A stretch of DNA of 51,313 nt from Lentisphaerota bacterium. GTDB lineage: Bacteria > Verrucomicrobiota > Kiritimatiellia > RFP12 > JAAYNR01. Below, piece after piece: positions 1 through 51,313 of the stretch; the stretch's first letter is position 1; the number at the start of each line of letters is the position of its first letter. The stretch spans positions 1 to 51,313 of the forward strand of contig VGWG01000009.1 in the NCBI GenBank assembly GCA_016873675.1, written 5' to 3'. The translations under genes were made by a program, and so were the position numbers. Below the pieces are notes generated by a model, which saw only the letters and a list, made by a program, of their open reading frames with translations, was not told the origin of the DNA and searched no databases.

Positions 1-2
1 TG

Positions 3-2312
3 CGCATCGGAATTGCGAGCCGCTGGGCCCGGACGGCGCTGGACCGGGAGGGGCTTGCAGCTGTTCAATTCCGGCTGACCACGCTCGACCCCGGGCGGAT
101 GGTTATCGAGGATGTCCGGTGGGGGGGGCCCGAGCCAGTGGCGTCGGTGGACTGGGTTGAGCTACGGTTTTCGTATCCCGCTGTGACGCGGGGCTGGCTG
201 GACCGCGTCCGCATCCGCGGCATCCGCACGTCGCTTAGCGTCACGGACGGCCGGGTGACATCGCCGTTGGGCGAACGGGTTTCAGCGCTGGCAGCGGCGC
301 GCGCGGCCCGTGGCCGGGACCGCGTGACGCGCAGCGGCGCGACGTTTGACCGACTGGGCGTGGGCGAACTCTCCATCTCCGGCGCGCAGGTGGCCATTGC
401 AGGGGGGGATGGCGAAACGGTTCTGACGGTGGCGGGGGAGTTGGGCACGACGGCGGAGCCGGGCGGTGAAAAAAATGCTGGTGCCGCGTCTGATCGGTAT
501 CGTCTGTGGGCGCGCTTGGGCGACGACGCGGGTCTCCGGGTGGTGCTCACGGGCGCGGTCGTGCCCGGAAGCGGACAGGTGTCGCTGGAGCCGAAGGTCA
601 CACTTCTGGATATCGGCGCCTGGTTCGAGCGGTTGCGACGCGTGCTGCCCGATCTGCCCGAGGCGCCCCAAGGCATTTCGATGAACAGAAGCCTGACGCT
701 GCAGGGGAAACTGACCGGTGACGGATGGACGGATCAGGCGCGGCGTGGAAATGGGGAAGGGGAGGGGAGGATCGGATTCACGGCACAGCTCGCGCGTCGC
801 AACGGGGAGGTTGCATTCGAGGGCGAGGCAGTCGTAACGGGGGGACTCTCCAACACAGCGTGGCAAGTCGATGTGAAGGTGCCCGAGTTCCGTATCGTTT
901 ACACCCAGGAACACCTGCGTGTTCAGACTCAGGCGGGATTGTCAATCGGGGCCCGTTACGGGGCCAACCGGCTGGCAGTGACTGGTGAAGCCTGGCTGCG
1001 GGATACGCGGGCGACCTTCGGCGAGGAGAACGGAGCCACAGGGGAGGGGGGGATTGGCAGGATTGGCGTGCGTGTCGCCCTGCCGGAATGCGACGCGGCG
1101 TCCGTATCGAATGCGGGGGTGACGGCATGGGTCGGAATCAGCAATGGCTGGCTTCAGGTTCGGGCGGACGGCACGACCGGTGTGCTGGAGGGGTTGCAGG
1201 GAGAGGTGCCGGTGACGTGGTCGGCGCGAGACGGCTTGGTTTTTCCGCCCGGAGACCGGTTGTCATGGCAACGCCTCGATGCGCAGGGGTTGTCTGTCAC
1301 CAATGAGGGCTTTGCGCTGGAATCCGACGATCAGGCGCGGGTCGTCCGCCTGCGCGCGGGGATCACAGGCAGTCTGTTGAAAGGCGAGGTGACGGCGCGT
1401 TTCCCCAACGCCGATCCCCGTCAGGTGATGGTTGACGTGTCCATACCCGAAACGAATCTGGCTGCCGATGATGGTATCATGGCCCTGCTGCGCAAAAAGC
1501 TGCCGGACATCGAACTGTCGGGACGCGTGAGCGCCGAAGCCAGCCTCCGTCTTTCGGGAGACCGCCCGCGCGTGACGGGACGATTCCGGATGGCTGACGG
1601 CACGCTGCGTGGCACGTCATTCGAGGCGCGCGGCATCGCGGCGGACGTGCCACTGGAACACGATCGGGTGTTGCGGACAACCGGGCGGCCGTTTGTCTCG
1701 TTTGCTTCGGCACAAGCAGGCAACATCCGGCTGGATCAGGGGATGGTCCGTTTTCAGCTTCTGCCTGACGAGCTTTTCATTGACCGGGTGGAGGTGGCCT
1801 GCTGCTCAGGTAGCTTGAACGCTTACTCCGTGCATCTCAATCTGAAGAATCCGAGTGACGACGTCGTGGTGTATGCGGATCGGATTGACATGGGCGAGGC
1901 CCTGATGATGGCGTTTCCCATCAAGGGTCGGATTGACGGCGTTCTGTACGGACGGATTCCTATCGGAATTGATCGGGGCCGAGTCATTTTGCATCCCGGT
2001 TTTTTGTATTCGTTGCCGGGGCAGGGCGGCAAGATTGTGCTGGATGACAGCCGGCAGATGCTCGGTCTGTTGGAACGGGCTGGAATCCGCGGCGACGTGC
2101 AGGTGCCGTTGTCAAAAGCCTTGAGCGACATGGATCTGAGCGCCATCAAGATGGATCTTACACCCCGTGAAACGGGTGACGACACGCTGGGCATTCGTCT
2201 GACCGGCAAGTCGAATTTCAAGGAGTGGCCCGCGCCTGTTGATCTGCGCCTGAATTTTAACGGACCGATTGAGGAGTTGTTGAACATTGGGCTGGACATG
2301 TCGGGCCATTAA
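3..2312 (+). CDS. ydbH: YdbH-family AsmA-like intermembrane lipid transport protein (5' end outside window)
   Basis: The reading frame is already open at the window edge, so the N-terminus (probably a signal anchor) is missing; an internal ATG at 99 is not the true start. The visible 769 codons form a long beta-rich protein with the low-complexity repetitive character of AsmA-like proteins. The C-terminal third (MGEALMMAFPIKGRIDGVLYGRIPIG) resembles the YdbH dicarboxylate-transport-like domain. In Enterobacteria YdbH bridges inner and outer membrane as a hydrophobic groove and moves phospholipids to the outer membrane. The family call is supported mainly by the two genes that follow, which match its known partners YnbE and YdbL in the same order. 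Family confidence is moderate to high; the exact substrate is unknown. Confidence 0.8.
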   Translation, partial: RIGIASRWARTALDREGLAAVQFRLTTLDPGRMVIEDVRWGGPEPVASVDWVELRFSYPAVTRGWLDRVRIRGIRTSLSVTDGRVTSPLGERVSALAAARAARGRDRVTRSGATFDRLGVGELSISGAQVAIAGGDGETVLTVAGELGTTAEPGGEKNAGAASDRYRLWARLGDDAGLRVVLTGAVVPGSGQVSLEPKVTLLDIGAWFERLRRVLPDLPEAPQGISMNRSLTLQGKLTGDGWTDQARRGNGEGEGRIGFTAQLARRNGEVAFEGEAVVTGGLSNTAWQVDVKVPEFRIVYTQEHLRVQTQAGLSIGARYGANRLAVTGEAWLRDTRATFGEENGATGEGGIGRIGVRVALPECDAASVSNAGVTAWVGISNGWLQVRADGTTGVLEGLQGEVPVTWSARDGLVFPPGDRLSWQRLDAQGLSVTNEGFALESDDQARVVRLRAGITGSLLKGEVTARFPNADPRQVMVDVSIPETNLAADDGIMALLRKKLPDIELSGRVSAEASLRLSGDRPRVTGRFRMADGTLRGTSFEARGIAADVPLEHDRVLRTTGRPFVSFASAQAGNIRLDQGMVRFQLLPDELFIDRVEVACCSGSLNAYSVHLNLKNPSDDVVVYADRIDMGEALMMAFPIKGRIDGVLYGRIPIGIDRGRVILHPGFLYSLPGQGGKIVLDDSRQMLGLLERAGIRGDVQVPLSKALSDMDLSAIKMDLTPRETGDDTLGIRLTGKSNFKEWPAPVDLRLNFNGPIEELLNIGLDMSGH

Positions 2313-2354
2313 GTGTCTAATTTACGCGAACTGTATGTCCACGGGAGGCGAAGC

Positions 2355-2528
2355 ATGAAGAAAATTCGCAGGGTGCTGTTGAGTGCGTTGCTGGGCCTGG
2401 TGGCCGCCGCGACGTTTGGCGGGTGCCTGTCGGTCAAGACCGAGCATGAGATCAAGCCGATCCACATCACGATGGATGTGAATATCAAGATGCAGAAGGA
2501 ACTGGAAGATTTTCTGATTTTGGATTAA
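2355..2528 (+). CDS. ynbE: YnbE-like outer-membrane lipoprotein
   Basis: Small 57-residue lipoprotein. A basic start (MKKIRR) and hydrophobic stretch lead to a lipobox-like end (TFGGC, Cys about residue 23). The mature part contains KPIHITMDVNIKMQKELEDF, which matches the conserved core of YnbE (P-I-x-I-x-M-N-V-x-I). YnbE is the outer-membrane partner that augments the YdbH beta-sheet to complete the lipid bridge. The start was chosen because GGGAGG lies 7 nt upstream; an in-frame GTG at 2313, immediately after the ydbH stop, would add 14 residues and spoil the signal peptide. The lipobox has Phe at -3, which is unusual but tolerated. Confidence 0.8.
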   Translation: MKKIRRVLLSALLGLVAAATFGGCLSVKTEHEIKPIHITMDVNIKMQKELEDFLILD

Positions 2529-2556
2529 CGGGCAAGTCGGAGAAGGGACGGGTGCG

Positions 2557-2898
2557 ATGAAAAAAATGAAACGCATGTTGAGTCTGGCGGTGGCCGTGGC
2601 CATCGGGTTCGTGTGTCTGGCGCAGGCCGATACCGTGGAAGAGGCGAAGAACCGCCGCAAAGAGAGGCGCGATCAGGTGGAGCAGTTGATCCAGGCTGGC
2701 AAGGCCGAAGAGGGTTTGGACGGCTATCTGGTTGCCAAGTCCGGGGCCGACGTTGAGGGTGCAAAGCTGATCCAGGCCGAGAACGCGGATCGCAAGATCG
2801 GTTACGCGGTGATCGCCAAGGCCAATGGTAAGACGGTCGAGGAAGTCGGCAAGCAGGCGGCCGCTATTATCAAGGCCCACGCCAAAAAAGAGAAATAG
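2557..2898 (+). CDS. ydbL: YdbL-like periplasmic DUF1318 protein
   Basis: 113-residue secreted protein. The signal peptide covers about residues 1-24 and ends at AQA. The body is a charged helix followed by DGYLVAKSGADVEG and the segment NADRKIGYAVIAKANGKTVE, which is the diagnostic block of DUF1318 (YdbL: asparagine-rich helix, then a tyrosine block, then K-T/P-V-E-E-V). YdbL is thought to act as a chaperone or regulator of the YdbH-YnbE bridge. The gene follows ynbE by 28 nt with a GGAGAAGGGA ribosome site, so the three genes form one operon as in E. coli. Confidence 0.82.
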   Translation: MKKMKRMLSLAVAVAIGFVCLAQADTVEEAKNRRKERRDQVEQLIQAGKAEEGLDGYLVAKSGADVEGAKLIQAENADRKIGYAVIAKANGKTVEEVGKQAAAIIKAHAKKEK

Positions 2899-2909
2899 AG
2901 GGACTGACG

Positions 2910-4205
2910 ATGGATCGGGCAGAGGCTTTTCTCAAACGAATGGGATTCCTCCTAGAAACCCCTGACTTGGGGTCATTGTTGCCTGACTTCGAGCGCGAGA
3001 TGGCGGCGGGACTGGCCGGGGGGGCGTCGTCGCTGCAGATGATCCCGGCCTATCTTTCGGTCGGCCAACCGGTTCCCGTCGGCCAACCGGTGATCGTGCT
3101 CGACGCCGGAGGGACCCATCTGCGCGCGGGCCTCGTGGATTTCAACGCGCACGGAATGCCGACAATCACCCGTTTCACCAAGCACCGCATGCCGGGCACC
3201 GACGGGCCGATCACCGCGCGGGCGTTTTATGACACGCTGGCCGATTGTGTTGCGCCGCTCGCCTCCGAGGCCGATACGGTCGGCTTCTGTTTCTCCTATC
3301 CGGCGGAGATCAACCCCGACTGCGACGCGCGCCTGCTGCGCTGGACCAAGCAGGTGCAGGCGCCGGAAGTGGTCGGCACGCGGGTCGGCTCCAGTCTGCG
3401 CGACTGTCTCGCTGCGCGCGGCCTGCGGCTGCGGGTGACGGTGCTCAACGACACCGTCGCGACATTGCTGGCGGGACGGAGCGTGGGCATGGAGCGCCGC
3501 TACGAGACCTACGTCGGCTTCATCCTCGGCACCGGCACCAACACCGCTTATGTGGAGCGGCATGCGGCGATCACCAAGGTCGCGGGGCTTCCGGCCGAGG
3601 GCGCCATGGCGATCAACGTCGAGTCGGGCAATTTCGCCCGCGCGCCGCGCAGCCGCTTCGACGACCTCTTCGATGCCACCACGGGAGACCCCGGCACGTC
3701 GCTCTTTGAAAAGATGATATCGGGCGCTTATCTCGGGGGGCTGGGGCTGACGATTCTGCGCGAGGCGTCCATGGCCGGCCTGTTCAGCGCCGCGGTCGCC
3801 GCGGCCATCGGCGCCACGCGGAAACTGGCAACCAAGGACCTCGACGATTTCTGCCACAACCCCTTCATCCGCTCCGGCGCGGTTGCGGCGCTGCCGCTGT
3901 CCGATGACGACAGGCGGCTGATCCTCGCGCTGTGCACGCCGATGTTCGCGCGGGCCGCCTGCTTCACGGCGGTCAACATCGCTGCGGCGGTGCTCAAGAC
4001 CGGCGCCGGACGCGACCCGCTCCATCCCGTCTGCGTGACCGTGGACGGCTCGACCTACTACCGCACGCTGACCGCCTCCTTCAAATCCCGTGTGGAAGAG
4101 CACCTGCGGCGCATCCTCGGCGGACGGGGCATCGCCTATGACCTGATCCACGTAGACGAGGCGCCCGTGATCGGCGCCGCCGTCGCGGGGCTGTCGGGCG
4201 CCTGA
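2910..4205 (+). CDS. Hexokinase, eukaryotic-type family
   Basis: ATP-dependent hexose kinase of the actin-like ASKHA fold, 431 residues. The phosphate-1 motif is VLDAGGTHLRAGLVDFN (about 63-79). The sugar-binding region is GFCFSYPAEINPDCDARLLRWTK, followed by VLNDTVATLLAG with the catalytic Asp near residue 181, and then the second phosphate motif FILGTGTNTAY (about 205-215). The F-S-Y-P and R-W-T-K blocks are those of the hexokinase_1/hexokinase_2 family of eukaryotes, not the ROK or bacterial glucokinase families. It starts 12 nt after ydbL and is likely cotranscribed with the envelope genes. The exact sugar (glucose, mannose or fructose) cannot be told from sequence. The segment before the phosphate motif carries an 18-nt tandem duplication. 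Confidence 0.88.
   Translation: MDRAEAFLKRMGFLLETPDLGSLLPDFEREMAAGLAGGASSLQMIPAYLSVGQPVPVGQPVIVLDAGGTHLRAGLVDFNAHGMPTITRFTKHRMPGTDGPITARAFYDTLADCVAPLASEADTVGFCFSYPAEINPDCDARLLRWTKQVQAPEVVGTRVGSSLRDCLAARGLRLRVTVLNDTVATLLAGRSVGMERRYETYVGFILGTGTNTAYVERHAAITKVAGLPAEGAMAINVESGNFARAPRSRFDDLFDATTGDPGTSLFEKMISGAYLGGLGLTILREASMAGLFSAAVAAAIGATRKLATKDLDDFCHNPFIRSGAVAALPLSDDDRRLILALCTPMFARAACFTAVNIAAAVLKTGAGRDPLHPVCVTVDGSTYYRTLTASFKSRVEEHLRRILGGRGIAYDLIHVDEAPVIGAAVAGLSGA
3060..3095 (+). repeat. In-frame 18-nt tandem duplication inside the hexokinase gene
   Basis: Two adjacent 18-nt units, identical over their first 14 nt, encode V-G-Q-P-V-P and V-G-Q-P-V-I just upstream of the phosphate-1 motif. It looks like a replication-slippage insertion that keeps the frame. 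Confidence 0.75.
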
Positions 4206-4261
4206 CAGTGTAGTCGGTTGGCGACAGGTGTGAGTGGGTGTGTGTGTGGGGGGGTGTCGTT

Positions 4262-4468
4262 ATGCATACTGTCACATTGTCACCCAAATATCAGGTCGTT
4301 ATACCGCTTCCGGTCCGGCGCACGATGCGCCTGCGTCCGGGACAGAAGATGCAGGTTGTTGAATACGAGGGGCGTATCGAGTTGATTCCCGACCGAGACA
4401 TCGCCGATCTGCGGGGCTTTCTGAAAGGGATCAACACCGATTTCGAGAGTAATGAGGACCGGGTATGA
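4262..4468 (+). CDS. AbrB/MazE-like (VapB-type) antitoxin, orphan
   Basis: 68-residue swapped-hairpin AbrB protein. LSPKYQVVIPLPVRRTMRLR is the standard S-x-K-x-Q-V-V-I-P N-terminal DNA-binding motif, followed by a short beta strand (IELIP) and a C-terminal arm LRGFLKGINTDFE. That arm is the kind of tail that binds a VapC/PIN toxin. The start ATG was chosen over upstream alternatives because the motif must begin within the first residues. No toxin follows: the frame opening at 4465 stops after ten codons. It sits between the hexokinase operon and the defence island and may be a remnant of a toxin-antitoxin pair. Confidence 0.8.
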   Translation: MHTVTLSPKYQVVIPLPVRRTMRLRPGQKMQVVEYEGRIELIPDRDIADLRGFLKGINTDFESNEDRV

Positions 4469-4644
4469 ACGGCGCTTTCGGGTTTGCGGGGGAATAGCGG
4501 CCGTGTTTCACCTTTTTTTCTGGTCGAAATGGCCAGCTTCGGGTATGTTACGGCTTGCTGGATCAAGGCTTGGAGTCGCGGTGATGAGATTCGTTGTCGA
4601 ATATCGAGGCAAAGACGAGTGGATCACCCGGAGGATGTGCGGAA

Positions 4645-5004
4645 ATGCTGAGTAGCGCATACGCTGCACCGGTCATTCGCGGCGCCGGTCGCGCCCCTTC
4701 CGGTCCGTGGGACTTTGGCGGGGAGCGCGAACCGCTGATGCACCGCATCCACGCCTATCCCGCCAAGTTTCCCGCTTTCATCACGCCCAAGGCGGTCGCG
4801 TACGCCCAGGCGCGCGGCGTCACCGTCAACCGCATCGCCGACATCTTCTGCGGTGGCGGCACCACCGCCCTGGAATCCAAGCGCCTCGGAACGCCCTTCT
4901 GGGGCTGCGACATCAACCCCGTCGCGACGCTCATCGCATGGACCAGAAAATGGTTGGCGACTCGGGCGGTCGAGTTGACAGGGAAAGAGGTGCATTATGG
5001 CTGA
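4645..5004 (+). pseudogene. Truncated N6/N4 DNA methylase (motif I half only)
   Basis: 119 codons. The N-terminal block MHRIHAYPAKFPAFI and the SAM-binding region ADIFCGGGTTALE (about 66-78) with GCDINPVATLIA (about 88-99) are clear matches to adenine/N4-cytosine DNA methylases. The catalytic S/D/N-P-P-Y motif is absent, and the frame ends after an unrelated-looking tail (WLATRAVELTGKEVHYG). It overlaps the start of the ParB-like gene by 8 nt. The complete methylase at 6994 has the same architecture (LHAICPYFAMFP then FCGRGTT, SDINPVAV, then TSPPY), so this is probably a deleted paralogue. It could instead be a short functional subunit that pairs with the second methylase. Start chosen by a GGAGG about 10 nt upstream. 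Confidence 0.55.
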
Positions 5005-6121
5005 GGCAAAGACAATCAAGATCGAGTACAAGGACACGGACTCGTTGTTGTTCGACGACGAGAACCCCCGCCTGTCCTCCTTCGGCGAAAGCACCACGCA
5101 GGACGCGCTCTTGCGAACGCTCTGGGATGAAATGGCGGTGAGTGAGGTTGCATTGTCTATCGCCGCCAATGGCTATTTCGAGGAGGAGCCGCTCTTCGTC
5201 GTTCCGGGTGACGAGAAGAAGGCGGAGCAGAAGGGCAAGTGGGTTGTGGTCGAGGGCAACCGGCGACTGGCCGCCGTGAAGCTCCTGCGCAACGCGGAAC
5301 TTCGTCGTGTAATGAAAGCCACCGATTTGCCTGCGATCACCGAAGAGCAGCGCAAGAAACTAGCTCTGTTGCCCGTGTCCGTATACCCGAACAAGAAGTC
5401 GCTGTGGGAGTACTTTGGTTTCCGCCACGTGAACGGACCGAAGGAGTGGGATTCGTTCAGCAAGGCGGCTTATATCGCCAGCGTGCGGCGTAAGTACGAA
5501 GTTCCGTTAGACGAGATCGCGCGTAAGATCGGCGATCAGCACAGCACGGTCACCCGCATCTATCGCGGTTTCGTTCTTCTCGAACAGGCCGAGAAGATGA
5601 CCGATTTCCAACGCGATGATCGGATTGCGAACCGGTTCTACTTCTCCCATCTCTACACCGCCGCCGACCAAAGGGAGTTTCAGGAGTTTCTGGGAATAGA
5701 TCCCGCGAGATCACTCCGCGACAACCCCGTGCCCGCCCGACACTTGCCTCAGCTTCAGGAGTTGATGGTATGGTTGTTCGGCAGCAAATCGGACAATAAG
5801 TCACCCGTAGTCGAGCAGCAGAACCCCCACCTGAAATGGCTGCGCCGGGTAATCGGCAACAGGCAAGCCCTCTACGCCCTTCGTTCCGGGATCAGCCTGC
5901 AACGATCACACGAAATCAGTCTGGGTGATGATCGCCGTTTCCAGGAGGCACTCGTCAAGGCCAAGGATGCTCTGCAGGAGGCCAAGGCTACCGTGACAAC
6001 GGGATACAAGGGCGAAGCGGAGACGTTGCGGGTCATGGAGGGGCTGCTTGATCTTACTCGCAGCATAGCCGATGAGATGCGCGCGAAAGCGAGTGATGTG
6101 CGCAGGAAAACGAGGGGATGA
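4997..6121 (+). CDS. ParB/Srx-fold protein in a methylase cassette
   Basis: 374 residues. The N-terminal domain has the ParB-N layout: LLFDDENPRLSSFGE, a helical stretch, then VVVEGNRRLAAVKLL (about 83-97), the conserved E-G-x-R-R signature that in ParB and sulfiredoxin-like proteins binds and hydrolyses nucleotides. A middle helical part (EVPLDEIARKIGDQHSTVTRIYRGFVLLEQA) reads as a helix-turn-helix, as in ParB. The C-terminal part, rich in charged helix, is not recognised. The gene is inside a tight run (8-nt overlap upstream, 3 nt to the next gene) with DNA methylases and a candidate nuclease. A chromosomal partitioning role is therefore unlikely and a role in restriction or phage defence is inferred. 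It has no ParA partner here. Confidence 0.75.
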   Translation: MAEAKTIKIEYKDTDSLLFDDENPRLSSFGESTTQDALLRTLWDEMAVSEVALSIAANGYFEEEPLFVVPGDEKKAEQKGKWVVVEGNRRLAAVKLLRNAELRRVMKATDLPAITEEQRKKLALLPVSVYPNKKSLWEYFGFRHVNGPKEWDSFSKAAYIASVRRKYEVPLDEIARKIGDQHSTVTRIYRGFVLLEQAEKMTDFQRDDRIANRFYFSHLYTAADQREFQEFLGIDPARSLRDNPVPARHLPQLQELMVWLFGSKSDNKSPVVEQQNPHLKWLRRVIGNRQALYALRSGISLQRSHEISLGDDRRFQEALVKAKDALQEAKATVTTGYKGEAETLRVMEGLLDLTRSIADEMRAKASDVRRKTRG

Positions 6122-6124
6122 CCC

Positions 6125-6997
6125 ATGCCCGCCAACATACCTCTGCCTTCGGAGACCGGTGATCCTATCGTGCTGGCCGATTGGCTTGAGATTCTCGCTC
6201 TTTCGGTAGATGACGGCAACGCCAGTCACGGCGACTTGCAGCGCGCGTTGAACCGCCTCGGCGTGGATGGTTTCGACAGTATCTGTACCGCCAGCATGCG
6301 CGAGTTGCATCGCCGCGTTACCGCATCGGAACGCAACTACCCTTTCACTTTCACAGGCACGTTACTCACGAAGAAGGACGACTGGCGCGAGCACTTACCC
6401 TATGTGTTCTGCCTGCTCTTGTCCTACTGTGATGAGAAGAAGAAGCGCGTCAAAGGCACGAATCACGAGTTGATGTTCGAGCAACTGTCGTGTCTCGCCG
6501 CCCGCGGCTATCTTGGCGGGGAAGTCCTGCGTTTCGGTTTCCCGAGAAAGGATTTGCCGGCCGGTTTCCACGATGCCATCTGCCAACTCTGCGGCGCGGT
6601 GAAGGAGTGGACGCCCATCACCGGCAAGACGCTGAAGCGTAAAGACGGCGGGCTGGACCTCGTGGCGTGGAAGCCGTTTCCCGATCAACAGATCGGCAAG
6701 CTTGTCCTCTTCGGGCACTGCGCTTCAGGGGCGGACTGGGACGCGAAGATCAACGAATTACAGCCAAACGACTTCTGCTCGCTTCATCTGGGTGGCGATA
6801 AGAGTCCGATTGTGAAGACCTTCTTCATGCCCCACCGCCTGGACCCCGAGCGTTTCGCGGATCGTGCGGTGTCGGCAAAGTTGTTCTTCGACCGCTGTCG
6901 GATCGCCCGCTTTGCGTCAAGCTACGACTTTGCGCAGGTCACCGAGAACGCGAGTCTCGCCTGGTGCGAGACGGTCTTACCGAGGCTTTCCGCATGA
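6125..6997 (+). CDS. Unknown protein, candidate restriction endonuclease of the methylase cassette
   Basis: 290 residues with no family I can name. Two blocks stand out: KDGGLDLVAWKPF (about 173-185), then LVLFGHCASGADWDAK (about 192-208). A G-G-x-D-h-h-A-W strand followed by a strand ending in C-A-x-G-x-x-W and a Lys is reminiscent of PD-(D/E)XK-type restriction nucleases, with D179 as the acidic metal ligand. This is inference from pattern only. The N-terminal half is helical (ADWLEILALSVDDG; YVFCLLLSYCDEKKKRVKG). It follows the ParB-like gene by 3 nt, and its stop overlaps the ATG of the methylase (ATGA), so translation is coupled. Position between ParB and methylase supports the cognate-nuclease hypothesis. 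Confidence 0.55.
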   Translation: MPANIPLPSETGDPIVLADWLEILALSVDDGNASHGDLQRALNRLGVDGFDSICTASMRELHRRVTASERNYPFTFTGTLLTKKDDWREHLPYVFCLLLSYCDEKKKRVKGTNHELMFEQLSCLAARGYLGGEVLRFGFPRKDLPAGFHDAICQLCGAVKEWTPITGKTLKRKDGGLDLVAWKPFPDQQIGKLVLFGHCASGADWDAKINELQPNDFCSLHLGGDKSPIVKTFFMPHRLDPERFADRAVSAKLFFDRCRIARFASSYDFAQVTENASLAWCETVLPRLSA

Positions 6998-8100
6998 GAC
7001 TCGCCCTCCACGCCATTTGCCCCTACTTTGCGATGTTTCCGGAGAGTTTTGTCCGGGAACAGGTGGAGACGTATTCGTCCCCCGGCGATTGGGTGTTCGA
7101 TCCCTTTTGCGGCCGCGGCACGACGGTATTGGAGTCTTTACTGTGCGGCCGGCAGGTGGCGGGGTCCGACATCAACCCCGTCGCGGTCTGCGTATCCCGT
7201 GCCAAGGCCGAGCGTCCGACCTTGGAGGCAGTGACCGAGCGGTTGGCGAGCCTTGAGGATTTATTCAGCCGCGATAGGCCAGGGAAGGTCGAAACCGAGC
7301 GAAAGGCCTTGCCGCCATTTTTCCGGCGGGCCTTTCACCACGCCACACTGCGCGAGTTGCTGTTCCTGCGTTCCGAATTGGACTGGCGTGACAGCGTTAC
7401 TGATGGGTTCATTTCGGCTTTGGTGGTCGGCTCGCTGCATGGCGAGATGGATCGGTCGAACGCCTATTTTAGCAACCAGATGCCCCGTACGATCTGCCTG
7501 AAGCCAGACTACTCGCTGCGCTACTGGAACCAGCATCGCCTCTTTCCCCGGCGACGCCACGTCTTTGACATGCTTCGGCAGAAGGCAGAACTGCGGTTAA
7601 TAGACCTGCCGGGGGATTGCGGAACGGGCATGGTCAAAAACTCTGACGCCCGCCGCGCCTCTGCCGTCTTTGACAACCTTCATGGTCAGGTGAAACTGGT
7701 TGTGACTTCGCCGCCCTATCTGAATGTGACCCGCTATGAAGAGGACCAGTGGCTTCGGCTCTGGTTCTTGGGCGGCGACCCCCGCCCGACATACGGGCAG
7801 GTATCCCGCGACGACCGTCATGAAAGCGTCGAGAGCTACTGGCGCTTCATTGCCGAGTCTTGGCGCGGCCTGGCTCCACTCCTCGCCGATGGCGCCCGGC
7901 TGGTGTTGCGTCTTGGCGCCATCGGCATGTCGCAGGACGATTTGACGGTGGGTCTGCACACCACAGTCAAGGCCACTTGGCCTCGCGCCCGCCCGCTGAC
8001 CGCCCCCAAACGTTCCGCCATTGTCGGCCGCCAAGCCAAGAACTTTCTGCCATCGAGCAAGGGTTGCCTCTTCGAGATGGATTATGCCTATGCCTTGTGA
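6994..8100 (+). CDS. DNA methyltransferase (N6-adenine/N4-cytosine type)
   Basis: 368 residues. SAM-binding motif I is VFDPFCGRGTTVLE (about 36-49) followed by GSDINPVAVCVSRAK; the catalytic motif is TSPPYLNVTRYEEDQW (about 239-254). The TSPPY form is typical of N4-cytosine methylases but also occurs in N6-adenine enzymes. The order motif I before motif IV is that of the alpha/gamma-like N6/N4 methylases associated with restriction. The start was set to the ATG that overlaps the previous stop (ATGA); a GTG 30 nt upstream is also open. It presumably modifies the host DNA for the candidate nuclease encoded just before it. The gene's last codons overlap the start of a C5-methylase relic. Confidence 0.85.
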   Translation: MRLALHAICPYFAMFPESFVREQVETYSSPGDWVFDPFCGRGTTVLESLLCGRQVAGSDINPVAVCVSRAKAERPTLEAVTERLASLEDLFSRDRPGKVETERKALPPFFRRAFHHATLRELLFLRSELDWRDSVTDGFISALVVGSLHGEMDRSNAYFSNQMPRTICLKPDYSLRYWNQHRLFPRRRHVFDMLRQKAELRLIDLPGDCGTGMVKNSDARRASAVFDNLHGQVKLVVTSPPYLNVTRYEEDQWLRLWFLGGDPRPTYGQVSRDDRHESVESYWRFIAESWRGLAPLLADGARLVLRLGAIGMSQDDLTVGLHTTVKATWPRARPLTAPKRSAIVGRQAKNFLPSSKGCLFEMDYAYAL

Positions 8101-8315
8101 TCACATCACGCAGAAGAACATCGAGCGTCTGCGTCACACTCCGCCAAACGGTGGCGACCGCCGCGCCTGGCCCGCCCGGCTTCGGCTGCGCTGTCATTCG
8201 GGGGACTACGAGGGCCACACGGACGTGTACGGTCGCATGGCCTGGGACGCGCCCGCCCCCACGCTCACCGGGCGCTGCCACAGTATCTCGAATGGCCGTT
8301 ACGCACCTGCCGAAG
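8084..8315 (+). pseudogene. Relic of a C5-cytosine DNA methyltransferase (C-terminal part)
   Basis: In a frame overlapping the end of the previous methylase, the translation reads DHITQKNIERLRHTPPNGG, then CHSGDYEGHTDVYGRMAW and DAPAPTLTGRCHSISNGRY. These are the conserved C-terminal blocks of Dcm-type C5-methylases (R-I-R-H-T-P-x-N-G-G; G-H-T-D-V-Y-G-R-M; P-A-P-T-L-T). The N-terminal two-thirds, including the PCQ and ENV catalytic motifs, are missing, and the normal ending (H-P-E-Q then the R-E-A-A helix) is replaced by out-of-family sequence. The piece lies between genes of the same strand and is best read as the leftover of an internal deletion. Confidence 0.75.
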
Positions 8316-8489
8316 AAAGAGGTTTCCGAGCGCGTTGCCGCCATTCTCGAACTCTTCCCGCAACTCCCGCCCCGACTCAAACAGATCGCCGACCACGTCT
8401 ACTCCCTGAGGCTCGGCAAAGTTGCCTTCTCCGGCCCGGCCGCCGCATTGGCGGATGACAAGGCGAAGTTGAAGGAGTTGTTCTTGTAG
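8291..8489 (+). CDS. Small ORF, 3' remnant of an unidentified gene
   Basis: 65 codons in a different frame from the C5-methylase relic, which it overlaps. From about codon 5 (LPKKEVSERVAAILELF) to the end (DDKAKLKELFL) nearly every third position is G or C and the amino-acid composition is normal, so this stretch was or is coding. No family is recognised. The ATG lies inside the relic, which suggests that the original N-terminus was lost in the same deletion that removed most of the C5-methylase. It ends 9 nt before radC. Confidence 0.4.
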
Positions 8490-8498
8490 GGCATCGTC

Positions 8499-9230
8499 AT
8501 GTCAACCATCACGCATAGATCCACAGGCATCGTTTCCTGGCCCAAGGCCGAACGGCCGCGCGAGCGGCTGCTGGCGGGGGAGAAGTTGTCCGAGGCGGAG
8601 TTGCTGGCGATCATCCTTCGGGTGGGCCAGGGCACGTTCAAGGCGGGGGTGCGGGGGCGGAATGCGACGGATTTCGCGCGGTCACTGCTGAAGGATTTCA
8701 ACGGGTTGCGGGGGCTGGACCGGGCGCATGTGCAGGATTTGTTGAAGGTGCCGGGGCTGGGGCCTGCGAAGGTGGCGCAGATCAAGGCGGCGTTCGAACT
8801 GGGAAAGAAGGTGTGCGCCGGCAAGCTGACCGCACCAGCATTCGAGTCGTCCAAGGCCATCGCCGACTATTTCCGGCCGCGCTTTACCGGCAAGGGGCAG
8901 GAGATCGTCATTGCCGTGTTCCTGAACGGCCAGAATCAGTTACTGGGCTTGAAGGACATCACGGAAGGCACGCCGACCCAGGCGACGGTGTATGTCCGAC
9001 GGATCATCGAAGAAGCGCTGCACCTGCCCTCCACCGCAGCCGTTGTACTGGTGCATAACCACCCGTCCGGAAACCCGGAACCGTCAGACGGCGACGACGC
9101 CACCACGCGCGATCTACTGAAGGCGTGCAAACTGGTGCAACTGATCCTGTTGGATCATGTTATTGTCGGCGAATCCGAGCATTACAGCTACTCCGACGAG
9201 GGGCGGCTGAAGGAACTTGATAACGAATAG
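8499..9230 (+). CDS. radC: RadC-family JAB/MPN protein
   Basis: 243 residues. A helix-hairpin-helix (LLKVPGLGPAKVAQIKAAFELG, about 81-102) precedes a JAB/MPN domain with the metal-binding signature VHNHPSGNPEPSDGD (H186, H188, S195 and D199 by rough count). The C-terminal LLDHVIVGESEHYSYSDEG is the usual ending of the family. RadC was once considered a DNA repair protein; its biochemical function is unsettled, and it is frequently carried by mobile and defence islands, as here. The ribosome site is weak; the start is set by family length. Confidence 0.9.
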   Translation: MSTITHRSTGIVSWPKAERPRERLLAGEKLSEAELLAIILRVGQGTFKAGVRGRNATDFARSLLKDFNGLRGLDRAHVQDLLKVPGLGPAKVAQIKAAFELGKKVCAGKLTAPAFESSKAIADYFRPRFTGKGQEIVIAVFLNGQNQLLGLKDITEGTPTQATVYVRRIIEEALHLPSTAAVVLVHNHPSGNPEPSDGDDATTRDLLKACKLVQLILLDHVIVGESEHYSYSDEGRLKELDNE

Positions 9231-9241
9231 AAGGAGGCCAC

Positions 9242-11494
9242 ATGGCCAAGAAGAAGCAGGAACCGCAGCCATATGCCAAACCGGATCAGATCCGGATTGA
9301 AGGTAACAAGATCTTCAGTCCAGTCCGTAAGACGTGGGTGCAACTGACCCCTGAAGAACTTGTGCGTCAGGAATTCCTCTTTGTTCTAATGGAGGAATAT
9401 GGTTACTCGCTGGATCAGATTGATGAAGAAACACCGGTAACCGGCCGCGGTGCCGGCCAGGCCCGCGCCGACTTCCTGATCTGGCGCACCCCCGCCGCCA
9501 AGGCCGCCCAGGAACACGCCCTTATCGTCGTGGAATGCAAGGCCGACAACGTCACGATTTCCCTCAAGGACTACACTCAGGGGGCAAACTACGCGCAGTA
9601 CGAACACGCTCGGTTCTTCGTCACACACAACCACAGCGAAACTCGATACTGGAAGGTTGACGATACCCGGCGCATGCCGAATTACGACGAGATCGCCGGC
9701 ATCCCGCACGCCGATGCCACAGACAAGGAAGTCACGGAGTTGCTCTCCCGGCTGAAGGTGTTCAAAGAAGACGAGTTCGCCGACCTGCTGCACCAGTGCC
9801 ACAACGTCATCCGCAACCGGGAAAAGCGCGATCCGGTCGCCGCGTTCGACGAGATTGCCAAGATTCTCTTCGTGAAGGTCTTCGTCGAGCGCGAACTCAA
9901 GGCCAAACGAAAGCGCCAGAACCTTTTCAGCGTGGCCTTTCTTGAAGAGCAACTCGGCGACAACCCGCTGGAAGACCTGTTCCAGAAGACCAAGTCGCAC
10001 TATCGCAATGACCGCATCTTCGAAGCCGACGAGAAACTGAACCTCAAGCCGGCCACCGGCATCGAGATCGTGCGCCTGCTGGAGAAGTACAACCTCTCGG
10101 ATACCAGCGAGGACATCAAGGGCATCGCGTTCGAACGGTTTCTTGGCAAGACGTTCCGGGGCGAGATCGGCCAGTTCTTCACCCCGCGTCCGATCGTCGA
10201 GTTCATGGTGCGGATGGTCGAGCCCAAGGAAGGCGAGGTCATTTGCGATCCGGCCAGCGGGTCCGGCGGCTTTCTTATCCGATTCTTCGAACTCGTCCGG
10301 CAGCAGATCCTGGCCGACGCTGACCGGCAGTACCAGGAGTACAAGGCTGGAATCGAAGCTGACAAGAAGCTGTCCGCCGAGAAGAAGGCCACCATGCTCC
10401 GGGCCAAGTTCGACGAAATCCAGGCCACCCTCGACCACGACAGGGAGGGCTCGCGGCTCTGGACACTGGCGAACCGGTGCATCTACGGCACCGACGCCAA
10501 CGACCGCATGGCACGCACCAGCAAGATGAACATGATCATGCACGGCGACGGACACGGCGGCGTTCACCACCACGACGGCTTTCTGAACGTCAACGGCATC
10601 TTCGAGGGCCGGTTTGACATTATCCTCACCAATCCGCCCTTCGGAGCCAACGTCGAGCCGTCGGACAAGATCCTCGAAGAGCAGGTCACGTTGCCGGACG
10701 AGATCGAGCGCGAATACGCCCGCGTCTATGGCGCACCCTACCGCGACGCACTGGCCCGACTGCGCGCCGCCAAGGACAAACCCATTGCGAGCCTCTTCGC
10801 CTTGCCCAAGGCCAAAGGCAACGGCCCGCTCGGCAAGATCAAGACCGAACTCCTATTCATCGAGCGCTGTCTCGACCTGCTCAAACCCGGCGGTCGTCTT
10901 GGCATCGTGCTGCCGGAAAGCGTGTTCAACAATCCGTCGCTGGCGTATGTGCGGGAGTTCTGCGAGAACCGCGCGTTCATCCGCGCCGTGGTCTCGTTGC
11001 CCCAGGACACCTTCATCTCGTCGGGCGCCTCGGTGAAGGCGTCGCTACTCTTCATGCAGCGTTTCACGCGCAAGGAGCAGGCCGATTTCGACGCCAAGAT
11101 GGCCGCCGCCGACAGGGAGACCCGCGCGAAGTGCGCGCAGGAAATCGCCAAGCGCACCCAGGAACTGGAATCGGCCATCGAGAAGGCCAAACAAGAACGG
11201 GACAGCGACCGCCGCAAGGTCCTTCAAGCCGAACTGCGCGACTACCAGAGGGAGATGGAAGACCGCATCGTCCGTGAATCGCGGGCCTTGCTGAAGGAGC
11301 GCTTCCCATACCCCATCTTCCTCTACGAGGCTGAGCACGTCGGCATCACAGCCACCGGCGACACCGACCGCGTTCAGAACGAACTCGTGCCGAACGAGTT
11401 CAAGCCGACAGACGTGGACCTGACCACGCTGGAACTGTACGGCCAGTTCAAGGCCGATCCGAAACCCTTCCTCGCGGCGGGGGCAAAGGCATGA
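9242..11494 (+). CDS. Nuclease-methylase fusion: HsdR-N-like domain plus HsdM N6-adenine methylase
   Basis: 750 residues. Residues about 20-150 look like the type I R-subunit N-terminal (HSDR_N_2) fold with a PD-(D/E)XK core: ARADFLIWRT (D near 77) then ALIVVECKADN (E97, K99). A helical bundle follows, then the HsdM methylase: IGQFFTPRPIVEFMV, SAM motif DPASGSGGFLIRFFE (about 336-350) and catalytic NPPFG (about 463-467, an N-P-P-F motif for N6-adenine). A charged coiled-coil segment lies near 620-680. It has a strong AAGGAGG site and overlaps the specificity gene by an ATGA. No separate HsdR with helicase motors is present. The pair resembles BcgI-type (type IIB) systems, in which an A subunit carries both activities and a B subunit gives specificity. 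Confidence 0.85.
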   Translation: MAKKKQEPQPYAKPDQIRIEGNKIFSPVRKTWVQLTPEELVRQEFLFVLMEEYGYSLDQIDEETPVTGRGAGQARADFLIWRTPAAKAAQEHALIVVECKADNVTISLKDYTQGANYAQYEHARFFVTHNHSETRYWKVDDTRRMPNYDEIAGIPHADATDKEVTELLSRLKVFKEDEFADLLHQCHNVIRNREKRDPVAAFDEIAKILFVKVFVERELKAKRKRQNLFSVAFLEEQLGDNPLEDLFQKTKSHYRNDRIFEADEKLNLKPATGIEIVRLLEKYNLSDTSEDIKGIAFERFLGKTFRGEIGQFFTPRPIVEFMVRMVEPKEGEVICDPASGSGGFLIRFFELVRQQILADADRQYQEYKAGIEADKKLSAEKKATMLRAKFDEIQATLDHDREGSRLWTLANRCIYGTDANDRMARTSKMNMIMHGDGHGGVHHHDGFLNVNGIFEGRFDIILTNPPFGANVEPSDKILEEQVTLPDEIEREYARVYGAPYRDALARLRAAKDKPIASLFALPKAKGNGPLGKIKTELLFIERCLDLLKPGGRLGIVLPESVFNNPSLAYVREFCENRAFIRAVVSLPQDTFISSGASVKASLLFMQRFTRKEQADFDAKMAAADRETRAKCAQEIAKRTQELESAIEKAKQERDSDRRKVLQAELRDYQREMEDRIVRESRALLKERFPYPIFLYEAEHVGITATGDTDRVQNELVPNEFKPTDVDLTTLELYGQFKADPKPFLAAGAKA

Positions 11495-12834
11495 TTGCAC
11501 CGGTCACAGGGAAGGCGTTTGCGGTGCAGTTCCAAGACTTCCTCCGCTGGGACATTGGGTACTTCCGTTCTGTTGCTTGGAAGTGGCCGCATTCTGTCCT
11601 GAAGCCGCTTGGCACCGCGCTCATCAGGACCATAGCCGAAGTTCCCGCGTCAGAACGCAAGCCGGGCTTGCCCGTCATCGAGAAGATCTCCTTCGGCGGG
11701 GAACTGTCCCATTTCGCGCTCTCTCCGGGAGATAAGTACAAGGGAAGACTCTTCTGGGCTTCAAGCGGTGAGTTGATTTTCAGCAAGATTCGTCTGAAAC
11801 AAGGATCCGTGGCAGTCGTGACGGCTGACCCACCGAGGATTGCAGTCAGTCCCGAGTATCCCGTCTACCGATTCGACACCAATGAGGTCATGCCCGCCTT
11901 CATTCTGTTGGTCTTGAGGAGCGGGGCCTTTCAGAAGTTGCTGACAGGCCTCTCGCACGGGGGATCAACCAAGACTCGAATCCACCCGCGAGAATTTGAA
12001 CGACTGACTGTGCCTTTGCCGCTGAAGGCGACACAGAAGGAAATCGCGAGCTTCTGGCAGAGACATGTTGATGCCGTTGATGCGGCGCGTGAAGGGCTTC
12101 GGGAGCCTGTTCGTCTTCTCCACAACCACCTAGCTGATCTCTACCGTCGCACGTGCACGCGGGACGTGATCCATTCCCGCTTCTTCGTCCTGGAGTTCAA
12201 GGACTTGCTCGCCTGGGACGCCAAATCCGGCCGTGCCGCCAGCTTTCGGCTCGCGTGTCCGTCTTTCCGTCCGATGGGCGACTTCATCGAGGAGGCCACA
12301 GACCTATGCCGCCCCGCAGACGAGCTTCACAAGGACTGGCCGGTGTACGGCGTGAACAACAAGGAAGGCGTGTTCCTGAACTCGCACCAGAAAGGCGCGT
12401 CATTCAACGCCCCGTACAAGCGCATCCGCAAGGATTGGTTCTTCCACAACCCCACCCGCTGCAACGTCGGCTCACTCGGCATCGTCCCGGACGTGCCAGC
12501 AGACGCCATTACCAGCCCGGAATACCAAGTGTGGCGCCTGAAGACCGGCATCCCGGAACCCATGCTCCCCGGCTATGTCGCCTGTCTGATCCAGACGCCG
12601 TTCTTCCTCGATCTGGTCCAATTCAACCGCGTCGGCGCCGTGAAACAGCGCATGTACACCGAGAACCTCATGCAGGTCCGTATTCCATACCTGCCAGTAC
12701 CCGAGCAACAGCGCTACGCGGACGCCCGCGAGAAGGCGCTCACCGCTCTCGCCGGTGCCAAACAACGCCTCGCCATCGCTCGCGAAGAAGTGGAAGCCAT
12801 GATTCTGGGGACAAGGAAGGTGGACACGCCATGA
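11491..12834 (+). CDS. hsdS: HsdS-like specificity subunit
   Basis: 447 residues with the two-half layout of type I specificity subunits. The first target-recognition half covers about 1-200 (QDFLRWDIGYFRS; GELIFSKIRLKQGS; TKTRIHPREFERLTVPLPL) and ends in a helical connector (FWQRHVDAVDAAREGLREP). A second, parallel half covers about 225-440 (EFKDLLAWDAKSGRA; VKQRMYTENLMQVRIPYLPV) with its own distal helix. Each half would read one part of a bipartite DNA site. It is translationally coupled to the methylase upstream and to the DGQHR gene downstream by ATGA overlaps, so all three form one transcription unit. Confidence 0.82.
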   Translation: MIAPVTGKAFAVQFQDFLRWDIGYFRSVAWKWPHSVLKPLGTALIRTIAEVPASERKPGLPVIEKISFGGELSHFALSPGDKYKGRLFWASSGELIFSKIRLKQGSVAVVTADPPRIAVSPEYPVYRFDTNEVMPAFILLVLRSGAFQKLLTGLSHGGSTKTRIHPREFERLTVPLPLKATQKEIASFWQRHVDAVDAAREGLREPVRLLHNHLADLYRRTCTRDVIHSRFFVLEFKDLLAWDAKSGRAASFRLACPSFRPMGDFIEEATDLCRPADELHKDWPVYGVNNKEGVFLNSHQKGASFNAPYKRIRKDWFFHNPTRCNVGSLGIVPDVPADAITSPEYQVWRLKTGIPEPMLPGYVACLIQTPFFLDLVQFNRVGAVKQRMYTENLMQVRIPYLPVPEQQRYADAREKALTALAGAKQRLAIAREEVEAMILGTRKVDTP

Positions 12835-14378
12835 GTCGCGGCAGACAAAAGGTCTCTTTCGAGGGTTTGTTGCAGGAGAATGTTCTGGGATCATTCAAGG
12901 TCATCCGCGGTTTTGCTGACTTGGGCGACTTGGCCGAGGTGTCGGTCCCACTCTATCACGACTTCAAAGTGCGAGACGGCTATCAACGGCAACCCACAGA
13001 ACCACATATCGAAGCGATCAAGTCATTCCTGAAGAAGGGCCGTTACCGGTTCTTCCCGGAGATTGTTCTCGGTCTTTGGAGTAAGGGATCAGACGATCCG
13101 ATTGTATCGTACCGGAAGCGCCGTGGTTCCACGCGTGACAGTGCATACATTGTCACCGTGAACCTGAAGAAGATCAACGCCGAACCCAAAGGCCGGATCC
13201 ACCGGATTGACGGGAATCACCGCTTGGAAGCAGCGAAGCGGCTATTAGAAGAACAGAGGCGAGGCGCGACGTTCAGGGACTTTACAAAGGCGCCATTCTG
13301 TTTCGTAGTCTTGGACTCAGACAAACCAGAAGACGATGACCTCGCAGAGGCCATGCTGTTCAATCTGATCAACAGCAAGGCGAAGCGCTTAGATTCGGAG
13401 CATAGTCTGTCCGTTCTCATGCGTGATAACGGGTCGGAAGCGGACCGGTTCTCGGAAGACCCCCAACTCTATCTGACCAACTGGATGCGGGCAAAGGTTA
13501 AGGATTGGCCGCACGGGTTCTTCAGTGCAATGGGCGATGCCCCCCTCTCTCGTCTGCATTCTGCCGCAGGCGTGTTGCTCCGCCCCGGAGGCATCAAGAA
13601 GGCAACGCAGCAGGAGATGGAGACCGACGCGGACCACTTGTTCGGCCCATTATACGAACTGGCCATCACGTTGCGTTCTCAGTACGAGACATTCGTGCAT
13701 TCATATGCTTTTCTTCCAGTCGCCGCGGAGGTTTACGCCCGCCACTCGACGATCGAACCGGCAAAGGGCGCGAACACCGAAGCAGAACGGCTACGCCGTG
13801 CTGAAAGATGGCTCAACGATTTCGCGCGATGGTTCGACCGGGTTGGTGGTTCTGACCTCCCCATGCTGGCCGATCCTTGCGTCCTGTGGAACGTCTTCAA
13901 GCGCGATTACGACCGCCGGGCCGGCCAGGTCTTCATCGCCATGTCCTTCCGCGAAGACCGGACACTGCATAGCGTTCGGCAGGCCATCGGCGAGGCCATC
14001 GCAGCGTTCAACCAGGGCCATCCGAACGCCAAGTTGGCACCGACACGCGTGGACGAGCAGAAGGGCCTGAGTTACGAAATCCCGGCCCGCGTGTTCGAGG
14101 AGATCGGTGCCAGCCGACTGCTGATCGCTGATCTCACCGACGAGAAGCCGAACGTCTACTGCGAGGTTGGCTACGCCATGTCCAAGGGTATCCCGTTCAT
14201 CCTGACATTCCACAAGACGGCCGCTGCTCCCCTGGCTCCCTGGGACCGCACGACGGACTCCGGCAGCAAGGTCCACTTCGACCTGGCCGCGTTCCGGCGC
14301 ATCGAGTACGACAACCCGATGGATCTCCGAGACAGACTGAGAGGCGAACTCGATGCGTGGCATGATCGGCCCGCGTAG
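12831..14378 (+). CDS. DGQHR/DndB-like protein fused to a TIR/deoxyribosyltransferase-like domain
   Basis: 515 residues. The N-terminal half resembles DGQHR-domain proteins (DndB relatives): YQRQPTEPHIEAIKSFL, RYRFFPEIVLGL and the signature RIDGNHRLEAAKRLL (about 125-139; D-G-N-H-R in place of D-G-Q-H-R). A helical linker follows. The C-terminal ~100 residues (from about 365) begin GQVFIAMSFRED and continue with RVDEQKGLSYEIPARVFEEI, LLIADLTDEKPNVYCEVGYAMSKGIPFIL. This I/V-F-x-A-M-S-F ... A-D-L-T ... N-V-Y-x-E-V-G-Y-A pattern belongs to the nucleoside 2-deoxyribosyltransferase/TIR-like fold found at the ends of many predicted NAD- or nucleotide-cleaving defence effectors. It starts within the hsdS stop (ATGA). 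The inferred role is sensor plus effector tied to the modification system. Confidence 0.75.
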   Translation: MSRGRQKVSFEGLLQENVLGSFKVIRGFADLGDLAEVSVPLYHDFKVRDGYQRQPTEPHIEAIKSFLKKGRYRFFPEIVLGLWSKGSDDPIVSYRKRRGSTRDSAYIVTVNLKKINAEPKGRIHRIDGNHRLEAAKRLLEEQRRGATFRDFTKAPFCFVVLDSDKPEDDDLAEAMLFNLINSKAKRLDSEHSLSVLMRDNGSEADRFSEDPQLYLTNWMRAKVKDWPHGFFSAMGDAPLSRLHSAAGVLLRPGGIKKATQQEMETDADHLFGPLYELAITLRSQYETFVHSYAFLPVAAEVYARHSTIEPAKGANTEAERLRRAERWLNDFARWFDRVGGSDLPMLADPCVLWNVFKRDYDRRAGQVFIAMSFREDRTLHSVRQAIGEAIAAFNQGHPNAKLAPTRVDEQKGLSYEIPARVFEEIGASRLLIADLTDEKPNVYCEVGYAMSKGIPFILTFHKTAAAPLAPWDRTTDSGSKVHFDLAAFRRIEYDNPMDLRDRLRGELDAWHDRPA

Positions 14379-14416
14379 GACAAGATAGTTGGCTCTTACA
14401 GAAACGGAGTGAACGC

Positions 14417-16270
14417 ATGTCGAGTTTTGATTCCACGAAGCAGTCGCTGGGCAAGGTGCTGGACAGCATTGTCGAGGGGAAGATTCAGCTTCCGGACTTC
14501 CAGCGGGGCTGGGTGTGGGACGATACGCATATTCGGTCGCTGTTGGTCAGCATCGCCCGGTCGTTTCCCATCGGCAGCATCATGCTCCTGGAGACAGGGG
14601 GAGAGGCGAAGTTCCAGATTCGACCGATCGAGGGGGTTTCGCTGTCGCCCGGCGTAAATGCCGCTGAACAACTGATTCTGGACGGTCAGCAGCGACTGAC
14701 ATCCCTTACCCAGGTGCTGAAGATGGACAAGGCCGTCCAGACCAAGGACGACCAACGGCGCGAAGTTGAGCGTTTCTACTACTTCAACATTGAAAAGGCG
14801 CTACAAGGCGGCGCGTTGATCGAAGACGCCATCTTGGCGGTGGACGCCGCGAAGACACTGCGGACGAATTTCGGGCGCGATATCGTCCTCGACCTGAGCA
14901 GTCCGGAGAAGGAGTTCCAGACCTTCCATTTTCCCTGCAACCAGATTCTCAACTCGGACCGATGGGAAGAGGGTCTTATGGCCCACGACAGCAGCCGGTT
15001 CCAGCGCTATATGTCGTTCCGCAAGGATGTGCTCGGGAAGTTCCGCGAATACCTGCTGCCGATCATCGAACTGAAGAAGGAGAACAGCAAGGCGGCCGTT
15101 TGTCTCGTCTTCGAGAAGGTCAATACCGGCGGGGTGCCGCTGTCGGTCTTCGAGTTGATGACGGCCACCTACGCCGCCGATGGCTTCAACCTGCGGGATG
15201 ACTGGTATGGCAATGCGGCGAAGAGCATCGCGGGGCGGAGCAAGACGTTGAAGGATCGTGCGCTTCTGAGCGAGATCGAACCCACGGACTTCCTTCAGGG
15301 CATCTCGCTTCTTTACACGATCGAACGTCACAGACAGGACGTGGCGGCCGGCAAGTCCAAGAAGGAAGCCACGGCGGTCAGCGCGAAACGAGAACACATC
15401 CTGATCATGCCACTGTCAGCCTATCAGGCATGGGCCGACCGCCTGCTGGCCGGCTTCCTGGAGGCGGACCGATTCCTACGACAAGAGGGCTTCCACAAGC
15501 GCGACTTCCTGCCGTACCGAACGCAACTTGTGCCTCTTGCGGCCACGATGGTGCATCTCGGGGAACGCTGGCTCGAACCGGCGAACAAGGACAAACTGCG
15601 GCGCTGGTTCTGGTGCGGGGTGTTCGGCGAACTCTACGGCGGCGCGGTCGAGACCCGCATCGCCCTCGATCTGCAGGATCTGCTCGCGTGGTGCGATGAT
15701 GCCGGTGCGGCGGTGCCCAAGACGGTCGTGGATGCCGGCTTCCAGGTGTCCCGGTTGGACACGTTACGGACGCGGACAAGCGCGGCGTACCGGGGGCTGT
15801 ACGTCCTACTCCAGCGGGAGGGCTCCCATGACTTCTTCTGGAAGGCGCGCATGATTGATCTGGACCGGGACGAGTGCAAGATCGACATCCATCACATCTT
15901 CCCCAAGGCATGGTGCAAGGCCCAGGGCATTACGCCAGCCGTCTTCAACTCCATCGTCAATAAGACGGCCATCTCATACAAAGCCAACCGCATGGTCGGC
16001 GGCAAGGCCCCCTCCGCATACCTTGAGGACATCCGCACGCACAGTCACGTCGGCATCGAAGTTCAGGAGCAGGACGCGATCCTCCGCACGCACGTCATAG
16101 ACCCCGGGCTCCTGCGCACAGACGACTTCCGTGCCTTTTACGAAGCTCGCAAGAAGGCCCTTATCGGCCATGTCGAGCGCGCCATGGGCAAAGACGCCGT
16201 CGCTCACGCGCCTCAAGCCGCACCCGAGGACGAGTGGGAAGATGAGGAATCGGACGGGCAAGATGGCTGA
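14417..16270 (+). CDS. GmrSD-type DUF262-DUF1524 protein (type IV restriction-like)
   Basis: 617 residues. The N-terminal DUF262 domain has LPDFQRGWVWDDTHIRSLL, ARSFPIGSIMLLE and the ParB-like signature LILDGQQRLTSL (about 87-98). The C-terminal DUF1524 domain is an HNH-type nuclease: KIDIHHIFPKAWC (about 488-500), then VNKTAISYKANRMVGGKAPSAYLED. In GmrSD and BrxU enzymes these domains form an NTP-dependent endonuclease that cuts modified phage DNA. All signature residues are present, so it is likely active. It lies 38 nt after the DGQHR gene with a CGGAG ribosome site and may be cotranscribed. A defence role is strongly implied by family and context; substrate is unknown. Confidence 0.87.
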   Translation: MSSFDSTKQSLGKVLDSIVEGKIQLPDFQRGWVWDDTHIRSLLVSIARSFPIGSIMLLETGGEAKFQIRPIEGVSLSPGVNAAEQLILDGQQRLTSLTQVLKMDKAVQTKDDQRREVERFYYFNIEKALQGGALIEDAILAVDAAKTLRTNFGRDIVLDLSSPEKEFQTFHFPCNQILNSDRWEEGLMAHDSSRFQRYMSFRKDVLGKFREYLLPIIELKKENSKAAVCLVFEKVNTGGVPLSVFELMTATYAADGFNLRDDWYGNAAKSIAGRSKTLKDRALLSEIEPTDFLQGISLLYTIERHRQDVAAGKSKKEATAVSAKREHILIMPLSAYQAWADRLLAGFLEADRFLRQEGFHKRDFLPYRTQLVPLAATMVHLGERWLEPANKDKLRRWFWCGVFGELYGGAVETRIALDLQDLLAWCDDAGAAVPKTVVDAGFQVSRLDTLRTRTSAAYRGLYVLLQREGSHDFFWKARMIDLDRDECKIDIHHIFPKAWCKAQGITPAVFNSIVNKTAISYKANRMVGGKAPSAYLEDIRTHSHVGIEVQEQDAILRTHVIDPGLLRTDDFRAFYEARKKALIGHVERAMGKDAVAHAPQAAPEDEWEDEESDGQDG

Positions 16271-16333
16271 AAGTCTGCACACCGGACAGCATCGAGGGAC
16301 ATGTAGACACTCGGCGGTCTTCGGGGTGGGGCG

Positions 16334-17638
16334 ATGACAACGCTCAACCGATCCTCCCCCGAATCGCTGGCCGTCAGCGTCGGATTCGACCTGCTGGGTG
16401 AGCGGTTCGGGGACGATGTGGCGAAAGCAGTCAGTTCCGCCCTGAAGGCCAGCGCGCTGTTTCCGGGCGGCGGGGATGCGCTGGCGATCTTCCGGCACAC
16501 TCTTGCGGCGTCCATCCGCGACATCGAGGAGGAGGACGACGGCGGCCCGTTGTTTCAGCGGTTTTTGCGGGATGGACCCTATGAACGCGAGGGGCCGATT
16601 CCGCCGGAGTTGCGGGGCAAACGGCTCACGGCGGAGGAGTGTGCCGAGGCGATCACGTTTGTTTACTCGTTCATGGTGAACAGCTTCAAGGGCGCGGTCA
16701 CGGAATTGCTGGCGGCCGGGGCGTGTCAGCGGCTCATGCGGGACCCGCGCGTTGCCGGCAGATTGCCCGCAGGCGCGAGGTTGTACGTCGGCGACTCGGT
16801 GCTGGTTCGCCGGGCATCCGGCAGGGGTGGACTGAAGGGCGCGGACTTGCATATCCTCGCCAAGACCAATCAATGCGTGACCGTTGTCGGCGTAGTCGAG
16901 GTGAAATCCGGCCGCAAGTCGGCACAGGCGCTCACCGGACAACTCGACAAACACATCCGCCGGGCCAGGTTTGGGTTGATCGTGGGCAGTGATGAGTATC
17001 CGGCCGGGGAGGTCCGCCTGGGTGCCGGAGACGACGGGAAGATTATGCGCATCACGGTCCTGCCCAGCGAATGGCCGTTACCGCGCACGCTGCGTTTCGA
17101 GGAGCGAGGGGAGATGAAGCGCGAACTGGTGCTGGACCCGCCCGTCCCGCCGCGCAGTGAGGACGAGTTCATTCCGAAGGGCAACGGCGACTGGCATATC
17201 GTGCTGCGTTGGTCCCGCGAAGCGATTGCCGCGGCCGCCTACGAGATGACGTTCTGGTACATGGAGAAAGTGGGCGAGGCGATCTACACGCAGAAGGCCG
17301 GTGAACCGGATCCGAAGCCCAAGGACTGGGCAGAGATGACACCCGCCGAGGCGGGGCGCAATGCCATCAAGATGATGCTCTACTACGCCATCCGGCCGGA
17401 TGCGATTCTGGCGGAGAAGGCCAAGGAGCAGAACAAGCCGTTGCCTCGTCCGATCGCCCGGCGCCTGAGCCGCGCCATCGCTCTGTACAACACCTACGGC
17501 TTCGGCTACGCCCTTGGCATGAACTATCGGAATTCCCAAGGCCGGCGCGAGATGCTCTGGCCGCAGGACCTCGACGAGATTGCGCTCAACGGACAGACGG
17601 CGAACGGCTGCCGGATCGCAGGAACCGGGAGGAGATGA
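16334..17638 (+). CDS. Unknown protein with a candidate PD-(D/E)XK nuclease core
   Basis: 434 residues, family not recognised. A central block reads GLKGADLHILAKTNQCVTVV then GVVEVKSGRKS. D171 followed 18 residues later by E189-V-K191 on hydrophobic strands matches the spacing of PD-(D/E)XK nucleases. The N-terminal 150 residues are helical with acidic runs (IEEEDDGG); the C-terminal 150 contain aromatic helices (YEMTFWYMEKVGEAIY; MMLYYAIRPDAILAEKAKEQ). No membrane segments or signal peptide. It starts 63 nt after the GmrSD-like gene with a GGGGTGGGG site and closes the defence island, so a restriction or DNA-binding role is inferred only. Confidence 0.55.
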   Translation: MTTLNRSSPESLAVSVGFDLLGERFGDDVAKAVSSALKASALFPGGGDALAIFRHTLAASIRDIEEEDDGGPLFQRFLRDGPYEREGPIPPELRGKRLTAEECAEAITFVYSFMVNSFKGAVTELLAAGACQRLMRDPRVAGRLPAGARLYVGDSVLVRRASGRGGLKGADLHILAKTNQCVTVVGVVEVKSGRKSAQALTGQLDKHIRRARFGLIVGSDEYPAGEVRLGAGDDGKIMRITVLPSEWPLPRTLRFEERGEMKRELVLDPPVPPRSEDEFIPKGNGDWHIVLRWSREAIAAAAYEMTFWYMEKVGEAIYTQKAGEPDPKPKDWAEMTPAEAGRNAIKMMLYYAIRPDAILAEKAKEQNKPLPRPIARRLSRAIALYNTYGFGYALGMNYRNSQGRREMLWPQDLDEIALNGQTANGCRIAGTGRR

Positions 17639-17639
17639 C

Positions 17640-17900
17640 ATGAATAAGTTCTGTCAGAGTTGCGGTATGCCAATGAAGAAGGACCCCGAGGGCGGGGGGA
17701 CGAGTGCGGACGGGAGCAAGAGCCCGGACTATTGCAGTTACTGCTTCCGGAATGGCGCGTTCACCTCGCCGGAGATCCGGACTGCCGCCGACATGCAGCG
17801 GTTCTGTATCGGCAAGCTGAAAGAAATGGGCATGCCCGGTTTCATGGCATGGTTGTTCACGCGCAGCATCCCGCGTCTGAAGCGGTGGAGAACAACGTGA
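17640..17900 (+). CDS. Small zinc-ribbon protein
   Basis: 86 residues. It begins MNKFCQSCGMPMKKDPE, with a first C-x2-C-G knuckle, and the second is DYCSYCFRNGAF. This is the putative zinc ribbon family (Zn_ribbon_2), usually annotated only as zinc-ribbon domain protein. The last 25 residues (GMPGFMAWLFTRSIPRLKRW) are hydrophobic and basic. Its stop overlaps the GTG start of the next gene, so the two are coupled. The 3' end of this gene is the start of a block that is repeated in degenerate form at 19850. Confidence 0.75.
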   Translation: MNKFCQSCGMPMKKDPEGGGTSADGSKSPDYCSYCFRNGAFTSPEIRTAADMQRFCIGKLKEMGMPGFMAWLFTRSIPRLKRWRTT

Positions 17901-18250
17901 GAGAAGACGGATTCCAATGCCGGCAGTGCGGACATTGCTGCATTGATGTGAGCGGTGCGTTTTCCGCCTGCGCGACGGATGCCGACATCGAACGCTGGGA
18001 GGCTGCGGGACGGGATGACATTCTGGCGTGGGTCGACCGGATTGAGGTCGGCGACGCGTGCGTGTACGATCTCTGGATCGATCCGAAAACGGGCGACGAC
18101 GTGAGCCGATGCCCGTGGTTGCAGCCGGTCTCCGGAAGCGACCGCTATGTCTGCCGCATCCACGACATGAAGCCGGATCATTGCCAGGAATACCCCAAAT
18201 CCAGGCGACATGCCGACGAGACCGGCTGTCCGGGGTTTGAAACGCCATGA
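17897..18250 (+). CDS. YkgJ-family cysteine-cluster protein
   Basis: 117 residues starting at a GTG that overlaps the previous stop. The N-terminal FQCRQCGHCCIDVSG is the C-x2-C-x2-C-C cluster of the YkgJ/UPF0153 family, which binds a metal, probably zinc or an Fe-S cluster. Further Cys residues are at CVYD, CPWL, CRIHDMKPDHCQEYP and CPGF, as expected for the family. Function in the family is unknown. Its stop overlaps the ATG of the next gene. A frame-shifted and internally deleted copy lies at 19882-19995. Confidence 0.8.
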   Translation: MREDGFQCRQCGHCCIDVSGAFSACATDADIERWEAAGRDDILAWVDRIEVGDACVYDLWIDPKTGDDVSRCPWLQPVSGSDRYVCRIHDMKPDHCQEYPKSRRHADETGCPGFETP

Positions 18251-18900
18251 AGAATCTGCTGTCCAAACTGACCGGGGAGCAAGCCCTTGACGTGTTGCAG
18301 CGCTTGGCTGCCCGGCAGGGGGACGTTGCCGATGCGATTCTGGTCGAGGCGAAGCGCGTTCTGGCCGCCGTGGATGTCGAGGAGATCGCGGATGAGGTGT
18401 TTAATCAGTTGGACGGGATCGCCGTCGAAGACTGCTGGGATAGGGCCGGGCGGCATCGGGACGGGTACACCACTCCGGAGGATGCTGCCGTACAGTTGAT
18501 AGAAGAAGAGCTTCAACCGTTTGTCGCCCAGATCGAGCGTTATCATTCGATGGGGATGGCGAAGCAGGAGCGGGATTATTGCATGGGTGTCATTCTCGGA
18601 AGCTACCGCTATGAAAAGGAGTCGAAGTCAGAGTTCAAGGAGTGCATGGCGTCGCGATGCTCTCCGATGAGGTCGTTGATTCGTAAGCATAATCGTTTCT
18701 TACTCCTGAGAGCGGTGTCGCGCGGAATACCGCTTGCCACCGCAATCCAAAATGGCTGGCGCGACGTCCCGAAGCCCTTCGTCCGGGCGGCAGCGTCTGG
18801 AGTGCGGTGGCAAGCGGTATTCCGCGCGACACCGCTTTTCCCGGCTTCGCAACGAATGCAGACCCCTCGCAACGGCGTCGAGAGCCAGCATATGCAATAG
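18247..18900 (+). CDS. Unknown helical protein with an aberrant, repeat-derived C-terminus
   Basis: 217 codons. Residues 1-126 look like a genuine gene product: helical, with LTGEQALDVLQRLAARQGD, EDAAVQLIEEELQPFVAQIERY and ERDYCMGVILGSYRYEKES. Family not recognised. Homology to the decayed copy at 20003-20140 ends exactly at the EKES codons, and the following 90 residues are translated from the 34-bp-arm palindrome and surrounding sequence. The natural protein therefore probably ended near residue 126-130 and the present C-terminus results from insertion of the palindromic element. It is coupled to the YkgJ-like gene by an ATGA overlap. Confidence 0.5.
   Translation: MKNLLSKLTGEQALDVLQRLAARQGDVADAILVEAKRVLAAVDVEEIADEVFNQLDGIAVEDCWDRAGRHRDGYTTPEDAAVQLIEEELQPFVAQIERYHSMGMAKQERDYCMGVILGSYRYEKESKSEFKECMASRCSPMRSLIRKHNRFLLLRAVSRGIPLATAIQNGWRDVPKPFVRAAASGVRWQAVFRATPLFPASQRMQTPRNGVESQHMQ
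18711..18836. repeat. Large palindromic element, perfect 34-nt inverted arms with 58-nt loop
   Basis: The arm at 18711-18744 is the exact reverse complement of the arm at 18803-18836 (arm starts AGCGGTGTCGCG). The 58-nt loop contains a smaller hairpin (CGAA-GCCC-TTCG around 18770-18781). There is no ORF for a transposase in it. It resembles REP/MITE-like intergenic palindromes and here lies within the 3' part of a reading frame. I saw no second copy in the window, so dispersed-repeat status is unproven. Confidence 0.85.
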
Positions 18901-18975
18901 TGCCTGAATATTAGATGCGTTTGCCCCGGCATGATCAGGGAGCCGTCTACGAGTCGGATCGGCGAGGGTTGGGGG

Positions 18976-18998
18976 GATTACGATTACGATTACGATTA
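18976..18998. repeat. GATTAC tandem repeat (3.8 units)
   Basis: Three full GATTAC units plus GATTA, preceded by a G run, in the otherwise featureless 204-nt gap between the palindrome-bearing gene and the toxin-antitoxin pair. Confidence 0.85.
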
Positions 18999-19025
18999 AG
19001 TAACCCTCATCAGAACTGCCATGCG

Positions 19026-19049
19026 CCCATAATGATGATCACTTATGGG
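19026..19049. promoter_or_regulatory. Candidate operator of the Phd/PIN pair
   Basis: CCCATAA at 19026 and TTATGGG at 19043 form an inverted repeat with a 10-nt spacer. It abuts a TTGATA (19050-19055) that, with TACTCT 16 nt downstream, could be the -35/-10 pair. The position fits autorepression by the Phd-type antitoxin. Inferred; the promoter match is weak. Confidence 0.45.
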
Positions 19050-19104
19050 TTGATATGTGTGCCGGATTTGGTACTCTATTGATGCCATAAGAGGAGGAAT
19101 CCAG

Positions 19105-19395
19105 ATGAAATTCATGACTGCCAGAGAGTTTCGCGTGAACACAGGGGCGATGCGCCGTGACTTGGACCGTGACGAAGAAGTCGTGCTCACGGCCAGCGGG
19201 CGCCCCTTCGCAATCGTGTCCGCCGTGCATCCCGAATGTTTTGACAAAGAGTTGCGGGCGATCCGCGGGGCGCGGGCAAAGGTGGCCCTGGAACGGCTTC
19301 GCGAGCGCGCGGCTCTGGCCGGAACAGCAGACATGTCCATGGCGGAGATTGATGCGATTATAGCGGACACCCGCCGCGCCAAGGTTAAGGCATGA
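19105..19395 (+). CDS. Phd/YefM-type antitoxin
   Basis: 96 residues. The N-terminal MKFMTAREFRVNTGAMRRDL and EVVLTASGRPFAIVSAV are the Phd/YefM DNA-binding fold (a-R-x-x-x-x-x-l, then V-v-l-T-r-x-G-k-p-x-a-v-l). The C-terminal half (ALERLRERAALAGTADMSMAEIDAIIADTRRA) is the flexible helical toxin-binding arm; the M-S-x-x-E-I-D-A-x-I-x-x-x-R-x-x pattern is common in antitoxins that pair with PIN toxins. It has a strong AGGAGG site and its stop overlaps the toxin ATG. Confidence 0.85.
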   Translation: MKFMTAREFRVNTGAMRRDLDRDEEVVLTASGRPFAIVSAVHPECFDKELRAIRGARAKVALERLRERAALAGTADMSMAEIDAIIADTRRAKVKA

Positions 19396-19811
19396 AGGTC
19401 GTGCTCGACACCAACGTGCTTGTTTCCGGAATGATGACGACGGGAGGAACCTGCGCCCTCATTCTGGATCTGCTGAGTGAGAGCCGACTCGTCGCGGCAC
19501 TTGACAGCAGACTGATGGCCGAGTACCGGCGCGTATGTGCGGAACCACGGTTGCATCTTAATGCCGAGGCCGTCCGGGATTTTCTGCATTTTTTGAACGA
19601 TTGCGCCGAGGCGGTCACCGCAATGCCTCTGGACGTTATCCTGCCCGACCCGGATGATCTCCCCTTCCTGGAAGTGGCGACGGAGGCGCAGGCGGTTCTG
19701 GTCACGGGGAACAAAAAACACTTTCCACAAAAGGCTGTGGGTGCGGTCCGGGTTGTCAGCCCCCGAGAATTCATGGACATGCTGCGTGTGCAGCCACGGT
19801 GTCAAAGGTAA
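19392..19811 (+). CDS. PIN-domain toxin (PIN_3 family)
   Basis: 139 residues. MKVVLDTNVLVSGMM carries the first PIN aspartate (D6) and N8; the later acidic cluster is LPDPDDLPFLEVA followed by VLVTGNKKHFPQ, the characteristic ending of the putative toxin-antitoxin system toxin, PIN family. These toxins are Mg-dependent RNases. All expected acidic residues are present, so it is probably active. The ATG overlaps the antitoxin stop by 4 nt, so the pair is one operon. It lies between the intact and decayed copies of the YkgJ-like region. Confidence 0.87.
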   Translation: MKVVLDTNVLVSGMMTTGGTCALILDLLSESRLVAALDSRLMAEYRRVCAEPRLHLNAEAVRDFLHFLNDCAEAVTAMPLDVILPDPDDLPFLEVATEAQAVLVTGNKKHFPQKAVGAVRVVSPREFMDMLRVQPRCQR

Positions 19812-19849
19812 ACGGGGGAGCGAATGCCGATGGCAGCAGAAGCCCGGAC

Positions 19850-20140
19850 GGTTGTTTACGTGAAGCATCCCGCAGTTGAAACGGTGGAGAGAGACGTGAG
19901 AGAAGACGGCTTTCAGTGCCGGATCATTGCCGGGAATACCCCAAATCCAGGCAGCACGCCGATGAGACCGGCTGTCCGGGGTTTGAAACGACATGAAGAA
20001 CTAGCCGTACATTGATAGAAGAGGCGCTTCAGCCGTTTGTCGCCCAGATCGAGCGTTATCATTCGATGGGGCTGGCGAAGCAGGAGCGGGATTATTGCAT
20101 GGGGGTCATTCTCGGAAGCTACCGCTATGAAAAGGAGTCG
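19850..20140 (+). pseudogene. Decayed second copy of the zinc-ribbon end, YkgJ-like and helical-protein genes
   Basis: Three blocks match the intact genes at high identity: the piece equivalent to 17852-17923, the piece equivalent to 18172-18257, and 20003-20140 equivalent to 18486-18624. The first junction falls exactly at a GCCGG present at both ends of the missing 253 nt in the intact copy (17919 and 18172), as expected for a deletion between short direct repeats. The second removes about 230 nt. Both break the frames, so neither gene can be made. Similarity stops at the GGAGTCG codons, the same point where the intact gene runs into foreign sequence. The copy ends about 70 nt before panB. 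Confidence 0.8.
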
Positions 20141-20207
20141 CGCCCCCACTCCTGTCCGCATAAACTGCCTCTTTTGTTACCCGGCGGTTCATGGTATTAT
20201 GGCGCCC

Positions 20208-21035
20208 ATGAAAACGTGGACCACGAAGAAGATCCGCGAAGCGAAGGGGGCTGGCACCCGGCTGGCGTGCCTCACCGCCTACGATTTCACGACGGCGCGC
20301 ATCATGGACGGCGCGGGCATCCCGCTGATCCTCGTCGGTGACTCGCTCGGCATGACCATGCTGGGCCATGCCAACACGCTGCCGGTGACCCTCGACGACA
20401 TGATCCACCACACGGCGGCCGTTGCGCGCGGCGTGGCGCATGCGCTGGTCGTCGCCGACATGCCGTTTATGACCTATCAGGTTTCTGACGAGCAGGCGCT
20501 GACCAATGCGGGGCGGTTGTTGCAGGAGGGCGGCGCCGACGCTGTCAAGATCGAGGGGGGAGGCAGCCGGGTCTCCCGTATCGCCCGCCTGACCGAGTGC
20601 GGCATCCCCGTTTTGGCGCACATCGGCTTGACGCCCCAGTCGGTCAACCAGGTGGGCGGCTTCCGACTTCAGGGCAAGAGCGCCGATGACGGCCGTCGCC
20701 TGCTCGACGATGCGGTGGCCCTGGCCGAGGCGGGCGCATTCGCGATCGTGCTGGAGTGCATTCCCGCGCCGCTCGCCCGGGTCATTACCGAAGCAGTTCC
20801 GGTCCCCACCATCGGCATCGGGGCCGGGCCCTTCTGCGACGGACAGATTCTGGTTTATCACGACATGCTCGGCCTGAATGAGGCGTTTCAGCCGACCTTT
20901 GTCAAGCGCTATGCGACGCTGGCCGACACCATGCGGCAGGCTTTCTCGGCCTATGCGGAGGAGGTCGCGTCCGGCGTGTTTCCATCCGCTGCGCAGAGTT
21001 TCGGGACGCCAACAGACAAGGGACCGGCGACATGA
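20208..21035 (+). CDS. panB: 3-methyl-2-oxobutanoate hydroxymethyltransferase
   Basis: Transfers a hydroxymethyl group from 5,10-methylene-tetrahydrofolate to 2-oxoisovalerate to make ketopantoate, the first step of pantothenate synthesis. Family blocks in order: [32 protein letters not shown] (D near the Mg site), [20 protein letters not shown] (catalytic Glu region), [31 protein letters not shown]. Length of 275 residues is normal. An in-frame ATG 9 nt upstream is an alternative start; neither has a strong ribosome site. It overlaps leuS by 4 nt. panD is 28 kb away in the same window, not linked. Confidence 0.93.
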
Positions 21036-23599
21036 GCGAGAGTCATTACGATTTTGCGGCGATTGAAGCGAAGTGGCAGGCGTATTGGGAGCAGCACAAG
21101 ACCTTCAAGACGGAGGATTTTGTCCCCGGAAAGCCCAAGTATTATGTGCTCGACATGTTTCCGTATCCCAGCGGCGCGGGGCTGCATGTTGGCCATCCCG
21201 AAGGCTATACCGCGACCGACATTCTCTGCCGCTACAAGCGGATGCGCGGATTCAACGTGTTGCATCCCATGGGCTGGGACGCCTTTGGACTCCCCGCCGA
21301 ACAATATGCGGTTGAGACCGGAACCCATCCGGCGATTACCACCGAACGGAACATCACGCATTTCCGCAAGCAGATCAAGGCGCTGGGCTTCAGTTACGAC
21401 TGGGATCGCGAGGTCAACACCACCGATCCGGGCTATTACAAGTGGACGCAGTGGATCTTCGAGCAATTGCATAAGAAGGGGCTGGCCTACAGGGCCGAAG
21501 TCGCGGTCAACTGGTGTCCGGCGCTGGGCACGGTTTTGGCCAACGAAGAGGTGATTGATGGCCGCAGCGAGCGGGGCAACCACCCGGTGGTGCGGCGTCC
21601 GATGTGCCAGTGGATGCTGCGCATCACCGATTACGCCGAGCGGCTCCTCAACGACCTGGAGACCCTCGACTGGTCCGAGGGGATCAAGGAGATGCAGCGC
21701 AACTGGATCGGCAAGTCGGTCGGCGCGGAGGTGGATTTCATCATCGCCGGATCGGACCTGCGGGTGACGGTCTACACGACCCGCCCCGACACCCTCTTCG
21801 GCGCGACCTATCTGGTGCTGGCCCCGGAGCATCCGGGCGTGGCGGCGGTCACCGCCGCGGCGCAGCGCGCGGCGGTGCAGGCCTATCAGGAGGCGGCGTC
21901 GCGCAAGAGCGATCTCGACCGGACCGAGCTGAACCCCGGCAAGACCGGCGTCTTCACTGGCGGCTACGCCATCAATCCGGTCACCGGCGAGAAGCTGCCG
22001 GTCTGGGTCGCCGACTACGTGCTGATCAGCTACGGCACCGGCGCGATCATGGCCGTGCCGGCGCACGACACCCGCGATTTCGAGTTCGCGCAGACCTTCA
22101 ACCTCCCCGTCCGCTGCATCATCGCGCCGGACGCGGCGGCGGCGGCCGCGGCCGGCGCGGATGTGGCGGCCGTGCTCGACGGCCGCGCCTGCTGGACCGG
22201 CAACGGCCGGATGATCCATTCCGCCAACGACCAGGGGCTCGACATCAACGGCCTGGAGGTGGCCGACTCCAAACGCCGCACCACCGACTGGCTGGCCGCG
22301 CGGGGCATCGGCCGCGAGGCCGTGAAGTACAAGCTGCGCGACTGGCTCTTCAGCCGCCAGCGCTACTGGGGCGAGCCGTTCCCGGTGATCCACATGGACG
22401 ACGGCTCCATCCGTCTGGTGGACGAGGCCGACCTGCCGCTGACCCTCCCCGAACTCGCCGACTTCAAGCCGACAGGCACAGGCGAACCGCCGCTGTCCAA
22501 AGCCGGCGATTGGCTGGCGTACAGCGATCCCAAGACCGGCCAGCGCGGCCGCCGCGAGACCAACACCATGCCGCAATGGGCGGGGTCGTGCTGGTACTAC
22601 CTCCGCTACATTGACCCGCGCAATCCGGATGCTCTGGTTGATCCCGCCAAGGAGAAGTACTGGATGCCGGTGGACCTCTACGTCGGCGGCGCCGAGCATG
22701 CGGTGTTGCACCTGCTGTACGCCCGCTTCTGGCACAAGGTCCTCTTCGACCTCGGCTACGTGTCGACCTCCGAGCCCTTCCAGCGGCTGGTCAACCAGGG
22801 GATGATCCTGGGGCTCTCCTACAAGGATCAGCGCGGCGCGCTGGTCGCCATGGATCACGTGAGCCACACGCCCGAGGGCCCGGTGCACGCGGAGACGGGC
22901 GAGAAGCTCGTCGAATTCGCCGCCAAGATGTCCAAATCGCTGAAGAACGTGGTCAACCCCGATGACGTGATCGGCGAATACGGCGCCGACAGCATGCGGC
23001 TCTACGAGATGTTCATGGGTCCGCTCGAGGCGGTGAAGCCGTGGAACACGCAGGGCGTCGAGGGCGTCTACCGCTTTCTCAAGCGCTCGCATCGGATGAT
23101 CACCGCGCAGCCGCTCACCGACGCGCCGATGGATCGGGAACACCTGCGGATGCTGCACGCGACGATCAAGAAGGTGACCGGCGATCTTGAAACGCTGGGT
23201 TTCAACACGGCCATCAGCCAGTTGATGATCTGCCTCAACGCCTTCTCGGGGGAGCGCAAGCCGCTGCCGCGGGCCGCCGCCGAGGCCTTCGTGCTGCTGC
23301 TCTCGCCGTTTGCGCCGCACCTCGGCGAAGAGCTCTGGGAATCGCTGGGACACACGCAGAGCCTGGCGTACGAGCCGTGGCCGACCGTCGACGAAACGGT
23401 TCTCACCGTCACCGAAGTTGAGGTGCTGGCGCAGGTGCAAGGCAAGCCCAAGGCCCGCATCCTGATGCCCGCCGACGCCGACGAGGCGACCCAGAAGGCA
23501 CTCGCCCTCGGGCATCCCGACGTCATCACCGCCCTCGCCGGACGCCCCGTGCGCAAGGTGATTTGCGTGCCGGGACGGCTGGTCAACATCGTGGGATGA
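21032..23599 (+). CDS. leuS: Leucyl-tRNA synthetase
   Basis: 855-residue class Ia aminoacyl-tRNA synthetase. The HIGH-type motif is [12 protein letters not shown] (about 52-63); the editing (CP1) domain begins near 220 with [20 protein letters not shown] and includes [19 protein letters not shown]. The zinc/insert region and [13 protein letters not shown] follow; [16 protein letters not shown] (about 632-647) is the KMSKS loop. The anticodon-binding and C-terminal LeuRS domains are complete. It starts inside the panB stop (ATGA), so the two genes are cotranscribed. Confidence 0.97.
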
Positions 23600-23668
23600 G
23601 CTTCGATCAGGATCGGATCGCTGACCAGAGCCAGCAGAGGCCCAAGTGGCGCACGACGCTCATCGGTG

Positions 23669-25066
23669 TCAGGGGGGGCCTGCCGGCAGTTCCCGCCAGC
23701 GGGAGACGGTCAGGCTCTGTTCGCCCGTGCCACTGGAGAACCCCGTGACCCCCATCCAGGGCGCATAGGTGAACGAGAACCATTCGCAATTATGGATGTA
23801 TTGCGCCACTTCGATGCCCAGGATCGAGACCGCATTGTAAGGATCGGTCTGGTGGATGTGGCATTCGGCGAGCGTGTAGACGATCCCCTTGATGTTGACC
23901 GGACCGCCGTTGCCATCGGTGTGATCCTTGTCCGTGATGTCGATCTTGCCCGTGGCCGCGATTGCCGGCGTTGAGGCCCCGGCATACAGCTCCAGCGGGG
24001 CCTTGACGGTCACGCTCCCCTCCACCACCAGGCCCCCGTAGATCACGAGCAGCGCGTTGCAATCGGCGGTGAGCGCAACACTCCCCTTGACATAGAAGAT
24101 CGTGTTGCTGCTTCCCGTCGCGCCGATGGTCGTTCGGCTCACGATGCCCGTCTTCGTTCCGGTTGGCGCTGAATATGTCTTCCTCAGCCAGATCTTGTTG
24201 TTCGAGTTGGTGGGCAAGGGCGCCGGAAAACCATAGGGCGCCGGATTTGTGGCCGGATACTTGACGATGGTCGCCTTGGTTGAATTCGTCAGATAGGCCG
24301 TGAATGCCGCAGCCGTCGGAAAAAAGGTGCCGCTGGCGACGGCCGAGTTCGATGCCGCCGCGAAATCGAACACGGGAAACGGGATGGGCTCGGGCACGGG
24401 TTTGCCGTGATTCGGGGCGTAAAAGGGCGATCCGGGCGTGCCATCGAGCATTTCGCCGGTATACCTGGTCGGCCCGATCTCTTTGTTTTTATCATCGAGC
24501 CCGGTGGGCTGGGTCGCGAACAAGATCTGACCGCACGCCGTGCAATCCCCGCTGAGTGTGAGGCCGCGATGAATGGTGAGATCCTCGTTCGACCAGATAT
24601 CGCTGGTGATGGTTAGCCCGTAATTCTTTTTCATGTGGTTGTGAAAACCGACCTTTTGCCCGAACAGCGCGTAATCCAACGCCTTCGGGCGGGCAGTCGC
24701 GATGTGGACCTGAAGTTTGCGGTAGGTATAGCCGCCCCCAAACGGCTTCCGCCCCGTCGCGGTGACGATCATGCCGCTCGACAGGATGTCCGTGAACGCG
24801 ATGAAATACTCGGCGCTCGTCGAGGGAAGCGCGGTCCATCCATTGGTGGTGAACGTCGACCAATCGTCCACCGACTGCGCCATGAAGATGGCTCGGCTCA
24901 TGCCCGCCTCGGCGGCCTGAAAGGCCTCCGTGCTGGCGACCGTGCGCCGCGTCTGCCACGTCAGCGCCGAGAGGAAGCCCATCAGCGCGGTCGCCGTGCC
25001 GATCACGACCAACGCGACGATCATGTAGACAATCATTCCGAAGCCGCCGCATTGCTTTGTTTTCAA
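23669..25066 (-). CDS. PilX-like type IV pilus assembly protein
   Basis: 465 residues from a TTG start chosen because a GGAGG lies 5 nt upstream; longer alternatives lack a site. The N-terminus (CGGFGMIVYMIVALVVIGTATALMGF) is a prepilin-like helix without the usual F-T-L-E, then TRRTVASTEAFQAAEAGMSRAIF matches the A-x-x-A-A-E-A-G helix of PilX-type minor pilins. The large C-terminal part has beta-helix-like repeats (VKGSVALTADCNALLVIYGGLVVEGSVTVKAPLELYAG) resembling DUF7305/bactofilin-like domains. Third gene of a minor-pilin operon; it ends convergent with leuS, 69 nt apart. Likely surface or pseudopilus component; exact role unknown. Confidence 0.7.
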   Translation of the reverse strand: MKTKQCGGFGMIVYMIVALVVIGTATALMGFLSALTWQTRRTVASTEAFQAAEAGMSRAIFMAQSVDDWSTFTTNGWTALPSTSAEYFIAFTDILSSGMIVTATGRKPFGGGYTYRKLQVHIATARPKALDYALFGQKVGFHNHMKKNYGLTITSDIWSNEDLTIHRGLTLSGDCTACGQILFATQPTGLDDKNKEIGPTRYTGEMLDGTPGSPFYAPNHGKPVPEPIPFPVFDFAAASNSAVASGTFFPTAAAFTAYLTNSTKATIVKYPATNPAPYGFPAPLPTNSNNKIWLRKTYSAPTGTKTGIVSRTTIGATGSSNTIFYVKGSVALTADCNALLVIYGGLVVEGSVTVKAPLELYAGASTPAIAATGKIDITDKDHTDGNGGPVNIKGIVYTLAECHIHQTDPYNAVSILGIEVAQYIHNCEWFSFTYAPWMGVTGFSSGTGEQSLTVSRWRELPAGPP

Positions 25067-25122
25067 CGTTGCCTCCTGCCGGGGGTGTGCTGATTTGCCT
25101 GTTGGCATTCCGTTCCCTGTCA

Positions 25123-25968
25123 TCACTTCTGCTTGACCGGATAAATGTCTTCGCCGCCCAACTTCGCCGTTACTTTCACGTTTGCTCCGGGATTGGCCTG
25201 TTTTTTCTCGTCATACTTCCATTTGTCCTTCTTGCTGTCGTAATCCATGCTCCCGTAGCCGACCAGCGTCAGGGTATTCGCGCCTTTTCCAGAGGCCGTC
25301 GCCTCCACCGTGAGTTTCTGGTCCTTTTTGTTATACTCCGCCTTCAGGATGTCGACCACGCCATCGTCTCCGTCGCCGAAACTCGGGTCGTCTTCCGGAG
25401 CGACGCCGGCTGTGTCGGTGGGCTCATCGTTTGAGATGATGCCGTACACCAAAGTTTCCAGGCTTCGGGTGTAGGTCTTGCCCATGTCCACCCAGACGAT
25501 CTCGGCGCGCACCCGCATGGCGTCGTTCGTGTCGCGGTCCGCATCGGCGCCGCCCAGGCCATCCACCGGATCATCCACCGAAGCGGCATAGGTGGTCATG
25601 GTCGCCAGGATATGGCCGTTCGTGCTGACCGTTCCGGAGTCGGCCAACACGATCCGGCTGACGAGCAGGACATCGTTGGTGGCGTCGTACACATCGTTCG
25701 TCTTGGTCACAGTGCGGTTCATGTACGCCACGCCGGTCCCTGGCTGGGATCCGATGCGGTAGTAGTCCATCCCACGGATGTTTTCAATCTGCTGCTGAAG
25801 CTGATTATTGGCAGCCCGGATGTTATTGTTCACCCGCACGCTTCTGATCACCATGCTGGTCGTGCGAAAAATCCCCGCCGAAATCAGTGACAGCAAGACG
25901 ACCACCACCATCGCCTCCACCAGGGTGAAACCGGTCGTTCTTGATCGCGGGGAACCTTGCGTGGTCAT
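25123..25968 (-). CDS. PilV-like minor prepilin
   Basis: 281 residues. The class III signal is SRTTGFTLVEAMVVVVLLSLISAGIF: cleavage after Gly, then F-T-L-V-E with the conserved Glu at +5 and a hydrophobic helix. The stalk continues with NNQLQQQIENIRGMDYYRIGS, typical of PilV-like proteins. A C-terminal module (LTVEATASGKGANTLTLVGYGSMDY ... VKVTAKLGGEDIYPVKQK) looks like an Ig-like beta domain. The ATG has a strong AGGAGGTG site. It follows the PilW-like gene by about 10 nt. Confidence 0.78.
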   Translation of the reverse strand: MTTQGSPRSRTTGFTLVEAMVVVVLLSLISAGIFRTTSMVIRSVRVNNNIRAANNQLQQQIENIRGMDYYRIGSQPGTGVAYMNRTVTKTNDVYDATNDVLLVSRIVLADSGTVSTNGHILATMTTYAASVDDPVDGLGGADADRDTNDAMRVRAEIVWVDMGKTYTRSLETLVYGIISNDEPTDTAGVAPEDDPSFGDGDDGVVDILKAEYNKKDQKLTVEATASGKGANTLTLVGYGSMDYDSKKDKWKYDEKKQANPGANVKVTAKLGGEDIYPVKQK

Positions 25969-25978
25969 GATGCACCTC

Positions 25979-26836
25979 CTAGTAGTACTTGCCCAAGGGC
26001 TGCCAATTGCGTGGCGACATCGTGCCTTGATACACGATGACCGATTCCACATCGCGAATGGCGCTCATCTTCACCAACTTGAGCCCCAGGTGGATGGTTG
26101 CGATCTTGGAGTACTCCACCACATCGAGCACCCCGTTGGCGTTGACGTCCAGTTCGGTCTCGGAAACATAGCCATCCTTGGGACTCTTGTCCAATGCAGG
26201 ATCCCGTCCGGCATAACAAAAAGGCCGATACACGTAGCGGCCGTCCAGAGACGTCCAGGGAGCCACCACGTTCCGGCACAACACGGTCGAGTTCCAGGAG
26301 ACGGATGAAGCCAGATTCGTTCCCGGCTTGGAGACTTCAACGAGTTCCCACAAGGGCGTCTCCATCGTCCCGTCGTCATTCATGTCGACACGATCCTGGA
26401 TGCCGTCGCCATTCGCATCCATCACCCGAAGGCCCCACCCCTTGAGGCGATCACCGACGCCGTCGCCGTTGATGTCCTGCAGAATCACGAGCGCGTTGGT
26501 GAGCCCAGTGGAGGCGTAACGCACCTTCACCAGATCCACCATCTCCTCCCGCACGGCGCGTATGATCTGCTCCAGCGCCGTGCCGCCTTCCATCAAAAGC
26601 TCCGACTTGACGGTCACTTTTGATTCGATCGTCCGCCACGCCCCGAACAGGCTAAAGAACATGAGGCCCGCCACCGATGACACAAACACCGAACACACGA
26701 GCTCGGTCAGGGAGAATCCCGAACGAGCCCTGCGCGCACTGCCCAGACATCGCTTGCCGACCGGCACAGGTCCGCATGCCTTTGAACAAAATGGCTTCAC
26801 GTTGCAGAGGATGCCAAAAAAATCACGTTCTGTCAA
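25979..26836 (-). CDS. PilW-like minor prepilin with DxNxDG loops
   Basis: Up to 285 residues. The prepilin signal is RRARSGFSLTELVCSVFVSSVAGLMFF (Gly-Phe cleavage, Glu at +5). The body carries four EF-hand/dockerin-like acidic loops: DINGDGVGDRL, DANGDGIQDRV, DMNDDGTMETP and DVNANGVLDVV, so calcium binding is likely. No ATG precedes the signal: the longest frame starts at a TTG that sits inside the apparent hcp terminator, and GTG codons at 26800 and 26767 are more plausible. The start is therefore unresolved. First of three pilin genes read toward lower coordinates. Confidence 0.75.
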   Translation of the reverse strand: MTERDFFGILCNVKPFCSKACGPVPVGKRCLGSARRARSGFSLTELVCSVFVSSVAGLMFFSLFGAWRTIESKVTVKSELLMEGGTALEQIIRAVREEMVDLVKVRYASTGLTNALVILQDINGDGVGDRLKGWGLRVMDANGDGIQDRVDMNDDGTMETPLWELVEVSKPGTNLASSVSWNSTVLCRNVVAPWTSLDGRYVYRPFCYAGRDPALDKSPKDGYVSETELDVNANGVLDVVEYSKIATIHLGLKLVKMSAIRDVESVIVYQGTMSPRNWQPLGKYY

Positions 26837-26839
26837 CGT
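26816..26839 (-). terminator. Probable rho-independent terminator after hcp
   Basis: On the minus strand ACGTT-GACAG-AACGT is followed by GA and seven T. The stem is only 5 bp, though flanking A and T runs could extend it. It starts just after the hcp stop. Confidence 0.45.
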
Positions 26840-26846
26840 TTTCTAT

Positions 26847-28409
26847 CTATGCGGCCGATCCCAAGATCGTTTTCAGATCTGCGGAGGCGGTGGTGATCGG
26901 GGTGAGCTTGAACGTCTCGACGAGGACGTTGAGGACGGTCGGCGAGAGGAATGCGGGCAGGCTCGGCCCGATGCGGATGTTTGTGATCCCGAGCGCCAGC
27001 AGCGTGAGGAGGATGCAGACCGCCTTTTGCTCGTACCAGGAGAGGACGAGCGTGAGCGGCAGGTCATTGACGCCACAGTTGAAGACCTTGGCCAGCGTCA
27101 CGGCGACCTGGATCGCCGAGTAGGCGTCGTTGCATTGCCCCATGTCGAGCAGGCGCGGAATGCCGCCGATGTCGCCCAGCTTGGCCTGCAGGTGGTTGAA
27201 GCGGTATTTGCCGCAGGCGAGGGTGAGAATCAGCGTGTCCTTCGGCGCCTGCTCCACAAACTCCGTGTAGTAGTCGCGTCCAAGCTTGGCGCCGTCGCAC
27301 CCGCCCACGAGGAAGATGTGCTTCACCGCGCCCGACTTGACCGCAGCGACGACCTTGTCGGCCACCGAGAGGACGGCGTTGCGCATGAAGCCGGTGAGCA
27401 GCGGCTCGCCCGCCTGCGGCTGGGTCCAGCCGCCGAGCTTCACGGCGTGCGCGATCACGGCGGAGAAGTCCTTGTGCCCGGCCGCGTCGGCCGCGATGTG
27501 CGTGACGCCCGGCCAGCCGACCTCGGCCGTGGTGTAGAGGTTGCCTGCGTAGGTGGGCTTGGGCGGCATGATGCAGTTGGTGGTGAAGAGGACAACACCG
27601 GGGAGGTTGTCGAACTCCTTCTGCTGATTCTGCCACGCAGTGCCGAAGTTGCCCTTGAGCTGCGGGTATTTCTTCAGCCCGGGATAGGCATGTGCGGGGA
27701 GCATCTCGCCGTGAGTATAGACGTTGACGCCCTTCCCGGCGGTCTGCTCCAGCAGCATCTTGAGGTCGTGCAGGTCATGGCCGGTCACGATGATGAACGG
27801 TCCCTTCTCGCGGGTCGTCGGCACGGGCGTCGGCACGGGATGGCCGTAGGTTTCGGTGTTGCCCGCGTCGAGCAGCCCCATGCAGGTCAGATTGACCTTG
27901 CCGAACTCGAGAATCAGCCCCAGCCACTCCGAGACGCTGTGGTCATCGCCCAGCGCCTTCATCCCCTTGCGGAACCAGCCGGAGACCTCGGGATCGGTCT
28001 TGCCGAGGACGCGGGCGTGGTGGGCATAGGCGGCCATGCCGCGCAGGCCGAAGAGGAGGGTGGAGCGCAGGGAGACGATGTCCGTGTCGCCGTGGAACAG
28101 CTCCTCCGGCTTGAAGGCCGGGGCGCCGCCGGCCTTGGCGATGGCCGCGCGGATGCGGTCGCGCATGGCGGTCAGGGGCGCGGCGTCGAAGTTGACGTTG
28201 GTGACGGTCATGAACAGGGCGTCCATGAAGAGCGCCTCGCAGGAGGCGCAGGGGGGCTTGCCGTCCAGGGCGCGCGCCAGCGTGATCAGCCCGGCGGTGA
28301 TCTCGTCCTGAATGCCGGCGATCTCGGGCTTCTTGCCGCAGACGCCGACGCGGGTGCAGCCTTTGCCGCCCGCCGTTTGCTCGCATTGGAAACAGAACAT
28401 GTCGCTCAT
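26847..28409 (-). CDS. hcp: Hybrid cluster protein (hydroxylamine reductase), class I
   Basis: 520-residue Fe-S/oxo-cluster enzyme that reduces hydroxylamine or nitric oxide and protects anaerobes from nitrosative stress. The N-terminal cysteines C6-x2-C9-x8-C18-x5-C24 have the class I spacing that binds a [4Fe-4S] cluster in strict anaerobes. Hybrid-cluster ligands are visible in TGHDLHDLKMLLEQT, YTHGEMLPAHAYPGLKKY, LFTTNCIMPPK and FLVGGCDGAKLGRDYY, ACGKYRFN, LDMGQCNDAYSA. The start was set at the ATG with an AGGAGG site, discarding 36 upstream codons. It is the last gene of the rrf2-ferredoxin-hcp operon. Confidence 0.95.
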   Translation of the reverse strand: MSDMFCFQCEQTAGGKGCTRVGVCGKKPEIAGIQDEITAGLITLARALDGKPPCASCEALFMDALFMTVTNVNFDAAPLTAMRDRIRAAIAKAGGAPAFKPEELFHGDTDIVSLRSTLLFGLRGMAAYAHHARVLGKTDPEVSGWFRKGMKALGDDHSVSEWLGLILEFGKVNLTCMGLLDAGNTETYGHPVPTPVPTTREKGPFIIVTGHDLHDLKMLLEQTAGKGVNVYTHGEMLPAHAYPGLKKYPQLKGNFGTAWQNQQKEFDNLPGVVLFTTNCIMPPKPTYAGNLYTTAEVGWPGVTHIAADAAGHKDFSAVIAHAVKLGGWTQPQAGEPLLTGFMRNAVLSVADKVVAAVKSGAVKHIFLVGGCDGAKLGRDYYTEFVEQAPKDTLILTLACGKYRFNHLQAKLGDIGGIPRLLDMGQCNDAYSAIQVAVTLAKVFNCGVNDLPLTLVLSWYEQKAVCILLTLLALGITNIRIGPSLPAFLSPTVLNVLVETFKLTPITTASADLKTILGSAA

Positions 28410-28473
28410 GGTGTGAACCTCCTTGTGTGGTGTGTGTGGTGTTGAAAAAATCAGCCGGCGAAAAAAACGGGAC

Positions 28474-29190
28474 CTACTCCTCCAGGATCGCGCCGTCCGT
28501 GCCGATCGTGACGACATGCCAGGGGATCAGCTTGCCGCTATTGACCAGCGCCTGCTTGGCGGCGTTGGCGATGCCGGCGCAGCAGGGCACCTCCATGCGC
28601 AGGATGGTGAGGCTGCGGATGTCGTTGTTCTGCAGGATGGCGGTGAGCTTCTCGGAATAGTCGCCGGCATCCAGCTTGGGGCAGCCGATCAGCGTGACCT
28701 TGCCGGCCATGAAGCGCCGGTGGATGTCGGGATAGGCGAAGGCGGTGCAATCTGCGGCGATGAGCAGCGCGGCGTTCTGCAGGTACGGCGCGTTCGGTGG
28801 CACCAGCTTGATCTGCACCGGCCAGTTCGTCAGGCGGGATTCGAGCGTGGCGGCCATGGCGGCCGGTGATACCTCGGGGGGGGCGGCTTTGGGACGGGAG
28901 ATGGACTTCGCCAGCGTTCCGGGGCAGCCGCAGGGCAGCGGCGGCGGGGTGGGGGAGGCCTGTTTGGCCGCCACGGCGGCCTCGTCAAACGGCGCCGCCT
29001 CACGTTCGACGATGTGGATCGCGTCCGCCGGACACGCGGGAAGGCAGGCGCCGAGACCGTCGCAGTAGCTGTCCGAGACGAGCTTCGCCTTGCCATTCAC
29101 AAGCTGCAGGGCTCCTTCGTGGCAGGCATCGATACACAGGCCACACCCGGTGCAGGCGGCTTCGTCAATGGTGATGATCTTTCGTTTCAT
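28474..29190 (-). CDS. Ferredoxin-domain protein, likely electron donor to HCP
   Basis: 238 residues. The N-terminal ferredoxin module has one complete motif, CTGCGLCIDACHEGAL (C-x2-C-x2-C-x3-C), and a second, CDGLGACLPACPADAI, in which the second Cys is replaced by Leu. A Pro/Ala-rich linker follows with CGCPG, then a C-terminal domain (LLIADCTAFAYPDIHRRF; TLIGCPKLDAGDY; RMEVPCCAGIANAAKQAL) with further Cys pairs that could bind a cluster. Proteins of this type are found beside hcp in anaerobes. Its start overlaps the rrf2 stop and hcp follows 64 nt after its stop, consistent with one operon. Confidence 0.85.
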   Translation of the reverse strand: MKRKIITIDEAACTGCGLCIDACHEGALQLVNGKAKLVSDSYCDGLGACLPACPADAIHIVEREAAPFDEAAVAAKQASPTPPPLPCGCPGTLAKSISRPKAAPPEVSPAAMAATLESRLTNWPVQIKLVPPNAPYLQNAALLIAADCTAFAYPDIHRRFMAGKVTLIGCPKLDAGDYSEKLTAILQNNDIRSLTILRMEVPCCAGIANAAKQALVNSGKLIPWHVVTIGTDGAILEE

Positions 29191-29615
29191 AATTTCTCCT
29201 GGGTTGTTGCATTGACAATGTCGGCCAGCGTGGTGCGCGCCAGCAGGGAGGCGAACTGGTTGTGAATAGCCGCGAGCGCGCGGCCCAGTACGCAGCCTTC
29301 GCCGGGGCACACCGAAAGGGGGAGGAGGCAGGCGACGTCCTGCGCGATCGCCCCGTCGACAGCCTCATAGACGGCGCGAAGGGTCGTCTGATCGGGACGG
29401 GCCGCGAGGCGTATGCCGCCTGAGGGACCGCGCTGTGATTGGATGATGCGCGCCCGGGCGAGATCCTGCATGACTTTGGCCAGATGAGACTGCGAACAAG
29501 CCAAGGCGGCGCAGATTTCGCGGGTGGCGTGATAGCGACCGGTGTCACGCGCCAGCCAGATACAGGCATGCAGGGCGATGGATGCCGCTTCTGAAATTCT
29601 GATTGGAGTACCCAT
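29187..29615 (-). CDS. Rrf2-family transcriptional regulator of the hcp operon
   Basis: 142 residues. The winged-helix part has RISEAASIALHACIWLA, TREICAALACSQSHLAKVMQDL (recognition helix) and IIQSQRGPSGGIRLA (the G-x-x-G-G-x-x-L-A wing), all typical of Rrf2. The cluster-binding cysteines C96, C103 and C108 (CLLPLSVCPGEGC) suggest an Fe-S sensor like NsrR or IscR, although the spacing is not the standard NsrR one. Being first gene of an operon with a nitrosative-stress enzyme, it probably senses NO or redox state and autoregulates. Additional Cys residues are at 18, 35 and 40. Confidence 0.88.
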   Translation of the reverse strand: MGTPIRISEAASIALHACIWLARDTGRYHATREICAALACSQSHLAKVMQDLARARIIQSQRGPSGGIRLAARPDQTTLRAVYEAVDGAIAQDVACLLPLSVCPGEGCVLGRALAAIHNQFASLLARTTLADIVNATTQEKL

Positions 29616-29645
29616 AAAACCAGCCCCTTTGTGAGTTCGGGAATA

Positions 29646-29674
29646 AAAGTACCAGAATACCTGAATAGTGTCAA
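29646..29674 (-). promoter_or_regulatory. Predicted promoter of the rrf2-ferredoxin-hcp operon
   Basis: A perfect TTGACA (-35) is separated by 17 nt from TACTTT (-10, weak), about 30 nt upstream of the rrf2 ATG. The surrounding AT-rich stretch with repeated GAATA tracts contrasts with the GC-rich window and is a likely site for Rrf2 binding. The 229-nt gap to the divergent SulP gene holds nothing else recognised. Confidence 0.5.
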
Positions 29675-29844
29675 TAGGGTTAGATAGAATATTTTTTCAA
29701 CCCGTTTGCGTATTGATTGCGTATTGATTGACTGGACAAACGACGCGTGCGGGAGTAATATCCCCCTTCTTTTTTTGCCGTCACCGCCACACGGGTCAGC
29801 GGCTTCGTGGGACGCGCGCATTCCGGTGGCAGAGGATTTCAGTC

Positions 29845-31563
29845 GTGAATAGTCTGTCTGGTTTGCGTGCCTGGGTGGCTGTGCGGTTTCGACCGGCATC
29901 GATGGATCTTTTTACTCGTCCGTATTCGTTTTCGGACGTGCTTCACGATCTGGTTGCCGGACTGATCGTCGGGGTGGTGGCGTTGCCGTTGGCGATCGCC
30001 TTCGGGATTGCGTCGGGGGTGTCGCCCACGCAGGGGCTGGCCACGGCCGTGATTGCGGGCTTTCTGATTTCCGCGTTTAGCGGCAGCCGGGTGCAGATCG
30101 GCGGCCCCACCGGCGCGTTCATCGTGATTATTTACGGGATTGTGGCGCAGCATGGGTACGACGGGTTGGCGGTGGCGACGCTGATGGCCGGCGTGATGCT
30201 GATCATCATGGGGTTTGCAGGCTGTGGGTCGGTCATCAAATACATTCCCTATCCGGTGACGGTGGGGTTCACGACCGGGATTGCGCTGATCATCTTTGCC
30301 GGTCAGATCAAAGACCTGTTGGGGCTGCACATGGACAAGGTTCCCGCCGACTTCATTGAAAAGATGCTGGCATACGGCCGTCACCTCGGCACGGTGAATC
30401 CGCTGGCGGTGGGGATCGGGGCGGTGACCGTTCTGATCGTGCTGCATTGGAAGCGGGTGACGCAGCGTGTTCCGGGTTCGCTGGTGGCGATCTTGGTCAC
30501 GACCGCTGCGGTGCAGGCGGCGTGGGCGTGGGGGTTGGATTTCGAGATGGAAACGATCGGTCAGCGTTTTCCGGCGGTCGCCGAAGGGATGCGTATTCAG
30601 GCGCCGCGCGTGCCGCGGGTAAGCTTGGAGACGTTCCGCACGCTGTTTTCCCCGGCCATTTCGATCGCCCTGCTTGCGGGGATCGAGTCGCTGCTCTCCG
30701 CCGTGGTGGCCGACGGCATGACGGGGCAGCGCCATCACTCCAACACGGAGTTGATTGGCCAGGGGCTGGCCAATGTGGTGTCGCCGCTGTTCGGCGGCAT
30801 TCCGGCGACCGGCGCGATCGCTCGCACCGCGACTAACATCAAGAACGGCGGGCGCTCCTCGCTCTCCGGGATTGTCCATGCGGTCGTATTGCTTTTGATC
30901 ATGCTCTGTCTTGGACGCTGGGCCGCCATGATTCCGATGGCGACCTTGGGCGGCATCGTGGCCGTGGTGGCGTGGAACATGAGCGAGTTGCACCTGTTCC
31001 GGAGGATGTTCCGCAGCACCCGGAGCGACGCGCTGGTCATGATGGCGACGTTTCTGCTGACGGTCCTGATCGATTTGACGGTGGCGATCCAGATCGGAAT
31101 GATTCTGGCCGCATTCCTGTTCATCCGGCGGATGGCGGAGGCCACGCAGGCGGGCTACCTGACGCGCCTGCTCGGCGACCCGGCGGACGCGGGGAACGGC
31201 GCTCCGGACGCCTCGCGGCGGCAGGTCCCGAAGGGGTGCGACGTGTTTGAGATCAACGGGCCGATGTTCTTCGGCGCGGCCGACAAATGCCGCGACGCGA
31301 TTGATCTGATCAGTCGCAGGCCGCAGGTTCTGATTTTCCACATGCGGCATGTCCTGGCGCTGGACGCCACGGCACTGAACATTTTGGACGACGTATTCCG
31401 GCAGTGTGAAAAACGGGGAACGCGGCTCATCCTCGCGGGCGTTCACAGTCAGCCGCTGGTGCTGATGACGCGCTCCGGCTTTCTGGACCGCGTGGGGCAG
31501 GACAATGTCTTTGGCGACATTGACGACGCCTTGAACCGCGCGCGGGAGCGCCTCACGCGATAA
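29845..31563 (+). CDS. SulP-family anion transporter with STAS domain
   Basis: 572 residues. The N-terminal transmembrane part begins LHDLVAGLIVGVVALPLAIAFGIASGVSPTQGLATAVIAGF and contains the SulP signature IGGPTGAFIVII, followed by about ten to twelve hydrophobic segments (GVMLIIMGFAG, VGFTTGIALIIFAGQI, ISIALLAGIESLLSAVVADGM, MIPMATLGGIVAVVAW). The C-terminal cytosolic STAS domain runs from about 465 (FEINGPMFFGAADKC; LIFHMRHVLALDATALNILDDV). Substrates in the family are sulfate, bicarbonate or dicarboxylates; which is unknown here. The GTG start has AGAGGA 8 nt upstream; an ATG at codon 24 is an alternative. It converges with tyrA, overlapping its 3' end by 11 nt. Confidence 0.9.
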   Translation: MNSLSGLRAWVAVRFRPASMDLFTRPYSFSDVLHDLVAGLIVGVVALPLAIAFGIASGVSPTQGLATAVIAGFLISAFSGSRVQIGGPTGAFIVIIYGIVAQHGYDGLAVATLMAGVMLIIMGFAGCGSVIKYIPYPVTVGFTTGIALIIFAGQIKDLLGLHMDKVPADFIEKMLAYGRHLGTVNPLAVGIGAVTVLIVLHWKRVTQRVPGSLVAILVTTAAVQAAWAWGLDFEMETIGQRFPAVAEGMRIQAPRVPRVSLETFRTLFSPAISIALLAGIESLLSAVVADGMTGQRHHSNTELIGQGLANVVSPLFGGIPATGAIARTATNIKNGGRSSLSGIVHAVVLLLIMLCLGRWAAMIPMATLGGIVAVVAWNMSELHLFRRMFRSTRSDALVMMATFLLTVLIDLTVAIQIGMILAAFLFIRRMAEATQAGYLTRLLGDPADAGNGAPDASRRQVPKGCDVFEINGPMFFGAADKCRDAIDLISRRPQVLIFHMRHVLALDATALNILDDVFRQCEKRGTRLILAGVHSQPLVLMTRSGFLDRVGQDNVFGDIDDALNRARERLTR

Positions 31564-32398
31564 ACGCGCGGATGCGGTTGGCTTCGGTAATCAGGGCGCG
31601 GATGCGGTCGGAGTCGCCGTCGGTGATGGCGTGGGTGATGGCGTCCAGATGTGCCCGGAAGGCGGCGATAGCGCCGAGCAGATGCGTGCGATTTTGGCTG
31701 AGTATTGGATACCACATGGCGGGGCCGCTCTTGGCGAGGCGCGCCGTCGAGGTGAAGCCGCCGGCGGCGAGGGAGAAACGGACCTGGGCGTCGTGTTCGG
31801 GATTGAGGGCGGCCAGGGCGAGGGCATACGCGAGGACATGCGGGAGGTGGGAGACGTAGGCGGCATGCAGGTCATGGCACGCGGCATCCAGGCACAGGAG
31901 GCGCATGCCAAGGCCGACGGTGAAGAGGCGCTCGGCGGTCGCGAGAGCATCGGGCGCGCTGTCGGACGTGTCGCACAGAATGGCGGCGCGCCCGGCGAAG
32001 AGGGTCTCGCGCGAAGCGGCGGGACCGCTATCCTCCGTGCCGGCCATCGGGTGCGCGGCGACAAACCGCGCGCGGCGGGGATGGCCTCGAACGGCGTCGA
32101 CGATCAGCTGCTTGGTCGATCCCAGGTCAACGACCGTCTGCCGGTCGCTGATGCGGTCGAGGACCCCGGGCAGGATGCGGAAGATGGCGTCCACAGGCAC
32201 GGCGAGAATGATGAGGTCGGCCGCCGTCACGGCCTCGGCCAGCGGGAGCGCCCGGTCAACGAGGCCCAGTTCCAAGGCGGTGCGAAGGTTTCCGGGATCG
32301 CTGTCCACCCCGAGGCGGGAAGTCGCCAGCCCGGTCCGGGCGAGGTCGCGGGCCACCGATCCGCCGATAAGTCCGAGTCCGACAATGGCAATGATCAT
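31553..32398 (-). CDS. tyrA: Prephenate dehydrogenase
   Basis: 281 residues. The Rossmann fold begins IIAIVGLGLIGGSVARDLAR, then AADLIILAVPVDAIFRILP, VVDLGSTKQLIVDAV and FVAAHPMAGTEDSGP (the catalytic-site His in H-P-M-A-G). It converts prephenate to 4-hydroxyphenylpyruvate, or acts on arogenate, for tyrosine synthesis. No chorismate mutase or ACT domain is fused, so it is the monofunctional form. The ATG opens directly on the nucleotide-binding strand. Its stop overlaps the SulP gene's end on the opposite strand. Confidence 0.9.
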   Translation of the reverse strand: MIIAIVGLGLIGGSVARDLARTGLATSRLGVDSDPGNLRTALELGLVDRALPLAEAVTAADLIILAVPVDAIFRILPGVLDRISDRQTVVDLGSTKQLIVDAVRGHPRRARFVAAHPMAGTEDSGPAASRETLFAGRAAILCDTSDSAPDALATAERLFTVGLGMRLLCLDAACHDLHAAYVSHLPHVLAYALALAALNPEHDAQVRFSLAAGGFTSTARLAKSGPAMWYPILSQNRTHLLGAIAAFRAHLDAITHAITDGDSDRIRALITEANRIRAFIA

Positions 32399-32432
32399 GT
32401 TCGGTCCTCTTCGTTGAATGCGGCACCCGTTC

Positions 32433-33407
32433 TCACGGGATGATCGCCTGTTTCAGGGGTTCGATCCGGCGCAGTTCGGCGAGCCAGCCGCTGAGTTCGG
32501 GGTCGGAAGCGGCATTCGTCGGCGAGTCCGGATTATTCGCAGTCCACTCCTTCATCCGCGCCTCGGCCTGACTGAGTTCCGAATTCAGGCGGACTTGCTC
32601 AAACTTCATCCGCTTGAGCTGGTCGAGCATTTCGGATCGCGCCGGTCCTGTGGCATCCTTGAACGTGGCGGACATCTTTTTGGCGCGGAGGACGAATTCG
32701 TTGACCGCGTCGGTGGCGCGGACGTAGGCGGCGGCATGGGGGTTCGCCGCCGTGATCGCCTGCTGTATCGCCGCCGTGCGCGCGTCGATGCGTTCCTTCA
32801 GGGCATAGTAGTGGCGAAGCAGTCCCAGAGTATCGGCGGACACAGTGGTAAACGGACCCTCGAATACAACCAGGTTGGCAACGCCGATAAGGACCGGTCC
32901 TTTCCACTGCCCGTCCTGATCGATCGTGCAAACCGCGACATCACCGTCCGAGGATGTCGTGGTTTTGATCACTTCGCCGAACGTACCGGCGGGAAGCATA
33001 CCGAGGTTTTTGCCTCCCGTCGAGTAGTGGACAGCGCGCTGGATCAAAATAGCCCACGAGCTCGCGTTGGTACTGGAGGCAGGAGGCTGATAGGGGGGAA
33101 TGACTGGCGGCGGTTCGATAATCGGCGCCTCCGGCGGGGCGTTAATCGGGGCGTCATCCCCTTCGATCGATCGTGTCCCGTTGCCTGGCGACGAATCATC
33201 GGGGTCGGCGGACGAGGCGTCTGTCACCGGCGACATGCGTGCGAAAGCCACGCTGGAGGGCGTGAGATCGTCAACGGACGGCCCGGTGATGGCGAACGCG
33301 GGGTTCGTCAGGCGGGGAAGCTTGGCGGCGATCATGGGCGTCCCATAATAAACCGTTGCCGTGCCGATCCCTGCGGTGAGCAGATATGTGGTTAGGAAGC
33401 GTTTCAT
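32433..33407 (-). CDS. Secreted or membrane-anchored protein of unknown function
   Basis: 324 residues. An N-terminal signal or anchor ([22 protein letters not shown]) is followed by a Pro/Ser/Asp-rich disordered region (about 60-115, with [19 protein letters not shown]), a small beta domain ([31 protein letters not shown]) resembling an SH3-like fold, and a C-terminal helical, probably coiled-coil part ([46 protein letters not shown]). No family recognised. The start overlaps the asd stop (ATGA), so the two are coupled; a periplasmic or envelope role is inferred. Confidence 0.65.
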
Positions 33408-34525
33408 CGGTTGAGATGCTCGCGGATGATGTTCAACATGCGGCGGATGGGTTCGGCGGCGCCCCACAGGAGCTGGTCGCCGACCGTGAACGCGGCGATG
33501 TATTCAGGCCCCATCTTCATTTTGTGCAGGCGGCCAATGGGGACGGTCAGGGTGCCCGACACGGCGGCGGGGGTGAGATCGCGCAGGGTTGACGCCTTGT
33601 CATTGGGCACCACGCGGACCCAGTCGTTCGCGCCGGCCAGCAGCGACTCGACGTGCTCGACCTGTAGATCTTTCTTCAGCTTGAGGGTCAGGCCCTGGCT
33701 GTGGCAGCGCATCGCGCCGACGCGGACGCACACGCCGTCAACCGGGATCGGCTCGGCCAGACCGAGGATCTTGTTGCACTCGACAAAGCCCTTCCATTCC
33801 TCCCGCGTCTGGCCGTCGGCCACGGCCTTGTCGATCCACGGGATGAGGCTGGCGGCGAGCGGTGCGCCAAAATGCTGGGTCGGCAGGGACGGGTCGCGGA
33901 CGCTCGCGGCGACCTGGCGGTCGATCTCCAGAATCGCGGCGGCCGGATCATCGAGCAGGGCACCCGGCGCAGCGGCGATCTGACGCATCTGCAGGAGCAA
34001 CTCGCGCATGTTCTTGGCGCCGGCGCCGGACGCGCTCTGATAGGTCATCGTCGAAACCCATTCGATCAGCCCGGCCTCGAAGAGCCCGTGGACCGCCATG
34101 AGCATCAGGCTGACGGTGCAGTTGCCGCCCACGAACAGGCGCCCGTGGGCCGCGAGCGAGCGATTGATGACCGCGCGATTGACCGGGTCGAGAACGATCA
34201 CCGCATCGTCGGCCATGCGCAGGGTTGAGGCGGCGTCAACCCAGTAGCCTTTCCAGCCCGCTTTGCGCAGATCGCCGTAAACCGCGCCCGTGTAGTCGCC
34301 GCCCTGGCAGGTGACGATGATGTCCATCTTGGCGAGTCGGCGCAGATCGGTGGCATCCAGCAACGCGGTCGGGCCACACCCCACATCGGGGCCCGTTCCG
34401 CCCACCTGCGACGTCGTGAAAAAGACCGGTTCGAAGCCTTTGAAATCGCCCTCCTCGCGCATCCGCTCCACGAGGACCGAACCGACCATCCCGCGCCAAC
34501 CGACAAATCCGACTTTCAGTGTCAT
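33404..34525 (-). CDS. asd: Aspartate-semialdehyde dehydrogenase
   Basis: 373 residues, the length of the E. coli-type enzyme. Motifs: [18 protein letters not shown] (NADP-binding), [41 protein letters not shown] with the catalytic Cys, [14 protein letters not shown], and [16 protein letters not shown] with the catalytic His. It reduces aspartyl phosphate to the semialdehyde, feeding lysine/diaminopimelate, threonine and methionine. The ATG is preceded by GGCGGAG. It is the first gene of a minus-strand unit, divergent from lpxK across 164 nt. Confidence 0.95.
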
Positions 34526-34607
34526 AATACTCCGCCCGTCCTAATACAAGCCCTGATAACTGAATCATTTGACCATGATGTTAGCGAATTGACGCGCGAA
34601 CGTCGAG

Positions 34608-34633
34608 CGTTTATCGACAGCGTTTATCGACAG
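34608..34633. repeat. 13-bp perfect tandem duplication in the asd-lpxK intergenic region
   Basis: CGTTTATCGACAG occurs twice head to tail and is followed by CGTT. It lies just upstream of the lpxK promoter; it may be a slippage duplication or a paired protein-binding site. Confidence 0.7.
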
Positions 34634-34641
34634 CGTTGGCA

Positions 34642-34670
34642 TTGCCTTCAGCGACAATCTTCGCTATTAT
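34642..34670 (+). promoter_or_regulatory. Predicted promoter of lpxK-murJ-murG
   Basis: TTGCCT and TATTAT (5 of 6 to the -10 consensus) separated by 17 nt; the TATTAT ends 19 nt before the lpxK ATG, giving a short leader. Confidence 0.5.
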
Positions 34671-34689
34671 CCCGGACATCTCACACGTT

Positions 34690-35874
34690 ATGGCACGCAA
34701 TCGAACAAAACGAATCGAGCAGCTGGAGCGGTTTCTCATCCGTCTGATTCAGCAGCCGGGGGCTGACCAGGGGCATACCGGGTCGATCCGGCTGCTGCTC
34801 GCTTTTTTGAAAGGACTGTCTCATCTTTTTCGCGGTGTGGTGCAGACGCGCCTGTTCTTTTATGAGGCGGGAATTTTGCATCGCTACCCCCTCGGCTGTC
34901 AGGTGATCAGTGTCGGGAACATCACGGCGGGTGGCACCGGCAAAACTCCGGTGGTGGAGATCTTCGCCCGCGAGCTGCACAAGTCGGGACGCAAAGTCGC
35001 GATTCTCAGTCGTGGCTACCGCAAGAAGGAACTGCCTTGGTATCAGCGATTTTTCCGAGAAAGCATCGAGCCGCCGCGGGTGGTCAGTGACGGCCACCAC
35101 CTGCTGCTCGATAGCGAAATGGGAGGTGACGAGCCGTACATGCTCGCCTCCAACCTGCCCGGCGTGGTCGTGCTGGTAGACAGGAACCGTGTCAAAAGCG
35201 GGCGTTATGCGATTAAGAAGTTTGGCTGCGACACGCTGGTGCTCGACGATGGCTTTCAGTATCAGAAGCTCAAGCACCGGCTCGAGCTGGTGCTGATCGA
35301 CAAGACCAATCCCTTTGGCAATGGCAATGTCTTGCCGCGGGGTGTGTTGCGCGAACCGGTGCGCAATCTGAAGCGGGCCAACTTCATTTTTATCACCAAA
35401 TCGGACGGGCAGTCGGAGACGCTGCGCGCCCGGCTCCGCCAGTTGAACGCCCAGGCCGAAATCATCGAGTGCTGCCACCGTCCCCGGTATCTGCGGAATG
35501 CTTACAGCGACGAGACACAGCCTTTGAGCTGGCTCAGCGGAAAAAAAGTTGCCGCGCTCTCGGGCATCGCCGTGCCGCAGAGCTTTGAGGGTTTTTTGCG
35601 CGCGATGGGCGCGCGGCTGATGACCTGCGACCGGTATGCTGACCACCACCGGTATGAGGCTCAGGAGATCATCGATGCGGTGAACCAGGCTGACGAACTG
35701 GGTGCCTGTGCCGTGATCACCACGGAGAAGGACGCTGTGCGGCTTCCGCGTTTGGCGAGCCCGGCCGTGCCCGTCTACTACCTGCGGGTGGAAATCGAGA
35801 TTCTATCCGGAGCCGAGAACTTCCACGAGGCGGTTCGGCATATCTGCACCCATGGAGAGCGGAAGGGGACGTAG
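34690..35874 (+). CDS. lpxK: Tetraacyldisaccharide 4'-kinase
   Basis: 394 residues. Phosphorylates the lipid A precursor at the 4' position, in the inner membrane. The Walker A motif is [17 protein letters not shown] (about 73-90); [53 protein letters not shown] (the D-D-G-F-Q-H/Y catalytic region) and LPRGVLREP all match LpxK. The N-terminal 60 residues are amphipathic/hydrophobic, as expected for membrane attachment. ATG chosen over an upstream TTG because of the promoter position. It shows that the organism makes lipid A. murJ starts 1 nt after the stop. Confidence 0.93.
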
Positions 35875-35875
35875 C

Positions 35876-37450
35876 ATGAGCGACGCTGCACCTTCGGTGT
35901 TGCGGTCAGTGGGGAAAGTGGCTGGCGGTACGGCTGTCAGCCGCATTGCCGGCCTGGTGCGCGAGGTGCTGATGGCGCAGTTTTTCGGCACCAGCCTCGA
36001 AACATCCGCATTTGTCGTGGCCTTTCGTATCCCGAACCTCTTCCGAAAACTGTTTGGTGAGGGGGCGCTCTCTTCGGCCTTTATACCCGCCTACGCTGAG
36101 GCGGTCGCCCGCGGCGGCAGGGCTGCGGGCGAGCGCCTGCTCGCAAAGACCGCCGGTTTCGTCATCGCGGTTTTGGGTGGCGTCGCCGCGTTGGGCGTAT
36201 TGGCGACCTTCCCGTTGCAGGCTTGGATGGCCGCCACCCCGCGTTTTGCCGCGATCCTGCCGCTGCTGCGGATCATGCTGCCCTATGCGCCGTTGATCTG
36301 CGTGGCGGCGCTGGCCATGGGCGCGCTCAATGTGCTGCGCGCCTTCTGGGTGCCGGCGCTGGCGCCGGCGCTGCTCAACATCATCTGGATTCTGGTGCTC
36401 GTCGGGGTGTGCCCGTTCGTAGCCGACGATCCCGGGGTGCGCATCCGCATCGTGGCCTGGGCGGTCCTCGCCGCTGGCGTGGCGCAGGCACTGTTCCAAG
36501 TGGTCGCGCTGCGCCGTCTCGGCGTGCGCTTCATCCCTGATCTGCTGTGGTGGAACGATCCGCAGGTCAGGCGCGTACTGCAGCGCGCGCTCCCCTTGGC
36601 GTTGGCCTCGGGCGTGGTGCAGGTGAATGTCTGCATCGACGGACTGCTGGCCATGTGGGCCGGCAAATGGGCGCCTGCCGCACTGGAATACGCCGATCGG
36701 CTGGTCTATCTGCCACTGGGTCTGGTGGGCACGGCGTTTGCCACGGTGTTGCTGCCGACATTCTCCAGACAAGCCGCTGCCGCCGATCCTGCGGCCATCC
36801 CGCCGACGCTCGATCGGGCGTTGCGGAACATCGCCTTGCTCATGTCTCCGGCTGCTGTCGGTCTGCTCGTGCTGGCGCTGCCGATCATCCAGCTTGTCTA
36901 CCAAGGCGGACGTTTTGACGCTGAGTCGGCCCTCTATTCCTCACGAGCTTTGGCTTTCTACGCGCCGGGATTGCTGGTGTTCTGCTTGCATAAGGCGATC
37001 ACACCGGCTTTCTACGCGCTGGGTGATACCGTCACCCCGGTGCGGGTGAGCCTGGTCGCGGTGGCGTTGAATGTCGTGATGAACGTCCTGTTTGTGGTGA
37101 CGTGGCCTGCGGGGTGGAAACACGCGGGGATTGCGCTTGCGACGGTGATCTCCAGCGGGGTCTCGGTGCTGTTACTCGTCTGGCTGTTGCGCCGCAAGGG
37201 GTGTGTGCTGCAGGTGCGTGGGATGCTCGGCCCTGCGGGCGGCGCGTTGGCGGCGGCGGGTGTGATGGCGGTGGCGGCCTGTCTGCTCCACGCCCGGTTG
37301 GCCACCGCGTTTCTGGAATGGGGCAAATCGGGCCAGTTGGTGGCGATGGCGGTGACGCTGGCGTCGTCGGCAGTGATCTACGGCGGGCTGGTCTGGGTGC
37401 TGTGCCGCAGCGCGGTGCGGGAGCTGGTGCACGGATTCCGCAAGACGTGA
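35876..37450 (+). CDS. murJ: Lipid II flippase MurJ
   Basis: 524 residues, polytopic (about 14 hydrophobic segments). The N-terminus GGTAVSRIAGLVREVLMAQFFG, then FRIPNLFRKLFGEGALSSAFIPAYAEA, is the hallmark of MurJ/MviN. Later blocks include LVYLPLGLVGTAFATVLLPTFSR and CLHKAITPAFYALGDTVTPV. It flips lipid II across the inner membrane for peptidoglycan synthesis. The start codon is preceded by GGAAGGGG. It sits between lpxK and murG in one operon, coordinating envelope synthesis. Confidence 0.94.
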   Translation: MSDAAPSVLRSVGKVAGGTAVSRIAGLVREVLMAQFFGTSLETSAFVVAFRIPNLFRKLFGEGALSSAFIPAYAEAVARGGRAAGERLLAKTAGFVIAVLGGVAALGVLATFPLQAWMAATPRFAAILPLLRIMLPYAPLICVAALAMGALNVLRAFWVPALAPALLNIIWILVLVGVCPFVADDPGVRIRIVAWAVLAAGVAQALFQVVALRRLGVRFIPDLLWWNDPQVRRVLQRALPLALASGVVQVNVCIDGLLAMWAGKWAPAALEYADRLVYLPLGLVGTAFATVLLPTFSRQAAAADPAAIPPTLDRALRNIALLMSPAAVGLLVLALPIIQLVYQGGRFDAESALYSSRALAFYAPGLLVFCLHKAITPAFYALGDTVTPVRVSLVAVALNVVMNVLFVVTWPAGWKHAGIALATVISSGVSVLLLVWLLRRKGCVLQVRGMLGPAGGALAAAGVMAVAACLLHARLATAFLEWGKSGQLVAMAVTLASSAVIYGGLVWVLCRSAVRELVHGFRKT

Positions 37451-37483
37451 TTGGGGCTGGAACGTGAAACCGGGGAGCGGGCA

Positions 37484-38533
37484 ATGAAGATCATCGTGGC
37501 GTGCGGCGGGACGGGCGGGCATGTGTTCCCGGGGTTGGCGACCGCTCGGGCGCTGCGGGAGCGGGGACACGACGTGACCGTCTGGCTCTCGGGGCGGGCG
37601 GTCGAGGAGGCAGCACGGCCCGCCTGGGACGGCCCGATCTGGCGAACCGGGGCGCGGCCGCTTCGCGCGCGGACCGTTATCGTACTGCTGGCGTCGGTCT
37701 TCCGCTGCATGCGGCAGGTGCGGCGAGCCCGGCCTGATCGCATGCTGGCCATGGGCAGCTACGCGAGTCTGCCGCCGACGGTGGCTGCCTGGCTGTGTGG
37801 CGTGCCGGTGGTGCTGCACGAGGCCAACACCGTTCCGGGGCAAGCGGTTGAGTGGTTGTCGCGGCTCGCGCGGGTGACGGCGGTGAGTTTTTCGGGGACG
37901 CATGCGGCGCTTCCGGGCCGGCGGGTGGTTCTGACGGGTCTGCCGGTACGGCGCGAGCTCGCCGTGGCGCGGTGCCCGGCCAGACAGGCGCAAGGGGTTG
38001 CCGTGTTGGTGACGGGCGGCAGCCAGGGCGCGCATGCGGTGAATGAACGCTGCTGTGGCGCACTGTGCCGATTGAGGGCGCAGGGGGTTAACGGGCTGCG
38101 GGTCCTGCATCAAAGCGGGGCGGCCGACGCCGATGGCTTGCGTGCACGCTATGCGGCGGCGGGCGTCGATGCGCAGGTCGTCCCGTTTATCCGCGACATG
38201 GGGGCCGCCTATGCTGCGGCTGACGTTGCCGTATGCCGCGCCGGGGCCGTGACATGTGCCGAACTCTGCCTGTGCGGGGTGCCTGCGGTTCTGATCCCGC
38301 TGCCGGGCGCGGTGCGCGATCATCAGCGGCATAATGCGGCCGCGCTCGCCATCGGAGGCGGGGCGGTGGTTGCAGATCAGGATGAGTTGACGGACGACAC
38401 CCTGGCCGATCTGCTTCACGGCCTGGCGAATGACCCTTCGCGACGCGCTTCTATGACGGCCGCGCTGCTGCGGTTGGCCGTTCCCGACGCAGACGCGCGC
38501 CTCGCCGATTGCGTGGTCGACGCCCAGGGATAA
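37484..38533 (+). CDS. murG: UDP-GlcNAc:undecaprenyl-PP-MurNAc-pentapeptide GlcNAc transferase
   Basis: 349 residues, GT28 family. MKIIVACGGTGGHVFPGLATARAL carries the first G loop; MLAMGSYASLPPTVAAWLCGVPVVLHEANTVPG, VLTGLPVRREL, VLVTGGSQGAHAVNE (second G loop), VCRAGAVTCAELCLCGVPAVLIPLPGAVRDHQRHNA follow in the usual order. It makes lipid II from lipid I at the cytoplasmic face. Several positions are shortened compared with E. coli MurG, but all donor-binding blocks are present. Lies 33 nt after murJ. Confidence 0.93.
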   Translation: MKIIVACGGTGGHVFPGLATARALRERGHDVTVWLSGRAVEEAARPAWDGPIWRTGARPLRARTVIVLLASVFRCMRQVRRARPDRMLAMGSYASLPPTVAAWLCGVPVVLHEANTVPGQAVEWLSRLARVTAVSFSGTHAALPGRRVVLTGLPVRRELAVARCPARQAQGVAVLVTGGSQGAHAVNERCCGALCRLRAQGVNGLRVLHQSGAADADGLRARYAAAGVDAQVVPFIRDMGAAYAAADVAVCRAGAVTCAELCLCGVPAVLIPLPGAVRDHQRHNAAALAIGGGAVVADQDELTDDTLADLLHGLANDPSRRASMTAALLRLAVPDADARLADCVVDAQG

Positions 38534-38544
38534 AAAAGCCGGGC

Positions 38545-38573
38545 GTGACATTCGGGTCTGAAAAAGGTACTAT
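38545..38573 (+). promoter_or_regulatory. Predicted promoter of lepA
   Basis: GTGACA (5 of 6 to TTGACA) and TACTAT with a 17-nt spacer, about 60 nt upstream of the lepA ATG. Confidence 0.5.
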
Positions 38574-38584
38574 TTTCAACCCAA

Positions 38585-38609
38585 GACAGCCAGCCGCGAG
38601 GGTGCTGTC
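38585..38609 (+). other. Hairpin in the lepA 5' leader
   Basis: GACAGC and GCTGTC form a 6-bp stem around a 13-nt loop, downstream of the predicted promoter and 25 nt before the lepA ATG. No T run follows, so it is not an obvious terminator of murG; a translational or processing role is only a possibility. lepA itself lacks a clear Shine-Dalgarno. Confidence 0.4.
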
Positions 38610-38633
38610 AGGGCATCTGGAATTGATTTATTT

Positions 38634-40448
38634 ATGGAACACAGCATCGAAAACACCCGCAACTTTTGCATCATTGCCCATATTGATCATGGGAAGACGA
38701 CGTTGTCTGACCGCATTTTGGAGCTGACCCACACCATTGAGTCGCGACTGATGCGCGAACAGACGCTCGATGCGATGGACCTCGAGCGCGAGCGCGGGAT
38801 CACCATCAAATGCCACCCCGTCTCGATGCACTACACGGCGCGGGACGGTCGCGTGTTTCGTTTCAATCTGATCGACACCCCCGGTCATGTCGACTTCACT
38901 TACGAAGTCTCCCGCAGCATGGGTGCCTGCGAAGGGGCGATTCTGGTGGTCGATGCGTGTCAGGGCGTCGAGGCTCAGACCGTCGCCAACGCCTATCTGG
39001 CGATCGACGCCGGACTCGAGATCATTCCGGTCCTGAACAAGGTGGATCTGCCTGGCGCGGATGTGCAGGAGGTGTCCAAGCAGGTTGAGGATGTGCTGGG
39101 CATCAGCATGGAGCACCCGTTGCTAATCAGCGCCAAGACGGGCCTCAATGTTTCGGAGGTTCTGGAAGCCGTCGTCACCCGCCTTCATCCGCCCAAGACC
39201 CGCGGCAACGATGCGCCGTTGCGGGCGTTGGTGTTCGACTCGGTCTTTGATGCGTTCCGCGGCGTGATCCCCTATGTGCGGGTTGTGGACGGCTGTATCC
39301 AAGCGGGAGACACCGTGCGTTTTCTGAGCAACGGCGTGGAGACGCAGGTGCGCGAGGTCGGCATTTTCAGTCCCACGCAGAAGCCGCTCGCGGTGCTCGA
39401 AGCGGGCCAGGTCGGCTACATCGCTGGCACAATTCGCGATCCGCGCGACGTGAAGATCGGCGACACGGTGACGACGGTCAAGGACGGCTCATCCGAAGCC
39501 CTTCCCGGGTACAAGGAAGTCCGGCCGATGGTGTTCAGCGGCCTCTACCCCGTGAGCAGCGACGAATACGGAAAAGTGCGCAGCGGACTCGAAAAGCTTC
39601 ATTTGAACGACGCAGCCTTTAGCTTTCACTCGGAAAGCTCGGTCGCCTTGGGGTTTGGGTTCCGGTGCGGTTTTCTCGGGTTGCTGCACATGGAGGTGGT
39701 TCAGGAACGGCTCCGTCGCGAGTTTGATCTGGACATCATCAGCACCCATCCGGCGGTGGTCTACAAGATATTCATGAACGACGGCACCGTGATGGATATT
39801 GACAACCCGACCCGGATGCCTGACGTGACGCGGATCGACCATATTGAGGAGCCGATCATCCGGGCAACGCTCATCACGCCGAGCCTTTACATTGGCGAGA
39901 TCATGCGTCTCGTGATGGACCGGCGCGGCGAGATGCGCACAACCGAGAGTCTCGACGCCAAGCGGGTGATCCTGACCTGCATGTTGCCGCTCAACGAGAT
40001 TCTGATCGATTTTCATGATACCCTCAAGAGCATCAGCCGCGGCTATGCCTCGATGGACTATGAGCCGATCGGATATCAACCTAGCGACATTGTCAAGATG
40101 GACATTTTGCTCAATGGCGAGGTCATTGACGCTTTTTCCTGCATGGTGCACAAGGATAAGGCGGTTTACCGCGGTCGCCAGATCTGCAAGGCGCTGAGCG
40201 AAGAGATCCCGCCGCACATGTTCAAGATCCCGGTGCAGGCCACGCTGGGCCGCAACATTATCGCCCGTGAAGACATCCGCGCCTTTCGCAAGGATGTGAC
40301 GGCCAAGTTGTACGGCGGCGATGTCACCCGCAAGCAGAAGGTGCTGAAGAAACAGGCCGAAGGCAAGAAACGAATGAAGGAATTCGGCACGGTCAGGGTG
40401 CCGCAGTCGGCTTTTATCGCCGTTTTAAAAGGCGGAAACGATTCGTAG
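38634..40448 (+). CDS. lepA: Elongation factor 4 (LepA)
   Basis: 604 residues, normal length. GTPase motifs: G1 IAHIDHGKTTLSDRIL, G2 RERGITIKCHPVSM, G3 LIDTPGHVDFTYEVSRSM, G4 PVLNKVDLPGAD, G5 ISAKTGLNVSEVL. The downstream half has KPMVFSGLYPV-like RPMVFSGLYPVSSDEY, LGFGFRCGFLGLLHMEVVQERL and the LepA-specific C-terminus GNIIAREDIRAFRKDVTAKLYGGDVTRKQKVLKKQAEGKK (read here as GRNIIARED onward). It is a ribosome-associated factor that acts on stalled or misassembled ribosomes. Followed 52 nt later by lepB, the classic lepA-lepB pairing. Confidence 0.96.
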   Translation: MEHSIENTRNFCIIAHIDHGKTTLSDRILELTHTIESRLMREQTLDAMDLERERGITIKCHPVSMHYTARDGRVFRFNLIDTPGHVDFTYEVSRSMGACEGAILVVDACQGVEAQTVANAYLAIDAGLEIIPVLNKVDLPGADVQEVSKQVEDVLGISMEHPLLISAKTGLNVSEVLEAVVTRLHPPKTRGNDAPLRALVFDSVFDAFRGVIPYVRVVDGCIQAGDTVRFLSNGVETQVREVGIFSPTQKPLAVLEAGQVGYIAGTIRDPRDVKIGDTVTTVKDGSSEALPGYKEVRPMVFSGLYPVSSDEYGKVRSGLEKLHLNDAAFSFHSESSVALGFGFRCGFLGLLHMEVVQERLRREFDLDIISTHPAVVYKIFMNDGTVMDIDNPTRMPDVTRIDHIEEPIIRATLITPSLYIGEIMRLVMDRRGEMRTTESLDAKRVILTCMLPLNEILIDFHDTLKSISRGYASMDYEPIGYQPSDIVKMDILLNGEVIDAFSCMVHKDKAVYRGRQICKALSEEIPPHMFKIPVQATLGRNIIAREDIRAFRKDVTAKLYGGDVTRKQKVLKKQAEGKKRMKEFGTVRVPQSAFIAVLKGGNDS

Positions 40449-40500
40449 GGATGGGGTATCATCGCCCGCCAGACTGGGTGTTGACCCCCAAGGAGCGTCC

Positions 40501-41652
40501 ATGCAGGCATATGCAAAAATCGTTGAGATCCGGGCCACCTGGAAGGCGCGCAAGCATCTGAAAGAGATGCTGAACAGCGCCGACACGGTCAAGGCGATGC
40601 GCGAGGATTTGCTAAACCCCGCAGATCGCGCGGAGCTTGGCCGCATGATGGCCGACGCGCGGCGCGGGGTGCGGCACGGATCCAGAACCGAAGCCGATGC
40701 GATCGCGGATGCATTAAGCGCCCTGCTCAACCGCCTTTCGCCCGTGCGGACTTTGAGCGCGTGGCGGGGCAATTTCGAGGTGGTCGTGATCGCGCTTTCG
40801 GTGGCGATGGCCTTCCGCGCCTATTTCTACCAACCCTTCAAGATCCCGACGGGATCGATGTACCCCACGCTTTCGGGTATCGCGTCGTATGAGCAGGCTT
40901 CGCCCGGTCTATGGGATCGTATGCCGCTTAAGCTGGTGAACTGGCTGGTGACCGGCGACTGGTACAAGGAGGTTCGGGTGAATACGGGCGGAGTGGCGTC
41001 GCGCGTGAAGAACAATGACGCCCGCCCGGGGTACGCCGCCATCCAGATCGCGGGACAGACCTATTTTGTGCCGAGCGACGCGCTGCAGAGGAGCCAGTCG
41101 CTGCATTTGAACGCCGAAAACCGGATCGCCTCGGGCGCGGTCTTGTGGTCCGGAATCGTCACGGAGGGTGACTTTGTGTTTGTCAATCGCTGGGTGTGGA
41201 ACTTCCGACGGCCGCAGCGCGGCGAGGTCATGGTTTTTTCCACAGACGGGATCAAGGGGCTTTCCCCCGGCACGCACTACATCAAGCGGATGTGCGGCCT
41301 GCCGGGCGAGACCCTCTCCATCCGTCCGCCCCACTTGTTCATCGGCGGTGTTCCCGTGTCCGAACCCGATCGGATCGGGATCATCTCACGCTGCGAAAAA
41401 GTCGCCGATTGGGCGCCGAACTATGCCGGGTTTACGGTTCCGGATGTTCGCGATGGGTTGCACCCCAAGTCGCTGACGATGGCCGGCGACAGCGTGTCGC
41501 TCGACAGCAACGAATATTATGCGCTGGGCGACAACAGTCGCAACAGCCTCGACAGCCGATTCTGGGGACCTGTGCCCGAACGCAACCTCATCGGCCCCGC
41601 CACCGTCGTCTACTGGCCTTTTACCTCGCACCGTTTTGGATGGATTCGGTGA
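40501..41652 (+). CDS. lepB: Signal peptidase I
   Basis: 383 residues. A ~90-residue cytosolic helical N-terminus precedes one membrane segment (FEVVVIALSVAMAFRAYFY). Box B is FKIPTGSMYPTL with catalytic Ser119; box D is HYIKRMCGLPGETLSI with the general-base Lys near 262; box E is YALGDNSRNSLDSRFWGPVPE. The roughly 140 residues between Ser and Lys are longer than in E. coli and include an insert (VRVNTGGVASRVKNNDARPGY; VPSDALQRSQSLHLNAEN). It cleaves signal peptides at the outer face of the inner membrane. The C-terminal LIGPATVVYWPFTSHRFGWIR is standard. Confidence 0.93.
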   Translation: MQAYAKIVEIRATWKARKHLKEMLNSADTVKAMREDLLNPADRAELGRMMADARRGVRHGSRTEADAIADALSALLNRLSPVRTLSAWRGNFEVVVIALSVAMAFRAYFYQPFKIPTGSMYPTLSGIASYEQASPGLWDRMPLKLVNWLVTGDWYKEVRVNTGGVASRVKNNDARPGYAAIQIAGQTYFVPSDALQRSQSLHLNAENRIASGAVLWSGIVTEGDFVFVNRWVWNFRRPQRGEVMVFSTDGIKGLSPGTHYIKRMCGLPGETLSIRPPHLFIGGVPVSEPDRIGIISRCEKVADWAPNYAGFTVPDVRDGLHPKSLTMAGDSVSLDSNEYYALGDNSRNSLDSRFWGPVPERNLIGPATVVYWPFTSHRFGWIR

Positions 41653-41698
41653 ACACGGACCTGATGATGCGGAGCCTCTTGTAACGGCGGGACCGGAC

Positions 41699-43900
41699 AT
41701 GGCGATCGATAAGCACAAACCGTCGGATGCGGCCGCCGAGGCCGGTCATCAAGCCGCAGTCGAGAAGGTCGCGGGTTCGGTGGTGTCCCTCGTCTTTCGC
41801 AACGACGAGACCGGCTACACCGTCTGCACGATCCGTCCGACGACCCCAGCGGGAGACGTTTTCACGCTGGTCGGATCGTGCGCCGCCGTCTGGGAGGGGG
41901 AAGAGATAACGGCCGAGGGATCGTGGATTCGCCATCCGCAGCATGGCAAGCAGTTCCAAGCCGCCTCGATCGTCTGCGTGACGCCGACCTCGGCCGAAGG
42001 AATCCGCCGCTACCTGGGGAGCGGCATGATCCGGGGCGTGGGCAAGGAGCTGGCCAAACGGATTGTCGACCGTTTCGGCGACACCACGCTGCAGGTCATC
42101 GAAAGGGAGTCGCGCCGGCTCGAGGAGGTGGAGGGGATCGGCAAACACCGCCGCAATCAAATCAAGGCGTCCTGGATCGAGCAGCGGAGCGTGCGCGACA
42201 TCATGATTTTTCTGCAGTCCCATGGGATCGGGTCGGCGCAGGCGGCGCGCATTTTCCGGCAATATGGCCCCGACGCCATCGCGGTGGTCAAATCCAATCC
42301 CTACCGCCTGTGCACGGACGTCTGGGGGATCGGCTTCAAAACAGCCGACGCGATCGCGCTCAGTGTCGGCGTGCCCCGGGAATCCCCCGCTCGCGCCCGC
42401 GCAGGTCTGCTCTACTTGCTCCAGTCGCAGGCCGATGAGGGGGGCCACTGCTTCGGCATCGAGGCCGACGTGATCCTCCACGCGCAGGAGTTGCTCGATA
42501 TTCCCGCCGAGACGCTGACCGAGGCGCTGGCCGATGAAATTGCCCGTGGCGCGCTGGTTCGCGAAACAGGGCATGTCTATCTGCGCGCGCTTTACGAGGC
42601 CGAGCGCGAGGTGGCTGCGGGACTGTTGCGGCTGCTCGACCACGCCGTGAGGTTCCCGAGCATCGCCGCGCCGCGCGCGCTGATCTGGGCCGAGGGTAAG
42701 ATGGGCATCCAATTGGCCGACGCGCAGCGTGCCGCGCTGGTGACCGCCATCGAATCGAAAGTGGCCGTGATCACCGGCGGCCCCGGAGTCGGCAAAACCA
42801 CGATCATCCGGGCGCTGACCGAGATATTCACCGCCCGGCGCCTGACCGTTGCGCTCGCCGCGCCCACCGGCCGGGCGGCGAAGCGGATGAGCGAGGCGAC
42901 CGGCCATGAGGCGCTCACCATCCATCGCCTGCTCAAATACAATCCCAATGATCATGCCTTTGACTACGACCGGGACAACCGGCTGGAAGGCGATGTGTTT
43001 ATCCTTGACGAGTCCTCGATGGTGGATATCCGCCTGATGAGCCAGTTGCTCGAGGCGCTGCCCGATACCGCCTCGCTGATCCTCGTGGGCGACACCGATC
43101 AGCTCCCCAGCGTGGGCCCCGGCAATGTCCTGCGCGATATCATTCGATCCCGCGCGGTTCCGTGCAGCACCCTCGACACCATCTTCCGGCAGGACACCAC
43201 CGGGCTGATTGTCCGCAACGCGCACCATATCAACCATGGCGAGATGATCGAAACGGCTGAGGGCGCGAGCGATTTCTACTTTATCGATACCGCGGAGTCC
43301 GATACGATCCTGACACGGCTCGTCGATTTGGTGTCGCGGCGCATCCCCCAGCGGTTCGGGCTTTCGCCGCTCGAAGATATCCAGGTGCTCACGCCGATGC
43401 GGCGCAACAGCCTCGGCGCCGAGAACCTCAACACGGTGCTCCAGCAGGCGTTGAATCCGATCGGAGAGACCTTGGCGCGCGGCGGGACACTGTTTCGCGC
43501 GAATGACCGTGTGATGCAGATTCGCAACAATTACGACAAGGACATTTACAACGGCGACATCGGCTTTGTTCGGTCGGTGGACGCCACGGCTCGCGAGATG
43601 GTGGTGACCTTTGACGGCCGGCCCGTGCAGTACGAGCATGCCGAGCTGGACGAACTGGTCCTCGCTTACGCCTGCACCATTCATAAGTCTCAGGGGAGTG
43701 AGTACCCCGCCGTTGTGCTGATTCTCCATACGCAGCACTTCAAGCTGCTGCAACGGAATTTGCTCTACACGGGGATCACCCGTGGCCGCAGACTGGTTTG
43801 CATCGTCGGCTCGCAGCAGGCGATCCAGATGGCTATTCGCAACAATCTCGTCGTTGAACGCCGCACCGGTCTGCAGGACCGGTTGCGGCAGCACGGATGA
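41699..43900 (+). CDS. recD2: RecD2/YrrC-type DNA helicase
   Basis: 733 residues, superfamily 1B 5'-3' helicase. An N-terminal OB-like region (VVSLVFRNDETGYTVCTIRP) leads to tandem helix-hairpin-helix segments (GSGMIRGVGKELAKRIV; LEEVEGIGKHRRNQI; SHGIGSAQAARIF). The motor has Walker A ITGGPGVGKTTIIRAL, Walker B VFILDESSMVDIRL, motif III LVGDTDQLPSVGPGNVLRD and the C-terminal UvrD-like YACTIHKSQGSEYPAVVL. Unlike RecD of RecBCD it works without RecB or RecC. The ATG begins the conserved part; the stop overlaps the amrS start, so DNA-repair and amr genes may be cotranscribed. Confidence 0.93.
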   Translation: MAIDKHKPSDAAAEAGHQAAVEKVAGSVVSLVFRNDETGYTVCTIRPTTPAGDVFTLVGSCAAVWEGEEITAEGSWIRHPQHGKQFQAASIVCVTPTSAEGIRRYLGSGMIRGVGKELAKRIVDRFGDTTLQVIERESRRLEEVEGIGKHRRNQIKASWIEQRSVRDIMIFLQSHGIGSAQAARIFRQYGPDAIAVVKSNPYRLCTDVWGIGFKTADAIALSVGVPRESPARARAGLLYLLQSQADEGGHCFGIEADVILHAQELLDIPAETLTEALADEIARGALVRETGHVYLRALYEAEREVAAGLLRLLDHAVRFPSIAAPRALIWAEGKMGIQLADAQRAALVTAIESKVAVITGGPGVGKTTIIRALTEIFTARRLTVALAAPTGRAAKRMSEATGHEALTIHRLLKYNPNDHAFDYDRDNRLEGDVFILDESSMVDIRLMSQLLEALPDTASLILVGDTDQLPSVGPGNVLRDIIRSRAVPCSTLDTIFRQDTTGLIVRNAHHINHGEMIETAEGASDFYFIDTAESDTILTRLVDLVSRRIPQRFGLSPLEDIQVLTPMRRNSLGAENLNTVLQQALNPIGETLARGGTLFRANDRVMQIRNNYDKDIYNGDIGFVRSVDATAREMVVTFDGRPVQYEHAELDELVLAYACTIHKSQGSEYPAVVLILHTQHFKLLQRNLLYTGITRGRRLVCIVGSQQAIQMAIRNNLVVERRTGLQDRLRQHG

Positions 43901-44904
43901 AGGTTACAAGAAAGCGCGGGGGATCGATGGCTCAGATTGCATGTACGGTATGTCCACACGGATGTGTGTTGGGGGTGGGGCAGATAGGACGCTGCCGGGT
44001 GAGGCGGAACGTCCGCGGACGTGTCGTGCTGATGGCCTACGGGCATCCGTGCGCGGTTCATGTGGATCCGATTGCAAAAAAGCCGCTTTACCATTTTCTA
44101 CCAGCGACAAAAACCTTCTCGATCGGCACGGCGGGATGCAACCTGAGCTGCCTCAATTGCCAGAATGCCGAAATCTCCCAGCGCAGCTTTAACAAGTCGC
44201 CGTCGTATGACCTGCCGCCGCGGGCCGTGGCCGCCGCTGCTCAGGAGAACGGATGTCCGTCCGTATCTTACACCTACACCGAGCCTCTCGTCGCCATCGA
44301 GTATGTGCGCGACTGCGCGCAGGTCTGCCGCGAAACGGGACTGCGTAACATCCTCGTCACGGCGGGCTATGCGACGTCCGAAACGGTCCGTGTGGCCGCG
44401 TCGGTGATCGACGCGGCGAATGTGGACATCAAGTCGATGAACGACGCCTTCTACCGCAAGGTCTGCGGCGTGGATTCCGTCAAGCCCGTTCTGGATGCGC
44501 TGGTACAGTTGCGCGCGGCGGGTGTCTGGATTGAGGTGACGTGTCTGATCATTCCAACGCTGAACGACACCGACGCGGATTTCACTCAGTTGGCCGGGTG
44601 GATTTCGGCGAATCTCGGTGCGGAGACGCCGTTGCACCTCTCCCGTTTTTTCCCGACCCACCAGCTTGTCGAATTGCCGAACACGCCCGAGGAGACCCTG
44701 CTGCGGGCGCGGGCCTGCGCGCTGGAGTCCGGATTGCGTCACGTGTATATCGGCAACGCCGACATCTCGGGCACGGACGACACGATCTGCGTCGGCTGCG
44801 ACGGCGTGCTGCTGCGCCGCCGCGGCTTCACGGTGTGCGAAGATCGTTTGCAGGACGGCAAATGCCCAACGTGTGGCCGTGTCGCAGCCGGGGTCTGGAG
44901 ATGA
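43897..44904 (+). CDS. amrS: AmmeMemoRadiSam system radical SAM enzyme AmrS
   Basis: 335 residues. A Cys-rich N-terminus (CTVCPHGCVLGVGQIGRCRVRRN) is followed by the radical SAM motif CNLSCLNCQNAEISQ (C-x3-C-x2-C), then SYTYTEPLVAIEYVRD and LVTAGYATSETV, all typical of AmrS (PflA-like). A C-terminal zinc-ribbon-like end (CVGCDGVLLRRRGF; GKCPTCGRV) is also usual. The system's reaction is unknown. The ATG overlaps the recD2 stop; an in-frame ATG 30 nt further with a better GGGGGA site may be the true start. Three nt separate it from amrB. Confidence 0.93.
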   Translation: MKVTRKRGGSMAQIACTVCPHGCVLGVGQIGRCRVRRNVRGRVVLMAYGHPCAVHVDPIAKKPLYHFLPATKTFSIGTAGCNLSCLNCQNAEISQRSFNKSPSYDLPPRAVAAAAQENGCPSVSYTYTEPLVAIEYVRDCAQVCRETGLRNILVTAGYATSETVRVAASVIDAANVDIKSMNDAFYRKVCGVDSVKPVLDALVQLRAAGVWIEVTCLIIPTLNDTDADFTQLAGWISANLGAETPLHLSRFFPTHQLVELPNTPEETLLRARACALESGLRHVYIGNADISGTDDTICVGCDGVLLRRRGFTVCEDRLQDGKCPTCGRVAAGVWR

Positions 44905-44907
44905 GCC

Positions 44908-45762
44908 ATGAATGAGAATCGGGTCTTTGTCACGCCATTGGCCGGCCGGTGGTACTCCGACGACCGGGATGCGTTGCGGCGCGAACTGGCCGCGCTGGCG
45001 CCGCAGCCCGCGCCCGCGCCGATACCCGGCGTGCGCGCGGTCATCGTCCCCCACGCCGGTTACGCGTACTCGGGACAAGTGGCGATGGCGGCCTACGCCC
45101 GGTTCGATCCCGGCCGCTATGACCGCGCGGTCGTGTTGGGCCCGAGCCATTCGGTCGCCCTGCGGGATTGCGTGAGCGTGCTGGATGTGGCGCATATCCG
45201 GACGCCGCTGGGCGACTGTCCGGCCGATCCCGATTTCGCGCGGCGCCTGCTGGCCACCCCCTTCGCCATCGTCGAGCCGCGCGCCCACGCGCGCGAGCAC
45301 AGCGACCAGATCCAGATCCCGCTCCTGCAAACGGTGTTTGCCGGGCTTCCGCTGCGCGTGGTTTCTCTCGTCTGCGGCGGGTTTGGCGACGCGGCGGCCC
45401 AGGCCTTCGGCCAGACGCTGCGCGGGATGCTGGACAGCCGCACGCTCCTCGTGGTGAGCACCGATTTCACCCACTACGGCCCCAACTTTGATTATGTGCC
45501 GTTCACGGACAATGTGTCCCGGCGGCTGCGCGAGCTGGATCACCGTGTGTTCGAGCGGGTCGCCGCCGGAGACGCCGCCGGCTTCCGGCAGGTCCTGCAG
45601 GAGACCGGCGCGACGGTGTGCGGAGAGAATCCGCTGACGATTGCTATTGCCGTTGCCGGCCCGGGAGCGATGGTTACCGAAATAGCTTATGACCAGTCCG
45701 GTCGAATGACCGGTGATTGGGAGAACTCGGTGAGTTATCTGAGCGCATGGGTGGCGTGGTGA
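44908..45762 (+). CDS. amrB: AmmeMemoRadiSam system protein B (Memo family)
   Basis: 284 residues of the MEMO1 family, related to class III extradiol dioxygenases. Recognised by PLAGRWYSDDRDALRREL, VIVPHAGYAYSGQVAMAAYARFD, VVLGPSHSVALRDCVSV, EHSDQIQIPLLQTVFAG and VVSTDFTHYGPNFDYVPF. The His residues in P-H-A-G-Y, G-P-S-H and E-H-S are those lining the putative metal site in Memo. The role of the protein is undefined in bacteria. It is the middle gene of amrS-amrB-amrA, directly adjacent to both. Confidence 0.93.
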   Translation: MNENRVFVTPLAGRWYSDDRDALRRELAALAPQPAPAPIPGVRAVIVPHAGYAYSGQVAMAAYARFDPGRYDRAVVLGPSHSVALRDCVSVLDVAHIRTPLGDCPADPDFARRLLATPFAIVEPRAHAREHSDQIQIPLLQTVFAGLPLRVVSLVCGGFGDAAAQAFGQTLRGMLDSRTLLVVSTDFTHYGPNFDYVPFTDNVSRRLRELDHRVFERVAAGDAAGFRQVLQETGATVCGENPLTIAIAVAGPGAMVTEIAYDQSGRMTGDWENSVSYLSAWVAW

Positions 45763-45770
45763 GGTGCGGC

Positions 45771-46322
45771 ATGTTGGACACGGCGACACGGGAGTGGTTG
45801 ACGGCACTGGCTCGGCAGACGGTTGATGCGGCGGTGCGGGGCGGCGACATCCCCCGGCAGGAGCCGGAGGGGGAGGGGATCGGCGTGAGTGCCCGGCAGG
45901 TGATGGGCGGCTTTGTGACGCTCACACTGGATGGCGAGTTGCGGGGCTGTATCGGCGAGATTGTTCCCACGCGCGAGATCTGGCGGGTGGTGCGCGAGCA
46001 GGCCGTCAACGCCGCGCTGCACGATCCGCGCTTCCAACCCCTGACGATTCAGGAGGCGCCGCAGGTGCGGATTGAGATTTCGGCCCTGACCGCTCCGGAA
46101 CCGGTGGCATCCTGGCGTGAGATTGTCCTCGGCCGCCACGGAATTGTCCTCAAGAAAAACGGACGCAGCGCGGTTTTTCTGCCGCAGGTGCCGGGTGAAC
46201 AAGGGTGGGATCTCGAGACGACGCTCCGCTTTCTCTCGCGCAAGGCCGGACTCGCCCCTGACGCCTGGGAGCGGGGCGCCCAATTCCTGGTCTTCGATGC
46301 CGAAGTCTTCGGGGAGGCATAA
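45771..46322 (+). CDS. amrA: AmmeMemoRadiSam system protein A (AMMECR1 family)
   Basis: 183 residues. The AMMECR1 signature is LRGCIGEIVPTREIWRVVREQAVNAALHDPRF with the invariant L-R-G-C-I-G block; PLTIQEAPQVRIEISAL, GIVLKKNGRSAVFLPQVPGEQGW and LRFLSRKAGL complete the family profile. The start at this ATG gives a normal N-terminus (LDTATREWLTALARQTV); an ATG 24 nt upstream is in frame. It follows amrB by 8 nt. Function unknown, but its co-occurrence with Memo and AmrS is conserved. Confidence 0.93.
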   Translation: MLDTATREWLTALARQTVDAAVRGGDIPRQEPEGEGIGVSARQVMGGFVTLTLDGELRGCIGEIVPTREIWRVVREQAVNAALHDPRFQPLTIQEAPQVRIEISALTAPEPVASWREIVLGRHGIVLKKNGRSAVFLPQVPGEQGWDLETTLRFLSRKAGLAPDAWERGAQFLVFDAEVFGEA

Positions 46323-46379
46323 CCGGGTGCCGGGTGGACGTAACGGATGTGATTTGAACACGTGAGGGAAACGACGCGT

Positions 46380-47240
46380 ATGCAAACGTGCGGATGGACC
46401 AATTTTCACAGTCACACGAATGTGGACCCCTGTTGCGAGTGTGAGCTGACTCCGGCCTTGTACGCCGGATTATTGGGCGATGAGATGCGGCGCGTGGTGA
46501 TCACCGACCACGGCTTTATGCATTACTTCATTCATGAGATTGACCTGCTGTGGTCCGGGCGATGGATGGAGGAACCCGAACACTTCGATGCAGCGCGTGA
46601 GATCGGCAACGCCAATCTCCGGGCGGGGATCGGAAAGATCCGGGATCTGAAGAACGCCAATGTCTTTGCCGGCATCGAGACCGATATGATGCGGGATGGT
46701 CGGCTGACCCATGATCCGGAGTTCACAGATGCGTTTGACGTGATCCTGTGCGGGATTCATTTTGCGCCATGGATCGAGAAGATTGAGTCCGAGGAAGCGC
46801 GCGAGCGGGCGTGGCTGGATTTTGTGGACACGCTGCTGAACACGCCCGAGGTGGATGTGTTCGCGCATCCGTTCCGTTGGCTCGCCTCGGTGAACAAAGG
46901 GCGTATTTCCGATGATGCGATCCGGCGTGTGCTCCGGTGGGTCGAGGAGCGCGGCGTGGCTTTGGAACTGAATTCGAACCCGAATACGCCGGAGACTGCG
47001 GAGGTGCGCATGCTCAGAATCGCGGCGGACCGCGGGATCCCGGTGGTCATCGGCACGGATTCCCACGCGCGCGAGCAGATCACCAATTTCAGCCTCGCGC
47101 GCCAGCGGCTGGCAAGCGCGGGTCTCACCCACCACGATCTGTACATGCCGGAAGTCGAGGACTTTATCGCCCGCAAAGGCCGACGGCAGTCGATGGCATC
47201 GCGGCCTGGGCATAGGACGCATAGGGGACAGGCAAACTGA
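46380..47240 (+). CDS. PHP-domain metal-dependent phosphoesterase
   Basis: 286 residues. Metal-ligand motifs of the PHP fold in order: NFHSHTN (about 8-14), VVITDHGFMHY (about 38-48), FAGIETDM (Glu), LCGIHFAPW, VFAHPFRW and VVIGTDSHAREQI. These resemble histidinol-phosphatase/YcdX-like hydrolases and putative nucleases; substrate unknown. It follows the amr genes by 57 nt on the same strand and could be part of the unit. An alternative GTG 18 nt upstream is open. The last 20 residues (RPGHRTHRGQAN) are probably non-conserved. Confidence 0.85.
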   Translation: MQTCGWTNFHSHTNVDPCCECELTPALYAGLLGDEMRRVVITDHGFMHYFIHEIDLLWSGRWMEEPEHFDAAREIGNANLRAGIGKIRDLKNANVFAGIETDMMRDGRLTHDPEFTDAFDVILCGIHFAPWIEKIESEEARERAWLDFVDTLLNTPEVDVFAHPFRWLASVNKGRISDDAIRRVLRWVEERGVALELNSNPNTPETAEVRMLRIAADRGIPVVIGTDSHAREQITNFSLARQRLASAGLTHHDLYMPEVEDFIARKGRRQSMASRPGHRTHRGQAN

Positions 47241-47319
47241 AGCATACAGACATCGAGAAGCCGCCGCCCTACCTCAACGTTTATCCTGCATTCTCCAGCG
47301 CCCCCGCAGCCGATCAGGT

Positions 47320-47985
47320 CTACCCTCCACCGGCGGGTTGGATGGCATCGCCAATCTCGATTCGCGGACCGAGAAACTTCGGGCGTGTGCCGAGCAGACA
47401 CACGTCCAGCACCGCCTTCACGCGGGCGAATTGCTCTCTCAACGTGGTGCGCACCCCTCGGACCGATGTGACCTCGCGCGCGTTGAAACCCACTGCGTCA
47501 ATCCCCTCATGCCGGGCGAGGTAAATGGCCCGCTGATTGTGAAACTCCTGCGACACGACCGTGATGGAGGTCTGGCCAAAGACCGCCTTGGCGCGTGCAA
47601 TCGAATCGAGCGTCCGGAACCCGGCAAAATCGCAGTAAATTCTCCCTGCAGGAACGCCGGCCGCCACAAGCGCCTGTTTCATGTCAGTCGGCTCATCATA
47701 GCCGGACACGTGGTTGTCGCCGCTGACAATGATGAAGTCAATCTTGCCGGCCTGGAAAAGCGTTGCCGCAGCGGCCACGCGATAGGAAAAGAAGAGATTC
47801 GTCCGGCCATTCGAAAGCCTCCGGGAACAACCCAAGAGGACACCAACACGTCGGTGGGGGATGCGCGTGACATCCGAGTAGGTGCGTCCATGGGATTCCG
47901 CCCGGATTAACGCGCCAGCAGCGATGACGGCCACAACCGCCAGACCCGCAACCAGACCAACGATCACCTTGAGTTTCCGTTTCAT
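47320..47985 (-). CDS. SanA/YdcF-like DUF218 membrane protein
   Basis: 221 residues. A signal anchor (VIVGLVAGLAVVAVIAAGALI) precedes the DUF218 domain: RVGVLLGCSRRLSNGRTNLFFSYRVAAAATLFQAGKID, IIVSGDNHVSGYDEPTDM, GRIYCDFAGFRTLDSIARAK and ITVVSQEFHNQRAIYLAR. The L-x-G-C, S-G-D-N and A-G-F-x-T-x-D/E-S motifs are those of SanA, a protein affecting envelope permeability and vancomycin tolerance in enterobacteria. The biochemical activity is unknown. It follows infA by 47 nt on the same strand and converges with the PHP gene across 79 nt. Confidence 0.88.
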   Translation of the reverse strand: MKRKLKVIVGLVAGLAVVAVIAAGALIRAESHGRTYSDVTRIPHRRVGVLLGCSRRLSNGRTNLFFSYRVAAAATLFQAGKIDFIIVSGDNHVSGYDEPTDMKQALVAAGVPAGRIYCDFAGFRTLDSIARAKAVFGQTSITVVSQEFHNQRAIYLARHEGIDAVGFNAREVTSVRGVRTTLREQFARVKAVLDVCLLGTRPKFLGPRIEIGDAIQPAGGG

Positions 47986-48032
47986 CGGGTTTCGTTCACC
48001 CAGCGGCAATCGGGGACGTCGGTTGGAGCGGA

Positions 48033-48254
48033 TTAGGTCTTGTGCCGGTAGATGATGCGCCCCTTGCTCAGATCGTAGGGCGAAATTTCGAGCGTCACCT
48101 TGTCGCCAGCGGCGATCTTGATGAAGAACTTGCGCATCTTGCCCGAAATGTGGGCCAGAACTTCATGCCCGTTGTCGAGCTTGACACGGTACATCGTGGC
48201 CGGTAACACCTTGATTACCGTGCCCATCACCTCAATTGCATCATCACTTGGCAT
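48033..48254 (-). CDS. infA: Translation initiation factor IF-1
   Basis: 73 residues, single S1/OB domain. [69 protein letters not shown] follows the IF-1 profile throughout (quoted here only in part: G-x-V-x-x-x-L-P-x-x-M-Y-R-V, [12 protein letters not shown]-x-K-G-R-I). It binds the 30S A site during initiation. It is not in a ribosomal-protein operon here but upstream of a DUF218 gene, a common situation for infA copies outside the S10/spc cluster. Confidence 0.95.
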
Positions 48255-48418
48255 ACCAGAAGAACCTTACACGCGAGTTTTTACCAAACACGGGCAACAG
48301 TTTACGCCACAACGCCTGAAATACGCAAGCGTCAAAAAAATATCGGTTGTATCTCGGCTTGCATTGGGCGGCGGAAAACGATACGATGTCGCCTGTTTTT
48401 CACAAAGTGGAACGTTTT

Positions 48419-48778
48419 ATGTTAGTTACGTTGCTCAAAGCCAAGCTGCATCACCTGCGCGTCACTCAAGCCGACCTCGAGTATCAGGGAAGCCTGACCA
48501 TTGACGAGGATCTGATGGACGCCATCGGGCTGGTCTGCTTCGAGAAAATTTTGATCGCCGTTATGGAGAACGGCAACCGGTTGGAAACCTACGCCATTCC
48601 GGGCCCGCGTGGCAGCGGTGTCGCGTGTCTGAACGGCGCGGCGGCCCACCTCGGTTCGATTGGCAATAGACTGATCGTTATGGTTTTTTGTCACATGACG
48701 CCCGAGGAGGCCAAGGGCCACCAGCCTCGGGTGGTGCGTCTCGGTCCGGGCAACCGGATTCTGGCACCGGCTTACTGA
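48419..48778 (+). CDS. panD: Aspartate 1-decarboxylase
   Basis: 119 residues, full length. It makes beta-alanine for pantothenate and is self-processed at Gly24-Ser25 into a pyruvoyl enzyme; the site YQGS (Y22-S25) is intact and at the same position as in E. coli. TYAIPGPRGSG carries the Thr-Tyr pair needed for processing and catalysis, and NGAAAHLGSIGNRLIVMVF is the conserved core. The ATG at MLVTLLKAKLHHLRVTQADL was chosen to fit the family; the open frame extends 24 codons upstream without homology. It is 3 nt upstream of the YgiQ-like gene and divergent from infA over 164 nt with no clear promoter match. Confidence 0.93.
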   Translation: MLVTLLKAKLHHLRVTQADLEYQGSLTIDEDLMDAIGLVCFEKILIAVMENGNRLETYAIPGPRGSGVACLNGAAAHLGSIGNRLIVMVFCHMTPEEAKGHQPRVVRLGPGNRILAPAY

Positions 48779-48781
48779 CAC

Positions 48782-50491
48782 ATGGACATTCCCTGCACCC
48801 GCGCGGAGATGCTGGCCCTCGGCTGGAATGAACCCGACGTGGTGCTGGTGTCGGGGGATGCGCTGATCGACACCCCGCACTCGGGAACAGCCGTGATCGC
48901 CCGTGTCTTGATCGACGCCGGTTTCCGGGTGGGGGTGATTGCGCAACCCGACACGCACTCTCCGGAAGATATCCGCCGCCTCGGCGCGCCCCGTCTGTTT
49001 TGGGGCGTCACCGCCGGGTGCGTCGATTCTCTCGTCGCCAACACCACGGCCTCGGGGCGCCGGCGCCGGCAGGACGACTTCACTCCGGGCGGGGAGAATA
49101 CGCGCCGGCCCGACCGGGCCTCTATCATCTATTCCAACCTGATCCGCAGCGCCTTCCGTCCCTGCGCGCCCATCGTGCTCGGAGGCGTCGAGGCGAGCCT
49201 GCGCCGGATCACCCATTACGATTTCTGGAGCGATCGCCTGCGCCGTCCGATCCTCTTCGACGCCAAGGCCGATATCCTCGTCTACGGCATGGCGGAGCGG
49301 ACCATTTCTCTGTTAGCCTCGGCCCTGCGCGACGGTTCGGAGTGGCGGTCGATCTGCGGCATCTGCTACGCGGCGTCCGCGCCCCCTGCCGATGCGGTTC
49401 GCCTGCCCGGCTTTGCCGCACTAACCGATCCTGCCGATCCCGAAGCGGCCAAGCGGTTGTTCCTGGAGATGTTCCGCCGCTTTGCCGGCAATCAGGATCC
49501 CGTCACCGCCCGCACCCTGGCCCAGCCGGTGGATGTGCGCTGGCTCATTCACAACCCGCCGGCCGCGCCGTTGGAGACCCGCGAACTTGATCGGGTGTAC
49601 GCACTGCCCTTCACGCAGAACGTCCACCCGCATGATGCGGCGCGTGGCGTGGTGCGCGCCCTCGATACCGTCCGATTCTCGCTGACGAGCCACCGCGGCT
49701 GCTATGGCGGCTGTGCCTTTTGCGCCATCGCCATGCACCAGGGGCGGCGCGTGACGTGGCGTTCCATCCGGTCGCTCGTTGACGAAGCAACCGGCTACAC
49801 CCGGCATCCCGCGTTCACCGGGATCATTCACGATGTCGGTGGCCCCACCGCCAACATGTATGGGTTCGACTGCGCCTGCAAAGAAAAGACGGGGGCCTGC
49901 ACGGACACCGCCTGCCTCTTTCCCTCCGTCTGTCCCTCCCTGTCGGTGACGCATGAGCCGCAGCTCCGTCTGTTGCAGGCGCTACGCGAGATTTCCGGCG
50001 TGCGCAAGGTGTTTGTCGGTTCGGGAATCCGCCCCGATCTGGTGCTGGCCGACGCACGGCATGGCGCGACCTATCTGGACGCGCTCACGGCCAACCATGT
50101 CTCGGGTCAGCTTAAGCTCGCCCCCGAGCACAGCGAGCCGGGGGTTCTGCGTCTGATGCGCAAGCCAGGCATCGAAGGGCTGCTGGAATTCCGCAGCCGG
50201 TTTGAGGCGTGCAGCCGCGCCCACGGGCTGAAGCAATTTCTGACCTATTACTTCATCGCCGCCCACCCCGGATGCACCGACGACGACATGCGCCGCCTGT
50301 GCAACTTCGCTCAAACCCGGCTCCGGCTCACACCCGAGCAGGTGCAGATCTTCACGCCCACGCCCTCCACCTGGTCAACGGCAATCTGGTGGACCGGACT
50401 CGATCCCGACACGGGGGCGCCTGTCTTTGTCGAAAAACGCATTCGCGAGCGGCAAAAACAGAAGAATATCCTGACCGGAGAAGCACGCTAA
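48782..50491 (+). CDS. YgiQ-family radical SAM protein
   Basis: 569 residues. It opens with the cobalamin-binding-like N-terminal domain typical of YgiQ (DVVLVSGDALIDTPHSGTAVIARVLIDAGFRVGVIAQPD), followed by LFWGVTAGCVDSLVANTT, then the radical SAM motif HRGCYGGCAFCAIAMHQGR (C-x3-C-x2-C) and further Cys pairs (CACKEKTGACTDTACLF). SGQLKLAPEHSEPGVLRLMRKPG and FLTYYFIAAHPGCTDDDM complete the YgiQ profile. The reaction is unknown. Its start is 3 nt after panD, so it is cotranscribed. Confidence 0.93.
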   Translation: MDIPCTRAEMLALGWNEPDVVLVSGDALIDTPHSGTAVIARVLIDAGFRVGVIAQPDTHSPEDIRRLGAPRLFWGVTAGCVDSLVANTTASGRRRRQDDFTPGGENTRRPDRASIIYSNLIRSAFRPCAPIVLGGVEASLRRITHYDFWSDRLRRPILFDAKADILVYGMAERTISLLASALRDGSEWRSICGICYAASAPPADAVRLPGFAALTDPADPEAAKRLFLEMFRRFAGNQDPVTARTLAQPVDVRWLIHNPPAAPLETRELDRVYALPFTQNVHPHDAARGVVRALDTVRFSLTSHRGCYGGCAFCAIAMHQGRRVTWRSIRSLVDEATGYTRHPAFTGIIHDVGGPTANMYGFDCACKEKTGACTDTACLFPSVCPSLSVTHEPQLRLLQALREISGVRKVFVGSGIRPDLVLADARHGATYLDALTANHVSGQLKLAPEHSEPGVLRLMRKPGIEGLLEFRSRFEACSRAHGLKQFLTYYFIAAHPGCTDDDMRRLCNFAQTRLRLTPEQVQIFTPTPSTWSTAIWWTGLDPDTGAPVFVEKRIRERQKQKNILTGEAR

Positions 50492-50497
50492 GGCCGA

Positions 50498-51313
50498 TCA
50501 TTTGACGCCGGGATCGGACGCGCTGCTGTTCCGGGCGGGAACAGCGGGACCCGGCGAGTCGGATGCGAGCAGGTCGGGCAGCAGGGCATGTTCCTTGACC
50601 CGCAGCAGCGTGAGATGGCTCTCCCCTTCGACGATCCGCTGGGTCTCCAGAATATCGAACATCGTCTCAGCCACGTGCGCGTCGGTGCAGATCTCGGCCA
50701 TCGCCTTGCCGACGATGGCCGGCCGCACCGCCGCCGCCTTGCCGAACTCGATCGCCGCCTCGCGTTCGGCGGTGCTCTTGATGATGCTCACCTGGTTGAC
50801 GCCATCCTGCTTGATGGCCGCCGTGACCTGGCGCAGCCGGTTCACCACCTTGCTCTCGATCTGCCGGATCATCTCGGGATCGCGGAAGTGGACCTTGCGG
50901 ATGTAGATCGAGCCCAGCTTGTAGCCCCACTCGTGCGACTTGGGGGTGACCTCCTCGCGCACCGTGCGGCTCATGGTGTGCCGGTCCACGAGCATCTTCG
51001 CCAGCGGCAGATTGCTCAGGCAGCGGACGGTCGAGTTACTGACGTTTGCCGCCAGCGACCCGCGCGGGTCGATGTTTTTGAACAGGTAGGAGACCGGATC
51101 ACTGATGAACATCTCGTACCAGATGCCGATGCCCATCGGCGCCCCCTCCTCGGAGTTCACCGGCTGGCTGCGCAGGTATTCCTGATCCAGACGCATGTCG
51201 GTCACGTGACAGCGTCCGAGCCAGCGGACAAACAAAGCCTTCCATCCCAATCGCGGCCACAGGAACGCGAATCCGGGTTCCTCCAAGACGCCGATCACCT
51301 TGCCGAACAGAAC
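50498..51313 (-). CDS. SPFH/band 7 (stomatin-like) protein, 5' end outside window
   Basis: The frame remains open at the window edge, so the true start lies beyond it; about 272 codons of the 3' part are visible. FGKVIGVLEEPGFAFLWPRLGWKALFVRW and the downstream VTDMRLDQEYLRSQPVNSEEG match the G-x-x-x-G-x-x-x-x-P-x-x-x-x ... R-x-Q-x-x-x-V band 7 start; KSHEWGYKLGSIYIRKVHFRDPEMIRQIESKV and a long charged helix (TAEREAAIEFGKAAAVRPAIVGKAMAEI) are the SPFH coiled coil. These proteins scaffold membrane microdomains. It is convergent with the ygiQ-like gene, 6 nt apart. Confidence 0.85.
   Translation of the reverse strand, partial: VLFGKVIGVLEEPGFAFLWPRLGWKALFVRWLGRCHVTDMRLDQEYLRSQPVNSEEGAPMGIGIWYEMFISDPVSYLFKNIDPRGSLAANVSNSTVRCLSNLPLAKMLVDRHTMSRTVREEVTPKSHEWGYKLGSIYIRKVHFRDPEMIRQIESKVVNRLRQVTAAIKQDGVNQVSIIKSTAEREAAIEFGKAAAVRPAIVGKAMAEICTDAHVAETMFDILETQRIVEGESHLTLLRVKEHALLPDLLASDSPGPAVPARNSSASDPGVK

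Follow-up and report, generated by a model that had tools for sequence, protein, structure and literature searches.

A ParB-like protein, a predicted Mrr-like nuclease and an exchangeable methylase: a candidate restriction-modification cassette of bacteria and P2-like phages

The region between positions 4645 and 8489 of the window (the complete stretch of 51,313 nucleotides analyzed, from a Lentisphaerota bacterium) raises the question whether a ParB-like protein, a candidate nuclease and DNA methylases encoded side by side form a restriction-modification system of their own kind, and which of the genes belong to it. The initial annotation had described a compact cassette of four genes, and its reading of the frames was reproduced exactly: all four lie on the plus strand; the first two overlap by 8 nt, the second and third are 3 nt apart, and the last two overlap by 4 nt (see Table 1). 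Of the proposed four-gene unit, however, only three intact neighboring genes remained, encoding the ParB-like protein, a 290-residue protein and an amino-methyltransferase. The presence of two related methylases, one of them truncated, was borne out inasmuch as the 119-residue product of the first frame comprises motif I only and shares 39% identity over 67 residues with the intact enzyme; this is not a conserved feature, since elsewhere a locus has a single methylase, the class of which varies. Neither this frame nor the debris after position 8100 had a counterpart at the respective position in any relative; matches of the fragment in relatives corresponded to the downstream methylase and not to a gene upstream of the ParB gene, and two loci with long upstream flanks (L017 and L018) carried different genes there. 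The first frame was excluded from the cassette because its catalytic half is missing and relatives lack a counterpart; as judged from the sequence, it is a stray fragment outside the system. Likewise, the proposed end at position 8489 overshoots the last gene (end at 8100) and takes in the remnant of a C5 methylase, which has neither a start of its own nor the catalytic half and matches DruM2 best, and a short frame for which searches of Pfam and NCBIfam gave no match. Further downstream, a type I-like HsdM/HsdS pair is encoded at 9242-12834.

Table 1. Coordinates of the cassette genes, the flanking debris and the key residues of the predicted nuclease in the window.
Feature	Position	Strand	Basis
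Methylase fragment, 119 aa, motif I half only	4645..5004	+	no (S/D)PPY motif
ParB-like protein, 374 aa	4997..6121	+	TIGR00180, 4umk profile match, AF2 + Foldseek, phrog_3694
Predicted Mrr-like PD-(D/E)XK nuclease, 290 aa	6125..6997	+	AF2 model, BFVD folds, conserved residues, phrog_14650/phrog_3984
Key residues of the 290-aa protein	E119 6479-6481; D178 6656-6658; H198 6716-6718; A200; K208 6746-6748	+	alignment of relatives
Amino-methyltransferase (N6_N4 class), 368 aa, intact	6994..8100	+	PF01555 1e-16, PADLOC MTase_II 4.6e-28
C5 cytosine methylase C-terminal remnant	8093..8305	+	PADLOC DruM2 1.5e-12, MTase_II 2.6e-7
Unassigned short frame at the 3' end of the annotated region	8292..8489	+	without Pfam or NCBIfam match

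The first gene of the cassette encodes an N-terminal ParB NTP-binding fold followed by a helix-turn-helix and a helical C-terminus. Besides the NCBIfam match to TIGR00180 and the profile match to the ParB structure 4umk, comparison of the AF2 model (pLDDT 91) with known structures by Foldseek yielded 19 ParB/Noc/KorB chains at E≤1e-3 with a probability of 1.0. The E-G-N-R-R signature already noted in the initial annotation occupies residues 86-90 (positions 5252-5266), and E86 to L91 are invariant in 32 relatives; it represents the phosphate-binding P motif, written GxxR in a recent survey, whose ParB relatives bind CTP, ATP or GTP with a nucleotide choice that is not predictable from sequence (PMC12704722). 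With both the GxxR phosphate motif and the ParB fold present, the protein qualifies by sequence and model as a predicted member of the ParB-CTPase fold. In the PHROGs collection it matches phrog_3694 (7.7e-76), a family annotated as of unknown function.

The assignment of the 290-residue protein is more intricate, as its family has no sequence relatives in Pfam, PADLOC or PDB; its PHROGs counterparts, phrog_14650 and phrog_3984, are likewise annotated as of unknown function. None of 57 family members gave any Pfam match, Mrr_cat included, and a profile comparison of the family with Mrr_cat (hhalign) brought the motifs into register at a probability of only 4% (P 0.011). The AF2 model (pLDDT 94.5, pTM 0.92) had no Foldseek match in the PDB at E≤1e-3; several of the weak matches were PD-(D/E)XK enzymes, and MspJI, Can2, Card1, SgrAI, BsmI and BsaWI appeared among them. 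Among the viral models of BFVD, the named match ranking highest was Mrr-like (probability 0.97, E 4e-3), and the best matches were mostly Mrr-like proteins or restriction endonucleases with probabilities of 0.93-0.97, E being no lower than about 4e-3. These nuclease-like folds agree with the earlier suggestion of a PD-(D/E)XK-type nuclease. The G-G-x-D...C-A-x-G-x-x-W block on which that suggestion was based is present (G-G-L-D, residues 175-178; C-A-S-G-A-D-W, residues 199-205); a more fitting description of the predicted active site, however, is D178...(Q/H)198-x-[K/A], the lysine being displaced (K208 in the window), as in nucleases of the Mrr/MspJI type. Asp-178 is present in every one of the 148 relatives whose sequence covers the position, and position 198 is a glutamine in most of them and a histidine in the window protein and its five closest relatives. 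The D-x19-Q-x-K arrangement matches the PD-QxK active site that has been described in Mrr and MspJI (PMC12707154). In terms of residues, the family shows the pattern of the PD-(D/E)XK superfamily, namely an acidic residue, an aspartate and either (D/E/Q)xK or a displaced lysine.

A lysine at position 200 (giving Q-x-K) or at position 208 was found in 147 of the 148 sequences, and in exactly one of the two places except in two rows. It stood at position 200 in 46 and at position 208 in 34 of the first 81 sequences (neither in one), and at position 200 in 50 and at position 208 in 97 of all 148 (both in one row). Where position 208 holds the lysine, position 200 is mostly alanine or glycine, which corresponds to A200 and K208 of the window protein; lysine migration of this kind is a known feature of the PD-(D/E)XK superfamily (PMC1189080). 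The mutual exclusivity does not reflect many independent events, because the switch occurred only about twice on the nuclease tree; an independence statistic calculated for it (Fisher p 5e-22) was dropped for this reason. If the 290-residue protein were instead a PD-(D/E)XK-like protein without catalytic activity that binds DNA, partners ParB and regulates the methylase, the missing significant fold match in the PDB and the residues H198 and A200 of the window copy in place of Q-x-K would be accounted for; a dead scaffold would, however, need neither the invariant Asp-178 nor the lysine kept at one of two places, and we regard this explanation as very improbable. On the combined evidence of sequence and model, the protein is likely to be a nuclease.

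Whether these two proteins belong together was assessed from their neighborhoods. Bacterial and archaeal genomes were scanned with an alignment of the ParB-like protein, and the best 80 of 528 relatives were kept; the sample thus represents the most similar ParB proteins, and more distant ones may differ. According to profile matches, the nuclease family is encoded directly downstream of ParB on the same strand in 74 of these 80 chromosomal loci, the two genes in most cases overlapping or being separated by just a few nucleotides. Two of the six exceptions lie at a contig end, in three the nuclease gene is fragmented or disrupted, and L036 alone is without nuclease. On viral contigs, whose ParB proteins are more divergent (down to 25% identity), the pair was present in 78 of 80 loci, both misses being cut by the contig end. 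A search started from the 290-residue protein gave the corresponding result, with ParB directly upstream in seven of eight matches (window included). The co-occurrence looked for since the initial annotation is therefore near-perfect. Pair-bearing loci span many phyla, and distant phyla carry copies on plasmids as well as on ordinary chromosomal contigs; the type of cassette represented by locus L063 had no match in plasmids, phages or E. coli. No description of the pair was found in the open-access literature.

The third component is far more variable. In the amino-methyltransferase of the window, motif I (DPFCGRGTT, residues 36-44) precedes the TSPPY motif (residues 238-242), a permuted order, and the enzyme is probably of the N4-cytosine type. 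Its family follows the nuclease gene directly in 24 of the 80 chromosomal loci and on a Mesorhizobium plasmid (L014). A Dam-like D12 methylase lies upstream of the pair in 34 of the 80 and downstream or antisense in about 12, so that most chromosomal loci carry a D12 or N4-type enzyme; three loci with sufficient flank (L078, L080 and L093) lacked an intact methylase of the D12, N4 or C5 class in their neighborhood. All 76 uncut viral loci contain a methylase (47 C5, 27 Dam-like D12 and two N4-type), the C5 enzyme nearly always facing the pair, and the four viral loci without one are all cut by contig ends. Methylase and nuclease thus stay together across genomes while the methylase class varies: on a tree of 148 nuclease sequences, calculated by a fast method, the class changed at least 11 times, the starred branches forcing at least seven changes for D12 and for N4.

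This constant company bears on the idea of a type IV-like function, according to which the ParB-nuclease pair would cut foreign modified DNA and the neighboring methylase would block or compete for those sites. In its favor, the predicted fold and the PD-QxK-type site are similar to those of Mrr and MspJI, enzymes that cleave modified DNA (PMC12707154), and in GmrSD, too, an NTPase of the ParB/Srx fold is coupled to a nuclease (PMC4619093). Against it, each uncut viral locus carries a methylase, drawn from three different classes, and we consider such a role improbable.

The Dam-like partners allow a second comparison. All D12 proteins tested had PD-Lambda-5_B as their best PADLOC match (316-385 bits; about 107-150 bits in a more distant set), the strongest matches among cassette relatives reaching 1e-116, and this protein belongs to a proven anti-phage system (PMC9519451). 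PADLOC detected no PD-Lambda-5_B among the cassette proteins of the window, the methylase of which is of another class. Residues 1-161 of the window ParB match PD-Lambda-5_A (1.5e-15, 55 bits) over the N-terminal third of the profile only; the full-length protein, which scored 473-608 bits in L030 and L071, is absent from the window cassette. The pair might accordingly be imagined as a conditional killer, with the methylase guarding the host DNA; once a phage interfered with methylation or with the nucleotide pools, host and phage DNA would be cut and the cell would die. Such abortive infection would fit the PD-Lambda-5_B partner, the distant relationship of ParB to the PD-Lambda-5_A N-terminus, the additional presence of PD-Lambda-5_A-type ParB proteins at some loci and the classification of PD-lambda-5 as a compact "RM+Abi" system by Vassallo et al. 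(PMC9519451). An infection-sensing step, however, is not evident from the sequences, and a profile comparison of the C-terminal part of the PD-Lambda-5_A-type proteins, carried out to see whether the nuclease is fused there, was negative, that part being unrelated to the nuclease; abortive infection is hence considered unlikely, if less so than a type IV-like function.

Cassettes of the same composition were found in E. coli and its phages. The E. coli form comprises ParB, the hypothetical protein and a C5 methylase and was matched in 225 of 5,426 complete genomes (84 of 5,426 at ≥80% coverage), and the pair with a D12 methylase occurred in 20 of 5,426. One E. coli example examined belongs to a P2-like prophage, where it adjoins the portal gene. 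By profile match, gp98, gp96 and Mth of coliphage WPhi constitute the same trio, as do genes of vB_EcoM-12474III; in both phages, the annotations read hypothetical protein, ParB domain and methylase. One could suppose that a ParB-methylase locus steers DNA modification during packaging, a role proposed for ParB-Tls, and that the nuclease is an accessory for degrading the DNA of the host or of rivals. In many phages, ParB and methylase genes are indeed neighbors in the vicinity of terminase genes (PMC6536676), and many cassette copies reside in P2-like prophages; yet in WPhi and the E. coli prophages the cassette forms a block between portal and replication genes, and many copies are found on the ordinary chromosomal contigs and plasmids mentioned above, so that this housekeeping role appears the least plausible of the explanations considered.

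We therefore favor the view that the cassette is probably a three-component restriction-modification system. At the level of sequence, the intact genes, the near-obligate ParB-nuclease pair, the conserved residues of the predicted active site, the methylase at all uncut viral loci and the repeated exchange of methylases are established features, and restriction-modification is the best reading of them because a conserved nuclease pair keeps company with interchangeable methylases; a repeated change of methylase class is expected if the common task is the protection of sites. The same reading is favored by the membership of the D12 partners in a proven anti-phage system and by the placement of the cassette between portal and replication genes in P2-like prophages of E. 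coli and in WPhi. The methylase would mark one sequence in the host's own DNA, and the Mrr-like PD-(D/E)XK protein, acting as an endonuclease, would cut DNA with unmethylated sites, methylation being protective instead of sensitizing. ParB would bind nucleotide and, via its helix-turn-helix, DNA, and would serve as the recognition or licensing subunit of the adjacent nuclease. This assignment is proposed because helix-turn-helix and nucleotide pocket both lie in ParB, which, and not the nuclease, would read the site; its partnership with the nuclease may be NTP-dependent. Characterized Mrr-type enzymes are mostly modification-dependent, and such cutting beside an active cognate methylase would be suicidal, which counts against restriction-modification with an Mrr-like nuclease. 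Also unfavorable to it are the missing significant fold match in the PDB, the low-probability register with Mrr_cat, the histidine at position 198 of the window protein, the small number of lysine switches on the tree and the three chromosomal loci that show no intact methylase. More tentatively, and at clearly less than even odds, the cassette may represent a distinct class of restriction-modification systems in which a ParB-type NTP-dependent clamp recognizes the site and loads or licenses a separate Mrr-like nuclease, the methylase being exchangeable (m6A, m4C or m5C type), and which would be common among bacteria and concealed behind hypothetical-protein annotations in P2-like phages, WPhi among them.

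The trio, previously unrecognized, turns up across many bacterial phyla and in P2-group phages of E. coli, and the reading offered here supplies a functional hypothesis for phrog_3694 and phrog_14650/3984, families found in many phyla and, within E. coli, in hundreds of genomes. If it is true, ParB-type NTP switches would extend from chromosome segregation to the discrimination of self and non-self DNA. Mth of WPhi, so far annotated alone, becomes part of a candidate complete system that is testable in E. coli, and the exchange of methylases of different chemistry beside one and the same type of nuclease pair offers a natural experiment on how restriction specificity changes.

Among known systems, the type I, type III, BREX and DISARM layouts differ from the cassette in that Pfam, PADLOC and NCBIfam searches revealed no helicase/translocase or PglZ/DrmA-type genes among its three genes; the suggestion of the initial annotation that a ParB-fold protein, a probable nuclease and a methylase form a distinct layout of restriction-modification type was supported. 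Type II restriction-modification systems are similar in consisting of a nuclease and a stand-alone methylase without a helicase, whereas the nuclease of the cassette has a ParB-family protein as its partner, and class and orientation of the methylase vary widely. PD-lambda-5 shares the ParB-like N-terminus of PD-Lambda-5_A with the window ParB and its Dam-like methylase, PD-Lambda-5_B, with many cassette relatives, and both systems occur in prophages; its PD-Lambda-5_A, however, is one protein, whereas the cassette has a separate gene for the Mrr-like nuclease. In the relative L011, the pair adjoins Z1, DUF262 and PD-(D/E)XK-motif genes, reminiscent of the MORC/MutL-Z1-DUF4420 restriction systems reportedly described by Iyer et al. 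in 2008, whereas the window cassette contains neither Z1 nor a MORC ATPase. With Mrr and MspJI, the nuclease shares the predicted fold and an aspartate followed about 20 residues on by Q-x-K; it differs in having no Mrr_cat match and no identified winged-helix or SRA reader domain, in the lysine located at +10 after the glutamine in many members including that of the window, and in being encoded together with ParB and a methylase. GmrSD and SspE have in common with the cassette the theme of a ParB/Srx-fold NTPase driving a nuclease; they employ the DUF262 version with DGQ(H/Q)R and an HNH domain, and their targets are modified or phosphorothioated DNA, whereas the cassette combines a canonical ParB-type GNRR protein with helix-turn-helix, a separate PD-(D/E)XK protein and a methylase. 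The cassette resembles Mrr and MspJI at the active site and GmrSD and SspE in its theme, and is a member of neither group.

The frame at the left edge of the defence island was recognized by eye, and no toxin gene was evident after it. Beyond the cassette, the HsdM-like and HsdS proteins (9242-12834) revealed a likeness to Mad2 and Mad5 of MADS, with scores under the respective cut-offs. The DndB-like gene, whose product carries a C-terminal stretch resembling nucleoside deoxyribosyltransferases and TIR effectors, is possibly a separate defence gene; the large protein encoded within the same island exhibits an HHIFPK stretch, HNH-like in appearance, near its C-terminus.

Features in the window and at loci with relatives of the ParB-nuclease pair (trio: pair plus DNA methylase)
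Location	Feature	Remark
window 4238-4468	Small AbrB/MazE-like antitoxin-type frame	left edge of island
window 8499-9230	JAB protein, RadC family	between cassette and type I-like genes
window 9242-12834	HsdM-like protein with N-terminal HSDR_N nuclease-type domain, then HsdS	
window 12876-14378	DGQHR/DndB-like ParB-fold protein	
window 14417-16270	Large protein	PADLOC matches PDC-M55C and HEC-05
L011 1-7879	DUF262, Z1-domain and PD-(D/E)XK-motif genes, then pair directly	Neorhizobium plasmid
L030 8968-13403	Pair, PD-Lambda-5_A-type ParB, PD-Lambda-5_B methylase	
L071 6490-11039	as L030	
L087 6862-11025	as L030	
L209 96-3266	gp98, gp96, Mth: same trio	coliphage WPhi

The methylase Mth of WPhi, annotated by itself, is here a member of the gp98-gp96-Mth trio. 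In five loci (L030, L071, L087, L094, L049), the pair of ParB-like and predicted nuclease genes was accompanied by another ParB, of the PD-Lambda-5_A type, together with a methylase matching PD-Lambda-5_B; this common location suggests that the pair system and the PD-lambda-5-type system are combinable.
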